Of a stretch of DNA of 64,000 nt, positions 1 to 64,000 are shown piece by piece (within the stretch, counting starts at the first letter, position 1; each line of letters begins with the position of its first letter). Origin of the DNA: Gyrodactylus bullatarudis (Eukaryota > Platyhelminthes > Monogenea > Gyrodactylidea > Gyrodactylidae); NCBI GenBank assembly GCA_012064415.1, contig SSNU01000107.1:51394-115393 (forward strand), in the 5' to 3' direction. A program made the translations under genes and the position numbers. The notes under the pieces are model-generated. The model saw only the letters and a list, made by a program, of their open reading frames with translations, did not search any database and was not told the DNA's origin.

Positions 1-2
1 AT

Positions 3-565
3 CCCCAAATCTACCGACTGAGGAAGAAGAAAGGATTTGAGATTTCCAATGGTGAAAAGATGATATTTTCAAAAGAACCTGAAACCAAGAGGCGCTATTA
101 TGTTCGGTATTCAGGAATATTTCAAGCAATTGAGAATTTTCACATATCTCTTGGACATAGGAGTATGAAAAATACAAAAATTTCGGTGGACCAGTTATAC
201 TGCAATATTACAAGAGAGCAGATTGGAATTTACATTTCTCTATGTGAAGTTTGCATTAAGAACAGAGCTTCAAAGAAAAAAGGCATAGTGGTTAAACCAA
301 TAGTTACTGAGAAATTCAACTCTCGATGTCAAGTGGATCTAATAGATTACCAATCATCTCCTGACGGTGAATACAAATTTCTCCTTGTTTATCAGGACCA
401 TTTGACAAAGTTTGTTCTGCTGAGACCACTGAAGTCCAAAACATCGGAGAGTATTTACGATGTTCTCTTGAATATCTTTTATGATTTTGGCCCCCCTAAA
501 ATCCTCCAGTCTGACAATGGAAGGGAATTCAGAAACATAACATCGAAGAAACTTAATGCGTTGTC
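3..565 (+). pseudogene. retroviral-type integrase fragment (KRBA2/Ginger-like)
   Basis: The frame is open from the left edge of the window, so the 5' part lies outside. The translation has a His-His-Cys-Cys zinc-binding segment (HISLGH, then CEVC) followed by the first two acidic positions of an integrase core: VDLIDYQ, then ILQSDNGREF. The third catalytic residue (Glu) is missing because the frame runs into Penelope-like sequence of opposite polarity at about 537-565. Stand-alone integrases of this look occur in Ginger-type DNA transposons and in host proteins annotated as KRAB-A domain 2-like. That family assignment is from memory. It is a broken fragment and is not expected to be active. 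Confidence 0.7.
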
Positions 566-676
566 GATTTCGTCTTCTTTTTTATATTTGATATTTGGGT
601 GAATTGAATTCATCTCTCTGTGAAATTCTGAAATAGATGCATTTGGTTTCATTATGATAAAAGTATAGTTCTTCAA
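537..676 (-). pseudogene. PLE reverse transcriptase fragment
   Basis: On the minus strand the translation reads IHPNIKYKKEDEIDNALSF then FDV. This is the segment that follows the catalytic aspartates in Penelope-like reverse transcriptases (compare NTLNFLEAS in the copy at 13.2-14.4 kb). Only about 45 residues survive. It abuts the integrase fragment on one side and an oppositely oriented GIY-YIG remnant on the other, so this is a rearranged junction of at least three pieces. Confidence 0.6.
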
Positions 677-679
677 TCA

Positions 680-1000
680 AAAAAAATTTGGATAGATGCG
701 GTTGTGAGGCAAATGAAGAAAATTTCATAATTTTATTTAAATTCCCAAACGACAATCTAACAAAACTTAAAATAAGAGAAAAGTTCTTCATAATGGGAGA
801 GGACCCTAACTTATGTATCCAAAAGAACCATCTTCATGACTTGCAGTTACCTTGGCCCAATTGATTTCCAATTTTACTTCTCTATACTTAAAAAAATCAA
901 GAATAGAGAAGCTTTTTGGTTTTTCATCAATTGGAAGTTTTGTAAATGGATTTTGACCTGGATTGATTAGACCTGGCGAAATATATATTTCTCTTATAAA
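680..1000 (+). pseudogene. PLE GIY-YIG C-terminus with decayed 3' end
   Basis: The plus-strand translation contains GEDPNLCIQKNHLHDLQLPW, the end of a Penelope-type GIY-YIG endonuclease. It closely resembles the remnant at 29.2-29.5 kb, which has GEDPILCIQKNYSHNLELPW. Downstream, around 965-990, is a decayed hammerhead-like block: the ACCTGGCGAAAT part is kept, but the CUGAUGA position reads TTGATTA. The frame holds several stops. Confidence 0.6.
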
Positions 1001-1127
1001 ATTCTTTTTATATTAATCAATGATGATTATCTCCATGGGTCATTCGGACGTATATGTAAGTATACGTGAATATTTAACTAATAATTATTTTATATTATTT
1101 TTCAGCACTTAAAACTATCTCTTAAAA

Positions 1128-1262
1128 ATATGGGCTAATCTACGAAGACGCAATTTCAGAGAAAATGAATATTATATTATTTTTCAGCGTAAAAAACCAT
1201 CCCTAAAAAATATGGTTTGCTCAATCAAATCAACAAGTTTTTCATCGAAGAGGCTAGCTTAA
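1128..1262. repeat. dispersed PLE-end repeat, copy 1
   Basis: This stretch, with the key pieces TTTTTCAGCG and CATCGAAGAGGCTAGCTT, is repeated as the reverse complement at 29574-29706. In that copy it sits directly after a hammerhead core, so it is probably the terminal repeat (pLTR) of the same PLE family. Confidence 0.6.
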
Positions 1263-1597
1263 TATACTGATCAGTTTTTCCATCTCGTGTTCCCAGGTTG
1301 ATTCTGAGACTATCCTTCAGGCTCGTTTCGTGAGGGCTCATTTTACTTTCATGGGTACAAACGAGTTGAAATCAGCATCCTGCCCGTGAACGTGTTTGTA
1401 TACGTCTTGTGATTGTTCTTTGTTAGCTTAACGTCGAGAAACGGCAAACTGTTATCATTTTCTGTCTCCATTCTAAACTTGATTTTTTTGTGAACATTAT
1501 TAAATTCTGTTAGTAAACTATCTACATTAAGATTCTTATTAGCGATTATAAAAGTTTCATCTTTTTTAACATTTATAATAGTTCTCAATATTAACAA
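1262..1597 (-). pseudogene. PLE reverse transcriptase remnant
   Basis: The minus-strand translation includes FRMETENDNSLPFLDVKLTK, the block after motif C of PLE reverse transcriptases, followed by the TFTG segment. Then the frame is lost. There is no catalytic motif in the surviving part. Confidence 0.6.
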
Positions 1598-2028
1598 GAT
1601 TAAAAAATGTTTATTGACCGAAAAATAGATACTCTCAAAAAATATCCAAGTAAATAGAAAATCAATCAGAGCTTAATGAGATGAAAATAAACGAGCATAT
1701 CTATATTAGTAAAACAGCAATAAGACAACCTGGCCAAAAAAGTTTCCTCATCAAACATCAACTAGCTACATAGATATTTGTAGAATCGATAATATTATAT
1801 TCAAAATCTTTAACTACTGAGGTGATTGTAACTGAAACTTTGTCTGCAGTGGCTATCAAACTCCTATTATCTAAATAACTCAGTCTATCTGGACTATTAA
1901 GAGAAGACTTAATCATAGTAAGAAATATTTATTCTCATATATGAACACTAAGGAAAAATCTCTGCCTGATTGCTCTGTCCTTGATTTTTTTATAGTTTAT
2001 CAACGACATCCAATTCAGCAATCACCTA

Positions 2029-2367
2029 CTATGAATTCACTTGTTGCATGGGATTGTGGACAGAAGTATAAGGGGAAATATACGTCATCTTTCCGATTCT
2101 AGCTGACCTCTTTAGGTGTTCTTTTGGCCATATTTGTTCGTTTTTTAGACCTTCGAACAACTTATTTTCTGATATGTTGTCTTTACACTTTAAAAAACTC
2201 TGCTTGGTCATTTTCGGGATATTTTCCTTTTCGTTATTATTATATAAATACTTTTGATTTTCGAACTGGTCGTCTGGTGGGTCGGTGCAGTTTTCTTGTA
2301 TCGTCTCGAATTCAATTCTCTTTGAGAATCTTGCAGGTTTTACACGATTAATCGATACTTTTTTATT
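2029..2367 (-). other. unidentified open frame, about 110 residues
   Basis: The frame is open between stops at both ends. The product is basic and hydrophilic (PARFSKRIEF near its start, HLKRSARIGK near its end). The ending resembles the basic tails after integrase cores, so a retroelement tail is possible. A weak AG acceptor at its 5' edge would also let it join the phase-1 exon series that ends at 3362. I cannot choose between these. Confidence 0.25.
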
Positions 2368-2369
2368 TC

Positions 2370-3355
2370 ATTATTAACGATTAAGGCTCTTTCGATTCCA
2401 TTAGCCAACCTCTTTTTCCAATTGTGACAAGATTAGGTACATGAATGAATGCCATAGAATACTTCTTTGTGTCTATATACCTAGTGTAAATATATAACTG
2501 TTATCTGATATTCCCCATTTGATCGGAATGCTTTAATAAATTTTGGAATTGGAGATGCTCACAAGACGTTGAAAGACATTGACTCCAAAAATAATCCGAT
2601 TAATTTAAAACGGTATCTGGATAAAATAATTGAAATTAATGATTTATCTTATATAGCCAATTTTAAAGGTGCCTCGATAAATCCTCACCTTTTAATTTTT
2701 TAATAAACTCCCAACCAAAAACAAGTGAAGTTGACGATCATTTTAACGTCTGAAATAAATTTCGAAGAGGAAATATTTGAATATAATTTTATGTTAAAGT
2801 GATCTTTTATTATTAGGCGTGGAAGTGTATATTTTTCTGACCAATCAGAGAGAATCACACAATAAAATTAGTTAGTCCACGCATTTTTGAAATAGGACTT
2901 TTAGTTTTAGGACAATAAGTCTTTATATACTACTAAAGAGTAGAGTAAATTGTAATAGATCAGGTATACATTATTAGAATGAATTTTCATAAGCAATAGA
3001 CTTCAATGAAAGAGTAGGCATTTCGAGGCCCTAATATTTAAAAATCTATTCATAAAGTGATAGTCAAGTTGATAAACCATACTTTGATTGACTAAACAAG
3101 CTCCCAAATATTTTCAAATAAGCATTCAACCATTAAGAAGAAACCTTTTAATCGAAAAATATAAATATATATACAATTGTCCCCCAGGTTTGGCATATGG
3201 GAAAGGGCACACCCCACCTTTCCAAGAAAAAATACTTTATTTCTTTTGTCCACATACTTTTTGGTAGGTCTATTAGTTAGTTTGGAAATTTTTTAGGAAA
3301 AATATCGAAAATTTTAGATTTTCATATCATTTTGTATATTAAAAATATTAAATTA
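2370..3355. other. no identifiable gene
   Basis: AT-rich. A plus-strand open stretch at about 2515-2700 (NALINFGIGDAHKTLKDID) matches nothing I recognise. The rest has no open frame of note. Confidence 0.4.
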
Positions 3356-3361
3356 ACTTAC

Positions 3362-3595
3362 CGTCATTTTTATATAGGTCTAATACCTTCTCTGATTCAA
3401 TATATATATTCATTTTTCTCTCATCTTTTAGTTCAGTTTCATAACAATTGCCGTTCTTTCTCAATGATTTCGGATAAATTTCAAAATCCCCACCAAAATG
3501 CGTTTTAATGATACCCGATCCATCCTTTTTACCTTGGTAGGAATATATCGTATAGATATTTAAGGTGTCTTTGAATGCTATTGACATATAATAAG
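3362..3595 (-). CDS. predicted host exon (exon G of minus-strand series)
   Basis: Open segment of 234 nt between a strong acceptor (pyrimidine-rich, ending TCAAG, on the minus strand at 3596-3598 and beyond) and a consensus donor GTAAGT (plus positions 3356-3361). It starts with two bases and ends with one base of split codons, so both flanking introns are phase 1. The product begins AYYMSIAFKD and ends LDLYKND, with no domain I recognise. It joins in phase to exon F at 9499-9717. Any following exon would be below 3355 or outside the window. The peptide NIYIESE recurs as NIYIESK in the exon at 36.9-37.1 kb. Confidence 0.5.
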
Positions 3596-4179
3596 CTTGA
3601 CAAAAAGTAAAAATTTTTATTTATGAATAGGAATTAACCGACTATTTTTTAAAGTTGAATAAATATAATCATATTTTTCTCATTTTTACAGTAATATTAT
3701 CAAATATCAATGTTGGTTTGTAAACTCATAAAGAACATTAGAGAAAACTAGCCTCATTGACTGATCTTGATTACACCAATCTTGAACATGTCATCAAACC
3801 CACAACACTCACTTGTCCAGTGTTTAAATGAAAGATCTGCTACCAAGTAGTCATGATGATCAAAGGATGTTTTTGAGAAAAAAACCCTGGCATCTTTTTA
3901 CTTTAAATCTCATGACATCGGTGACCCAGCTCAAAGCCAATGTTACAAAACATCTATCCGACAATTAAAATTTTTGCTTCTACTGAAGATTGCCAGATTT
4001 TTGATTTCAGCATGTATTCTACATCAATCAAAGATGAGTAGAAGACTTTTGATAACTCTCCAGACTGTTAATGTTTCAGATGGTAGCCTGATTTTTTTAC
4101 AAGAACCGTACCGTCTGTCCAGGAAAGGTTTATTTTGGGATTATGATCAATTCATTTCTCAATACGGAATTGGGAACAC

Positions 4180-4245
4180 CCCCTTGAACATATTATTATT
4201 CTGTTTCCTCTTTCTATTATTCCATTACTTTTTGATTGATTACTT
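4180..4245 (-). pseudogene. gypsy integrase scrap
   Basis: The minus-strand translation reads QSKSNGIIERGNRI. This matches the catalytic-Glu region of the gypsy integrase at 6635-6700 (QSKSNGIIERRNRM). It is fused directly to the PLE fragment that follows, so the stop codon closing that PLE frame comes from this junction. Confidence 0.6.
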
Positions 4246-5220
4246 TTACTCACCGACGAATTCGATTGTTTCTTCTAATGGAACGTTTGTGAAGAGCGAT
4301 ACAACATCAAACGATAGCAGGGTTTTTCCATTTGTGTCTACATCCTTGATTCTGTCAAGAAATTCGAACGTATCAGCTAGGGAATGTTTACATAAATCCG
4401 TTTTCATTGGTTCCAGGATGTCTGTTAGCCATTCTGCTAGTCTGCTCGTTGCGGCCTGACTTATGTCCAAAATCGGTCTGAGGGGGATCTCATTGTGCCT
4501 GTTGTAGTTGTCCATTTTATGCACCTTTGGAAGTCCATATAGTCGGTTGCTCGCACTGTTTGTGCATCTAAGTTGGAGAAATGTTTGAGTGTCGATGTGC
4601 TTGTTCTTGAACATTGTTTTTAATTCCTCATTCACTTTCTTTTCAAATATCATTGGTTGATGATCTGCGAGCTTGGTTTTTGTTTTGATAAACTTCGATC
4701 TGTCATTGAAGATTGTTAGCATTGACTGGATATACTTATCCCTCTGAATCAGTACCGTCCCGTTATCTTTATCGGGTCTTGTGAGAATAATATTTTTAAT
4801 TCTCTTGAGCCTTTTCAATGCCTTGAAGTGTCTAGCCTGAAGGTATTGGAAATTGATTTCTTGATTAGTGTATTCGTTACAGAAGCTTGCCATGGATAGC
4901 TGGAACCTTTCCCTCTTTTCCTCATCTGTATTGAGCTTTTTATCTGTTTGTTCTATGAGACATTCAAATCCAACCTTGGTTTCCATTTTTGTTTCGGTCG
5001 TCTTAGGGATACAAAGCAACGGTCCCAATTTAAGAAGTTCACGCTCGGTCTGGTCCAGTTGGAGTTCTGTAAAGTTAAAAATTGAATCTGGAAGGTTTCT
5101 TCCTGTTAGGATGTCAAAATTAATTTTATCAATTTTTCGAACATATTTCTTATATCTATTTACTACAGCTTTCGCTTGCTTTGTTGATTCATCGTTACTT
5201 ATCGTTATGATGGAGTCCAT
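4246..5220 (-). pseudogene. PLE, N-terminal half of reverse transcriptase
   Basis: A clean 324-residue frame. It has the PLE N-terminal region, the PDKDNGTVLI block, the PLE-specific YGLPKVHK motif, PLRPILDIS, and motif A as SFDVVSLFTNVPLEETIEFV. It is cut off just after motif A, where integrase sequence of another element begins, so the GAMGSP and YVDD motifs and the GIY-YIG domain are absent. The upstream side also ends abruptly at a gypsy reverse transcriptase of opposite strand. It is a truncated copy with an unusually intact frame for this window. Confidence 0.85.
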
Positions 5221-5228
5221 GAGCTCAT

Positions 5229-6937
5229 TTGAATTTTATAGATAGAATATTAAGGAAAAATCCAAATGTGATAGCATATGTAGATGATATTTTAATTGCA
5301 AGTGATAATTGGGAAGATCATAAAAAACATGTAAAAGAAACCCTCGAAACACTTGCCTATCACAAAGTAAAAATAAGTAAAGAAAAATGCAAACTAGGAA
5401 AAGAGAAAATTGTATTCCTAGGACATACAATAAGTAAAGATGGTATTGAAACAAATTATGACAAAGTAGAAGCAATCGAGAATTTCCCAGAACCAAAATC
5501 CAAAAAAGAGGTACAAAGATTCTTGGGAATTTAAGAACAAATTAAAGGAAAATGTTGTATTAAAATACCCAGACCCAGAAAGACCTCTAGAAATAAGTGC
5601 TGACGCATCCTATGAAGGGATAGGCGCAGTCTTACAACAAAAATATGGGGAAGATATGAGACCAATTACATTTTTCTCAAGGTCAATAAAACCATCAGAA
5701 AAGAATAAACATATAAAAACATTAGAACTAATTGCCATGGAAGAAGCATGCAGACAATTCAAACATATAATAAGATATAGAGTAGCAAAATTAAAAACTG
5801 ATAACAAAACTCTAACACAAACTATATAAAAAGTAGATACAAAAAAAAGAAGATCTGCTTATATAGATAGAAAGTTAGAATTTATAAGTCAATTCGTTCC
5901 AGAAATTGAATTTATCAGAGGAGATACAAATATTGTTGCTGATGCTTTATCGAGAGCACCGATATGCATAGCAATGATAGAATCTCAAAGTAAAAAAGTA
6001 ACACTGAAAAAAATTGAAAAAGAATAGAAAAGTTTTGAAAATGAAATTATGGAATACAATAAAAAGTATGAATGTGAATCCATAGAGACTAAGAAAAATG
6101 GAAAGACATACAACATATACTGTGAATTAAGTAAAAAAGGTCCAAGACCAATAATCCCAAAATCATTGACAGTAGATATTTTCGAAGATTGTCATAACAT
6201 AAACCATACGGGAATTAATGCATCTAGAATTTATAGCCGAAAGATATGTATGGCATAAAATGCATACAGAGATCAAAGATATACTTCTATCATGCATTGG
6301 TTATCAGACAGGAAAGATATTTAGACATACCAAATCTGAATTTCAATCATTTCCTGCTGTAAACAATACATTAGAACACATACATATGGATTTACTAAGT
6401 ATTGAAGAATTATAAAGGTATAATAAAATCGTATGTATAATAGATAGAAAATCAAAATTAATCGAACTCGAACCAATTAAAAATGAAAGTACCGAAGAAA
6501 TATGGGAAACTTTCAGAAGAACATGGTGTAAGATAGAAGGATATCTCTCAGTAATAAAAACAGATCAAAGAAAAGCTTTTATGTCAAGAGAAATGGAAAC
6601 TTAATCATTATGAAATAGAATGTAGATATACAACATGATACAATCAAAAAGTAATGGAATAATCGAAAGAAGAAACAGAATGATAAGATACTCATTATGT
6701 GCATCTGCAAATTTGTATGATTGGTATAAAGCCTTGCCGGATATAGAATTATTATTAAATAATACTCCATATACGGATTATACAAATGCAGAAAGAATCT
6801 ATGGAAAAAACTTAAGATTGACAAATGAACTCTTAATAGAAAATAAAGAAAAAGTAGAACAAAATCAAGAAACAAAAAATTCATTCGAAACATTAAAAAT
6901 AATAAATACACCTGAATTCAGAAAAGACAGAATATAA
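5229..6937 (+). pseudogene. Ty3/gypsy pol remnant (RT-RNase H-integrase)
   Basis: Reading across several stops and frameshifts gives, in order: RT motif YVDDILIASDNWEDHKKHV with FLGHTISKDGIE (5270-5530); RNase H with ISADASYEGIGAVLQQ and FFSRSI (5535-5830); the tether FIRGDTNIVADALSRAP (near 5920); an integrase zinc segment with CHNINHTGINAS (near 6195); integrase core pieces HMDLLSIE and IKTDQRKAF; and SNGIIERRNRM (6650-6690), where the catalytic Glu lies. Sequence between FLGI and the RNase H (the RT thumb/connection) is missing. No LTR was recognised. It is dead. Confidence 0.85.
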
Positions 6938-7030
6938 AATAACACTACTTATATTTAAAAAAATCTTTATAAATCCGAATATGTATTTATAAGAAAGCAG
7001 AAAGAAGGTAGTAACGAGGGAAACTCAACA

Positions 7031-7540
7031 TTGGTGCCAAACAACAACGATAACTCCGCATCAGCAGAGGAACAGCTCGCCAATGATGACCAAGCCCCTT
7101 ATAAGCTGGTCAAGCCTAGAAAAATATTCAACCCAGCCCAGGAAGAAGGTAACACGGAGGAAAATTCAGCATTGGTGCCCAACAACAACAATAACTCCGC
7201 ATTAGCAGAGGAACAACTCACCAATGATGACCCAACCCCTCCCCATTCGGCTAACCCCAGACCAACGTTAAACCCAACCCAAAATGAAAACAAGACAACA
7301 TTGGTGCCCAACAACAACGATCACTCCGCATCAGCAGAGGAACAACTCACCAATGATGACCTAGCAACAGATTATAAGAAAAGATACTACTCCCAACCCA
7401 CAGTTACAAAAAGATCATCAAACCCCGGACGGAAAAGATGTGCTTCGAATTCACCCAAGCAACAAAAATCAAAAGGGAAGAGTCGAAAAACTATCTCCAA
7501 GGGGTCCAGAGGAATAGAAACATTCTTCCAAAAGAGATAG
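7031..7540 (+). CDS. basic tail ORF with in-frame repeats and PIP-box-like end
   Basis: An intact 169-codon frame, visibly less AT-rich than its surroundings. Three imperfect repeats begin at 7031, 7173 and 7301, each coding for VPNNN, then SAEEQL (SALAEEQL in the second), then NDD. After a Lys/Arg-rich stretch (GRKRCASN, KSKGKSRK) the protein ends SRGIETFFQKR and stops. GIETFF resembles the hydrophobic part of a PCNA-interacting peptide. A hammerhead ribozyme follows at 7694. I infer that it is the C-terminal tail of a PLE whose enzymatic part was lost when the gypsy element was joined at about 6940-7020. It could instead be an independent ORF. Confidence 0.5.
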   Translation: MVPNNNDNSASAEEQLANDDQAPYKLVKPRKIFNPAQEEGNTEENSALVPNNNNNSALAEEQLTNDDPTPPHSANPRPTLNPTQNENKTTLVPNNNDHSASAEEQLTNDDLATDYKKRYYSQPTVTKRSSNPGRKRCASNSPKQQKSKGKSRKTISKGSRGIETFFQKR

Positions 7541-7693
7541 TAAGGTGTAACACCAACACTGTTCCAACAATCAGAAATCTACCCAACTAACCTCTCCACC
7601 CTCCAACCGGTTACAAATAAATGCTCTGATTGGCCCATACGAACTTTCACATTTCATTGATTAATATTCTGTATAAATACATATGTCGGTGTA

Positions 7694-7737
7694 GGGTCTG
7701 ATGAGAACCGACGAAAATAAAGAGCTCATATTCACCC
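7694..7737 (+). ncRNA. hammerhead ribozyme, intact core
   Basis: Stem I is GGGT (7694-7697) pairing with ACCC (7734-7737). The conserved core CTGATGA is at 7698-7704 and GAAA at 7713-7716. Stem III is a short hairpin (7717-7732), and the expected cleavage point is after C7733. Stem II (7705-7712) is minimal, with at most one or two pairs, as often reported for PLE and retrozyme hammerheads. It lies 150 bp after the tail ORF. Confidence 0.75.
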
Positions 7738-8099
7738 AGAATCTATTTTCGTCTTCTACCTACAAAATGCAAGACATTAGTCAGCAAAATGATAATAAGT
7801 TCGCGGAAATCAGCAATTTAAAGCAAGACAAAAATTTACTATTATGCCATATGAATGAAAACGAAGTAATATCTTTCTCACCATTTTATTGCATTTTTTT
7901 ATTTTGCATTTATTCTATCAATTAAGGTATTTAGGCCTAATTTATGAAAATTTTTCTTTTTTTCGCTTTTGTCTCTTTTTACCCAAACGTACATACATCT
8001 TGTCATCTTTTTTATGAAATTTTTGCCTGAAGGCACCTCAAGTATTTTCGATCCGGTTGAAATTAAAATTTTTTTCAACGGTGAGGTCATAACTTAAAT

Positions 8100-8575
8100 C
8101 TAATAACTTTAATTAAATCAAACCAAAGACAAACTGGACCCACTAAAACAAACACATGTGGGTATAAGTTGAAATGTTTCTGTAACTCGGAATATATAGG
8201 AAACACTTATCGACGCCTTGAAGAAAGGATTAACAAATATCCTTACACTGGGACAACTTCAGTAAGAGAACATTTGAGAGCATGTCAAGAAAAAGCCTCC
8301 CCACTAAACTTTGAAATTCTTTACAAGCAACCAGGGAAAAACTTAACAGCTCTCAAGACAGCAGAAGCTCTGTTCTTCAAAAAACCGCCGTCATACTGCT
8401 AACCCTCCCCAGACCAACAATAAGAACAGCCCCCAGGAACGAAGAAAAGAAAGATATCACAATCAATTCCCAACCCCAAACCAGAAACACACCGAGAAAA
8501 AGAAATATGGCCGAAGGTAACCAAGATCAAAAGAAGATAACGAAATACTTCTCCCAAAACTCTACGAATGTGTAG
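8100..8575 (+). pseudogene. PLE GIY-YIG endonuclease and basic tail
   Basis: The translation gives a Cys-containing linker (KCFCNSEYIGNTYRRLEERI; the GIY-YIG pair here is the YIG part of EYIG), TSVREHLRACQEKASPLNFE, and LTALKTAEALFF. A frameshift near 8400 leads to the tail NTPRKRN, then NQDQKKITKYFSQNSTNV and stop at 8573-8575. QKKITKYF (8528-8551) fits the PIP-box consensus Q-x-x-I-x-x-Y-F exactly. It is closest to the copy at 41-44 kb. The reverse transcriptase is absent. Confidence 0.75.
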
Positions 8576-8958
8576 GACCACAGGAATCTATTCAAAAACT
8601 CACACAACCCACATACAAGCATACCCACTCACGGTGTCACTCACCCTTTATCACATGCACACACAAAATATCAGGGGAAAAAGCAATACAGAGTAAGAAC
8701 TTTCAAGCAGATTTTTATAATTAATTGAGTTCATTTTTGATCTGAGAGACTGAAAAGAGATAACTTATTTGGAAAAGTTGCCAACTTCCAATCCTCGTAT
8801 TTGATAATTTTCTTGTATAATCAGTTCATACGATCAAAAGTACCATTGATTATCCACGAAACAGATCTTTAGAACCATCCTTCAACATAGATTAAAATTT
8901 TTCTTTAATGTCCCTTGACAAACCCAATCTGATTCATTCAATTTTATTAAATTTTTTG

Positions 8959-9077
8959 ATGGAAGAAGAAGATGATGCCAGTTATTTCATAAATTTCATG
9001 GCATTTTTCACACTAATGAGTATGCCCGAAATAAAGGCCTTATTTGTGATATAACTGGCATCATCTTCTTCTTCCAT
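8959..9077 (+). ncRNA. hammerhead-type fold inside a perfect 27-bp hairpin
   Basis: Outer arms 8959-8985 and 9051-9077 are perfect reverse complements over 27 nt. Inside lies a hammerhead-like unit: stem I TCACA (9008-9012) with TGTGA (9045-9049), core CTAATGA (9013-9019) and GAAA (9028-9031), and stem III in between. The core differs from CUGANGA at the invariant G5 (A here), so self-cleavage is probably lost. The outer arms extend stem I with a large one-sided internal loop. Confidence 0.55.
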
Positions 9078-9498
9078 GAAAAATGGACAAAACGTAAACT
9101 AGGAATATAAATGTATTGCTAGAAGATTTCGAGGCTAAAAATTGTTTAATAAGAGAGATAATTGCAATAATCTACTTGATTAAAAATGAGAAAGGTATTA
9201 CTTCGTTTTCATTCATCGTTTTTCAAAAATTGGTAAAAAATCTCGAATTAATTTTTTCATAGTAGTATTCATTGGACATTAACAAATCTTTTCATATATA
9301 TCTGGTCGCATAAAGTTGGTTATTAAGGTAATTAGACGAGAAATAAAGAGTGAGAAACATATTATTTCGGTCACTATTTATCTGTAAGAAATAATTATTT
9401 AATATCATTGAAGATGTTCATAAAAACGGGGCAAGATTTACTCTGAGATAAAATATTAAATCCTGCAATAGTCTAATTTCTGTTGATAATTAACTCAC

Positions 9499-9717
9499 CA
9501 ATATGACTAGCAATCAGGAGTCCTTTTTTTAAGTTCATTAAAGCAATTGAATTAAACTCGATGTTATTTTTACCATCATTTATTGTTAATTTATCAGGTC
9601 CAACATACATGCTTAGTTTATTGATATTGATAACTTTGTTTAGAGTAACCAATTTTATTTCTTTCTTCGATATTGATGCAGCTATTTTTTTCTTTTTCCC
9701 ATTATCCATCATTAAAA
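9499..9717 (-). CDS. predicted host exon (exon F of minus-strand series)
   Basis: 219 nt, open, ending at donor GTGAGT (plus 9493-9498) with one leftover base, and starting after an AG acceptor (plus 9718-9720) with two bases, hence phase 1 on both sides. The product is lysine-rich at the start (DNGKKKKIAASISKKEIKL) and ends GLLIASHI. No domain recognised. The intron upstream (to exon E at 24.6 kb) would be about 14.9 kb and would contain the nested LINE/PLE. Confidence 0.5.
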
Positions 9718-9719
9718 CT

Positions 9720-10640
9720 TATAAAACATTGAATCATAAAAAGTTATTATAAAAAATAATATTAACATCAAATTTTTAATAAATATAAATTTACATTGGT
9801 ATGTTAAAATAAATTTAGAAATAGAAAATTAAAAACTTTTCCCCCAAGATATATTTCATATTTTCATGAATTTAAAGTAGTATTATTTTATAGCTGTTAC
9901 AATAATGGTTGATTTTAACATATTTGAATAGAGCTTTTCCTGATCTTTCGGTCTGTGAAGCTTTCACTGCAAATTGAATTTTCCTAGCAAAGATACATTT
10001 CAAAATTTTCCGGATTTTGAGTTTTCATTAATTTTTTTTCTCAACTTTACTCAACGATTCATTGTTATTTTTAGCGAGTCAATCCTTTTTAAAATATGCT
10101 TTATTAATTCTTCTTAGCTCTTTAACACTGATGGAGAATTCATGGCGTTTGTTCACTCGAATGCACGGAAATATTGCCAATTTATGAATATTTTAGGAAA
10201 TTCCGAATATAAAATTATCCCAGACTTAAAATATCCAGAAATCGGTTTGGATTAAAAATCATCAAAAAATGGTGAAAATAAAATCTCCCAACAAGAAAGG
10301 CTGTCCTCAAGTTTAAACTCAAAATGTTGAAAGTAAGGTCGAATTTCAGTAATGTTACGAGACGTATTGAAAAAGAATGAATCATGACTTTTTGTCTTGG
10401 CTAATTACAATTCTAATATATATACAATTCTATAGTGGATGGTCGAAAATCCACTGTACTATTTATCTCTTTCTTTGGTCCAAGGACTCTTAGGTATCCT
10501 TATCTACATGTTTAAGTAATGTTTTGTCAATTTAAATATTTGATATTCATTGTTTTTTTTAATATTTTTAATAATATTTATTAAGCAATACATGTGTTAT
10601 CTATATAAACATTAAATAAATTCTTCAGTTTTGTGGAAAT
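9720..10640. other. no identifiable gene
   Basis: AT-rich with no open frame of note. It separates the predicted exon at 9.5 kb from the LINE 3' end. If the exon series is one gene, this is intron. Confidence 0.4.
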
Positions 10641-12231
10641 TTATAAATTATAAAGTTTTTTAAATTCTTTTTTAAATTCATCATAATCAAGAGTTTTCAT
10701 CTCATGATTAAGTTTTTTAAATATGTTTTTGGCTTTGTTGAAAATTGATAGCTTTTTTAGATTTCCATATTCAGAAACAATGGAGCGTAGGCCTTGACGA
10801 TTGGAGTTAGCCAGGGGTGAGAGTTTTATTAGGGTAAATGTTTTGAGTTCTCTTCTTAGCCACAAGGAGTTCTTCGTGGATTTCATTTCAGTTTGGTATG
10901 TTGATGACAAAAGGCGCGTAAATCTGTCGATTCTTGAATTTAAGTTTTGAAAGCATATTGAAGAATTGAGTATATGACATAAAATTGTAATTAATCTCAT
11001 CTCCGCAACTTGGGTTGTGTCTAAGATTGTTAGGGTTGAACTGGGGTGATGCATTGAAGACATTGATGAACTTTTCTTGGATGGTGTCAGGGTTTTCTTT
11101 GATACTATGAACGTTTTTATTGGAGAATTTAAAGTATTTGTTCAATTGTTGGTAACCAATTTTGGGTCTTTGTTTAATTTCATTCTTTAGGTTCCTCTCA
11201 ATACGAGCATAAGTCATTGATGTTAGAGATGATATTTGATTTTGTGTGTTGATTAGTAATCTTCTTCCATCAGTAACTGAACAGCAGTATTTGAGTTTGT
11301 TTTCAAGACGATTATTTAGTTTTAATTCGAGATGGTCAATGTTTCTTCTACGCTTTTTAATAGTAGCAATATTATACATTCTATTATAGTAATCAATGAT
11401 GTTGTTTGCGTTGATGTAATTCTCGGGCATAATTGTTATTGTTTTGAAGACGTTGTAGTCAGTAAAATCATAGAAAGAATATTCATTATTCGAAGGCATT
11501 GAATTTTCTGTGAGGTGTGTATCAATAATGCAGAAAATTCCTAAGTGATCTTTGTTGTGATATATATTTTGAGTTTCAACATAGAATGACAGAGTTGTGG
11601 CATTTAGAAATATACAGTCAAGAATATTTTGGCCTCGTGTTGGTGTCGATACTATTTGTTTTAGATTGAAAGATTGTAGTAGTATACCAATATCAGAGTT
11701 TGGGTTGTTCCAGTTTTCATTAGGCATGTTAATGTCTCCCAGAAAAATTAAGTCATCATCAAGGGTTAAGTTTTCATCTATAATGTTAGCAAGTTCTATA
11801 TCAGTTTGGGAGTTTGTATTAGGTTTTCTGTATAAAAGAGCAATATATATCGATTTGGAACTTCCTATTTTGTTAGCTTTAACGATGAGGAATTCGTTTC
11901 CATGAAAGCTGAATTTGTTTGTTGATGATATTTGTATTGTATTTTTATAATAGTAAATCAGGACACCTCCGTGGGGATCATCAGTTCTGTCAGATCGAAT
12001 AACACCAAAGTCTTCAATGTGTAGGCTGTTAGGTATATTTTTATTTGAGAGCCAGGTTTCGGTAAAACAATAGAAGTCATATCTAGTATTAATTAGATGT
12101 ATCCGTAACTGATGAAAAGAAGAGAATAATGAGCGAATGTTTTGGAGAAAAAAGGAGAATTGGAGTCTTGATTGATTCGTCGTCATTGGATTTGTATGAA
12201 ATTTGTAATTACGAGGTAAATGAGTTGTCAA
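10641..12231 (-). pseudogene. LINE ORF2 remnant with AP endonuclease, RT deleted
   Basis: The first 447 residues (12231-10888) are an APE-type endonuclease of a CR1/Jockey-like non-LTR retrotransposon: QNIRSLFSSFH, FTETWLS, IRSDRTDDPHGGVLIYY, FLGDINMPNENW and the catalytic-His region KDHLGIFC are in order. A linker domain follows. After a frameshift near 10890-11060 only a basic C-terminal segment remains (WLRRELKTFT to FKKLYNL, stop at 10641). The whole reverse transcriptase catalytic domain is missing. The matching ORF1 lies at 15260-15931, and a PLE insertion separates the two. Confidence 0.8.
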
Positions 12232-12288
12232 GGCCTTCTTCTGTACATGTGTTGTTAATTGGGGGTTATTATTTACATAAGGAGAAAC

Positions 12289-12300
12289 AATTAATATATT
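12289..12300. repeat. target-site duplication of PLE insertion, left
   Basis: AATTAATATATT here and AATTAATGTATT at 15134-15145 flank the PLE. With one mismatch they are the likely 12-nt target-site duplication made when the PLE entered the LINE between its ORF1 and ORF2. Confidence 0.55.
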
Positions 12301-12373
12301 TATCGGACATAAGTTGCCTGATTTCCTCGAAAATATTTGGAGGTTGCTGACTAGAAGTCATGCTAGTTTAAAG
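12301..12373. repeat. PLE terminal direct repeat (pLTR), 3' copy
   Basis: Matches 15061-15133 with only a few substitutions. The 5' copy lies directly before the ORF start codon at 15055-15057. Confidence 0.75.
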
Positions 12374-12389
12374 AACGAACGAAAGTTGA

Positions 12390-12423
12390 TTGGTGAATAA
12401 AGCTTTATTTTCGTCGTACCAAA
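12390..12423 (-). ncRNA. hammerhead ribozyme remnant, CUGAUGA deleted
   Basis: On the minus strand stem I (TTTGGT with ACCAA), the GAAA box (plus 12409-12412) and the stem III hairpin are kept and align with the ribozyme at 7694-7737. The CTGATGAG block between stem I and the stem II remnant is missing, so it cannot cleave. It supports the element's 3' end. Confidence 0.6.
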
Positions 12424-12751
12424 CACCGACTTAATATATTTATATACATGAAAAATTAGAGAACATAATAATAAAGGCCAATAGCAATCATTCAACTAGT
12501 TCTGACAAATGGGAATAGAGTTTGTTCATCTCTTAAGGGCAGTGAGGAATGCATCTATTGTCTGGACACCGGATGGTACTCTTCTTCTATGCTTTCCTCT
12601 TCCCTTTGGTTGCTTGGGGGAAACCGACAGATTCCTTTTCCGCGATGGCGTGGGGCTTGTGTTTCTGGTTGAGAGAAATACCTCATACGATCATCATGGG
12701 TGTCAAAATCTTTTTGGTTGCTGGGGGAGGAGGAAACTATTAGAGATAGCT

Positions 12752-15057
12752 TCAATTGAGGTATATCTTTTGAGCGCATAACGAGGGTAACTCTTCGTTG
12801 ACTAGTTTGGCCTCTGCTATCTCCAGAACCTTCTGTAAGCGTGGTTTACTGAGCTTAGGGTCCGCTGTGTAGCGTATCTTGAAGTTTTCTATCCCTGCCG
12901 AGTGTTTGGTTTGCCGGATATGCTCAGGAGTAAGGTGCTCCTTGATCCTCGCTGATGCTGGTCTTATTGTCATGCCGATGTAGGATTGACCACAGGAGCA
13001 TTTGAACTCATACACTACACCTTTTCTCTTGACGGGTCCTTATTACGATCGTTCAACAATTGGGTTTTTTTAGGCAGGAACCGTATTTTGTACCCTGGAA
13101 AAGTTTCTGACGTGAGTTTCGACAGTTTGTTTTTGAAGATTGAATTCGGAACATCCCCTTTGAATGGAAGTTGCAGGAATAGATGGTTAGGATTAGAATC
13201 ATCAAGCATCTTGTCTTTCTCTTTTATTCGGGCGTGTTTTCTGATGAATTCTTTTGGGTAAGACCTTTTTCCGTTCTTCTTGCTGAAGATGAGTTGAAAC
13301 TACACGGTAGATCTTCAAGAATTCGCTTTTCACAAGGCTTCTTTTGGTTTCGATGGGACTAAAACTGGTGTAAGGCATGTACTGCATAGGGTTACCAGGT
13401 TTTCTGTATATCCTCGAGATGAAGCTTTCGGTGCTTGGGCATTTTTCAATGGAAGCCTCGAGGAAGTTCAGTGTGTTGTTGGCTTCTCTCTCCATTGTGA
13501 AATTCAATCTGGGATGCATTTGGTTAAGTTCTGATAGTAATTCAGCTGGATTTTGTTCTTCTTTCAACAAGAGGAATGTATCATCAACGTAGCGTAAATA
13601 TATGTGGGCCTCATTGATTGTACTAGTCATCTTAGTTGATTCTATAGACGCCAGGAATATATCAGCCAAGATCGGACCCATGGGAGTTCCCATAGCGACA
13701 CCATCTTTCTGCCGGAAATAAGATCCATCAAATTTGAAGTCTATGTTTTGGACCGTCATAAATATGAGGGAGCAAATCTCATCAGCTGTCATTGGAATGG
13801 TTGAAGGATCCTCACTTTTGATTAATTCTGGGTGCTCAGAGAGTTTCATTCGTATGAAGTCAACAGTTTCTTTGAGGGGAACATTGGTGAAGAGGGATGA
13901 TACGTCAAAGGATACCATCTGGCCAGTGAATGGATTTTTGTTTCTGAGTCTGGAAAGGAAATCATAAACATTAAAAACCGAATGTGGACATAGATGATCT
14001 CTCAATGGTTTCAAAACGTCGGCCAACCATTGAACTAGACCGTGTTGTAGACTTGGCATCATGTCCAGGATAGGACGAAATTTTAGGTCATCGATACCCT
14101 TGTGGATTTTCGGTAGGAGGTAAAGGAGACATATTCCAGGACCATTCGGACGTATCCTATTGGCTGTCTTTTGGGACATGAATTTCTTTACAACTAAGAA
14201 GTCAATTTTCCTGTTTATTGAGGCTAGGAACCTTGTGGATCTTTTCTCTGCTTCCAGACCGTCGAGCTGTCTGAACATCCGGACATAACTGATGAGTAGT
14301 CTTCCCTTCCGGTAGTATTCATCAGCGCTCAGTATGGCGATTCCTGAGCCTTTGTCCAGATCTGAGATCAGCACGTTAGGATTGTTGCGGAGTGTGGCAA
14401 GGGCTTGGTAGTGGGCAGCTGTAGATATGGGAAATCAATCTTCTGTTGTTTGTATTGGACCCTGGCATCATTAAGGACTGTGTTAAATCTTTCACGGAGT
14501 TGTTTAGTGGAAGCAGTGAGATTTTTGAGTTGGTTGTGGAATAATTCGAACCCGAGGTCAGTTTCTAGATTCATGTTTCGTCTGTTGGGAACACAAAATT
14601 TAGGGCCAAGACTCAGGACTTCTAAGGCTTCTTGGGACAGCTGAATATTACTTAGGTTGAAAACGTAGTTCTCGGGGTTTTCAGGAAAGGATATATCTTC
14701 AGGACGATTTGCAATGCTCAAGTTCAGGGACTTGGAGTTGGCGCGTGCATCGGTCACTAGTTGAACGTAATTTAGGAATGAGGTTCTCAGTTCGTCAGGT
14801 AGAGATTGTACTGAAGCATTCATGCGTTCCAGGTCGTTGTTTTTCCCTTAGATATGGTTCTCTGTTTTACGGGCCAGATCTAAGGACACATGGGCCGCGT
14901 TGGCTAAGGACTTTTTCATCTTCGCTTTCTTTACTCTCTCCCAGATGACTTTTGAGAATTTTTGATTTTCAATAGACTGATGCAGGAAACCACAAAGAAC
15001 TTTATCTTCGGCCAGGGAACAGGAGGTGTTCAGGACTAGAGGAAAGTGGGGATTCAT
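12752..15057 (-). pseudogene. PLE polyprotein: reverse transcriptase + GIY-YIG
   Basis: Start ATG at 15055-15057 (MNPHFPLVLN). Order: an N-terminal region; an in-frame stop at about 14848-14850; a frameshift near 14370; then the RT at 14374-13202 with SDLDKGSGIAI, YLLPKIHKGIDD, motif A VSFDVSSLFTNVPL, DGVAMGTPMGPILAD, catalytic YVDDTFLLL and NTLNFLEAS. Two more frameshifts (near 13205 and 13015) precede the endonuclease, CSCGQSYIGMTIRPASARIKEHL with a catalytic-Glu region EIAEAKLVNEE. One stop and three frameshifts make it inactive, but every catalytic motif is readable. This is the most complete PLE in the window. Confidence 0.85.
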
Positions 15058-15060
15058 CTT

Positions 15061-15133
15061 TATCGGACATAAGTTGCCTGATTTCCTCGAAAATATTTGT
15101 AGGTTACTGACTAGAAGTCATGCTAGTTTAAAG
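15061..15133. repeat. PLE terminal direct repeat (pLTR), 5' copy
   Basis: Direct repeat of 12301-12373. Followed by the right copy of the target duplication at 15134-15145. Confidence 0.75.
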
Positions 15134-15259
15134 AATTAATGTATTGGCAACGTTCATAAAAATAAAAATAATTATAATTAATCTGATTAGGATTGGCGTT
15201 TTACTTAAGAAATAATTAGGGGTTAGTTATATCCATTATGTTGTTATTGATGTCATGAC

Positions 15260-15931
15260 TCAGCTGACTAGGGTGGGAGTTAGGATTGCTATTCTTTTCA
15301 CGACATAAATAGCTGTTGCAATCGTTTGTTGTAGTATTGTTTTGTCTCGACTAATCCTGATATTCATTGATTTTGTTAAGTCATTTTTGTTGATGAAGAA
15401 GTTTTTTATTCTTTGAATTCTTTTATCAGTGACCACTTTAATTGGTCTGTTTTTACCGGAGAATTTCCCCAACCGATATACGTTTATAATTGAATTCGAG
15501 GATTTCGGGTCAATTTTTTGTTGTATTTCTTTCGTGAGCTGTAGTAGGTTCTCTTTATTATCATTTCCATCATCTTTTTGATTGTATATTATGAAATTTT
15601 TAGATTTATTCTGTCTGTGTTCAATTTCATTAGATATAAGGAAAAACTTTCTATCGAGTTCAATTAATTTGTTGACGGGAACATTGCGTAATTTAGTACG
15701 GTCATTCAAAATAGTGAAGTCGGTTTTTAGTTCTTTATCAATAGCATTTTCTCCTAATTTTCTAATTTTTTCTTGAAGAAGAGCATTCATTTCTTTTAAT
15801 TGTTTTATTTCATTCATGAGTACTTGGTTGTAGTTCAATGATGTACTTTTCGATGGTCTGCCTTTTTTGCGTTCGTCATGTAGGTGTTGCTTTCGTGAAG
15901 AATATATGTACAATGAAGAATATATGTACAA
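15260..15931 (-). pseudogene. LINE ORF1 with coiled coil and RRM-like domain
   Basis: An intact 223-codon minus-strand frame. After a basic start (ERKKGRPSKST) comes a heptad-rich coiled coil (MNEIKQLKEMNALLQEKIRK). An RRM-like core typical of CR1/Daphne-type ORF1 proteins follows: NFIIYNQKDD, INVYRLGKFSGKNRPIKVV and MNIRISRDKT. Such proteins bind the element's RNA. The start codon is uncertain because the first residues come from a short duplicated stretch. With 10641-12231 it forms one LINE interrupted by the PLE, so it is the remaining readable half of a dead element. Confidence 0.7.
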
Positions 15932-15959
15932 AATTCTTGTAAACGAGATATTACCTCAC

Positions 15960-16130
15960 CATTTAAGTAAATTTATTATCATTGGGGCTAAAGATTTCAA
16001 GGAAAAACCAGTGAAAATGGGAAATATTTAATTCATTTCCCATTTTCACTAAGTTTTCACTGGTTTCCCACTTTCAATAGTGATTTCTGTCCACTCACTG
16101 ATTTCCCATTTTCACTGTAACATATACACT
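15960..16130. repeat. local inverted/tandem repeats (TTTCCCATTTTCACT)
   Basis: The motif TTTCCCATTTTCACT and its complement AGTGAAAATGGGAAA occur repeatedly in both orientations, enough to fold into hairpins. No coding potential. Confidence 0.6.
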
Positions 16131-16228
16131 GAACGTTGAGCTTTTACCTGTATATAATTCGAATTTGATTTGAGAAAGGGGGTTAAAATATTTTTTCTGA
16201 GTCTGATCCTTTTCTTTTTTTCCTCAGA

Positions 16229-16697
16229 TTAAGATGTTATCACATTAGATTCTTTATCTCTGTTTCTGATATTTGGCCAATTGAGGGCTAGAGTTTTCAC
16301 TGAATAGAGTTGGTTTGAAGAAAGATAAATTCTGCTGTATTCAAGATTTTTGCTTTTACCCTTTTTGTCAATGGAGGATGTAAAATTTTTAAGTGGAAAA
16401 TTTTTTGTCGTATACCTTGATCGCTGTGTTCCCTGTGTATAGATGTTCACTGACTGTATCTTCCAGTCCAGTGGCTCATGTACTCTGACTGGATTGTCAT
16501 TTATTTATCTATTTGATCATCAATAAATTTTTTTTGGCCTGATAATCGACATCCAAATTATCAAGTTTGGCAACATCAAAAAGTTGTGAGTAACAATCTG
16601 TTGAATAGTTTCGAGTCTTTCTGAGTCTTTTAACGTTATCAGCCAGATTTCTCTCATGTTTCTTGCAAGGTATCTTGACTTCATCATAGAGGGACAT
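16229..16697 (-). other. two short minus-strand frames, possibly transposon-derived
   Basis: The frame at 16509-16697 (SLYDEVKIPCKKHERN, then YSQLFDVAKLDNLDV) resembles a helical domain found beside the LWDSRA-type transposon-associated proteins of animal genomes (see 19752-20690). That resemblance is from memory and weak. The frame at 16229-16450 is unrecognised. Confidence 0.25.
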
Positions 16698-17649
16698 AAC
16701 TCTCTTTATAACCTACAGAACAACAGGGCTATCTTGTTGTCAGTTGTTAACCTTTTCATGCAAGACAGCCCTGTATATATCTAAGATTGGAGAAGTTTTG
16801 AAACTCACGGAAAATTTCGTGAATTTTAAAACCAGTTTCCTAATTCCCCGATTTCGGGAATTCTGAAACTCGGGAGTTTCGAAACTAACTAGGGAATTTT
16901 GAAACAGAGTAATATACGAATAAAATAATAAAACTATAAAAAAATTATTATAATAATAAGAAAGAAAGAATAATTATTTATCTATCACTTTTTTCTTGGC
17001 CTTTTTGTGAGTTGATTATTGTTTCTGGAATACCAGGAAAGTTAGTATCAACAGATGCTCACGATAACTAGTCATTGCGTATTTAGATTTTCTATAAATT
17101 AAATGAATTAACTTTGACAAACAATCAAATTTTATTTGTTTTTTGTTGATTTAAAATGTCAGCTAGTAACCCTAAAATTGGTAAAAATTCAAAATTTTCT
17201 TCAAAAAAATATTTTTCAATAGAGAAATTTTCATCCCTTAACCAAAAGCTATGGCACATGTGAAATACACCATTCAAATCAGAATTCAACCCATATTAAG
17301 GAAATGTGTCAGCATAAATTACTTTTTTTCGAATCGGTTCTCTACTACTGATGAACCATAAAGAAATGTACATTCGGTGAATAAAAAATTTGCTTCTATA
17401 CATACAAGTAATTTTTTCTGATCGAATAAGGGACTCGTGTCATGAAACGACTCAATCAATCTAAAAAAATTTGCTGAGTTTGATGCAAAGAAAAATTCTT
17501 CCTGATTTCATAGAACGATATAGAAACCTAAGTCAGATTTAAATACAAATACATGAGAGAAAAATAACTAAAAATATCTTTAGAAAATACAATTCGAAAA
17601 ATTCAGTTTTTATAGAAAATGAGGGATGAAAGAGATTACTATTGAAGTC

Positions 17650-18880
17650 GACAGAAGTGTAAAGAGAAATTGATGATCAAATTAGCTCTCAACCTTCAAT
17701 TTGCTATTTGAGGAAATCAAAAATTTGCATTTCTACACCTTCAATAAAGAGAAAAGGTAAAACACGTGAAAGTTTTAGTGGCCATTCTTCAATAGGCAGA
17801 TATGTAAAGAGAAAAAAAAGACCCTGGAAATTAATAATTATTAATGCATCATATTAATATGAGGCTAAATTTACTAGGCTTTATTTAATATTGCACTATT
17901 TAATATAAAAGATTGAAATCATTTAATTGTAAAAAATTAAGATTAAACTATGAATACTCACGTTCAATTGGTGTAGCTTTTTCCTCTAATATATATATAT
18001 ATATACAGTTGGCAGTTAAAAATGGAAAACTTAGGCAAAATTTATTAGTAGATCAAGAGATAAATTTAACAGCCAGTTCTCCACCCATTCAAAAGTTCAA
18101 TATGAGTTTAGAATCGAACGAAAATTGAAATATCATTAGAACAGATATTTAAAACAAGTTTTACGACTCACTAGTAACTGGTCGTTTATGGCATATTTTT
18201 TCATTTGTTTCATCTAAAGGATATTGATGTTAATTTATGGTATAAATATAATTAAAGTTAAAAGCTCCGAAGTAATACAACTTAAAGAACATAAACTACA
18301 TATCACTTCCAAATATCACATTGATACCAATAGTAGTGTTTCTAAGATAAATAATTAAAGGATTATGTTAAGGGTTGATAAAATAATATAAACAAAGGAT
18401 TATATAGAATATTCATCACTTTGTCAATCCTCATTGTGGAATTAATTTGAATTTATTTCCCCCTCTCTTAAGGATAAACAATAATTTTAATCCATGTAGG
18501 GCAATCATCTAAAGTACGAAAAAATTGAATGTTAAACTATCTCAAATGATGATTTTTAAGATCAACAAATTTTGATATAAGATAAAATTTTTTACCGGAA
18601 AAATTGAAAATAACTTTTTTCTGATTATTCATCTAAAATCATTCGAAATCTGAAACTAAATTTGAAATTTTAATTTTAGTCATATACAGTATTTTCGAAT
18701 AGAAGCTTAAAAATTTCCAATTTGCAAAAAATAGTACTAAATTCAAGTCTGACTGACTATTGCTTTAACTCATTTTGTCACAGCCTCTTCCTCATATGAT
18801 AGAGAGAAAATATAGCTAGAAAAATATAAGCTTTATCACTAATTATTCACTTATATCTGAATCCTCACAATGATTTTTCA
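17650..18880 (+). pseudogene. decayed PLE tail and terminal repeat
   Basis: 17650-17825 matches the tail of the PLE at 35.3-35.4 kb and translates to TPSIKRKGKTRESFSG, then HSSIGRYVKRKKR, a degenerate version of the QPLIDRYV ending there. 18815-18880 (ATATAAGCTTTATCACTA and onward to GAATCCTCACAATGA) matches the segment just after the hammerhead-like block at 35.57-35.63 kb. In between is AT-rich sequence with nothing recognisable. Confidence 0.55.
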
Positions 18881-19029
18881 TTGGAAACAGAAAATTTAGT
18901 GATTGGGGAAATAACGCCAATTTAATGATAATTTAATGAGGAACTCATAGGGAGGATCTGGAAATCGGTCGAATATTTAGTAATTAAGCTCCCAATAATA
19001 CAATGTGATTTGTGGCTATTAGATGTTCT

Positions 19030-19140
19030 TGTACCGCCGATCCCAGGTTTCCCGTCCTCAAAAGCTCCTTGATTCGCGCCTACACAGGTCTCACAGTTCG
19101 GCCGACATAGGTAGATTCACATTTACTTTTAAACAAAACG
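19030..19140 (-). pseudogene. PLE GIY-YIG fragment
   Basis: On the minus strand: CESTYVGRTVRPV, a stop, then ARIKELLRTGNLGSAVQEHL. It is the same family as the endonuclease at 34.75-34.87 kb (KYVGQTVRPV, VGNVGSAVQEHL). Only about 40 residues survive. Confidence 0.7.
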
Positions 19141-19149
19141 AAAAAAATA

Positions 19150-19750
19150 TATTACTCCCCTTATCTCCCACCAGGGCACTAAGCCTTTTTACAGGTCAGA
19201 AATTATTTCTATTTTTTTTTGCTTTAAATTATTTATTGAAAAAATTATTATGTAAAATAGTTCTAAAATTAAAAATACACTGCTCTAAACATTTTATAGA
19301 GTTGGAGCTTCAAAATGGTATGTATTTTGTTTACATCATTGCCAGATTAGCTTCTGTTTTTTTGGATTTTTAAGTGTCCACTTCAATGGTTATCTCTTGA
19401 TCCCTAAGTCATTTTCTTTAAAACTCAAGTGTTAGAATTGTATGTTTTAAGATGTTTTCTCATATTTTCTGATATATTTGTATAGCAGGTTTTTATGTCA
19501 TATAATCAAATCATGATTAAATTATTTTTACTCTCAGTAGTTTATAAAATCCCAAAAATTTTGTTACATATATGGAAATTTTTCTAATAAAAACACATTT
19601 CGGATCACTCAATGGCACAAGGATTCGTATTTAAGCACTTTTGAAATACCATTACTTGATAGTGAAACATGTTTTGCCCCAAAATCATTTTGTTCATCTT
19701 GCAACAATTCCCAGTAATGAGTTGGAGTTAGCAAACAAACCTTCAGTATG
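19150..19750. other. no identifiable gene
   Basis: AT-rich, no recognisable coding content. The last part may hold frameshifted upstream sequence of the element that starts at 19752. Confidence 0.35.
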
Positions 19751-19751
19751 A

Positions 19752-20690
19752 TTGTTATTTTTGTGGATCTATTTTGAAAATTTAAAAAGCCGGCATGTTT
19801 ATCACACTTTTTACTCAGCTATGTTGGCTACAATTCAAAAAATTGTTCCTGAAGATTTGCTTTCTCTTCCATTCTATCCAGTCGATGAAGATTTCACAGA
19901 AGTCAATGGAAAGTTTTCTCAAAATGATATTGATAACCTAATTTCAAAATCTACAACCTCGAAGAAATTCTCATATGAAATTGCTTCTTTATTAAAGAAT
20001 AAAGGCTGTCTTGAGAAAGATGTAACTTCGGCTAAGTATCTCACAAGAGATCAAGAGTTTAAAGCTTACTTTTCTCAAGAAGGTGATCTAATTCATTGTA
20101 ATAAAATGGAGGGCCTGATGCAATACCCCAATATTACATTCGTAATTTTTGAATGGTGTCTTTTCATAGATGCATCATCATCATCCAGTTTAAAATTGAA
20201 GGAGAAGTATGAAGTTCTTCAGAAGTTTTCAATTTATCGAACTATTCTAGTTATGAATGGAGAGTTTGGAGGGATTTTAAAGTGATCAACATTATCTATG
20301 GCTTACACCAGTGTTATTGCAAATTTCCTTGTATCTATTGCCTCTGGGATTCAAAAGCATTTTCTTTGCATAAAACTAAGCTGATTTGGCCAGATCGGTT
20401 AAATTATTTTAATAAGAATAGAATTTACGAACCCCTCATTCGATCAGAAGAAATATTTCTTCCACCTCTCCATATCAAACTTACGCTCAGTACTCAATTT
20501 ATAAAAAATATGCCAAACAGATCTGTGATCAACGAGCTATTTCCGGGAAAATTAGTTGCAAAAGTTAAAAACGGCTGTTTTACTGGACCTGAACTCATAA
20601 AGATTATGGTCAGTCAAAAATTGAGAGAATCTCTCAATCACGTTCAACTTAGAGCTTGAAATTCCTTCGTCAAACTAAGCAATGAATTTT
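19752..20690 (+). pseudogene. transposon-associated LWDSRA-family protein, copy 1
   Basis: Two frames joined by a shift at about 20280. The first ends in YLTRDQEFKAYFSQEGDLIH, then EWCLFIDASSSSSLKLKE and NGEFGGILK. The second continues GLHQCYCKFPCIYCLWDSKA and EEIFLPPLHIKLTLSTQFIK, then GCFTGPELIKIM. From memory this matches an uncharacterised protein that recurs in many copies in arthropod, cnidarian and other genomes, with the signature KFPCFLCLWDSRA followed by a LPPLHIKLG block. I cannot name its transposase superfamily. The C-terminal part is missing here. A second copy lies at 24945-25440. Confidence 0.65.
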
Positions 20691-21048
20691 TCGCAAATTA
20701 CAAAGCTCCAAACTACTTGATTTTTTTATTACTTACAGAATATTAACTATTCTTTAAAAAAACCAATAATAATACCTTTTTTGAACTCAGGAACGAAAGA
20801 AAAAAATAATGACTCATACCTTTCGAATTTTGTAAAGTCCTTAAATTTGTACATCATATATCATAACCAGAGACAATAACACATATTTTGTATATTTCTT
20901 ATATCACTACCTCCCACCTATGGTGAGAACCAATAATCATTACTACACGCCAATCAATGAAACAATGTGATACCAGATGTCCCCACCCTTTTTATCAACA
21001 GAGAGAGCCAATAAGATTCTTTGTGTTTTAGTATATATTTGGCATGTA

Positions 21049-21090
21049 AGAGGCTGATAAGTATGCCTGAAATAAAGCGCTTATTCCTCT
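21049..21090 (+). ncRNA. hammerhead ribozyme, core mutated at G8
   Basis: Stem I is AGAGG (21049-21053) with CCTCT (21086-21090), fully paired. The core reads CTGATAA (21054-21060), so the invariant G8 is A. GAAA is at 21069-21072, and stem III is the palindromic AATAAAGCGCTTATT. The fold is preserved but cleavage is probably lost. It lies about 390 bp past the LWDSRA-type gene and shares the TATGCC stem II segment with the units at 9.0, 40.9 and 44.1 kb. Confidence 0.65.
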
Positions 21091-21665
21091 AACTTTCTGC
21101 ATCCTTTTATTCCTAAAAAAACTTGAATTTTTAAGAAAAATGACTTAGTATAAAAAGACGTAATTATAAAATTTTCACAAAATTCACTAAGCTTCACAGC
21201 CGTATTTCACTGTTGTAAGTTTTGAAACTAAGTTGTTATTCTCATTTAGTTACTACGTAACTTTTAAAATTGTCAATAACACTTTAGTAAGTCATAAGTC
21301 ATGTTTTTGGGCCGAAATCGATAAAACAAATTACATATTCGGAATCAGTGTAAAATTTTGAACTAAAATACATTTTTTTCCAACACTGATGAAAAGTTAT
21401 TTTTTCGAGGAGTGATGTTGAAAGTGTTCTAGATATTTTTTCGACCATTATATATTTGAACTACTACATTCTAATTTTGATTTGTGGTTGGGTTAAATTC
21501 AAGAAAGTATTGTTTTAAAATAATATGTTTGAAGGATAAATGCTGAAGTTTACATAGGCTATCGTGCACTTAACTAAGAGGTGCAGACATTGAAAGGACA
21601 ATGTATGTACAGTAGTCGACAAAAAAAGTAAATTTACACACGTCAACAAGAAAAGTTATCTTGGT

Positions 21666-22285
21666 ATGAAGCTTAAAATTGTCCAACGGTTAACAAAATT
21701 TTTCAACCGTCGAAACAAAGATCAAACACACGGTGAAAGAGTCAGAGAACATTTAAGGCAAAAACACAACAATGCGATACAGAATGGAATAAAAAAAAAT
21801 ATTGTATTAAGTCGATTCAAGTGCTCCCTGTATGAGAGAAGTGATAGTGAACAGCGTAGAAAGTCACTTTATAACGAAATGTAAGCCAGATCATGGAATA
21901 CAGAAGATTTTAGAATCAAAAATTGGTTGCAAAGGTCGCGATGTCTATATAAAAAGCAAACAACTGACAAAAATTAACAACATTCTGAAACAAAATTAAT
22001 CACTACCTCGCGTTAGTCTAACTCAAACGGATAGATATCAAAATAATAAGAAATTGGCTGTTAGGAATCAAACTGTTAATATCCAGAGTTACGACCCAGG
22101 AAACCGGTTCAAATTTGGCAATAATTGAAACTCAACAGTAATTGATAATCAAATTACACACAACCAGCAATTAGCGATAAAGAAAAATGCTTGGTGACTA
22201 AACGAAAGAGAAGAATTTCCTCATTAGTAAAACTGGTCAGTTACAAATTGATGCATTCCTGAAGAGGGAAAAATTTGAATAAGAA
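21666..22285 (+). pseudogene. PLE GIY-YIG end and tail, decayed
   Basis: VREHLRQKHNNAIQNGIK, then after a frameshift VNSVESHFITKCKPDHGIQK and KGRDVYIKSKQLTKI, matching the tail ORF at 29972-30430 nearly residue by residue with stops added. It ends GQLQIDAFLKREKFE before a stop; QLQIDAFL is at 22238-22261. It is a second, older copy of the tail carried by the inverted-repeat element at 29.9-30.6 kb. Confidence 0.7.
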
Positions 22286-22289
22286 TCGA

Positions 22290-23480
22290 TGGAAAAATTT
22301 ATGTATGCGAAGACAATCTCTATCAAGTTAGAGTTCATATAAAAATAGTAAATACCAGTGACCACAATTTGCTATTAGGCTTATTGTCTAAAAATAGACT
22401 TTTTTGGCTATTGATCTGGAATCATTCGAAATTCAAAATAAATTTTAACTTGACTATTTTCGGTACAGTAGTACCTCCGTAATGGATGTGGATGCGAACC
22501 CACTACTCGTTTCAATTTCTTACTTGTTTATGTATCTTTGCTTCATTTGAATTGTTAAAATAATTTTAAGCCTCCAAAACATCTATACACAATGATTAAG
22601 ACTCAAATTACCTTAGTTTACTCAATCTGGTTATCATTATTTTCCACCAAAGTTTGAGGTTCGCAAAATCTGAAATCTATTCATCACAGGGGATTTATAC
22701 AATCTGGCGATGAATTTATCATTCCTGTAATACAGGAATCTAGTAATCATAACAGCGATGGATAAGTTGTTTGTTTTGAAGGTAGAGCAGGCCCCTTTTT
22801 ACACACAAGATATTTTCGAGAAAAAATAAAAAACATTAAATTTACTTTGGAAAAGGTGTTTTTTAATTTTTAGATGTCAATTTCATGATCAACTTTTACT
22901 GATGATAAATAGGATATTTTTAATTAAAGATACGCAGTTTTTTGTACTGAAATAAAATTCTATTGAATAGTGTAAAATTCAACTAAAATATTATGCCTTC
23001 TTTCAAGTGACGAGAAGAATATGTTTATAAAATTCAGGGGTAAAATTCATTCATTTTCCACATCCATTACGGAGGTACTTCTTTATTACTTAAGTTTATG
23101 TGCCAACTCTGCGTAGAGGTAAAGAAGAATATATCAATGATGTGTGCGTTGGTATATATTTTACTGACATACTCGATTGATTGTAATTCAGGTTCTAGCC
23201 TGTCTAGTTGAAATTTGATCAAACTTGCGGTTTTGAATACAACCTTCAATTATATGCCAATTATATCCCAAAATCTGAATGGGCTTTTCAGGAGATTTCA
23301 AATGATGTATAAATCATATGTCTCGAAAGCTATTTAGGAACTGGTTGTAATAGAAACAGTGATTTTTTTAATTCACGGGATGAAAAATTGCAGAATTTTA
23401 TTTCGGCCATTTTCTCATGATACAAGTTGGAATATTTTTCTCTAATCATTTTCAATATAGCATAAGGAAAATAAGTTTTA
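22290..23480. other. no identifiable gene
   Basis: AT-rich. Near its two ends it contains the complementary phrases GTACCTCCGTAATGGATGTG (22469-22490) and CACATCCATTACGGAGGTAC (23058-23078), an inverted repeat suggesting an old terminal-inverted-repeat element of about 0.6 kb without a readable gene. Confidence 0.4.
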
Positions 23481-23629
23481 CGGATGAAAATGTCTAGTAT
23501 TTTGTTACCCTTCGGTCATTTTCATTATTGGATAGTGCAGCACCTATACTTACAAAGTTTAACTAGAAATATTTCGTTATAGGTGCTTAGGTCGTATATC
23601 CCACAGGTACGTCCTATTTGATAATGGAT

Positions 23630-23670
23630 TAGCCCATGTCGCAATGCGAGAGGTCCGAGGTTCAAATTCC
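23630..23670 (+). promoter_or_regulatory. tRNA-like internal Pol III promoter (A-like and B box)
   Basis: GGTTCAAATTCC at 23659-23670 fits the Pol III B box (GGTTCRANTCC). TAGCCCATGTCGC from 23630 resembles an A box at tRNA-like spacing. The second copy keeps the B box (minus strand, plus 51755-51766). This suggests transcription starting just upstream of the ribozyme. Confidence 0.6.
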
Positions 23671-23677
23671 AGGTTGT

Positions 23678-23723
23678 GGCATACTGATGAGTCCAGAAAA
23701 AGGACGAAACGCGCGTATATGTC
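23678..23723 (+). ncRNA. hammerhead ribozyme, canonical core
   Basis: Stem I is GGCATA (23678-23683) with TATGTC (23718-23723), 6 pairs including one wobble. The core is CTGATGA (23684-23690). Stem II is GTCC-loop-GGAC (23691-23705), four perfect pairs. GAAAC is at 23706-23710, with stem III GCGC(G) and predicted cleavage after GTA (23717). The stem III palindrome has almost no loop, the arrangement known from hammerheads that act as dimers. It begins 7 nt after the B box. Confidence 0.88.
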
Positions 23724-24034
23724 TACCATATATGTATACTTAGATTATTTCTAAATGCTTTGTAAGTTTCTTTCGTACTAGTCTCGGTGGGATCCATTAG
23801 TAAGCTGTAACATTCAGCGACATGGGCTAATCCATTACCAAATAGAACGTACCTGTGGGATATACGACCTAAGCACCTAGAACGAAATATTTCTAGTTAA
23901 ATTTTCATTATTATTCATTTTAATCAATTATCATTCATTTATTTTTATTTTTATCTTCACTTATATTTCTTCTCTAAAATAAATAATAATAAAAAATGAT
24001 CGAAGGGTTACAAAATACTAGACATTTTCATGAG

Positions 24035-24625
24035 ATATAATGTTAGATCGTGAATTACTAATATTATAATAATATTTTGGATGAATACGTCAAATCTTTG
24101 AAATTTATAATTCATCAAGTCTCACAAAGAAGATTCATTTATTTCTTTTATAAACATATAATTATAATTAAATTTTATTTTTGTATAAAAATTATTTTCT
24201 AATAATATTTCATATGTATTGTTCAATAAAATTTTCATTTCATTTCATCAAAGAATCTTTCTATCAAAGGCTATCTAAACCTTTGATGACTACTTGAAAG
24301 TCATAATATCAAGTTTGGGAGATTTTCACTTAAATGGGAATTTGACACTATCACTGCCACTTCAATAGAAAATAATTTTGAATAAAAATTAATATAATTC
24401 GTACCAAAAATTAATTCTTAATCACATTTTATCCCATGAAAAATAAAATTGAACATATTAAAATTGAATTTTTTTACTACATGATTACCAAAAATTTTTA
24501 TTAAATCATTAAATCCAATATTTTACAAATTCTCAATTATAATAAAAACAACTCTGGATAATTTTTCATGCTTGGTTTTTCTTTTCAAGAGATTCTATGG
24601 TAAAAGTTTAATTATGAGGTTTCTT
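24035..24625. other. no identifiable gene
   Basis: Very AT-rich, no open frames or repeats that I recognise. It would be intron of the minus-strand exon series. Confidence 0.4.
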
Positions 24626-24627
24626 AC

Positions 24628-24915
24628 CTTCTAATAATTTGGCCTTGAGGAATTTCTTATGGTATTTATTAAGTTCGATAACACATTTTACGTAAATATT
24701 TTTAAACAATAAGAATGCAAACGTAGCTTCATATATACAATTGTGGTATCTAATATCCAAGTCTTCACAAGTATCTTGTAGGTCAAATTTTTCAATACAT
24801 CTTCCCATTTCGTAAAATGACACCTCCTTTTTATTATTATTATTATTTAAATAGTATTCGAATTTTTTTTGAATACATTCTTCTTTTATCCAGTATTTCA
24901 TTTTGTAAGTCTTAT
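24628..24915 (-). CDS. predicted host exon (exon E of minus-strand series)
   Basis: 288 nt, open. It ends at donor GTAAGA (plus 24622-24627) with one leftover base and starts after a TTTAG acceptor with two bases; an alternative acceptor 6 nt upstream keeps the frame. Both flanking introns are therefore phase 1. The product (KTYKMKYWIKEECIQKKFEY, five Asn in a row, then five spaced Cys) contains an aromatic-rich stretch FAFLLFKNIYVKCVIEL. No family recognised. It joins exon D (26202-26564) in phase. Confidence 0.5.
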
Positions 24916-24944
24916 CTAAATCTTAAGCAATTTTAATTTTTCTA

Positions 24945-25440
24945 TTGGATATTCATAAAAATACAGTTTCCTCTCATAAGAGACTGGCCCCTCGAGATGA
25001 CGATTCGAGATTCTATGTTCCTCTTGTTAATTCTACAAGACTTATTCTACCAGTTCTATACTTGAAGTTGGGAGTATTTGTCAAAAGTCTTTCTGGAGAG
25101 AATCATAGATTTTTAGCAGACAAATACAAAATAAGCTTAGCAAAAGCAGAAAAGGGGGCCTTCATTGGTCCTCAAGTTAACAAAATACTTGAAGATAAGG
25201 ATTTTCATAAAACATTGACTTCGTCCCAAATCAAAGCAAATACAAGTTGTTTCTGCTATAAACTATAATAAAAAGGATGGTATTTGTGGAAGAATTGGCC
25301 ATTTAATTCGCTGTTTTAAGACAATTTAAGGGCATATGAGTTATAAAGTACGCTTGCTGTGGAGTCATTTAGATAAATTGCCTAAAGACAGAACCACAAA
25401 TCAGCATGGCGAGAGATTCCACCAGGAGTTGAAAAGAAAG
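24945..25440 (+). pseudogene. transposon-associated LWDSRA-family protein, copy 2
   Basis: YVPLVNSTRLILPVLYLKLG, then AEKGAFIGPQVNKILEDKDF and TLTSSQIKA, then after stops SYKVRLLWSHLDKLPKD and QHGERFHQELKR. This covers the C-terminal half of the family missing from copy 1 at 19.8-20.7 kb. The family block RSHLDYFP...GERFHQD is recognisable. No promoter or N-terminus remains. Confidence 0.65.
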
Positions 25441-26201
25441 ATTTTTAGGTGAAAATAAGGAAGGAATTTTTAGTGATTATTGCTGGTTTATATCAAAAAA
25501 TTAAAAAGAAAATTTTGCTTAATATAAAATTGTTCATAAATTTTCGTATTTTCTTCACTGAAAAATACTCTACTCTCATTGGTCAATGTGAGGTAGAATT
25601 GCGACATATAATACTAGGGGAAGAGAAAATTGTATGTAACAGATATTGACAGCAAAGTGTATATGATATCGTGCGTGTGTATGCCTGTCACTTCTAGTGA
25701 TATATTCGAAACTCTGAGGACGTATAACTTTTCACAGGAATTACCTACAAGATGAAGTAACATATTCTTGATCAGCTTGACAAGACGAATAAACTGTTAT
25801 ACTAGTAATAATTTTCTTACTCAATTTTACTTTGGAAAACCGAATTTTTAGCACTTATCCAGTAAAATTTCGTATAAGAATTGAGAATTCACCACATTTT
25901 TCATCATCTTATTTGACCATTTAGCTTTCATTCAAGCCTAAATTATACATTCTAGAAAAAAATAACTCAGAAAAAACTTTAATGGCCGCAAAAAAATTTG
26001 AGTAAAAATGAATGGCACCACGAGAATCAGCGTGAAAATCTGAACAAGATATGTAAATGTCAGCTGATTCGATTTTTTACTGTTGCACAATGTATTAATT
26101 CAATAAATAATTTCAAGACGTGATAATTTTCTTTTTAATTTTCATTTACTTGATCAAGACCAAGAGGAAAAAGATTAGTTGTATCTCTTTGAATAACGTA
26201 C

Positions 26202-26564
26202 TCGTAATTTCAACTATACAGTTCTTCAAACGTTCAATTACTTTTTTATTATTAGACATGAATAGAATTTCAGATAGAAATTCGTTCTCATTAATAAGAA
26301 GTTTAATTTTCTTATCATTCGATTTTAGAATTTTATATGGCTTAAAACTTCTTTGATGGAAGTTTTCTCCATTAAGATTTAGAAAAAAGTCAATCAAATC
26401 ATCTCTTGGATAGAACGTATCCATTTCACGAACGATATTTTGGTTCTGGAAATACGATAAACTCCAAAATTTTCCTTCTTTATAATCTGGAATAATATTC
26501 TTTATAAGAACATTATTAAAAAGAAATACATATGGTATAGTTCTAATCTTTAGTTCAAATTTAT
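26202..26564 (-). CDS. predicted host exon (exon D of minus-strand series)
   Basis: 363 nt, the longest of the series, with no stop. It ends at donor GTACGT (plus 26196-26201), leaving one base. The likely acceptor is AAAG at plus 26565-26568, leaving two bases: phase 1 on both sides. Product begins KFELKIRTIPYVFLFNNVL, contains DTFYPRDDLIDFFLNLNGEN, and ends RLKNCIVEIT. No domain recognised. Joining to exon C at 32.4-32.7 kb restores a complete codon (GAT). Confidence 0.5.
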
Positions 26565-27129
26565 CTTTAATGTTAATCGGATTTTATTATTATAATGATA
26601 TGAAAGGTGTTAATTAAAATTGCAAAAAAATCTCCATGTTTATATCAAATATGAAAAAAAGAATTAAAAATCAATTAGGTTAAGGTAGTTATTTTTTAAA
26701 AATAATTTTTGTTATTATAAAAACTTCTTATTATAAAACTAAATTCATTAATTATATTGGTTTCTGAGTTCATAATGAAGGACCTAAGTATATGAAGAAA
26801 ACAGAAGTAAATTTTAGTGAGAAGCTTTAAAATTCGTCAGGTCTACTCAGACTCTAAATACGGTTGATTTCGGTTATTTGATAGAGGGAGTTAAATTTTG
26901 ACAAATTGAATTCGCTCTGAATCTGTTTTTTGGTGAAAGGGATAATTTATAGTTACCCGCTATATCTCGTTCAACAGTCGTTGTTAGACGGGGTTTTCTA
27001 CTCTCTAATTGCTAGTTAAAGTTTTTTTTTATATCTGAGTACCAACATTTTTTCAAATTTTTACTAAATCTGTTTTTGCAGCTCAGCCACTGGATTAGTT
27101 GATAATGGGTGTTAGCATTAACATAATCT

Positions 27130-27440
27130 GTTCTCAGAAATGTTTTATAAAATTTTCCACCTTCTGAAAGAGACTTTCTTGAAATCCGAAATCCGAGATC
27201 AATATTTAACGTCTGAAGTTGTTCCTATCCCCGAGTGTAAGAATCCTGAAATTTTTGAATTTCGTCCAATCTTATTACAACAAACATTCATGAGAATCAT
27301 TGATTCAATCATCATTTTTGTTTTGAAGAAAAACAATTGATTTTAATATTTTAGATGATACCCAACATGGAAAATGCATTGAAGATATGAATTTTTTTCA
27401 ACATTGTTTCTTGTTAATGCTTCACAAAGGATCAAAATTG
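27130..27440 (+). pseudogene. LINE reverse transcriptase scrap
   Basis: VVPIPECKNPEIFEFRPILL, then TFMRIIDSIIIF and DDTQHGKC. The order PIPK-NP-FRPISLL-QHGF is that of the RT finger region of non-LTR elements. Only about 90 residues are readable. The ORF at 27579-27794 downstream is unrecognised. Confidence 0.5.
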
Positions 27441-28389
27441 CTCCAATTGTTCTAGAAGAGATTGGATTCTTATAAGTGTTCAGTCTTCAATACGAAAGTT
27501 AACTTTAGATCACTATAGAAATTGCCATCCACCACCAATGTGTATATTACGGTAAACGACCAATGACATTCTTTTTATTTGATAAAAGATTCCCATTCTA
27601 ATATGGGTCGCCAACCCAGGTCAGCATCATCATCTATTCCCAAGCACAAGTACCTTGCTACTCTTGAGTTAACTTCTGGCTCATCACTTGTTGTCACCGA
27701 ACGCTTGGATGAGCTGATAGGCTTGACTGAGTCCAGAGAATCCTTGGAATTTACATTAACTGGTGACACTTATGTCAGGAAGGATGGCAGTTGATCTAAT
27801 AATTAACACTTTTTCTGGGCATATCTTATCTTCTTGAGATTATTTTGCGAAGATGTATTGTCAAGTTTGATGGCCTGACGGCTGGATCGGAATCTTATGA
27901 TGGTTCCGTATAATAAAGACTAGTTGGAATCTCCAAATCATCCAAGTTCCACCCGAATTTCAAGCCTATCAGATGTTCTAATTTCCCTGCCATTGAAGAG
28001 TAAGTTGTCAATAAAATGTCACTTAATCAGCATCTATGCATTTGCCAGAAGTTCTTCTAAGTATATATTATTAATTATGGGAAAATTCTTTTCTTGATCA
28101 ACTGCCATTTACCGGACCAGTTTTGTTAAGGACAGCTTTGTTGAACGATTCCTCTATCAAGATCGGTAGCTTTCCCAAAGAGATAAAAGTGGTGACGGTA
28201 ATATCTAAAAGTACATACAGATGGTCACAAGGCTTGTTATTTGTTTTTTTTTGAAGGTGATAAAATCGATTCCAGTAAAATAACTTCGAATATCTTCTGA
28301 TACGAATATATATACGATCAACTAAGCATAGAGAATTCTTCAGCGAAAAAAGCTCTCTTGAATGAATCTTGATGAAAATGTTCAGACAT

Positions 28390-29000
28390 TAATTGCCTTA
28401 TTTCCTCGAAGATATTCTGAGGGTGCTTACTCACAATCTTCAAATATCAAGTCAAAATAATGCATTAAGAAGAGAAGAGACGGTCATGGCAGTAAAAGAA
28501 GTAGATAATAACACGTCTTTGTTCTCAACATTTGAAGGTGACGTCCTGGCTGACACAACAAAATCTAGGATCAGACAATTGTGCAATTCAACCTTTCCGA
28601 AATTGGATGTAAAGTTTGTCTTCAAAACCAAAAGATTATTTTCCAATGCTATGAAGAATCGTATGTTTTGTATAGGACGCTTATAGACAGAGTAACATAA
28701 CATTTACACAAAGGTGATATTGCAATAAGGAACCACTTGAAGAAGTGTGATGAAAAAGTTTCCCCAAAAAAACTTTGAAATGATATACAGACAAACAGGC
28801 AAAAACATCACATCTCTCAAGACTGCAGAAGCCGCCTTTATATTAAAAGAACAACCTAGCTTATCAATTAAAATTTTAACAAAAGATTTGTTCAAAAATA
28901 CATACATAAGCTTTAGAAGCGACTCAAGAAGTAGAACAACAAGAATAAAAGGGACCATCCCTATCTTCATTAAATTGAATTTCAAATGAGATAGTTTCAG
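28390..29000 (+). pseudogene. PLE linker and GIY-YIG remnant
   Basis: FEGDVLADTTKSRIRQLCNS, then TFPKLDVKFVFKTKRLFSN, aligns with the PFKGDVLAK to KLFSN linker of the PLE at 43.15-43.28 kb. After stops come FEMIYRQTGKNITSLKTAEA and LKEQPSLSIK, the end of the endonuclease. Upstream, 28385-28435 resembles the 73-bp terminal repeat of the 12.3-15.1 kb element. It is a short, heavily mutated copy. Confidence 0.65.
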
Positions 29001-29573
29001 TTATGATCTAAGAAGAAAGTTGAATAATCTTGTAAATGAACATTAAAATGATATACAATTAAAGGTTGTATTTTATAACCACAAGCTTATTCAAATTACA
29101 TCTTAAAGACAAACTCACAGAAACTGAACAATCTAATCTCATCTACTGCTTTGAAGCCTCATGTGGAGCTAGGTATATAGGCCGAACACAAAGAAAATTA
29201 GCAATGAGCATTTAAAAAGGAGTAGCTCATCAATGAAGAAACACATTGATAGGTGCGGATGCGACGCAATTTTAAAATCATATATAAGGACTCAAAAAAT
29301 AAACTTACAGACCTCAAAATCAGGGGGAGGATACATAATGGGGGAGGATCCAATTCTGTGCATCCAAAAGAATTACTCACACAATTTGGAACTACCATGG
29401 AAAAATCGATTTTTAATTTTTCTTTTCTACCTACTAGAAAAGTTTTTTGGTTTTTCATCAATTGGAATTACGCATGAGAACACTAACTATTTTCATTCAT
29501 TACAATTCATTTATAACTTTTATTAAATATTGAACCAGGAATTGAGACTGATGAGACCTGGCGAAATGTACAA
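29000..29573 (+). pseudogene. second PLE remnant with hammerhead core
   Basis: RRKLNNLVNEH and IQLKVVFYNHKLIQI precede a GIY-YIG scrap with KKHIDRCGCDAI and the ending GEDPILCIQKNYSHNLELPW, as in the remnant at 0.68-0.85 kb. A hammerhead core follows: CTGATGA at 29548-29554 and CGAAA at 29562-29566. I could not find a convincing stem I, so ribozyme activity is doubtful. The dispersed repeat at 29574-29706 comes directly after. Confidence 0.6.
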
Positions 29574-29706
29574 TGTAGCTAGCCTCTTCGATGAAAAAAT
29601 TGTTGATTTGATTGAGCAAACAATATTTTTCAGAGATGGTTTTTACGCTGAAAAATAATATAATATTCATTTTCTTTGAAATTGTGTCTTCGCAGAATAG
29701 CCCCTA
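29574..29706. repeat. dispersed PLE-end repeat, copy 2 (inverted)
   Basis: Reverse complement of 1128-1262, including AAGCTAGCCTCTTCGATG-type sequence. It lies directly 3' of a hammerhead core, which supports its being a PLE terminal repeat. Confidence 0.6.
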
Positions 29707-29889
29707 AATTTTTTTGATTTCGAAGTTTACAAATTAAATGCAAGAATTATTCAAACAAAATAATTAATTTCGAAAATCACTGTTTTAATAATGGCTATTA
29801 TTCAATTATTTTATTAGAATTAAAATTTAATTACTATTATTTGGTTCTGAACTCATGAGGGAAGGTTAGAGAAAACGGACGTATATTAT

Positions 29890-29927
29890 AGTGATTAACG
29901 TTATATTTCGTCAGGTCTCTTCAGACT
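29890..29927 (-). ncRNA. hammerhead ribozyme, left end of element
   Basis: Mirror copy of 30541-30578. The core CTGAAGA is intact (position 7 is variable), followed by GACCTGAC and GAAA. It differs from the right copy at one stem II base. Confidence 0.65.
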
Positions 29928-29971
29928 CTACCCTGGTTAACATATAAATACTATCACAATGCGAAATTTTT

Positions 29972-30430
29972 GTGCACCTCCTGCTGAACAGCGCAGAAGG
30001 CCACTACATTACGAAATGGAAGCCAGATCTTTGTGTACAGAAAATCTTAGCATCAAAACTTGGTTTCAAAGGTCGGGATGTTCATATAAAAAGTAAACAG
30101 CTGACAAAAATTAGCAACATTCTGAAACCAAATGCCCCACCCCCTCGCGTAAGCTCAACTCAAATGGATAGAAGTGAAAATAATGAGAAGTTGGCTGTAG
30201 CCGATAATCAAATTGTTAATATCCAGAGTTCCGCCCCAGCAACAGGTCCAGAGTTGGTAATAATTGAAACTAAAGAGAAGTCAACAACAGTTGATAATCA
30301 AATTACAAGCCAACCTGTAATTAGCGAGAAGAGAAAGAACGAAAAACGCTCAGCGACTAAACGAAAAAGAAGAGGTTCCGCTGGTCAGTTACAAATTGAT
30401 GCATTCCTGAAGAGGCAAAAAGTGAAATGA
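29972..30430 (+). CDS. PLE C-terminal tail ORF with PIP-box-like motif
   Basis: An intact 152-codon frame. It begins inside the last part of a GIY-YIG domain (AEGHYITKWKPDLCVQKILA; compare AEAHYIKTLKPDLCK at 35.0 kb), followed by FKGRDVHIKSKQLTKI. A hydrophilic region follows, then a basic patch (SEKRKNEKRSATKRKRRG) and the ending GQLQIDAFLKRQKVK. QLQIDAFL (30386-30409) fits Q-x-x-I-x-x-F-L, a PCNA-interacting-peptide-like pattern. Being open while the RT is absent is unusual for this window. Its 5' end lies within the inverted repeat, so the start codon may be accidental. Confidence 0.6.
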   Translation: MHLLLNSAEGHYITKWKPDLCVQKILASKLGFKGRDVHIKSKQLTKISNILKPNAPPPRVSSTQMDRSENNEKLAVADNQIVNIQSSAPATGPELVIIETKEKSTTVDNQITSQPVISEKRKNEKRSATKRKRRGSAGQLQIDAFLKRQKVK

Positions 30431-30540
30431 GAAGTGATCCCTCCCCCCCGACTTCTTCGATACGATTTACAATCAGCTCAACCAATGGAAGTGCACAAAA
30501 ATTTCGCATTGTGATAGTATTTATATGTTAACCAGGGTAG

Positions 30541-30578
30541 AGTCTGAAGAGACCTGGCGAAATATAACGTTAATCACT
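30541..30578 (+). ncRNA. hammerhead ribozyme, right end of element
   Basis: Stem I AGT (30541-30543) with ACT (30576-30578), short; core CTGAAGA (30544-30550); minimal stem II GACCTGGC; GAAA (30559-30562); stem III from TATAACGTTA; predicted cleavage after C30575. All invariant core residues are present. Confidence 0.65.
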
Positions 30579-30584
30579 AAAATT

Positions 30585-31860
30585 TAATTATTAAATTGTA
30601 CAATACTTTATTAGCCTTTAACTCAAGCTATTCAAATTTTGGTAACATTCTCGTCTATATATCATAATTCATTAGGCGCTACATTAATCTATTGTTTTTA
30701 TCATGAAAAACTAATTAAGATTTAAATAACATTCAGTTTATCCACGAATCATTTTAATTAAGATAAGAATAATTTTAATTTAATCAAATCAGTTAATCTA
30801 TTTATACAGCCCATAATACAAGAGGTATTGAGTTTAAACTGTTAAGTCTTATTTATTAGTTATTATAGAAACAAAATATCTCTCAAATATAGCTTATTTT
30901 TTTATTCTCATCGAGGAAACCTTTAGAATAAATCAAAGAACTTTAAAGCATTTATTTAGTCAATTAATTCCATCAAATCATAAATTAAATAATTATATAA
31001 TATCTGTTGATCAAATTCTGATAAACCCCGAATTTATGCTTCAACATCGATTCTTCAAAAAGCTTTATCATTGGCTCAAACATAAATAATCATTTAGAGC
31101 AATTTAAACAGTTTTTAGTAAGCGGTGGTGGATCCGAAGCATTTTCATAACTCATGAATCATAAGGCAGATTATACAGCGTAGCATTACTTTAATATTAG
31201 TTAAATCTTGAAGCTCTTATGAGCTGGATAAAAATCCGAATTCTGGGGAAAATCATGTTTATAAATATATATTCATAGTAAATTTTATCCCGTAATTTCA
31301 TTGTGATTCAACACTAGGAGATTTTACTTCTGACAACACTGCTTCTGTGTAAACATTTTAAATATTACGCGAATGAAACAACAGCAAAAAATAATTGGAG
31401 CAACTTATATAAGCAGAAACAAAAATTCAAAATTATGGATGTATAAAATCAGCTTAGTAATAATATAAATTAATTTGATTTTTGTGAATGAAAAAAACGA
31501 TATTCGAAAATTGAAAACGTTTTTAATTTCTTTTTGAAAATACTGTATTTTTCTGAGGGATATTATTCAGATTTAATAAGACATTAACTTTGCCTAGGAA
31601 TTTCATCTCTCACAAAAAAGAAATTATGACAAAGGCGCGGAATTCAAATCTCAAAAGGGGCAAATCTTTTAATAAGCCTAAAATAATTATCATATTCGTG
31701 AAATTCTGATCAAAAAATATTGTTTGCTAATATCGATTTCCGGAAGGGGTTAGCCTAATGTACATTTGAATTTTAAATATAATTTTTTTGTTAAAATTTT
31801 AATTGATGAATATCTTAAGTTACCCGGACGTATATGAAGATGTACGTATTTATTTATTAA
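30585..31860. other. no identifiable gene
   Basis: Nearly 1.3 kb of AT-rich sequence with no open frame, repeat or splice-site-bounded exon that I can support. Confidence 0.45.
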
Positions 31861-32260
31861 ATAATTACCTAGCTTATGTATCCAAAAGAAATTTGTACAA
31901 AAATTAGTGCTCCCCAAGCCACTAATTAAGCAATGACACAACGATGGTGAACGATTTTTATGAAGCTCAACTTCAAAGGTGATGGGTTCAGTAATGACAT
32001 TAGAAGAAGACTAAATGATCTCATCAATCAATATTATAGTAACATACAATTGAAAATTGTATTTAAAACTCAGAGATTGTTTTTTTTGATTGATAAGGAT
32101 TTGCTGAAGACAGAGGAGAAAGGTCTATTAGTTCACAAATTCCAATGTGATTGTGTAACTTCATATATAGGTAGAACGATTAGGAAATTAATTACACGAA
32201 CGGATGATCATCTGAAGAAGGATACTGCGGTTACGAGGCGTCTTAGACAAACTCTCGTGA
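31861..32260 (+). pseudogene. rearranged PLE linker/GIY-YIG scraps
   Basis: First a piece coding for the end of the endonuclease (FVQKLVLPKPLIK, compare FVQPSVLPRPILK at 43.6 kb). Next, in the wrong order, the upstream linker and start of the domain: FKGDGFSNDIRRRLNDLINQ, IQLKIVFKTQRLFF, CDCVTSYIGRTIRKLITRTD. The order shows rearrangement or two truncated copies side by side. Confidence 0.65.
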
Positions 32261-32432
32261 TATCGACTAAAGTAAGGGCTCATTGTATTTATATCATTAC
32301 CGAGATTTGGCTTAAAATTATGTTCATCACTCATACTTTTCTCTAACCATTCTCATTAATTCATATAACAATCAAAATTATTTTCTTAAAGGCATTCAAA
32401 AATATTATTATCGTAAAAATTAATATCATTAC

Positions 32433-32717
32433 CTTGAGCATTCTTCAAACATTCATACCAAGTTGCAATCTTATTTTGGTTTCCTTTGATTATTGCATTC
32501 ACTTGCTCATCATTGTAAAAAGCTCGTTCAATAGTTAATGTTCTTGAATCAGATTTGTTCAGTATTGATGCTCCAATACTAAAATTAAATATCTCTTTAT
32601 CTTTATTTAATATCCTTATTTTACTGCCAATATTACTTATGCTTGTGAAATCTTCTAAATAGTCATTCCCCGTACATTGAAAGCATATGAATGCATCGTA
32701 ATTCAAGAGGAAATTTT
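32433..32717 (-). CDS. predicted host exon (exon C of minus-strand series)
   Basis: 285 nt, open, between a good acceptor (TTTTTCTTCAAG on the minus strand, AG at plus 32718-32719) and donor GTAATG (plus 32427-32432). Two bases at the start and one at the end give phase-1 introns on both sides. Product includes YDAFICFQCTGNDYLEDFTS, then SRTLTIERAFYNDEQVN and ATWYECLKNAQ. No domain recognised. It is 381 nt from exon B, the shortest intron of the series, and joining them restores GAA. Confidence 0.55.
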
Positions 32718-33098
32718 CTTGAAGAAAAATTATAGATTATATAATTACGATATAGAAATTACCGTGTTCTTTACTAGCAAAGTGTGGTTACTGATCGTTA
32801 TATGAATGATGGAGATTATCTTCTTACACCTAGATTTGGATAAGCAAGTTTCGATTCCACGGTGGCAAATGTAGACACCTGATTTCTCATTGATTACTCA
32901 TCTAGAAGGCCGATGCAATAATCAGTTCTAGATCAGAAATGAATTCAAGCTAATCCTATACAAAGTATCGGAATAAACCTATGGTAACTGTTTTTTCTCT
33001 ATGAATTGAGTAATTATCAAAAATTATATAATAATCGTTCATCAATTAATCTTTCGGAAAAAATATTATAATGTAGCACAAGTATTCATTATTTTTAC

Positions 33099-33423
33099 CT
33101 GAACATTTTTCAATGCGTCGTAGTGTTCCTGAGATATCTTTTGATTTTATTCTACATGTAATTTTTTTTTCATCATGCAGTCCATAAACTTTTATTTGTG
33201 ATTCATCAATTTTTTCGATGTGGATAGGATTTATCTTCATATTTTGTTTATTCAAATAAAAGCAATCTGACCCATCTTCTATTTTTATAAATTTCGTAAC
33301 TATTTTATTCTTTATTGAATCCAAAAAAATTGTTTGACAATCATCGAATTTATCTACAAGATAATGTATAGGTATATTCTCTTCTTCATATATATGGGAA
33401 GGATTAAAACTCATTAGAAGCAT
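33099..33423 (-). CDS. predicted host exon (exon B, possible first coding exon)
   Basis: 325 nt from an ATG at 33421-33423 to donor GTAAAA (plus 33093-33098), ending with one base. An in-frame TAG lies 9 nt before the ATG. Either this is the first coding exon, or an acceptor at that TAG opens it in phase 0. Product begins MLLMSFNPSHIYEEENIPIH and ends CRIKSKDISGTLRRIEKCS, with four Cys. There is no signal peptide or domain that I recognise. Confidence 0.5.
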
Positions 33424-33779
33424 TATTTTCTATCGGAGAATATTTTAAAAAGGCTTTTCCATTACAAAGCATAACAGAATTTCGAAAAAATTTTCCGAGT
33501 GAATAAAACATCTTGTGGAGCATGTTGAGTTTAGTTAAATAAGAATTTTAAGAAAATTTGTACGTTTATTTTTCAAGCTATTTGACCTAAACCAAAAACC
33601 CGACCAGCAACCTTTCAACGTCCATGATTTTTTTGTCTTTAATCTTGAGGCAATATAAGATACATCAAAATCTGTAAAACATTTTTATACATACATTTTT
33701 ATGTATCTTTTTGGTTTATATTGAGTCAAAATTCCATTTAAATTTTATGATAAATTCAAACTTTGTTCATGTTTTTCTC

Positions 33780-35430
33780 CCAGCCACAGAAATTTTGACC
33801 CCATTACGAAATGAAGTATGCAAACACTCTGTCAAGAATTCGATGGAATTTGTATCAAAGGAGGTCAATTTTGAATTGTCCGAAATGGTTCCATTCGATG
33901 TTAGCTCCCTGTTCGCTAAAGTCCCGCTAGGTGAAACCGTTAAGTTCATTGGTGAAAAACTCAATTAATTTCCGTCTATTTGCAGTATCCCTTCAAACTT
34001 AGTCTCGGAACTTATCATAATGACGGTGAGAAATATCGATTCTCGATTTGGTGGATGCCATTTTAAACGAATAGATGGTGTCGCAATGGGAAGTCCAATC
34101 GGTCCTTTGCTTGCTGACTTGTTTTTTGCCTCTCTTGAATCCGGTAAGATAAACAGTCTAATCGCTGGTAGCCGCCTGTATACACGTTATATTGACGATA
34201 CGTTTTTGGTCCTTGATGGTGGTAATGAGATTCTTTCCAACTTGAATGCAATGCACACAAACATTGATTTCAAAGGAAAACGAAAATTATGAGTCGTTAA
34301 ATTTACTAGATGTTCTCGTGACCAAAATCAGGCTGCCAAAACAAGTATGTACAGGAAAGCTTCGGTTCCATCACAATTCCTGAGCTTCAGTCCAGTGTGC
34401 CAGAAGAAGAGTCTGGTTAGAAATGAATTCCTCAAAATTGAACGCCTATCTTCTATAAAGCGTCTGACAAAGAATTGTTGAAGGAGTTTCTCATGAAAGA
34501 TGGGTACCCTGAAGCATTTATTAACAAAATTTCCAATCTGAGAACTAAGGTTGAAAAAGAAGTTGAGGATTTAACTCATTTTTATTTAAAGATTCCATTC
34601 AAATGTGATGCTGCACACCAGATTTTAAATAACAAGCTGTTTGAAATCACCAAAAAGGCATTCCCTGGTCATAAACTCAGCATTCTTCCCAAAACAACTA
34701 AGTTGATCCCAGACCTGAACAAAATTCCGATTTCATGGTTGGAAAGAAAAGAATTTATATACCTGTTCAAATGTTCTTTTGGCTCGAAGTATGTGGGACA
34801 GACTGTCAGACCAGTGAAAGTAAGAATTGAGGAACATCTGCGAGTAGGCAACGTTGGTTCAGCGGTCCAAGAGCACCTTTGCAATACAAGTCACACTGCT
34901 AATGTGACCAGTTTCAGTATCTTGTACCAAGCCGATCCATGTGTTTCCCGAGCAGTGAGAGAACAAGTCTTGTGTAAAGCCGAAGCCCATTACATCAAAA
35001 CGTTGAAACCAGACCTCTGCAAGTAAAAAGAATTGGCAACGCAATTGGGTATCAAAGGGAAGAAGTGATTCACACAGAAAAAGAAAATCCAAAAAATGCT
35101 AGATTGCTTAATCATGGCCCTGTTGCTACCTCAACTCAGAAAGCAGAAACAAGGGAGATTGATAACATTTGTGAACAAAAAGAGCAAGTAGTTTAATCTA
35201 CGTCTCAATCAAATCAACTCCAGTTCCTGCCACAGCAACCATTAATAATGAGAGCAAAAGTGTAAACTCACAGAAGTCAACGAAAGTTGATAATCAAATT
35301 GACTCTCAGCCAGTAATTAGCACCCTGAGCGAACCAAACATTTCTACAAATTCTACACCTGCAATAAAAAAGGTAGAAAACGTAAAAGTTTAAGTGGACA
35401 ACCCCTAATAGATAGATATGTAAAGAAAAA
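33780..35430 (+). pseudogene. PLE copy: reverse transcriptase, GIY-YIG and tail
   Basis: In order: CKHSVKNSMEFV and FDVSSLFAKVPLGETVKF (motif A, 33890-33950); DGVAMGSPIGPLLADLFFA; RLYTRYIDDTFLVLDGG (catalytic RYIDD, near 34190); AAKTSMYRKASVPSQF; the linker FKCDAAHQILNNKLFEI; endonuclease FKCSFGSKYVGQTVRPVKV; GSAVQEHLCN; and CKAEAHYIKTLKPDLCK ending near 35026. A frameshifted tail leads to SGQPLIDRYVKKK and stop near 35433. The N-terminal third is missing and at least three stops or shifts break the frame, but the catalytic aspartates are kept. Related fragments lie at 17.7, 19.0 and 45.2 kb. Confidence 0.85.
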
Positions 35431-35552
35431 ATAATGACCGTGGTGACTAACAGTGTGATCCTCTCGCTTCTCTTCATCAGTGGATAATATTGATTCCAAC
35501 CAATCAGAGGATGACAAAGAACATTAATCTGTTGAATTTTACTATATATATC

Positions 35553-35605
35553 AAGCCGGTGAAGAGATTCGGCGAAATATAAGCTTTATTGCTAAATATT
35601 CACTC
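35553..35605 (+). ncRNA. hammerhead-like block, core mutated
   Basis: CCGGTGAAGAGATTCGGCG with GAAATATAAGCTTTATTGCT follows the tail of the 33.8-35.4 kb PLE. Relative to CUGANGA the first core base (C3) is G, which should break the C3-G8 contact. The same block without part of its middle is at 46410-46440, and its 3' flank recurs at 18.8 kb. Confidence 0.5.
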
Positions 35606-35689
35606 GATTTCTGAATCCTCACAATGAGTTACTCCTTACAACTCATTCTATCTACTATCTTAACTTTCTCCCTCCTTCTTCATATTGTT

Positions 35690-36448
35690 ATATAATTTCC
35701 TTAATTACTGTATCTCTAACTGTTTCATCTCTCATGACTGGTTAATAGTTAGAATCCCAATCCCCAAATCCAAGAAGTATTCTTCCTTTGCTGATCTTAG
35801 GCCAATATCCTGCCTGAATATCTTCCTAGCGATTCCCGATCGCCACCTTACTGATGAAGTTTCTAACAGTCTACCCAAACCATACGCTGACAAAACTCAA
35901 CATGGATTCTTACCTGGGAAAAACCCTCCGTGTAACATGTTGGCATTCATGAATTATTCTCTCCCCCTTCTAAAATCGGATTATCACATCATCATTCATT
36001 ACCTTGATATCTCAAAGGCATTCGACAAACTCAAATTCTCCTTCATAATCAAAAACTTAAATATGTTGAATTTAATAACCCCACCAGTAGTCTAGAACGC
36101 AGCAACTCAGGCGTTCCCAAAGGTTCCACTATTGATCCCCTTCTCTTTAATATTTGCTTCGTTGATATTCAGCTTCCAGAGGGTACGGAGAGTGCCCTCT
36201 TTAAATTCGCAGACGATCTAAAATTCGTCTTTAAGGTGAAAGATTTCTTTGATATTATTAAAATAAATCATAACCTCTCCCTTCTTAAAGATTCACTGGA
36301 GACCATGGGGCTCTATATTAATAGAGATAAATGCAAACCACACTGCAACCCTCCTGAACCTCTCCTACTTCCTGGAGAAATTGTCTCCTTCAATTCAGAT
36401 CTAGGTTTCGGTATTAATCGACTACACCTACTCTCTCCTATATCCTGA
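35690..36448 (+). pseudogene. LINE reverse transcriptase fragment
   Basis: Pieces in order: VRIPIPKSKKYSSFADLRPI; SCLNIFLAIPDRHLTDEV; QHGFLPGKNPPCNMLAFMN; motif A YLDISKAFDKL; then, after shifts, FKFADDLKFV with the catalytic FADD near 36205; and LETMGLYINRDKC. This is a CR1/Jockey-type RT with stops between the parts. It is separate from the LINE at 10.6-15.9 kb, which lacks this domain. Confidence 0.75.
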
Positions 36449-36871
36449 TCTTCATTAAGTAGAAACTACCAAGTGCTATTCGATTAAACTTTTCAGATTT
36501 ACCTCCAACACTAACCCATCGAAGATGTTCTACTCCCAAAGCCAATTCGATTGCAATCAAAAACTCTTTCAAGACTATGCTTCATCCTTATAACCATCAA
36601 AAGATTTACTATTTATTTATATATTCCCTATTAGTACATTTTGTTTACATTTCTTGTTTTTCAATATAGATTTTATTCTAACAAAAAAAATAGTTGATCG
36701 ATTTAACCATGGAATTCTGTTCTGATTAGTGCTCACGCACTTTGTTTGTGAGCTGGGTCATCGAAGTTATATTAAATTAAAGAAGAAGATGATCTCAGTT
36801 ATTTATAAGGCTTTTATTTCGGGCTAAATCATCACTATGATATGAGAAATATGAATCAAAGCCATACTCAC

Positions 36872-37137
36872 AACAAGCATTATATAGCATTTCCTTAATT
36901 TTTGGTAAATTATTTTTCAATTTGTAAATTATGAAGTCTACAAAGGTATCCGATTGATTAGTTGCTCCAGAAACTATAAAATATTTTGAATGGAAATCAA
37001 TGAATGCGTATTTTAGATCGAATCGGGAAACCAATTTAGATTCTATATAAATATTTAGTATTGATTTTTTGCATTCGATGTAATCTATTTTCTTTCTCTC
37101 TATATTGTTATCATTTATATATGCAATATGAAATAAC
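36872..37137 (-). CDS. predicted host exon (exon A of minus-strand series)
   Basis: 266 nt between an excellent acceptor (TTTTCTTTTCTTAG, minus strand, AG at plus 37138-37139) and donor GTGAGT (plus 36866-36871). It starts in phase 2 and ends in phase 1, so it does not join directly to exon B, which opens in phase 0 or with its own ATG. A linking exon is missed or this is another gene. Product includes FHIAYINDNN, SILNIYIESKLVSRFDLKYA and NNLPKIKEMLYNA. Not recognised. Confidence 0.45.
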
Positions 37138-37439
37138 CTAAGAAAAGAAAATCTCATTTTATTTTAAATATTTATTAATGCTGTATGATTTGAGATTGGG
37201 AATATATGTTCACCTCAAAGGAATTTGGCGTGAAATTTTGACCTTATTATCCTAAAATAATGAAATAATTTTTGAAAATTATTATCACTATGGATTTGAT
37301 CAAATGCTCATTTTTAATTAGAAAGTTTCTGAGATTGTAATGTTGCGAGCAATCCTGGAGTCAAGAATTCTGTACAGAGAATAAGTTATTTTTTTCCTGA
37401 GAATTTAGATGAATTTTGACTATAAAGCTTCTTATAATC

Positions 37440-38260
37440 AACTTATAGAAATATTCGAGAAGAACGGATGTTTAGAAAGGTAAATTTATTCTAATAATAT
37501 TTTTAGCCTTCTGGTGAGATGAAAAGTTTTCCTATGAATTTAGTTGAAGACTTTTATGCGAAACTTCCATTCCTTCTTCGCGTATATTCACCAGAAAATA
37601 TATATAACCTAGATGAAGCTGAATATTTATTCATGGTTTTAAGAAACCTTGTTGCTTAACTAAAGAGAAAATAGACATATTGAATTATAAATCCTCTAAA
37701 AAAAGATGGATGACTCGAAATATTCATCTCTTTTATCAATGATTGGAACACAAAGTTAAGATCCGAGAAGAGAAAAATAATATTATTCATGAATATTATC
37801 CATTGGATAACGCATCTTCTCAACGAAGAAAGGCTTTCAAACATCAGATTAAACTTATTGGAATTTAATATATTTAGATCCAATACTTTTCCCCAAATTG
37901 CATTCCAGATTGCACTTTAGCTTATTGATGCAGGTATCTTCAGGTCATTCAAATGCAAATATCGCAGATTAATAAATGAGAAGATGTATTCGGAAAAATT
38001 CCCATGAATGATCTAAATAAAATGATTGATTTGAGGTTTTGTCTTTTCACAGCAAAAAAATAATGGGAAGAATCATTAAATGTTTCGATACAGCAAAATT
38101 CATTGTTAAGAAAATAATCTTTTCAATTATCAAGCCTTAAAAGAAAAAATAAGTTATATTAGAAGCTTTCTAGAGCTTGAGAAAAGATATGGCTCTTTAG
38201 AAGTTCTCGAAAATTTGGAAATTTTTAATGCTTCTAGCGTATACGATTTTTTATATTAAC
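37440..38260 (+). pseudogene. pogo/Tigger-type DDE transposase with a 27-nt intron
   Basis: After a short N-terminal piece the frame reads PSGEMKSFPM, FYAKLPFLLRVYSPENIYNL, then DEAEYLFMVLR (the first catalytic Asp region, like YNxDET in Tigger). With stops follow KRKIILFMNIIHWI (degenerate LFLDNCPAH) and LIDAGIFRSFKCKYRRLIN (QPLDQGIIRSFKxxYR). The GT-AG segment 37480-37506, 27 nt long, lies exactly where the frame needs to be joined (RMFRK then PSGE). The second catalytic Asp region is eroded, so the copy is inactive. Confidence 0.7.
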
Positions 38261-39930
38261 TTAAACAAAAATGATGTCTTATTGAATGGAAATTTGAGAA
38301 TTCAGATGAAAAGCCAATATAGAACCAAATTAATGAAATACAAATTGTTGAGAAGAAAAGTCTGTTCTCAATGGTTGTTGCAATGGAGCAATGTTGTCTA
38401 CTGACAGTTTAAGTATAATAAAAAAACGAGAAATGATAACTCGCCTCCTCATGTTTGAAATTGACTGTATGAAGGATTAATATAATACTTTTTTGAGATG
38501 CTAAACAAATTATTATTTTACAACTCACATTTAATTTTTTTTAACGCTTAACCAAAACTATACATTCTCTTATAAGAAATTTTAAATATTTAATTGCGAA
38601 TTTACAAAAACAGTATTCATCTTAAAATACTATGAAATTTTCAATTTTAAACTTGCTATTTTCTGTGTTACTACCAGAATAGAAATACTGTATATCAAAT
38701 ATCTTATATTTTCCCTTTTTCTAAAATACTTTGTAAATATAAAAGAAAGGGTTTTTAATTTTTTACGTTGATTTTTAGAGAGAAAATAATAATTTTTATT
38801 ATTATTAGTTTTATAATAAAATACTATCTTGGACGAACTATAATAAGAGTTGGAAATTATAAAAATATAAGGTAAGCTAAAACACACCAAAAATCTTCAA
38901 TAACTAGTAACAGTGAAGAGAAAAGTGAAAATTTGAAGTGGTAATTTGAAGATGTTAAGAGTAATTTTTCTGAACACATAAATTTGGTTTGGAGTAATTT
39001 TTCCTTCATCCATCACCATTTTAAAGGCTATATCTTTTTCAGTTCTATATGAGGAAGAATCAACGGAAGTCGATAGGGGTATATACAAAAATGGTATAGC
39101 CCCCCCCTCAAATGGTATAACAGGACTATGGTATTTTCTAAAATGGTATAGTAGTATTATAGTCATACCATATTGTATATTTATCTTATGGTATGAATAA
39201 TAACTATAATCACATACATTTTTCTCTCACAGTAGTTTTAGTTGAATCTCAAATGACTAACTCAATAAAACTTGCAATAAATTTCACATATCCAAAGACC
39301 AAGCGAGAACGAATACTATAGTTTTTCTATATTATTTTCACAACTGGTATGTTTTTTACACTTATGGTATATTAGTAAAGATTTGATAACACTGTGTGTC
39401 AAATAAAAATTTTCGAAAAAGTAATTGGGTAAGATCCACATATTTTTGATCCGAAATTCCAAATCTGGTCTTAGAATTAGAAAATTGAGTTTAGTTTGGG
39501 AGATATTGACAAAAAAGGAAAAATTAGAATTTGATGTAGAAAATTTTTTCATTCATATCATTTCAAGAAATTAATTAAACCTGATTTTAATTATGTAGAG
39601 TAATATATCTGCGTCGATTGGTGTATAGAACAATGTCGCACCTACCCAGAACTGGCAAAAAATTGTAAAAGAACTTCAAAAAGTAGAATAAATCCTCAAA
39701 AAATGAGCTAGAATTTAAATTTGAAACAAACTCACGGGTTTCAAAAACTCCAGACTGGAAATTTTCGCTCTATCGATTGAGCATACTTTCAGGGAGATTG
39801 GATTTCATCTTCCGGATCCAGTCGCTTGCTTTTTATGTCTAATTTTTTAATAAAAAATAATTGTATGCCTTTCTTGTAACAAATCCGAATAGAGAACGTC
39901 GAAATAACCAATCGATGAAACCTAAGCACA
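38260..39930. other. no identifiable gene
   Basis: AT-rich. A short tandem motif (AATGGTATAG, variably spaced) occurs three to five times at about 39090-39210 and again as TGGTATATTAG near 39364. A minus-strand frame at 38897-39166 (IPFLYIPLSTSVDSSSYRTE) overlaps these repeats and is probably not a gene. Confidence 0.4.
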
Positions 39931-40560
39931 AACAATGAAGCCACGTTGTATCTTCTTCCTAAAGTTCATAAGGATCTAAAGATTGAAATATAGGCCGATT
40001 TTTGATATGTCATTATAAAATCGACAAGTGACTAACTGAAACTCTAACGCCTTTGAGAAATGAACTATGCAAATTTTCATTGAAGTATTCAGTCGAATTT
40101 GTGGAGAAACTAATGAATGTTGATTTCGCTCCTTCAAAAATGGTGTCTTTTGATGTCAGTGACCTGTTTAAAAATTAACCAATAAGGAAAACGGTAAAGT
40201 TTATATGTGAGAAAATTAATAAATTTCCATCCATTTGCGGTATTCCTCCAGAAGCTATTTCGGAATTAATTTCGATGACGGTTCAAAACAAACATATGGG
40301 CAGTCCGATTGGTCCACTCCCTACGGATATGTTTTTTGCTTCTCTTGAAAGTCGACAAATGAGTGGCCTTATCAGTTCCTCCCACCTGTACGCGTGTTAT
40401 CATGATGATACCTTTCTAGTCCTTGATAAAAGTAATGACATCGACGGAATTCTTTCAGATCTCAATTTCTTGCACCGCGGAATCGAATTTACTAAAGAAG
40501 ACGAGGATGATAAGTCATAGAATTTTTTGGTGTTTTACAGTCGTGGACAGAACTGGTGGA
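39930..40560 (+). pseudogene. PLE reverse transcriptase fragment
   Basis: TLYLLPKVHKDLK (PLE motif), stops, FEFVEKLMNVDF and VSFDVSDLFKN (motif A), KINKFPSICGIPPEAISELI, MGSPIGPLPTDMFFASLES, and the catalytic box as YHDDTFLVLD (YHDD instead of YVDD or YIDD). The DGVAMGSP loop has lost DGVA. It is closest to the 33.8-35.4 kb copy and is inactive. Confidence 0.75.
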
Positions 40561-40895
40561 GTAAGCCATTCCGACGAAAATACCACGAAAAGGTGTATTA
40601 TAGATCAAAATTTTGAAAGAAATCCACCGCTCTTTCATTTGAAAATAAAAAAATTCTACAAAAATCCTTCTTTCAAAAGTCGTTTTACACGATTTTTACT
40701 TAAAAGTAGTATTGTAATAATTCATATTTCGCTATATAGGAACACATTTAAGACCTTGTGGATTTAACTTTACAAAATACCTAGCCTCAATAGAAAGACA
40801 AATAAATTCTTGACTTTGAGATGGTTAGCAATATCATCTTTAGCTTTGGATATGCTTTCGATCATTTCTATAGAAAGGCGATGCCTGATGTTATG

Positions 40896-40935
40896 AAGAA
40901 ATAAGTACTTTATTTCAGGCATACTCTTCAGTCTT
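40896..40935 (-). ncRNA. hammerhead ribozyme in left inverted repeat
   Basis: Mirror image of 44073-44112: on the minus strand AAGA, core CTGAAGA, GTATGCCT, GAAA, the stem III hairpin, and TCTT. Confidence 0.6.
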
Positions 40936-41292
40936 TACATGCCAATATAAATACATTAAAAATTACAATAAGAGCAAGGTACAATCTGATTGGTTGGTCT
41001 TTCTTCAAAAGTGTACAATATATGATGTAATTACACGTGTGAAAATGACTAATACATTAAAAGTCCTTCCCCACTTGCACATTGTGGGGAGTGTGTATAG
41101 ACATACATTTGACTTCCAATGTGTACTAATGTATACAGAGATTAATGAATATACAAGTTTAATTTCTTTTAATTTAACATTGTGACAAAAATGATATTGC
41201 TGATCCTCTCAAAGTCAAAAATGTAAAGATGGATTTATGTACAAGAAATAACAAGAAGGTAGAAATGTTCCTAACATCGGAGCTAAGCTTAT

Positions 41293-41481
41293 TTTATTAA
41301 AACTTAGGTCAATATTAGGATTCTCAGCCATGGTCATCCAAACGTTTCGACGGTGATTGTCATCACACGCCTTCTTCAGTGGTACGTCGTCTTTTTGAAG
41401 AAGGCGTGTGATGACAATCACCGTCGAAACGTTTGGATGACCATGGCTGAGAATCCTAATATTGACCTAAGTTTTAATAAA
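41293..41481. repeat. perfect 86-bp foldback with 17-nt loop
   Basis: Arms 41293-41378 and 41396-41481 are exact reverse complements as far as I can read. The right arm encodes the start of the PLE protein (DDNHRRNVWMTMAENPNIDL). The left arm is therefore an inverted duplication of the element's own 5' coding end, and it encodes the same peptide on the other strand. Confidence 0.85.
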
Positions 41482-43729
41482 TTTTATTATAAAACTCTTT
41501 CCCTATTCATTTGTGGAAGAAAGTTGCAAACTCGAAGTGTGGTAAATCGGTAGAAGTGCAACTACTATTGCTAAACAATGGATTGAAAATTGTCAAAAAG
41601 AAGTTATGATTCATCAGCGAATCAAAGATGATTGTATCGCATGGTTGGACAAGAACGTGGATAATAATGTTATTGTTGATACGTCGTTAGAAACCAGTAT
41701 TATAAACCAGTATCTCTTAAACAAATATTCCAAGGGATTGACGATCATAAGAGATACTTGAAAGAGATTGAGGTAATAGATTTTGATAAATTAACTATCA
41801 AACGTCTAAACAAAAGAGTGTAAAATTATATGGATATACAGTTATCACCAACGGATTTGGAGGTATTATCACTAGGTACGAATATGTGAATCCCAGGAGA
41901 AGAGGAACTTATGAATATAGAAGCAAGTGTCGGGTTCGAAAGGTTATTGGATAAAACAAAAACCCTCACTCCCACGACAACAGATGATTTTGATAGTTTA
42001 CAGCTAAACCTGGCCACACTCTGTGAAGAATACAAAACCAAAAAGATGGAATTCCCATTCTTCCAAAGGAGACATTGGACCTCAGTGAACAGGTTAAAAA
42101 GAAACGAAAACATCATCTTATCAAGGTTGGATAAAGGAAATGGTTGGGCGCTGATAAAAAGAAATACTTATATCAAAGGTATGGGGAAACTATTATCAGA
42201 CACAAAATTTAAGAAAACGAAGATCAAATCAGTGAATTATAACCAGACGAAGATGAATCGAATCTACAGTTTCGACCCATCTTGGATATGAGTCAGTCTC
42301 CAACTTGTAATATAGCTAAATGGTTGGTTGAGATCCTCAATCCTATCAAAAGTAAAGTATGCAAGTATTCTCTCAAAGATTTATTTGAATTCATAGAAAC
42401 AATGAAAGAAGTGAATGTAAAGGAAGGAGTAATGTTATCGTTGGATGTGTCTTCTTTATTTACTAACGTCCCATTAATGGGGACAGTGGAGTTCATCGTC
42501 AAAGTCTCCAGAGAAATTGAAGGGTTTCCAGTTCCACCCCTGTTATTGAAGCGTCTTTTATTATTATGTTGTAAGGATGTCGCTTTCTCGTTTGACAATG
42601 AAATTTACGTACAAACAGATGGTGTAGCAATGGGCTCCCCCTTGGGTCCTATCATGGCGGAAATATTCATGGGCAAACTGGAATCAGGTCCTTTATCTGG
42701 AGATATCCTAGCAACAAAGTTGTATAAAAGATAAGTGGATGAATAAAACTTGATAATGAAAGAGACTCCACAGAGATATTAACAAAGTTTAATGAAGCGC
42801 ATCCTAATTTAAAGTTTACCTTGGAAATGGAGGATAAAGATCAAATGCCCTTCTTGGAAGTTCTATTATGCAGACAAAATGATGGATCTTTACAAAGAAA
42901 AATTCATAGAAAGTCTACCTTCACTGGCAAATTATTAAATTTCTACTCTTTTTCGCCAAAAGCAACGAAAGTGGGTTTGGCGATATCACTTTTCAACAGA
43001 TTGGAAAAAATAGTCTCTCCTGAATGCCTACAAGAAGAAAAAGAGTTTCTGAAGGAAAATTTTATAAGTAACAATTATCCCAAAGACTTTATAGATAATG
43101 TGTTGAAAAGGGAAAAACAAAGAGTAATAGAAAAAGAGATGGATAATAAAATAACAGTGATCTTACCATTTAAAGGCGATGTATTGGCGAAAAATAAAAA
43201 GTTAAGAATCAAGCAATGGTGTGACAAAACCTTTCCAAAATTGGAATTAAAATTCATCTTTAAAGCAAATAAGTTGTTCTCAAACAAAACAAAAGATAGA
43301 CCGAACCCAATGGCAGAATCCTTCTTTGTGTAAAAGTTCAAGTGTTTTTGCCAAGCTGAATACATTGGTCAAACCACAAGAAGACTTGGAGATAGGGTGG
43401 CTGAACATTTGTACACTGGCTCAACAGCAGTTAGGCAACATGTTAAGGATTGTGAGGAAAAGGTGTCCCCTGACAATTTTGAAATAATCTTCAGACAAAC
43501 AGGAAACAACTTAGCAGCCCTCAAAACAGCTGAAGCCCTGTTGATACAAAAAGAAAAGCCTAGTCTTTGTGTACAGAAGAAGTTCGTGCAGCCTTCGGTA
43601 TTGCCTAGGCCAATTCTGAAAATTACACACAACATTGAAACAAAAGAAACGCTATACAAACCGAGGGCTCGATCAGTAGATAGAAGTTTAAAACAAACCT
43701 CTATCTTAACATTTTTGTCACTATGTTAA
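41400..43729 (+). pseudogene. PLE polyprotein with dead catalytic site
   Basis: In order: KKACDDNHRRNVWMTMAENP; LSPTDLEVLSLGT; VGFERLLDKTKTLTP; SRLDKGNGWALI (near 42130); a deletion removing the KVHK region; DMSQSPTCNIAKWLVEIL; motif A SLDVSSLFTNVPL; DGVAMGSPLGPIMAEIFMGK; then LYKR, stop, VDE where RYVDD is expected (near 42730), so the catalytic box is destroyed. Linker PFKGDVLAKNKKLR, endonuclease CFCQAEYIGQTTRRLGDRV, AALKTAEALLIQKEKPSLC, and the basic tail follow. It ends RSLKQTSILTFLSLC before the stop at 43727-43729. QTSILTFL (43694-43717) fits Q-x-x-I-x-x-F-L. Confidence 0.85.
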
Positions 43730-44072
43730 ATTAAAAAACCATAAAATGTAACAATTGATATTTCACTATTAACCAATTGTTTAAATAATAATTATTATAA
43801 TCAAATATTGTATATTACATCAATGGAGTATCAACAGTATTACACTTGTACTTGTATATTCATTAATCTCTGTATACATTAGTACACATTGGAAGTCAAA
43901 TGTATGTCTATACACACTCCCCACAATGTGCAAGTGGGGAAGGACTTTTAATGTATTAGTCATTTTCACACGTGTAATTACATCATATATTGTACACTTT
44001 TGAAGAAAGACCAACCAATCAGATTGTACCTTGCTCTTATTGTAATTTTTAATGTATTTATATTGGCATGTA

Positions 44073-44112
44073 AAGACTGAAGAGTGTGCCTGAAATAAAG
44101 TACTTATTTCTT
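44073..44112 (+). ncRNA. hammerhead ribozyme in right inverted repeat
   Basis: Stem I AAGA (44073-44076) with TCTT (44109-44112); core CTGAAGA (44077-44083); GTGTGCCT; GAAA (44092-44095); stem III palindrome TAAGTACTTA-like. All invariant core bases are present. Confidence 0.65.
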
Positions 44113-44144
44113 CATAACATCAGGCATCGCCTTTCTATAGAAAT

Positions 44145-45050
44145 AAATTCTGATCATTATATGTATAGGATTTATTAATTGGTAAGATAGATCCGTATAA
44201 ATTATACTGAAAGAAGAAATTCATGAATTTATGAAAAATTGGACTTTTTGACTTTTTAATTCTGCTATTATTTAGGAAATTATTAAGAACTATATATAAA
44301 TGATTAATGGATGTTCTGAAAGACCCTGTCAGCAATCATAAGCTTAAAATAAAATTCTTCCAAGTCTGGTTAAAAAATGAGATCAAACGATGTTAATAAT
44401 GAGCTGTTGAACAGGTTGAGTATGAATAATACTTATTTTTAGTTGATCTATCGAACTATTAAAAAATCTATTCGCTAAATAAGCGTTTCATGTTAAATTA
44501 AATTAAATACGAAAATATTATAGAATTACTCAATACGAAAAGGTTCTGTTTATTTAAGAAAAACAAAATATAAACTTGAAAAAAGGTTGTTTTATTTTAT
44601 AAAAATTCTTCATATTTTTTCAGATATTTCTAAATTGATGAGCTTGAACAATTGTAGATGCTTTATTTTTTAAAGTTTTACTTTTAACTTTTCATGTGTA
44701 AATTTTTAAATATAAATTCTAAAAAGGAGAAATTTCCTAATTCCTAAATTTACTACTTTCAATCGAAAAAAGATCCATTTTACCTCGGAAAATTGAAGAG
44801 GACAAACAGTTATATTATAATGTTCCATTTCTTCAATATAATTGTCTCCTATCTATGATTTATAATATTCATACAATTTGAGATTTTATCTCCTCCATTC
44901 TCTTTATTTAAGACAAAACTGAGTTTTATTGAGATGAAAGTTATTAAAAAAGCATACTTTATTAGGATAATGTATTAAAATAAGATGTTTGTTGAATTTT
45001 AATCCATTTATAATTTATCACGCTGATGTGAACAACTTCAGCATCCTATT
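44145..45050. other. no identifiable gene
   Basis: AT-rich with no recognisable coding sequence or repeat boundary. Confidence 0.45.
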
Positions 45051-45059
45051 TCAAGCAAA

Positions 45060-45390
45060 CCCTAGTTATCATCTGAAGAAAAAGCAGGTTCACAAACAAA
45101 AGTTAGCTTGATAGAGCTGCAAAGCTACTTGAATATTTCCCTATTTGCAGTTCCACCCAGAAACCCAATGCAAGCAAAGTTGGAGTGATAATTGAACAAA
45201 ATGAGCAAGTAGTTGCAACTACGCCTCCCTTAAAATAACGTGAAAGTCTAAGTGGGCAACGAACGTTGAACAGATATGTGAGAAGGTAACAATGATTATG
45301 GATACTGCAAACCAACCTTAAACCCTCCCCTTTTGTACTCTGGAATGATTAAATTAAATCAGAGGATATTATTGTTCATCGAATTTATTA
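45060..45390 (+). pseudogene. PLE tail remnant, interrupted by a TIR element
   Basis: EQNEQVVATTPPLK, then RESLSGQRTLNRYVRR and stop at about 45290, matches the tail of the 33.8-35.4 kb PLE. QRTLNRYV is at 45257-45280. The terminal-repeat part (to TCATCGAATTTATTATATA) is cut by the insertion at 45390 and resumes at 46410 with CATCCGGTGAAATATAAGCT. Confidence 0.65.
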
Positions 45391-46407
45391 TATATGTTGC
45401 AATCATTTTATAGAACTCGTTAGTTATATATAATCTTCGCCGATTATGTATAATAATCAAGCCTCTGATCGTTTTATATAACTCACATCTTGAATGAAGA
45501 AAAACTCTGACAATTATATATAACTCTCGTCTGATAAAAAGTCAAGGGTAGTAACAAACATGCCTATATTACATAGTCATGAAAAATTCAAAATCAAGGT
45601 AAATGAGAGAAATAAATTGATCTTTTTTTGCAATTTTTGTGCTTATTCCAATCTTATAAATTATGAAATTGGAAAAATTAAAAATTCCTGTATATTTTAA
45701 ATTTTTAGCGAATGAATTAAACTTTAAATTTTTATCGATATGACATGTGTGGAGGTACAGTCAGTTCAATTTTCTAAATTGATGCTTATTAAAAAATTTG
45801 CTTGAATTTTTTAAAGATTCCTGTGAAAATTTTGGTATTTCTGGACATAGAAGATAAGATTATTCAAAAATTTCAGAGAGCTTGCCAGAAAGAAATAAAG
45901 AAAATTCTCACATTTTTCATCAAGAAATTGAATTTGATCAAGATTTTCCAGACTCTAGATCATAAGCTCAATATTCAAGAAATATAAACTAGCTTTAGAA
46001 AGAGAAAATGTTACAGACATTGCCAAACCATGGTCTTAGGAGATTACATATTAAACAATTTCTTCTATAATTATAGATTATAATCTATATGTGCGAGTCC
46101 TAAGTTAGTGCAAAATGCAGAGTATAACAAGAGGCACTATTCCATTTAAAAAGAAATAGGTTAATGAAGGAGCTTTTACCTGTAGTTCTTCATAATATGA
46201 ATAGGTACGCCATACCACATTTTTCTTTTGGGTTAACATGTATGTAGTAACCCTGACTTTTTATCAGACAAGAATTGTCAAAGTTTATTTTCATACAAGA
46301 TAAGAGTTATACATAATGATCAGAGGCTTATGTATAATAATTATTATACATAATCGGCTAAGATTATATATAATTATCGAGTTCTATAAAATGATTGCAA
46401 CATATAT
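45390..46407. mobile_element. DNA element with about 130-bp terminal inverted repeats
   Basis: The left end (ATATATGTTGCAATCATTTT, onward through AACTCG and GATTATGTATAATAAT to about 45520) and the right end (about 46280-46407) are reverse complements with some gaps. The element splits a PLE terminal repeat. The interior has one short frame (45802-45987, about 60 residues, Lys/Ile/Leu-rich) that I do not recognise, so it is probably non-autonomous. Confidence 0.65.
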
Positions 46408-46680
46408 ATCCATCCGGTGAAATATAAGCTTCATTACTAAATATCATGTAAAAGATTGAGAAATATCAATTTAGTATATAATTATAATTATCTTGAGAAG
46501 CATTAACCTTAAATATTATCTCATATTTATATTCGAGCCACATGTTATTTAAACAAATATGTTCCATACAATTTGGCTCATAGAGATGATTGTTTTAATC
46601 CTTAATAAATATAACTTCTTAAGTACCCTAAACACGTGGGTTCATTATGACTCCTTCAAGAACTCAACAAATTACATTAA

Positions 46681-46875
46681 TTGCATTCAATCACACATTA
46701 TCTGTGTATGGACACTAGGTTCCTAATTAAACCTGTATGGCTAATTAAAGATCAATTAGCCCAAAATAGTAAGACACAAAAATTTCTTACTATGAAATGC
46801 GTTATTGATTTTTAATTAGTCCATACAGGTGTAATTAGGAGCCTAGTGTCTATACATAATGTGTGATTGAATGCA
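46681..46875. repeat. foldback element of about 195 bp
   Basis: Arms 46681-46740 and 46821-46875 are imperfect reverse complements (GCATTCAATCACACATTAT at the left and ATAATGTGTGATTGAATGC at the right), with an 80-nt spacer. It lies directly at the left boundary of the gypsy remnant. Confidence 0.7.
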
Positions 46876-46899
46876 ACTACAATATGACGGTAGCGGTTA

Positions 46900-48710
46900 T
46901 ACTAAATGGCCTGAACGACCGGAGAAAAGCGGAAAAAAGAGTCTTCAAAGATTTCAAATTAGCAGCGTTTTGCCGAAATCTACAAATCGAAAAAGGCGGA
47001 ATAACCGGTCTGGTGTATCCGGCTAGAAGACTCCTATACAGCATGAAAGAAAAGGTCGAAGAGGAGTTGAATTTTTTATTATCCGAAGGCATCATTTTCA
47101 AGGTGGACAAACCCCTTGTTGCAACCCCCAGTTCCTGTTCCCAAAAAGGAAGGGTCAAGTCGTCCATTGCGCATTTGTGGAGATTACAGCCTAACGTTAA
47201 ACAAAATAGTGGACGTGTCTGGTTATATAATGTCCACTGCGCAAGAAATATTGTTCGAGCTAGCCGACAGCAAGGTCTACTCAGTCCTGGATTTCTCCGA
47301 CGCTTATCTACAACTGAAGCTGGCACCAGATAGCAAAAAGTACACCACAATCTCTATGCACATGGGTTATTTTGGTTATCACACCTTGCAATTCGGCATT
47401 TCTTGTGCCCCCCGAGGAAAACTACTCAAACCTTGAAAAAGAAGCCCTGGGGGTAGTATCAGCTGTCGAGCTTTTTCACAGATATCTTTTCGGGCGGACA
47501 TTCCGCATCAGAACGGACATGAAGCTATTGGAATTCATCATGAAACCTGGTGTAGAGTCGAAAATCTCAACAGATAGAATCAGCAGGTGGAAACTAAAGT
47601 TATCTCAGTATGATTACACTATTGAGCATGTAAAAGGAGTGGACAACCACCTACCTGATCTAATCTCACGTCTCGGAGGCGGTGAATCGGAAGACGGAGT
47701 CGGACCAATGCTAAAGCCGGTAGTTGCTGCTGTGAGTGCAGAAGCTGATCCAGTGATAGAGGAGGTAAAGCGCTACGTCAAGAAAGGATGGCCGAGAAGG
47801 GTCTCTACCGAAATCACCAAGTACAAATCGGTGGCAAATGAGTTAAAAATCGAAGGCGGTGATCTTGTGAGAGAGACGCGTCTGGTTCCTCCTTGTAGAG
47901 AGAGACAGAGCTTCCTGGATAAGGCTCACTCTGGACATCCAGGTATAGTCTTGATGAAACAGCGTATGAGGAAGAAATTGTGGTGGCCAGGCATGGACAA
48001 GGATATAGACAAGTTCGTGCGGGCTGCTCCGTGTGTTGCAAAACACAAAAGAAACAGCACTCTAAAGACCTGCTAGCCTGGCGAGAATGCGAAGAGCCGT
48101 TAGAAAGAGTTAACGTGGACATTGCCACCTGGAACTCTAAGAGAATATTGGTTCTTGTAGATGCTTTCTCCGGATATGTCTATGCGAAGGAAGTACCCAA
48201 CCTGTCTTCTGAGTGCTACAAAAACACCCTGTCTGAGTTCATTTCTTATTTGGGTCCTCCGAAATGTGTGGTAGCCGACAACAGCACAAATTTCAAATCG
48301 TTGGAAACACTTAATCTGTATAAGTCTTTTGGAATCCCATCTTCACTCCTCCTCGACATCATCAGTCGAACGGTCTAGCAGAAAGAGCAAATCAGGATTT
48401 AAAAAGGTATCTGGAGAAAATGCGGTTATCCGAGCCTCGGGACCTGAAAAACACTCTCGTGAGTTTCATGAGACACAAAAACTTCAATGAGACCGCCAAA
48501 GGCTATGTTCCAGCCAGACTGTTCCTGTCCCGGCATGTTCCGAAAGTGGTGGAAGTGGCCATTCAAGAGCGAAAGTGGGAACCCGTTTTTATTCAGCCTG
48601 AAAAAGGTCCTACAATCAAGAGCTCAAGTAACATCTGGACAGACAAAAATGGCCGAACGGCCCATGCCAGTGACGTGCAGCTGCGGACAGCAGATCTGAG
48701 GACGTGTTAA
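46900..48710 (+). pseudogene. Ty3/gypsy pol remnant, GC-richer
   Basis: In order: VEEELNFLLSEGIIFKVDKP; PVPKKEGSSRPLRICGDYSL; VYSVLDFSDAYLQLKLAPDS (RT motif A, near 47290); HTLQFGISCAP. A deletion removes the YVDD box, and RNase H/tether follows: NYSNLEKEALGVVSAVELFH, FRIRTDMKLLEFIM, YTIEHVKGVDNHLPDLISRL. Integrase follows with HSGHPGIVLMKQRMRKKLWW, a Cys pair, NVDIATWN (first Asp), VVADNSTNF (second Asp), and after a shift GLAERANQDLKRYLEK (Glu), then a C-terminal domain ending near 48710. It is more GC-rich than its surroundings. Several frameshifts make it dead. Confidence 0.85.
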
Positions 48711-48890
48711 ACCAGGTGGAGGGGGGATACCTCGGAAACTACGTGAGAACTTGAGAAACCCTGGAGGGGAAGTGTTGTATCGATGCTTAAACCTGGCGTT
48801 AAAACAAATGGCATAAAGATATTTTAGACCATAGAGAATAAACCCTTTTGTTTAAATGACTCACCATGTCATGGGGAGGGGGACACAATA

Positions 48891-50162
48891 TAGTGGTCAA
48901 AATAAAAGTTTGATTGAAGATTGATAATACTTGGTAGAACGAAAAATTCAAAACTCCCTACATCGCAGAAGAAACGATCTATCAAGCTCAAACAAGAGGG
49001 TTACAATAATCGAATGATCGCTTAAACTTTCGGTTGTTCTTCTACTTTAATATGCAACTTGTTAAATACGAAAGTATCAAAAAAATTCAAAGAAATAAGG
49101 GGAAGAAAGGTGCATTTTCTTGCTAAAATACGAGACCCATGTTTTTGATTTCCTCTTTAAAAAGGAGTTAACTGGTTTTTTCATAAATTCCGATGTGAAA
49201 CTGATTCCAGCTTATCATTGACAATAATTAAATTGTGAGTTCCATTATTTGAGATACTTCCTCAGACCATAACACTGCCACCTCCAAAGCCACGTTTAAC
49301 ATAGGTGGTTTTGGAAGATTTCTATCAATCCAAGAGAGATTTAAACCATCAGGTTCATCCAAATTGAATTTCTTTTCATCAAAAAATATTATTTTTTCCA
49401 AATCAATGGTCTTAGCAATCTTTACTGCAACCCAGTTTTTTCTTGCAAACTTATCGTCAGAATTTAGATCGGGAATATTATTAGCCTTTCCACAAGATAA
49501 TTTAACACTTATTTTTAGGTAAATTTTAATGGTACGTACATTGGCTTTTAAATTAAGTTTATCTTTTGTTTGAAAGGCAATTCTTTACTTTTCTACAGCT
49601 GCGTATCTAGTTTTACTTTTGAGGCGATTTGGTATAATATTCTTTCTTCCCCTTATTTCTTTGAATTTTTTTGATACTTTCGTATTTAACAAGTTGCATA
49701 TTAAAGTAGAAGAACAACCGAAAGTTTAAGCGATCATTCGATTATTGTAACCCTCTTGTTTGAGCTTGATAGATCGTTTCTTCTGCGATGTAGGGAGTTT
49801 TGAATTTTTCGTTCTACCAGGTATTATCAATCTTCAATCGTTCAAAAAATATGGAGAATCAAAAATTTCGAAGTTCAAAAGTATGAAAATTTCTTTTCAG
49901 CTAAATAAAGGTTTATCATGATCAGAAATAGCCTTATAATTAAGTGAAAACTTTATTTTGTCGTTTTACGTATGAATGAAAAAGCGTAAATTTGTATTTT
50001 TTAATTTATGAAAACATTTTTGAAATAACTTTTTATATGATCTCATAGTAAACTTTTTTCTCTTTCGACTGTTGTGTGTTACATCTTTCTAGTATATTAT
50101 TAATAGATAGCTGAGAAAACGGGTTTTTTGAGTGAAAACTTTTATTTTGTCGACCACTATAG
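48891..50162 (-). mobile_element. Tc1/mariner-like element with long inverted repeats
   Basis: The ends read TAGTGGTCAAAATAAAAG at 48891 and its complement CTTTTATTTTGTCGACCACTA at 50139-50161; the two match except for about 3 bases. Subterminal inverted repeats of about 200 bp lie at 48905-49109 and 49649-49850. The interior (about 49110-49640, minus strand) codes for DLEKIIFFDEKKFNLDEPDG (first catalytic Asp, IFSDE-like) and, after shifts, pieces matching the GGGSVMVWGAIS region. The N-terminal DNA-binding part and the rest of the catalytic domain are missing. About 1.27 kb in total, typical Tc1 size. Non-autonomous. Confidence 0.75.
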
Positions 50163-50879
50163 TTTTTTTATTTCAAGGATTATTTTATTTTCTTTGGGGG
50201 GAGCAATGTTGAGTGAACATTCTCATATACAAAATCTTGGAAGACAAATCGAGAAAATCTCAATATCGATTTTTTTGGAAACTGTTAAAAGTTGTAATTA
50301 AATATAGAAATGTATTAGTCACCTGTAATTATCCTCTTTCATTTGACACTAAAATCGATATTCATGAAGAATATAGAAAAATTATTTGAGTCAACTTTAA
50401 TCGCATTTTAAGCTTATAAAAAACAACCACGCCTCCTCTATATACGATACCATTCTGATCAGAATTTAATTCTCTATCGATTGATCTGAAAATCTCAACA
50501 TTTTGAAATTTTTTGACAAAATTTTTACCAGGACCCTAATAGACCTACTTCAAAGTATACAATAACAAGTTAACATTCATTAAAAAACTATGAATTTACA
50601 AAAATGTACACAAATGAATGGAGGTTTAGTTTAACACTCCATAAATACGGTTCTCAAGCCTTGGTCATACCTATTCGAAAGAATCCGCATAGATTTCGCG
50701 GGACAGATTGAGGGCTATTGATTATAATAGATTCCCACTCTAAGACGTAGAAATTATGAAGAATTTTAAAACCTCAAATTTCCCTGAACATCTCAATGAC
50801 CACCTTCGGGATCCTTGTTTTGATTCTGACCGATAATTGAAGGCAGTTCTGATCCAGTAAATTGATAAAATGGGCCCAA

Positions 50880-51310
50880 TATTGGGGAATGACACTGGTA
50901 AAGTCCCGGCGTATCACCCTCAAATAAATGATCGAGCCGAAAGGCTTTTGGATAAATTCAAGGGATGTCTAGCCAAAGACTCCACAGAGTGGTAGTACAA
51001 ATTCTCCTAATATATTACTGATCTCATTAATCGAGAATTCATTCGCAGAAATTGTTCTTTAACAGGCGCCCAAAAATACACATGATAAATCCAACCCCCG
51101 CCTGAACTTATCCAGACCAATAGCTTTAATGAAGGTGACCTGGTTTGGGAACACAATCAACATAACAATTTCTAATAACGCTAAATTGATCAAAACTCAG
51201 GTAAAAGAAACCAAAGGCGACGTTGTGGAAATTGTTATGGAAGATGGGCGAGCCTAAAAGCTGCACGTCGCCGATCTAAACGTTAGATACTCTGGGCTTT
51301 ACGCTATCTA
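50880..51310 (+). pseudogene. gypsy integrase C-terminal fragment
   Basis: GNDTGKVPAYHPQINDRAER, then LLDKFKGCLAKDSTEW (the catalytic Glu region, like YHPQSNGxAER). After frameshifts come EGDLVWEHNQ-type and VKETKGDVVEIVMEDGRA, then LHVADLNVRY: the SH3-like tail after an integrase. No other part of the element was found next to it. AT-rich unrecognised sequence flanks it on both sides (50165-50880 and 51311-51536). Confidence 0.7.
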
Positions 51311-51536
51311 GAGTAAGGGTTTTGAGGAGCCGGAATAATAATATGAGATTATTTTTAAATAATAATATAAGATAGATGAATGTAATAAATACATAAGACT
51401 TGTATTAACTTTTGAGCATTAGACTATATGGTTTTTGTTGGATCCTCTTTGAGACTAACAATTCTATTGAAAACAAGCTGAAATAAAAATAATATAATTA
51501 GAAAGTTGATCATATTATTAATAATTTATGCACAGT

Positions 51537-51930
51537 TATTTCGTTCTAGGTGCTTAGATAATATATACCTCAGCTTCGTCTTTTTGGTAATGAATTAGCC
51601 CATGTCGCTGAAAGTTACAGCTTACAAATGGATCCCATCCCGACCTAGTACGAAAGAAACTCTCGGAGCATTTATAAATAGTCCAAGTATGCATCTTTGG
51701 TAGACATATACGCGCATTTCGTCCTCTTTTGGACTTGTGAGTATGTCACTTTCTGGATTTTGAACCTAGACCTATTACATGGTATCTTCCAACGTCTCAT
51801 CTAAATCAGATGTACTTCCATATGCTCTGGACGAGTGGATTTAGCATTTGACTACAAGCGACATGGGCTAATTCAGTATCAGATAAGACGAGCCTGAGGG
51901 ATATATTACCTAAGTACCTAGAATGAAATG
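51537..51930. mobile_element. inverted-repeat element with B box and hammerhead, copy 2
   Basis: The ends (TTTCGTTCTAGGTGCTTAG at the left, CTAAGTACCTAGAATGAAA at the right) and the TTAGCCCATGTCGC segments at both sides match copy 1 at 23.5-24.0 kb. In this copy the ribozyme and B box read on the minus strand. An extra stretch of about 70 nt lies between the A-like box and the B box. Confidence 0.7.
51703..51747 (-). ncRNA. hammerhead ribozyme, core mutated
   Basis: Minus strand: stem I GACATA with TATGTC (six perfect pairs; plus 51742-51747 and 51703-51708), stem II GTCC-loop-GGAC, and GAAAT. The core reads CTCACAA instead of CUGANGA, so catalysis is lost while both stems are preserved. Confidence 0.75.
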
Positions 51931-51934
51931 ATTG

Positions 51935-52920
51935 TAAACAAACTTGGTAAAGTATAGGAAAATGTCTAACCGTAAAAGACCCATGGCTTGAGAGTATTTG
52001 CTAAAAGAGGATTTGAAGTAGATCTTATTGCTAATCCAAAAAGTAGCTTTAACAAAGAGTAGTAAAACAAAAAAAGTAAATTCATAAAATCGAATGTCTC
52101 TCACAAGTAGTGATTTTAAAAAATTAATCAATTCTTCAAGCCTTTCAAGTGAATAGAATGAGAATGAGATGTTGATTTGGATAAGCCATTTCTATTGGCT
52201 GTTTACCGAGTCCTGCATAAAATTAGATTCGGACAATGAAAATTTAACTAAGATCAAGATAAACTATGATAAAAAGTTTGCATAATCCTTGAAAAAAATG
52301 AAAAAGCAATGTTTTTTTAAAAAAGGCAAAGTTATATCTCTTATTAAGAGGTTTAGAAAAAAAGGACTGAATTTTTAATCTTTTCAGATTATTTTAGACT
52401 CACTCTCAAAAAAGGCAAAAAAGGCATTTTGGTCGCCCTAGTAATAACGAATACTAAATTTTTTTCTAAGGAGATATTGTCCAAAAATTGACCATTTTTT
52501 ACACCCTGAAAATAGCTAACTTGGACAATCTCTAAGAGTGTATTTCCAAAAAAATAATCATATATTCTTGAAAATTTTCATAACTTCTCAATAAATCATT
52601 GTATCTTAATGATTTAATGAATTCATTTGAAAGAATATCATTTTTTTCAGAAAATTTGTTAATTATTTATTTCTAGATTCTTAAAACAAAATTATGGCTT
52701 GAGAAAGTTACCTATCCCATATATGATCCACATGGGGCTTAAAGGGTTGAAAAAATTTTGATCTTCTGGTATATTGGACGAATTTTTAAGGAGAATAAAA
52801 TTTATCAAAACTTCTTTTAGTACCAACGTAGCTAAATTATCTCTGGTATATGAAAAATATTTTAGAAATCAATAAATATCAATGAGAATTATCGAGATTG
52901 AAAGAGGGGAAAACTCAACT
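51935..52920. other. intergenic or GlnRS last-intron region
   Basis: AT-rich. The GlnRS donor at 52918-52923 requires at least one more exon further down the minus strand. A minus-strand open stretch at about 52840-52690 contains NLATLVLKE, reminiscent of the NRTVTLKE ending of GlnRS, but I found no acceptor that joins it in frame. Confidence 0.35.
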
Positions 52921-52923
52921 TAC

Positions 52924-54559
52924 TTTGTTTTCCTTCAAGTTGGTATCAAAATCAACTACGAAATAGCCAACACGTTCAAATTGAAATTTGTCCAAAGCTT
53001 TAAGATCACTTGCCCAGCCTCTATCAATAATGCCAGTTTTGATTTCAACAGTTTGGATTAACACATGATAAGAAACCATTTGGATTATCTTCTGGTAATT
53101 TATCAGTAAACAAATTGTTGTACAACCTACATTCACATTTAAATCCATTATGAGAGACCCAATGGATAAAGGCTTTTGGTTTGGGAACTTCCCCAATACG
53201 ACCAGCTTTAGTAACAACCTCAATTATGTTACCTTGAGAGTCTTTTTTAATATCAACACATTCAATGATAAGATTAGCCTGTCTAAGGCCGACACTTTGG
53301 GTACTTGTTAAGCGTTTATAACCCTTTGGTGGCTCAGAGGAGAAGTCGGAAGATTCAATGTAGATGACAGAGGAAATTTTCACTTTATGTTTACTGGAAT
53401 TTTCATTGGCTGGGAAATCTGGTACTTCAACCTCAACTTCATTAATTCCAGGATATAAATCATTCCAATTTGATATGACAACTTTAAGAGGCTCGAGGAC
53501 ACACATTCTTCTCATGGCAGAAATATTTAGATTATCACGCACAACTGCTTCCAAGGACAGTGGATCTAAAATTGTTTGAGTCATTGTTACACCCATTTTT
53601 TCACAAAAGGCATTAATTGCTTCAGGTGGGAAGCCTCTTCTTCTTAAGCCTGATAGAGTATAAAGGCGAGGATCATCCCAATCTGAAACAATACCTGTTT
53701 GGATAAGCTTGAGTATTTTTCTCTTTGACACGACAGCATAGTATAAATTGAGTCTTCCATATTCCCATTGGACAGGACAGTAAATATTAACAGCATTGCA
53801 TAGCCAATAATAAGATGATCTTCGAGCTTGAAATTCTTTTGTGCATAATGAATGAGTAATATCTTCAAGAGAATCATTTAGACAGTGGGTGAAATCATAA
53901 GTTGGATAAATGCACCAACCCGTGCCAGCATTGGGATGGGGTGTGTATTTTATACGATATGCGACTGGATCAACCTTTCCATCTTCCATAACATGTTTAA
54001 GACGAAGAGTTGCATGGCCCTCTTTTATTAAACCATTTTTCATGTCTTCAAATAGTTTTAATGACTCAGGAATTGGTCTTTCTCTCCACGGAGAGAAAGC
54101 AACATTGTGCCCCCTCAGTTCATCACTCTGTTGATGACAGACATAAGCCAGGTTTGAATTTATTAACTGAATTGCGAATTGGTACAATTCATTAAAATAA
54201 TCCGATGCATGAGTGATTTTGTATGGTTTAAAGCCAAGCCATTCAACAATTTCAAGAATTGACTTGAAAAACTTTTCTTCTTCTGTCTCAGGATTTGTGT
54301 CGTCATATCTTAATATGCAAACGCCATTGTTTTTTCTAGCATAACCAAAATTAAAATTTATTGCTTTCGCATGACCAATGTGAAGAATTCCATTTGGCTC
54401 AGGAGGGAAACGTGTACGTACTTGGCCATTAGTTCGTTTCAAATGTTCTTGAAGCAAAATTTTAGTCATGGGAGTGACAACATATCCGGGACTATTGAAG
54501 TTCTCTCCTGGTTTGTGGAAGCGAGTTGCATCACCAGATAATGTCTCAGAAGTTGACAT
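52924..54559 (-). CDS. QARS1: glutaminyl-tRNA synthetase, catalytic part
   Basis: Cytoplasmic GlnRS attaches glutamine to tRNA-Gln. From the ATG at 54557-54559 the protein has [19 protein letters not shown], the class I HIGH motif ([15 protein letters not shown] at residues 60-63), [36 protein letters not shown], and the KMSKS-type loop VVSKRKIL (276-283). A beta-barrel anticodon-binding region follows with [10 protein letters not shown]. After VNPNC (about 53045) the frame must shift by +1 to continue [10 protein letters not shown] to [18 protein letters not shown]. The exon then ends at donor GTAAGT (plus 52918-52923). The final exon is not found. The about 200-residue N-terminal domain usual in eukaryotes is absent: UCP4 starts 143 bp upstream on the other strand. 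Longest in-frame extension reaches 54619 without an ATG. Confidence 0.93.
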
Positions 54560-54702
54560 CAGAATAAAAATTTCAGAAATTGAATCAATTAAAACAATTT
54601 CATGTCTTGTCCTGGTCAAAATGGAGGTTTTTAAATTTTAATAGTTTACTTTTTTGAATTCGATGAAAATTTTTTATTTCGTGATAGTATTTTAACCATA
54701 AG
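54560..54702. promoter_or_regulatory. shared 143-bp gap between divergent GlnRS and UCP4
   Basis: The start codons of GlnRS (minus) and UCP4 (plus) are 143 bp apart, so both promoters and both 5' UTRs must fit here or inside the genes. It is AT-rich. I see no TATA box that I would defend. Confidence 0.55.
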
Positions 54703-55865
54703 ATGAATTATAAGGAATCCTCTCCTCAATATCTTATTTCCATATGTACTCTCTCTTTCACATCTGCTTCTATTGCTGAAACTAGTAAAATTAATTTAAT
54801 TCACATTAGTAACTTATCCCTTGGATATTGTCAAGACTAGGCGTCAATTATTTGGGGAGTTGGAAAATGTTAAAAAGGTTCCGAGTTCTTACCAGATATC
54901 TCTTGAATTATATCGAGATCATGGACTCAAATCTTTTTATCGAGGATTGGCTCCTTCAATTTATAGACAAATAGGTTAGCTTGTGTTTTAGATTATTTCT
55001 AGCCTATACTGGACTAAGAATCCCCCTTTATGAAACAATGCGTAACTATTTGCTGAAAGCGCATGCAGATGAAGCTGGAAATTTTGTTGAGGATGAAGAG
55101 ACAAAATTGAAAATAGCTTCCAAAACACTTTTTGCTGGCGTGATTTCTGGTGCTATTTCACAATATCTTGCTAGTCCCTTCGATGTTATTAAAGTTCAAA
55201 TGCAATATTATCCGTAAATGCAAATTTATTTGCAATCCTTTATTGAGCTTTCTAGTTGAAATTCTACTCATATCTACTAATTATAAACTATCTACAAAAG
55301 CAGAAATAAAAGAAATCTCTAAATTAGAATAAATCATATACAACATACATAAAAAATACGCGAAGATTTGTTAATATTCTTATTGATTTATTCCAGAAAT
55401 GATCGTTCCCTCACAACTTTTCGAGTGATGAAGATTCTTGGGAAAAATGGCATTTCAACTCTTTGGCGCGGATCTCTGCCGAACGTTAAACGAGCAGCAA
55501 TTGTAAATATGGTTGATATGACAGCATATGACATGACAAAGAGACTTTTAAGAGAAGAATTAAAATTAGATGAGGGAATACCCCTGTATTTCATGGCTTC
55601 TTCCTTGAGTGGATTTTTAGCTTGTGTTGCTGGGACACCGTTGGATTTCATTCGTACACGGATGATGGGAAATCCAATTAAAGGATCACAGACTCATTAT
55701 TACAAAGGAATGATTGACTGTGCCATGCAGATAGCAAGAAAGGAAGGGATACTAACGTTTTATCGTAGTTTTGTAATGATTTGGGCTCGTATGGCTCCTT
55801 GGAATGTGACTTTTTGGATGACATTTGAAAAGTTGCGAGAGAATTTTAACCTAGGCCATTTCTAA
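54703..55865 (+). CDS. SLC25A27: mitochondrial uncoupling-protein-like carrier UCP4
   Basis: A mitochondrial inner-membrane carrier of the SLC25 family. Exons 54703-54784, 54810-54974, 55003-55213 and 55397-55865 give an uninterrupted 308-residue protein, close to the family's 310-320. Introns are 25, 28 and 183 nt, all GT-AG. The three carrier signatures are PLDIVK (31-36), PFDVIK (141-146) and PLDFIR (234-239). Segments such as NVKRAAIVNMVDMTAYDMTK and WARMAPWNVTFWMTFEKLRE match UCP4 rather than UCP1-3 or the oxoglutarate carrier. The matrix loop after PFDVIK is about 8 residues shorter than in human UCP4. The start MNYKESSPQY is the only ATG that fits. The substrate of UCP4 is unsettled, with roles reported in proton leak and succinate or other anion transport. 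Diverges from GlnRS and converges on CDK5RAP3. Confidence 0.93.
54785..54809 (+). other. 25-nt spliceosomal intron in UCP4
   Basis: GTAAAA to TTAG, 25 nt, in phase 1. Removing it joins IAET to TYPLDIVK through a single Ile codon, exactly as the family alignment requires. Retaining it breaks the frame. Confidence 0.88.
54975..55002 (+). other. 28-nt spliceosomal intron in UCP4
   Basis: GTTAGC to TCTAG, 28 nt, in phase 1. Removal joins SIYRQ to AYTGLR (compare LYRHVVYSGVR in Drosophila UCP4). Retention introduces a stop and a shift. Confidence 0.9.
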
Positions 55866-55925
55866 AACTAAAAGCCTTTTGCCGCTTTGTGTATTCGAGT
55901 CTTTCATAATCCAAGATTTTAATTC

Positions 55926-55931
55926 AATAAA
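55926..55931 (+). terminator. AATAAA polyadenylation signal of UCP4
   Basis: Canonical AATAAA 60 nt after the UCP4 stop codon, within the 143-bp gap before the CDK5RAP3 stop on the other strand. The transcripts must end within or beside each other. Confidence 0.6.
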
Positions 55932-56008
55932 ATGTAATTATTAGATTAAATATATTATTATATATTAATATCATTATTTCAAAACAAGTATTATATTACA
56001 ATCTCGAA

Positions 56009-58232
56009 CTAAATCATCATAGGAAGACCTGTTATGGTCACATTGTAGTTGATCTTTTTGGAAATATTCTTCTTGAGCTGAAAAATAGAGTCAAATGATA
56101 ACAATGAAAAACAAAATATTCAGATGTATAATGAAAAATTAATAGAGGTTATGTAACAAAAGATCAGATTTTTTCTAGTCTAAAAATAAATTAAACCGTT
56201 GTCATCACAGTGTGATGACATGGACTAACACAGTCTAGCAAAATAACACTTTTTCCCTGTGTATACTCTATAAATTATAACAAAATGCTCATCAGATCGT
56301 AATAATATGATTTTTAAATATTCCAATTTGTGTTTTATCAAATTTTTGCTCTAAAAGGTTTATATTAATGAATATATTTGTTGAAAATTTGATTGAATTT
56401 CATTGGTTCTCTCAAAAAAGAGGTTTTTTAAAAAAAATGGGTGATGCGAAGTGGTTTCGGCGACAACTGTAGCTCGCATTCCAATTCTAAAAGAGTATAA
56501 ATAAATCTGTGAAAAATTGTCTACAACTCGTAGCCACAGATTTCTCAGCTACCATCTCTATTTTAGAAGCTATGCTCCATAGTATTTACCGAATTTCAAT
56601 TTCTTTAGTAAAAGTGAAAAATTTAAGTGTCTTTTTGAAGCTGTCATCACGGAATAAAAAGTAATGTTGTAATAAAATTGGAAAATGAGGAACGACAAAT
56701 CCCGGTCAAATACTAACAATAATTTCAATAAAAAAGTAAAACTCACAAATTCAGAAATTTGCTTTGCAACTTTAAAGTACTCTTTGAATTCTTGAACAAT
56801 TTCTTTAATCTTTTCATCATTCTCAATCATCACACTCTGAGTGGTCTTAATTCGGTTCTCTTGAATTTTGATTTGATCTTTGAGTTGTTTAATCTTCTCT
56901 ACAAAACGGTCAACATATCCGGGAGTGTGTCTGACCATAAACAGACGAGTATTATTTTCATTATTCAACCAGTTAATTTTTTCTTCTATTACCTGGATGA
57001 ATTCAATAACTTTTTTAGGTGAGATGTCTCTGAATTCAGGGGGAAGATTTTGAAAAATCTTTGATATCACAGCATAAAGCATTGGGTTTTGTTCAATTTC
57101 AATTATTTTAGAGAGTTCATGTTCATCTAACGAGAATAGATACTGGATGAAAAACGATTTAATTTCAATCAAATCATTAATTAACGCTGTACGACCACGA
57201 CTAGTATCAATAAAATCAAGAGCATGTTGACCTTCAGCTTGATCTTTAAGATTTGTCAGTGAGGTTTCATCAATTTTCACATCATTAGTTGCGTCCGCAA
57301 TACTCTCTATCACATAATGATTCTCAGAGTTCTCCTCTTCAACTTGTATATCAAAATCGATTTCAGTATTTAGATCAAGATCAAAATCAAGTTCCCCAAC
57401 ATCTTCGTCTTGAGTTTGGGTGCATTTCTTTCTTTCATCTTCTAGCATCTTTTGAGTTTGATCAAGACACTTTCTAATCACTGATGGTGCATGACCAACT
57501 TCATATTCATAAAACGTTGCTCGGGAATTTTTTATGATTGTCGATATAGCCCGGCATTTTGAGATAGATGGGTAAAAATGAGCAATAAAATCCTTGTAAA
57601 AGTTAACAGGTTCAGAACATTCTACCATTGTATCAGAGAATTCATGGATTTTATCAAGAAAATTAACAGCCTCTTCAAGAATGTTGATTTTAAAGTTATC
57701 ATCGTCCAAGTTGAGCTCACTTTTAAGTGAATTGTACAGATCTTCTTTATTTTTTAAACTGTTTTGATATTGCTTTAATCTTGACTCGAGATTTAATTTT
57801 TGCTTAGCAAGGTCAGCTTTTTGATTAGATAACTTTGGCATGACCTGATTAGCCAATTCATTTAATCTTTCAGCGTATTCAGCGATAATTAAATCGTTAT
57901 ATTCGAATTTAGATTGAATTCCTTTCCAAACACGAACAGAATAATTCTCTCTAAAATATGAATCTTTTGATGTATCATTTTTTTGTATAAATTCAGCTAT
58001 TTGAACTACGTAATCATAGTTGGCTATAAAAAATAAGAAGATTTTCTTACATATCGGTCTTTTTTCCAATTGGAACGATGACGTTTCTTCTTCGGCCTTT
58101 CTAATTGAATTATTAATTTCTGCAAGGGACTTAAAATAGTCAGTTTTAATAATTTTCCTCTCAACAAGCCAATCTAAAAAGCATATAAAGAAACTTCTAA
58201 CTCGTTATTTCACTTGATCGAATTGTAATCAT
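56009..58232 (-). CDS. CDK5RAP3: CDK5RAP3, UFM1 ligase cofactor
   Basis: Exons on the minus strand are 58232-58202, 58173-58051, 58023-56747 and 56077-56009. They give an unbroken 499-residue protein (human 506). Introns are 28, 27 and 669 nt, all GT-AG. Start MITIRSSEIT joins WLVERKIIK, as in the human LLDWLVDRR segment. Further matches: NSRATFYEYEVGHAPSV, an acidic middle (DEDVGELDFDLDLNTEIDFD), ALDFIDTSRGRTALINDLIE, RHTPGYVDRFVEKIKQLKDQ, coiled coils at about 80-130 and 430-470, and the ending ISKKINYNVTITGLPMMI (human ISKRYSGRPVNLMG). The protein works with UFL1 and UFBP1 at the endoplasmic reticulum to direct UFM1 onto ribosomes. The pathway is absent from most fungi, which supports an animal source. 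An intact single-copy host gene, converging on UCP4. Confidence 0.93.
58024..58050 (-). other. 27-nt spliceosomal intron in CDK5RAP3
   Basis: GTAAGA to TATAG on the minus strand, 27 nt, phase 1, length divisible by three. It could be read through as nine extra residues (CKKIFLFFI), but that hydrophobic insert has no counterpart in the family, so splicing is the better reading. Confidence 0.8.
58174..58201 (-). other. 28-nt spliceosomal intron in CDK5RAP3
   Basis: GTTAGA to TTTTAG on the minus strand, 28 nt, phase 1. It contains an in-frame stop (TAG) if retained. Removal joins the 31-nt first exon to NWLVERK. Confidence 0.88.
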
Positions 58233-58234
58233 TT

Positions 58235-59280
58235 TTCAAAACATGCCAATTTTAAAACAAAAATTAAGTCATGGCCAAAAATTGTTTTACCAAAATCGGT
58301 ACACGTGCTTGAAAAATTTTATAATATCAATAAAGATTCGTATTTTAAGAGTCTTGTATTTAATGAATTAAGGGCCAATAAAACTCATATATTAATTAAC
58401 TTTTTCTTCATTAATTTAAATTTAATAATTGTCGCCTAGTATTTTTTTATTATCCATCATACACGAAGACTCCAGAGGTTAATAGTTCTCTGTCTAATAG
58501 ACAGTGTCTATAGAGAATATAAATGTTCAATAGTATTGAATCAATAAAAATCATATTATTTGAAAGTTCAAAGAATGAAGCATCATTATACTATAAATTT
58601 TTGAAAAAAAGTTAATAAAGATTCAAAATTTTTTAAGTGATTCTTTCACAAAATTCTGATCATGATTATAAAAAAGTGAAAAAAGAAAAATAGATAATAG
58701 TCATTATTGGTTAATTATATACAAGATTTTAGACATAGACTGTAATACTGTGACTTTATGGCATTTACAAAATTTTTTAATTAAAATTTATTACTGACAC
58801 AACAGTAGTTTACATTAAAACTTTTACTACTGATAAATACCCACTTAGTCACCAGACTTGTAGCGAAAATACCAGTCCAAAACAATATTGACCCAATATA
58901 GGGAATTTTATACTTTTAGATACGCACGAAAAATTTTCAGATTGTATATTTATAGACGATTCTGATTGGTTGAAAATAATCCTATCATTCCTTAAATATA
59001 TTGAAGCCGAGAATTTACCCACATTTTTATGTTTTTCATGACTACACTGTAGAATATAGACTCAAGAAATTTGATGGATTTTTTCCAAAATTGTAACTCA
59101 TATCTGATAGAGTTTTCCTTTGGAATATGATTGACTTTGCCAGAATTTTCTTTCGACTGATCCTAATCTTTAATCTCTCTTCAATCAAATCTTGGACATT
59201 AAATGCGGATTTTACAAAAGAAACAATCCCTGAGATGCTAAATTGTGAGTTTTGCATAATCTAAATAATTCATGATGTAT
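58235..59280. other. upstream of CDK5RAP3, no identifiable gene
   Basis: AT-rich. It should hold the CDK5RAP3 promoter just above 58232. Nothing else recognisable. Confidence 0.45.
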
Positions 59281-59889
59281 AGTGGTCGAGATAAAAAATG
59301 TTATCACTCAAATTTAGCAATTACTCGATTATTATAAGTCATCATGGAACAAATTCTATACCAAATTGTCGAGATAATTAAATTTACTATCAGTTGATAT
59401 TTTTATACTCCTCGTAAGCTTCAGAATTTGTTTTTACTATTTTACAATCAAAGTAAAAACGAAAAGTTAAATGTTACCACCTTTTATTGTGTAAAATCTC
59501 TGTTAATTAGAACAACACTCAGGAATCTTTGTGGCATCGATTTATAAAGACTTTCAATTATATTGTATAATTTATACATTGACCAATTGATTTCTACTTT
59601 ACTAGTATTTTCCAACCAATTTTCTTTTCGTGTCTGTTTAGAAATATTCTTCCACTCTCGTATACTTTTTGCGTCAAATTCCCCCAAAGATTCTCAATCT
59701 GGGGTCTGAGCTGGCCAAGCTGATACCTTAATATTTCTTCCTGCTAATTTAGGACCGCTACGAACCTGTATATCAACTGATAGTAAATTTAATTATCTCG
59801 ACAATTTGGTATAGAATTTTGTTCCATGATGACTTATAATAATCGAGTAATTGCTAAATTTGAGTGATAACATTTTTTATGTCAACCGC
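59281..59889 (-). mobile_element. deleted Tc1/mariner element with 120-bp inverted repeats
   Basis: 59281-59400 and 59770-59889 are reverse complements with few mismatches, ending in TATAGTGGTCGAG-type and TCAACCGCTATA-type termini beside TA. The interior minus strand keeps only the transposase C-terminus: AWPAQTPD (compare DWPAQSPDLNP), then a shift, and YKLYNIIESLYKSMPQRFLS (compare KLIESMPRR). Non-autonomous. Termini resemble those of the larger Tc1 element at 48.9-50.2 kb. Confidence 0.75.
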
Positions 59890-61977
59890 TATATAGTTTT
59901 ATAAATTTTGCATTCCAAATAAATTGGCCATTTAGTTTAAAGTTAGTAGCTAGAATAAGCGAAGAGATTTTTATTTGAATGAAATTGATTCATAATAAAA
60001 GTTTCAATGCTAGTATCTCAAATGCGAGAATTTATCGAGGCTTTAACCATGAAATTATTCATTACTAGAGAGGTTTTGAGAAATTTTTAACAAATATTTT
60101 CCGACTCAAACAGCTCTTGAATTCATTGTAGAAAGAAAAAATATTCTCAGATTTGTAAAAATAAACCTTGTGAGCATCTCTGATTGGATTTTCTATGCTT
60201 GATCCACTGAAATTGAGCATATCTGTGCCTGCATGGGTTATTTAGTATTTTATATTAGCTCAAAAGATCATGTTTTTATACAAGGGGAAATGTGTCCAGA
60301 AAACAACTGGTAAACTTCTCTAGTTTTGCTATTTTTCAGAAGAAACATAAAGAAAAGTCAAACCATCAAAACAATTATCTAAAGAAAAAAATAGATCAGA
60401 AGAAGAGCAAAATTAACAAATATTCTTTTCGAAATTTTCAATTTCGAAACATTTCCTATTAGAAAAAACCTTAAACTCAACCTTTCTCATCTGTAGAAAG
60501 TAGTTCTTCTTATATAGCATAGGCAGACAAATTTGACATGAAAGCCATGATCCAAAAGTGGGACCAATCAGAATTTCTATTTGTTTTTTGATTAAATCTG
60601 ACATGTAAAAAAAGAAGAGTTTGCTTTGTAATCAACAAAGTCCAGTTTCGTGATGTACATAAACCCCTTTGATTTCCGCTGTGCAAATTTCAAATTAGTT
60701 CTCCGGAGATTGCGATAGTCTGAGTTTCCTTCCGCTATCTATTGAGATAGGATTTTAAATTAAATCATAATTATTACATGCTATTTGAAAATAGAAAATT
60801 AAAATAATATTCTTTCAATACCTCAAATTTCTCCGGATCTGTAAAATTATAGAATACGATGTTTTAATTAAAATTGCTCACTGTCTGTAGATTTTCAGGA
60901 ACAATTTTTCACTCACTCTAATAAACTGTCAAAAAGATATTCTAGTTCAGCTTCGACAGTTTTTTCCTGGCTTAAGGTAAGGATTTTCTAAAACCAAAAG
61001 AATTGTTCAAAATTAACTTCATCAAAAGAAGATAAAAAGTGGCTCCAAAGATTCCAGATAAAAGTTCATGTTCCATTAGGAAATTGAGAAATCTTAATTT
61101 TGCCTCTAGTCATAGTACAGATTATAATTATCGTCGTGTATATCAAACTTTTTCTAGATTAAAAATTATTAAATTAAATTGTCAAGAGATACAAAAAGAA
61201 AAAAAGTCTTTTTACCTTTGAGACATTTGAGTAATAACTCTGAAAAAGATTTCAATTTTGTTTTGTTCACCCATATATGCAGTAGACGGCCACATTTTTA
61301 TCTGTGATTAATAAAACATTAATCATGAGTTATTCTTCCATTGATGTTTATTTTTGATGATATAATCAGAAATTATGGGAAGATTTTCTTTTAAAATAAT
61401 CAATTTCAGTATGAGAATTTTCCCAATGAAAAAGACATCAATTTCTCTCCAACTTTTAATAATTTTGTAAATATGTAACACCTTCAAAACATTGGGTTTC
61501 TTTGAAAATTTATTTTCTTGGTTTTAAGTTAATCAGGATCTTCTTATTTGCCAATAAAGAAAAGACATACTAAGAGCTCCCAAGTGAGGACGAAAGACGT
61601 TTGTATTTACCAACAAACCTTTAAAAATGGGGTGCAGAGATAGTTGGTTAGAAATTAAAGTTATTTGACAAGATTTTTAACAAAAAACTTGAACGATTAT
61701 TGATTTTTCATCAAGTTTGGAATATTAGTGCTATTATAAATATTCAACACAAATCTAGTCAAATTTTTTGAGGGCAACGAATCATTTCTTATAAAATAAG
61801 AAAGAATTAAACAGAAATTTTAAAAAAGAAAAGAAATTAATGTTTTGATAATTTCTAATTTTTGGCGAGTTTACTGCTTCATTCAGTATTACTGAATTAG
61901 TAACATGGAAAAATCAATTACCGAATGAAAATAGGTTTATTCGTAAAGAAAGAAAAGTGACTCAGTTAATGTTCTTC
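59890..61977. other. no identifiable gene
   Basis: About 2 kb of AT-rich sequence. Short frames at 60413-60604 (minus) and 61039-61221 (plus) have no features I recognise. Confidence 0.4.
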
Positions 61978-62494
61978 TCATGAGGCCCTCTTTCACGATA
62001 TGGAAAACAAAATTTAGAAAAATTCAATTTTTAAGGAAAATACGGCAAATTCGAAATCTAGAAGTAGCGCCAAATTCCCATTTTTTTGAACTTTGAGTTG
62101 AAAGTTTTTGTTGATTTCAATATGAGAGAGTGATCAAAAGATTGTTCACAATTAGTCAAAGGAATTAAATATGCTGAGTCTGGTTTCGAGAATCACCCCA
62201 TAATCGTGAAAAAATCAAATTTTGATTTTTGATCATTTTCCCTGCTTGAAAAGTTGATGAAATTTGATAAAGATCCCTGAAAAATGACGAATTTGGCAAA
62301 ATTTTTTTGTCTTATTTTGATGCTAAAAATTCAACTTTTGATCATTCTCTCACATTGAAATCAACAAAATTTTCAACTCAAAGTTCAAAGAAATGGGAAT
62401 TTGTAGCTACTTCAAGATTTCAAATTTGTCGTATTTTCTTAAAAATTGTTTTTTTCTAAATTTTTTTTCAGTATCGTGAAAAAAGGCCTCATGA
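61978..62494. repeat. foldback element with about 160-bp imperfect arms
   Basis: The left arm (from TCATGAGGCCCTC, about 61978-62141) and the right arm (about 62333-62494, ending GGCCTCATGA) are reverse complements with several mismatches. Internally repeated TTGATCATT-type phrases make further pairing possible. Non-coding. Confidence 0.65.
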
Positions 62495-64000
62495 TCTAGA
62501 TTCCAAAAATTCTTCATCGAATTCGATTTCTTGATGAAAAAATAAGAATTTTGTAAAAATCATAAATTCCCATCTTCATATCAACTAGCTTATATCAATT
62601 TATTTATTCAAATAAGTCGATTCGAAGGTAAAGTTCTTGGTTCTTTAAATGGCTTTTTTATGTATTTCCTCTGACCAGAAAATCAAGAAGGATCTTGGCC
62701 TCAGTCTTTGGAGGAAAATTCAATATATTGAAATCAGAAGGCTGTGTAGATCAAAATAGTTTGTTTTTCATATAAAATTTAAATTATAAAGTCAAACTCT
62801 GATCAATTTTTTTCTCCAATAAGAATTTTTTTCTTAATTTGAATTGATTAAATGTTAAAGTCATCGATATAAAAAAATAGCTGACCTCAATCATGCTATT
62901 TGATTGATAGACTTTTGAAGATCTAATTTAAAGTTTAAAAATTCAATTCAGTCACATTCTCGATATTTCTAGAAGAATGAGCTTGATTAAAAAGAATTAT
63001 TCTTTCTTAGTTACAATGCGAACTATTTTTCTTAAAATTTATGCTTAGTTCACCAACGTTCTGAAAGAAGAAGAACCCAATTTCTTTTTAATTATGATTC
63101 TGGTTCTCATGACTCAAATGAAAAAATTACCAAAATTTACCCAGCAAAAATTCACATATATCATGTTAGTTAAGGTGTGATGAATTTAAATGTGTATACT
63201 GTAACATTCAGTGGAACGAAAATTCTATGCTAGTTAAATTTGAATTTATTGTTCAAATTTGATACCAAATAACTATATTATTTAGCTAGATCAGAGACGA
63301 TATGCTCAAATCGTATATCTATATGTGTCCAATCTAAGTTTCAAAGAGTTTCTCCTGTCCTTTCTTCCCTCAAAAACTATCTCACTTTTTGTAATTGACA
63401 TAACTTTACCAAATACATTTTCTCGTATATACTCACCAATTTGTTGTCTTTTCCTCTCTAATGATGATCAGGGGTTTTAAAATGTGCTGAAGATGGATTT
63501 GGTACTCATTTTCCCCTGAAAACAGTGAATTTTCCCATTTTCACAAAAACTAACTTATTTTTTTATCTAAATCACTTGCTGCATTCTGATTGGTCGAGAT
63601 AAATAATACTTAAATGGGGGGGTTATTAGTAATTACTAGGGCCTCAAAAAGTCCTAAAAGTTCTTTTGGCTGTTTGAGGTCTATTTTCATTTCTATCCAT
63701 ATAAATTCAATTCATGTTTTGATTACTCAACTGGTTTGAAATTTATTAAGGCCTGATAAAGTCCTAAATTTTGTTTCAGGGCCTATTTTTTATTAAGGCC
63801 TATTATTAGGTCCTAATTTTTACTTCATATTTTCTGACAAAGTCACACGTTAATCCTATTTCTAAATAATCTTTCTCCTTACCATAAATGACTTGCTGTA
63901 ATTTCAGGGGCTTGGGGTCTCTCATTTCATTGGTCTACAAATGTAGGTTTTACAAAGCCTTATTCAATTCAATTCATTTTCAAAATGCCAAGGATAGGAG
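62495..64000. other. no identifiable gene; diverged tandem motif
   Basis: AT-rich. A diverged tandem-like motif built on AAGGCCT and AAAGTCCTAA recurs at about 63640-63820. Nothing else supported. Confidence 0.4.

Follow-up and report, generated by a model that had tools for sequence, protein, structure and literature searches.

Insertion scars of a hammerhead-bearing flatworm retrozyme point to mobilisation by Penelope-like element machinery

Positions 23530-23900 of the window, the 64,000-nt stretch of Gyrodactylus bullatarudis DNA analysed here, read as a single insertion of a non-coding hammerhead-bearing repeat, a metazoan retrozyme, in a flatworm genome. The insertion and its relatives elsewhere in the genome suggest a non-autonomous, tRNA-SINE-like retrozyme whose RNA was very probably inserted by machinery of the Penelope-like element (PLE) type, that is, by two-strand target-primed reverse transcription. 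We favour this reading because the scars, with outward inverted ends, a ~35-nt one-sided tail and AT-rich duplications, match the published PLE signature. The case would thus join a known kind of element (a retrozyme, SINE-like) to a PLE insertion scar that we did not find reported for retrozymes, and to a near-strict two-site rule. The features on which the argument draws are as follows, with unit positions, prefixed c, running from the predicted ribozyme cut.

23484 to 23522, no strand: left terminal inverted repeat (TIR) of an unrelated MITE-like host element, 39 nt, 95% identical to 23993 to 24031
23518 to 23529, no strand: target site duplication (TSD), left copy, ATTTTCATTATT
23530 to 23642, minus strand: antisense short retrozyme copy, with start site B (c212) as its outer 3' end and c100 at the inner junction
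23642 to 23900, plus strand: longer retrozyme copy, with start site A (c183) as its outer 3' end; truncated inwards at c305, the A box being lost
23659 to 23670, plus strand: B box, GGTTCAAATTCC
23678 to 23723, plus strand: type I hammerhead ribozyme, predicted cut at 23717/23718; Rfam RF00163, 29.2 bits, below the gathering score
23901 to 23912, no strand: TSD, right copy, ATTTTCATTATT
23993 to 24031, no strand: right TIR of the same MITE-like host element
40811 to 44140, plus strand: Penelope-like element inserted in the same layout (arms inverted and facing outwards, tail on one side, candidate TSD)
51537 to 51958, minus strand: another, diverged retrozyme insertion, with an antisense stretch c172>c303 and two sense pieces, c278>c312 and c99>c199; its ribozyme core is broken

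An earlier note had described 23485-24030 as an inverted-repeat element. Both inverted pairs lie where it placed them, the inner one (23554-23642 / 23817-23905) spanning 89 nt at 96% identity and the outer one 39 nt at 95%, but neither belongs to the ribozyme-bearing unit: the inner pair was produced at insertion, and the outer pair is that of the unrelated host element. Mapping on other copies identified 23817-23900 as the 3' part of the repeat unit and 23530-23642 as the same 3' part reversed, and the inner repeats are accordingly read as two head-to-head, outward-facing copies of one retrozyme 3' end, truncated at different points. The retrozyme entered the unrelated TIR element with a 12-bp target duplication. 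The whole interval is one repeat inside another, a retrozyme within a MITE-like element, because the joined site is continuous in 7/7 copies of the host element: after removal of 23530-23900 and one ATTTTCATTATT, all seven fetched copies (L111-L117) align across the joint in one piece, four of them with a 6-base gap at least 25 bases from the joint. The interrupted MITE-like TIR element (23484-24031) has at least 14 other places in the genome, a figure obtained with the first ~46 nt of the host-element query (13 matching nearly whole, one over 42 nt) when 40 of the 47 candidates had been scored.

Inverted repeats and TSDs would also be expected of a foldback or MITE-like DNA transposon that had captured a ribozyme. 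We consider this very unlikely, since arm lengths vary by locus from ~12 to >400 nt, the two outer ends differ and the outer inverted pair comes from another element. Chimeras formed during amplification frequently take the form of inverted duplications, and the arrangement could in principle have arisen during whole-genome amplification or assembly. That such an artefact explains it is similarly improbable: the joints lie within one repeat family, they are bounded by TSDs and by the same two end regions at many loci, and the uninterrupted site is found elsewhere.

The ribozyme and the B box were found where the earlier note had claimed them. The match to Rfam Hammerhead_1 (RF00163) at 23678-23723 scores 29.2 bits, with an E-value of 4.5e-5 over 701 bases searched and 0.0041 over the whole window; the gathering score of this family is 34, and a search of the whole window at the gathering threshold gave no matches. 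Both core words, CTGATGAG and GAAAC, are present. Genome-wide, the core pattern occurs at 58 places with at most two mismatches, 33 of them exact, although these need not all belong to this retrozyme family (in L082 and L083 the match to the unit covers just 30 nt), and the control pattern, the core read backwards, occurs at none. The two loci just mentioned (L082 1028-1057, C154:348327; L083 1024-1053, C163:288126) share an identical hammerhead-like core, GTGATGAGTCCTCACTGATGACGAAAC, which is perhaps that of a second hammerhead family.

Direct repeats of 32-93 nt at a spacing of 360-380 nt were seen in all five loci tested, in copies reading on past their own 3' region, which indicates a permutable unit of ~380 nt. 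From the predicted cut, its order is middle part, arm, start site A (~c180), site B (~c215), 5' region, A box (c278), B box (c322) and hammerhead (c341-c6). Tandems are partial only: there were no dimers or arrays among 88 insertions, the longest copy being 452 nt (1.19 units). With a GC content of 0.405 and a longest stop-free run of 66 aa in the doubled unit, the retrozyme contains no open frame with reverse transcriptase (RT) and GIY-YIG endonuclease and encodes no protein.

By the A/B box consensus, longer copies carry two boxes at tRNA-like spacing, an A box TGGACGAGTGG at c278 and, at c322, a box of the GGTTCAAATCC type; the B-box columns c322-c332 were compared across 59-65 copies. ARAGORN recognised no tRNA gene in any of ten retrozyme loci (0 in 10/10), so that of the suggested tRNA-derived SINE the boxes and their spacing stand while a recognisable tRNA does not, and the label 'tRNA-like' is used here for the two boxes and their spacing alone. 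The broader suggestion of a retrozyme-like, tRNA-SINE-like element is supported by the 380-nt non-coding unit, the type I hammerhead, the A and B boxes of longer copies, the many copies and the target duplications. Pol III boxes are carried by the SM-alpha retroposons.

Within the ribozyme, columns with a second base at ≥20% are 351, 359 and 363 (arm pairs), joined by 358 when all copies are counted; all four are the N of CTGANGA or lie in loop II, as expected if source copies stay active. Mean conservation of the ribozyme (0.906) is not above that of the rest of the unit (0.881-0.936). Both core words are kept in 43 of the 68 ribozyme-bearing copies, a count biased upwards by a sample partly selected by that core. 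A 31-nt arm piece has 598 genomic places at no more than three mismatches and none in the control, a number suggestive of several hundred insertions, each having one arm or two. Copies lacking the B box or the ribozyme, named by the earlier note as evidence against its reading, thus do occur (598 arm places against 58 core places); in the mapped loci they are accounted for by 5' truncation. Folding of the 3' region c100-c226 was no better than that of shuffles (z 0.66), with a hairpin AGCACCTA/TAGGTGCT in the centroid.

A diverged copy had been placed at 51537-51930. It is present on the minus strand, over 51537-51958, where a B-box-like GGTTCAAAATCC and the remnant of a hammerhead can still be read, but its ribozyme core is broken, reading CTCACAAG where CTGANGAG is required. 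Elsewhere in the window, a GlnRS coding stretch (53045-54637) has its closest match in Cichlidogyrus casuarinus (67%), followed mostly by other flatworms, and Pfam matches mark an endonuclease piece of a non-LTR-like element (10888-12357), an RNaseH/integrase piece of an LTR-like element (47318-48076) and a CDK5RAP3 gene (56570-58204).

Insertion scars were compared in a non-random sample of 88 insertions from fetched loci, 67 chosen by best match or ribozyme core pattern and 21 by the exact 3' arm. One cluster at a locus edge was skipped and clusters with fewer than 45 mapped bases were dropped; clusters more than 120 bases apart were counted separately, with the result that L038 and L107 each entered the count as two and L055 lost its second end. 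Target duplications of at least 10 bp flank 36 of the 88 insertions (mode 12, mostly 10-13 bp), compared with 7 of 871 mismatched flank pairs (0.8%), and their AT content is 82% against 72% in the flanks (26 insertions). All 57 opposed junctions are head-to-head and none is tail-to-tail; head-to-head joints occur in 44/67 insertions from the best-match or ribozyme-pattern loci and in 13/21 from the 3'-arm loci. The outer ends are as a rule element 3' ends pointing outwards, the same stretch being copied twice. One pair (L038 540-1419), with its A end on the left and its B end on the right, has ~450 nt of other sequence between its halves.

These outer ends fall at two start sites ~35 nt apart, A at ~c174-185 and B at ~c206-219. 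By BLAST ends, both could be classified in 37 of the 88 insertions (in the other 51, at least one end was not classifiable as A or B), and 36 of the 37 have one end at A and the other at B (A/B 17, B/A 19, A/A 1, B/B 0; binomial 5.5e-10). L035, the sole A/A case, has further bases with a B-type GCACTATTCA before its duplication. Among insertions with a TSD, ten of the 36 rows were left out and the remaining 26 all read A/B, three of them (L006, L035 and L076) set by eye, the script having called L035 and L076 A/A; the ten omitted rows (L011, L031, L037, L075, L088, L090, L094, L096, L102 and L109) had no second 3' end, an unclear end or a TSD probably due to chance. Judged by position alone, both ends lie in c165-c230 in 43 insertions; the two ends differ by at least 20 positions in 37 of these and by less in six. 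L035, L076 and L094, among the six, show signs of A and B ends; L003 (2427), L013 and L099 may be same-site pairs and so exceptions to the two-site rule. A further 14 insertions have an outer end outside c165-c230, and four TSD-bounded insertions (L075, L088, L090 and L096) have a single 3' end. These insertions, together with those whose ends were not classifiable, weigh against insertion by PLE-type machinery. Because second copies as short as 12-14 nt, as in the TSD-bounded L004, L024 and L027, were missed by BLAST, one-sided copies are overcounted by that method.

A SINE moved by a LINE could acquire 5' inversions by twin priming, which leaves a single RNA 3' end in place while an internal part is inverted. 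The TSDs, the 5' truncation and the joints, which often overlap by a few bases (chance P of an overlap of two or more, 0.16), would suit such an origin. It nevertheless appears improbable here, since a 3' start site is the rule at both outer ends, a single stretch is present in duplicate and the end region c161-c225 contains no poly(A).

At the inner ends, none of the 57 junctions joins positions within five of each other (median distance 104), and of 36 the A copy is longer in 18 and the B copy in 18. The two inward ends are thus truncated independently of each other and joined. The same measurements bear on a self-priming hairpin, in which one strand, perhaps the antisense one, folds back and one arm is copied from the other, as suggested for rotifer Penelopes. 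A published section of PMC3846280 argues for self-priming from palindromes at inverted junctions, an 86-nt palindrome lies near the inner junction of the PLE in our window, and alleles are common to both arms of a retrozyme locus. Against this, the inner ends of the retrozyme junctions do not coincide and the outer ends are as a rule at different start sites, which makes self-priming an unlikely account of these insertions.

Allele sharing between arms bears on the number of RNAs as well. In 42 insertions whose arms share at least 50 columns, arm identity is 94.2% within loci and 90.4% between them; at diagnostic columns, 157 of 179 cells agree within loci, compared with 51% between loci. Alleles absent from all other loci number 17 in both arms and 77 in one arm. 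On the simplest reading, each insertion would have had one source RNA. Two RNAs drawn from a general pool are disfavoured by this sharing of alleles between the arms of a locus; the sharing would also be compatible with two RNAs from a single source locus, or with arms that were converted later.

Only three of the 80 copies reaching c10 stop in c10-c1, most reading through the ribozyme cut, so the templates were mostly uncut at the ribozyme site, or religated. A linear template cut by the ribozyme is disfavoured by the same count. Stops are raised over c271-c340, the tRNA-like region, but are not limited to that stretch. As 24 of 128 copies extend past c270, upstream of the A box, some templates would begin elsewhere or be circular. 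Ten copies have a second-pass inner end below c205: six at c130-134 (L004, whose inner end was corrected by eye, L005, L017, L023, L040 and L075), two at c146 and c181 (L012, L077) and two at c109 and c165 (C319, C157). The clustering at c130-134 suggests a real 5' end and with it a linear template. Seven other copies (L018, L026, L029, L033, L044, L072 and L096) end at c205-216, where the partner primer would sit on a circle, which favours a circular template. The mobile circular-RNA system suggested by the earlier note may apply, though no copy exceeded 452 nt and most templates were uncut at the ribozyme site.

PLEs are present in this genome, because RT and GIY-YIG share one open frame at two places: at C159, a 732-aa open frame combines an RT match with a GIY-YIG match over its cut-off, and at C207 RT and GIY-YIG (over cut-off) occupy one 804-aa frame. 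The PLE in the window has outward inverted arms (40864-41158 / 43850-44144) that are 99.7% identical, a tail of 53-57 nt at its left end only (from 40811) and an 11-bp candidate TSD, AAATAAATTCT, at 40800-40810 and 44141-44151. Its RT frame (42243-42734) matches PF00078 at 24.5 bits, below cut-off, and a second frame (43334-43729) matches GIY-YIG at 13.5 bits, likewise below cut-off, and is 60% identical to the place at C159. The coding frame is in several pieces, and the palindrome near the inner junction lies at 41293-41481. Another PLE, at C273, shows perfect outward arms of 290 bp; no TSD was found there, which counts against the proposed reading. A protein search with the window RT frame returned RT-domain matches, many of them from flatworms, with none named Penelope among the 120 matches listed. 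More than 100 related RT places were listed in the genome; comparison of the window PLE and the end pieces of three others revealed no sequence common to retrozyme and PLE ends, so that no partner PLE emerged from these few, a further point against the PLE reading. One retrozyme insertion (L055, C267:435394) has an RT match as its neighbour at ~1.4 kb, within an open frame of 784 aa (C267:436787-437923).

We propose the following route for insertion by PLE-type machinery. A PLE GIY-YIG endonuclease would cut AT-rich DNA in a staggered manner, leaving 3' overhangs of ~12 nt, and a single retrozyme RNA would be reverse-transcribed from both 3' ends, with A as the start for one and B for the other. 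Head-to-head joining of the resulting two antisense cDNAs would follow, and fill-in would yield the target duplication. The hammerhead may process or recycle the RNA, most reverse-transcribed templates being presumably uncut there or religated. We also put forward, tentatively and with somewhat less than even confidence, a coupled PLE integration step, in which the two DNA ends of the break are as a rule primed at different sites (A and B) of one RNA held by a dimeric enzyme; retrozymes would then be natural reporters of this step, and the ribozyme would be unneeded for the template.

Metazoan retrozymes, as characterised in sections of PMC7229834 and PMC7761336, are non-coding repeats of 150-450 nt with a type I hammerhead and GC below 50%, show TSDs in some cases, and occur in hosts that include platyhelminths. 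The present family resembles these non-LTR retrozymes in its type I hammerhead (below the gathering score here), its 380-nt non-coding unit and its GC of 0.405, and differs in its head-to-head insertion, two end sites, A and B boxes, and partial tandems only, with no long arrays among the insertions examined. The words 'inverted' and 'polymerase III' are absent from the main text of PMC7229834. A passage of PMC7761336 describes metazoan retrozymes as lacking a conserved motif that would help to deduce an autonomous partner, and PLE mobilisation of animal retrozymes was proposed earlier, in parts of both articles, from co-occurrence and shared features. Our searches of openly licensed PMC papers brought up no report in which such mobilisation was shown from insertion scars. 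Compared by description only, and with the relevant part of PMC8490949, schistosome SM-alpha SINE-like retroposons and W elements share the flatworm host, the SINE-like character, the type I hammerhead and the short stem III; the same part mentions TSDs, and inverted repeats within W elements around small-RNA units, which are not outward 3'-end copies as here.

Sections of PMC3846280 describe pLTRs in inverted orientation, one of which bears a 31-bp tail, and TSDs that measure 8-10 bp in some copies and are absent from others. Outward inverted terminal copies, a tail on one, short AT-rich TSDs and partial tandems are common to PLEs (PMC3846280, PMC11167929) and the retrozyme. Many PLEs contain a type I hammerhead, and helix III of the retrozyme hammerhead is likewise very short, whereas the retrozyme encodes no protein. 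The purified Anolis PLE protein cuts and extends both strands, at AT-rich sites (PMC11167929). It uses two adjacent internal start sites whose interval equals the tail, and ribozyme cutting is unneeded in vitro; top and bottom strands are reported not to differ in their start site in vitro, a result that leaves coupling neither demonstrated nor excluded (PMC11167929).

The retrozyme scars themselves thus carry the PLE signature, at many short and easily read loci, and they disfavour fold-back priming for this retrozyme family. The two-site rule is in keeping with the purified PLE protein, which begins at two adjacent start sites and extends both strands (PMC11167929). The suggested rule of one A end and one B end from one source RNA would make the little-known integration of PLEs testable.
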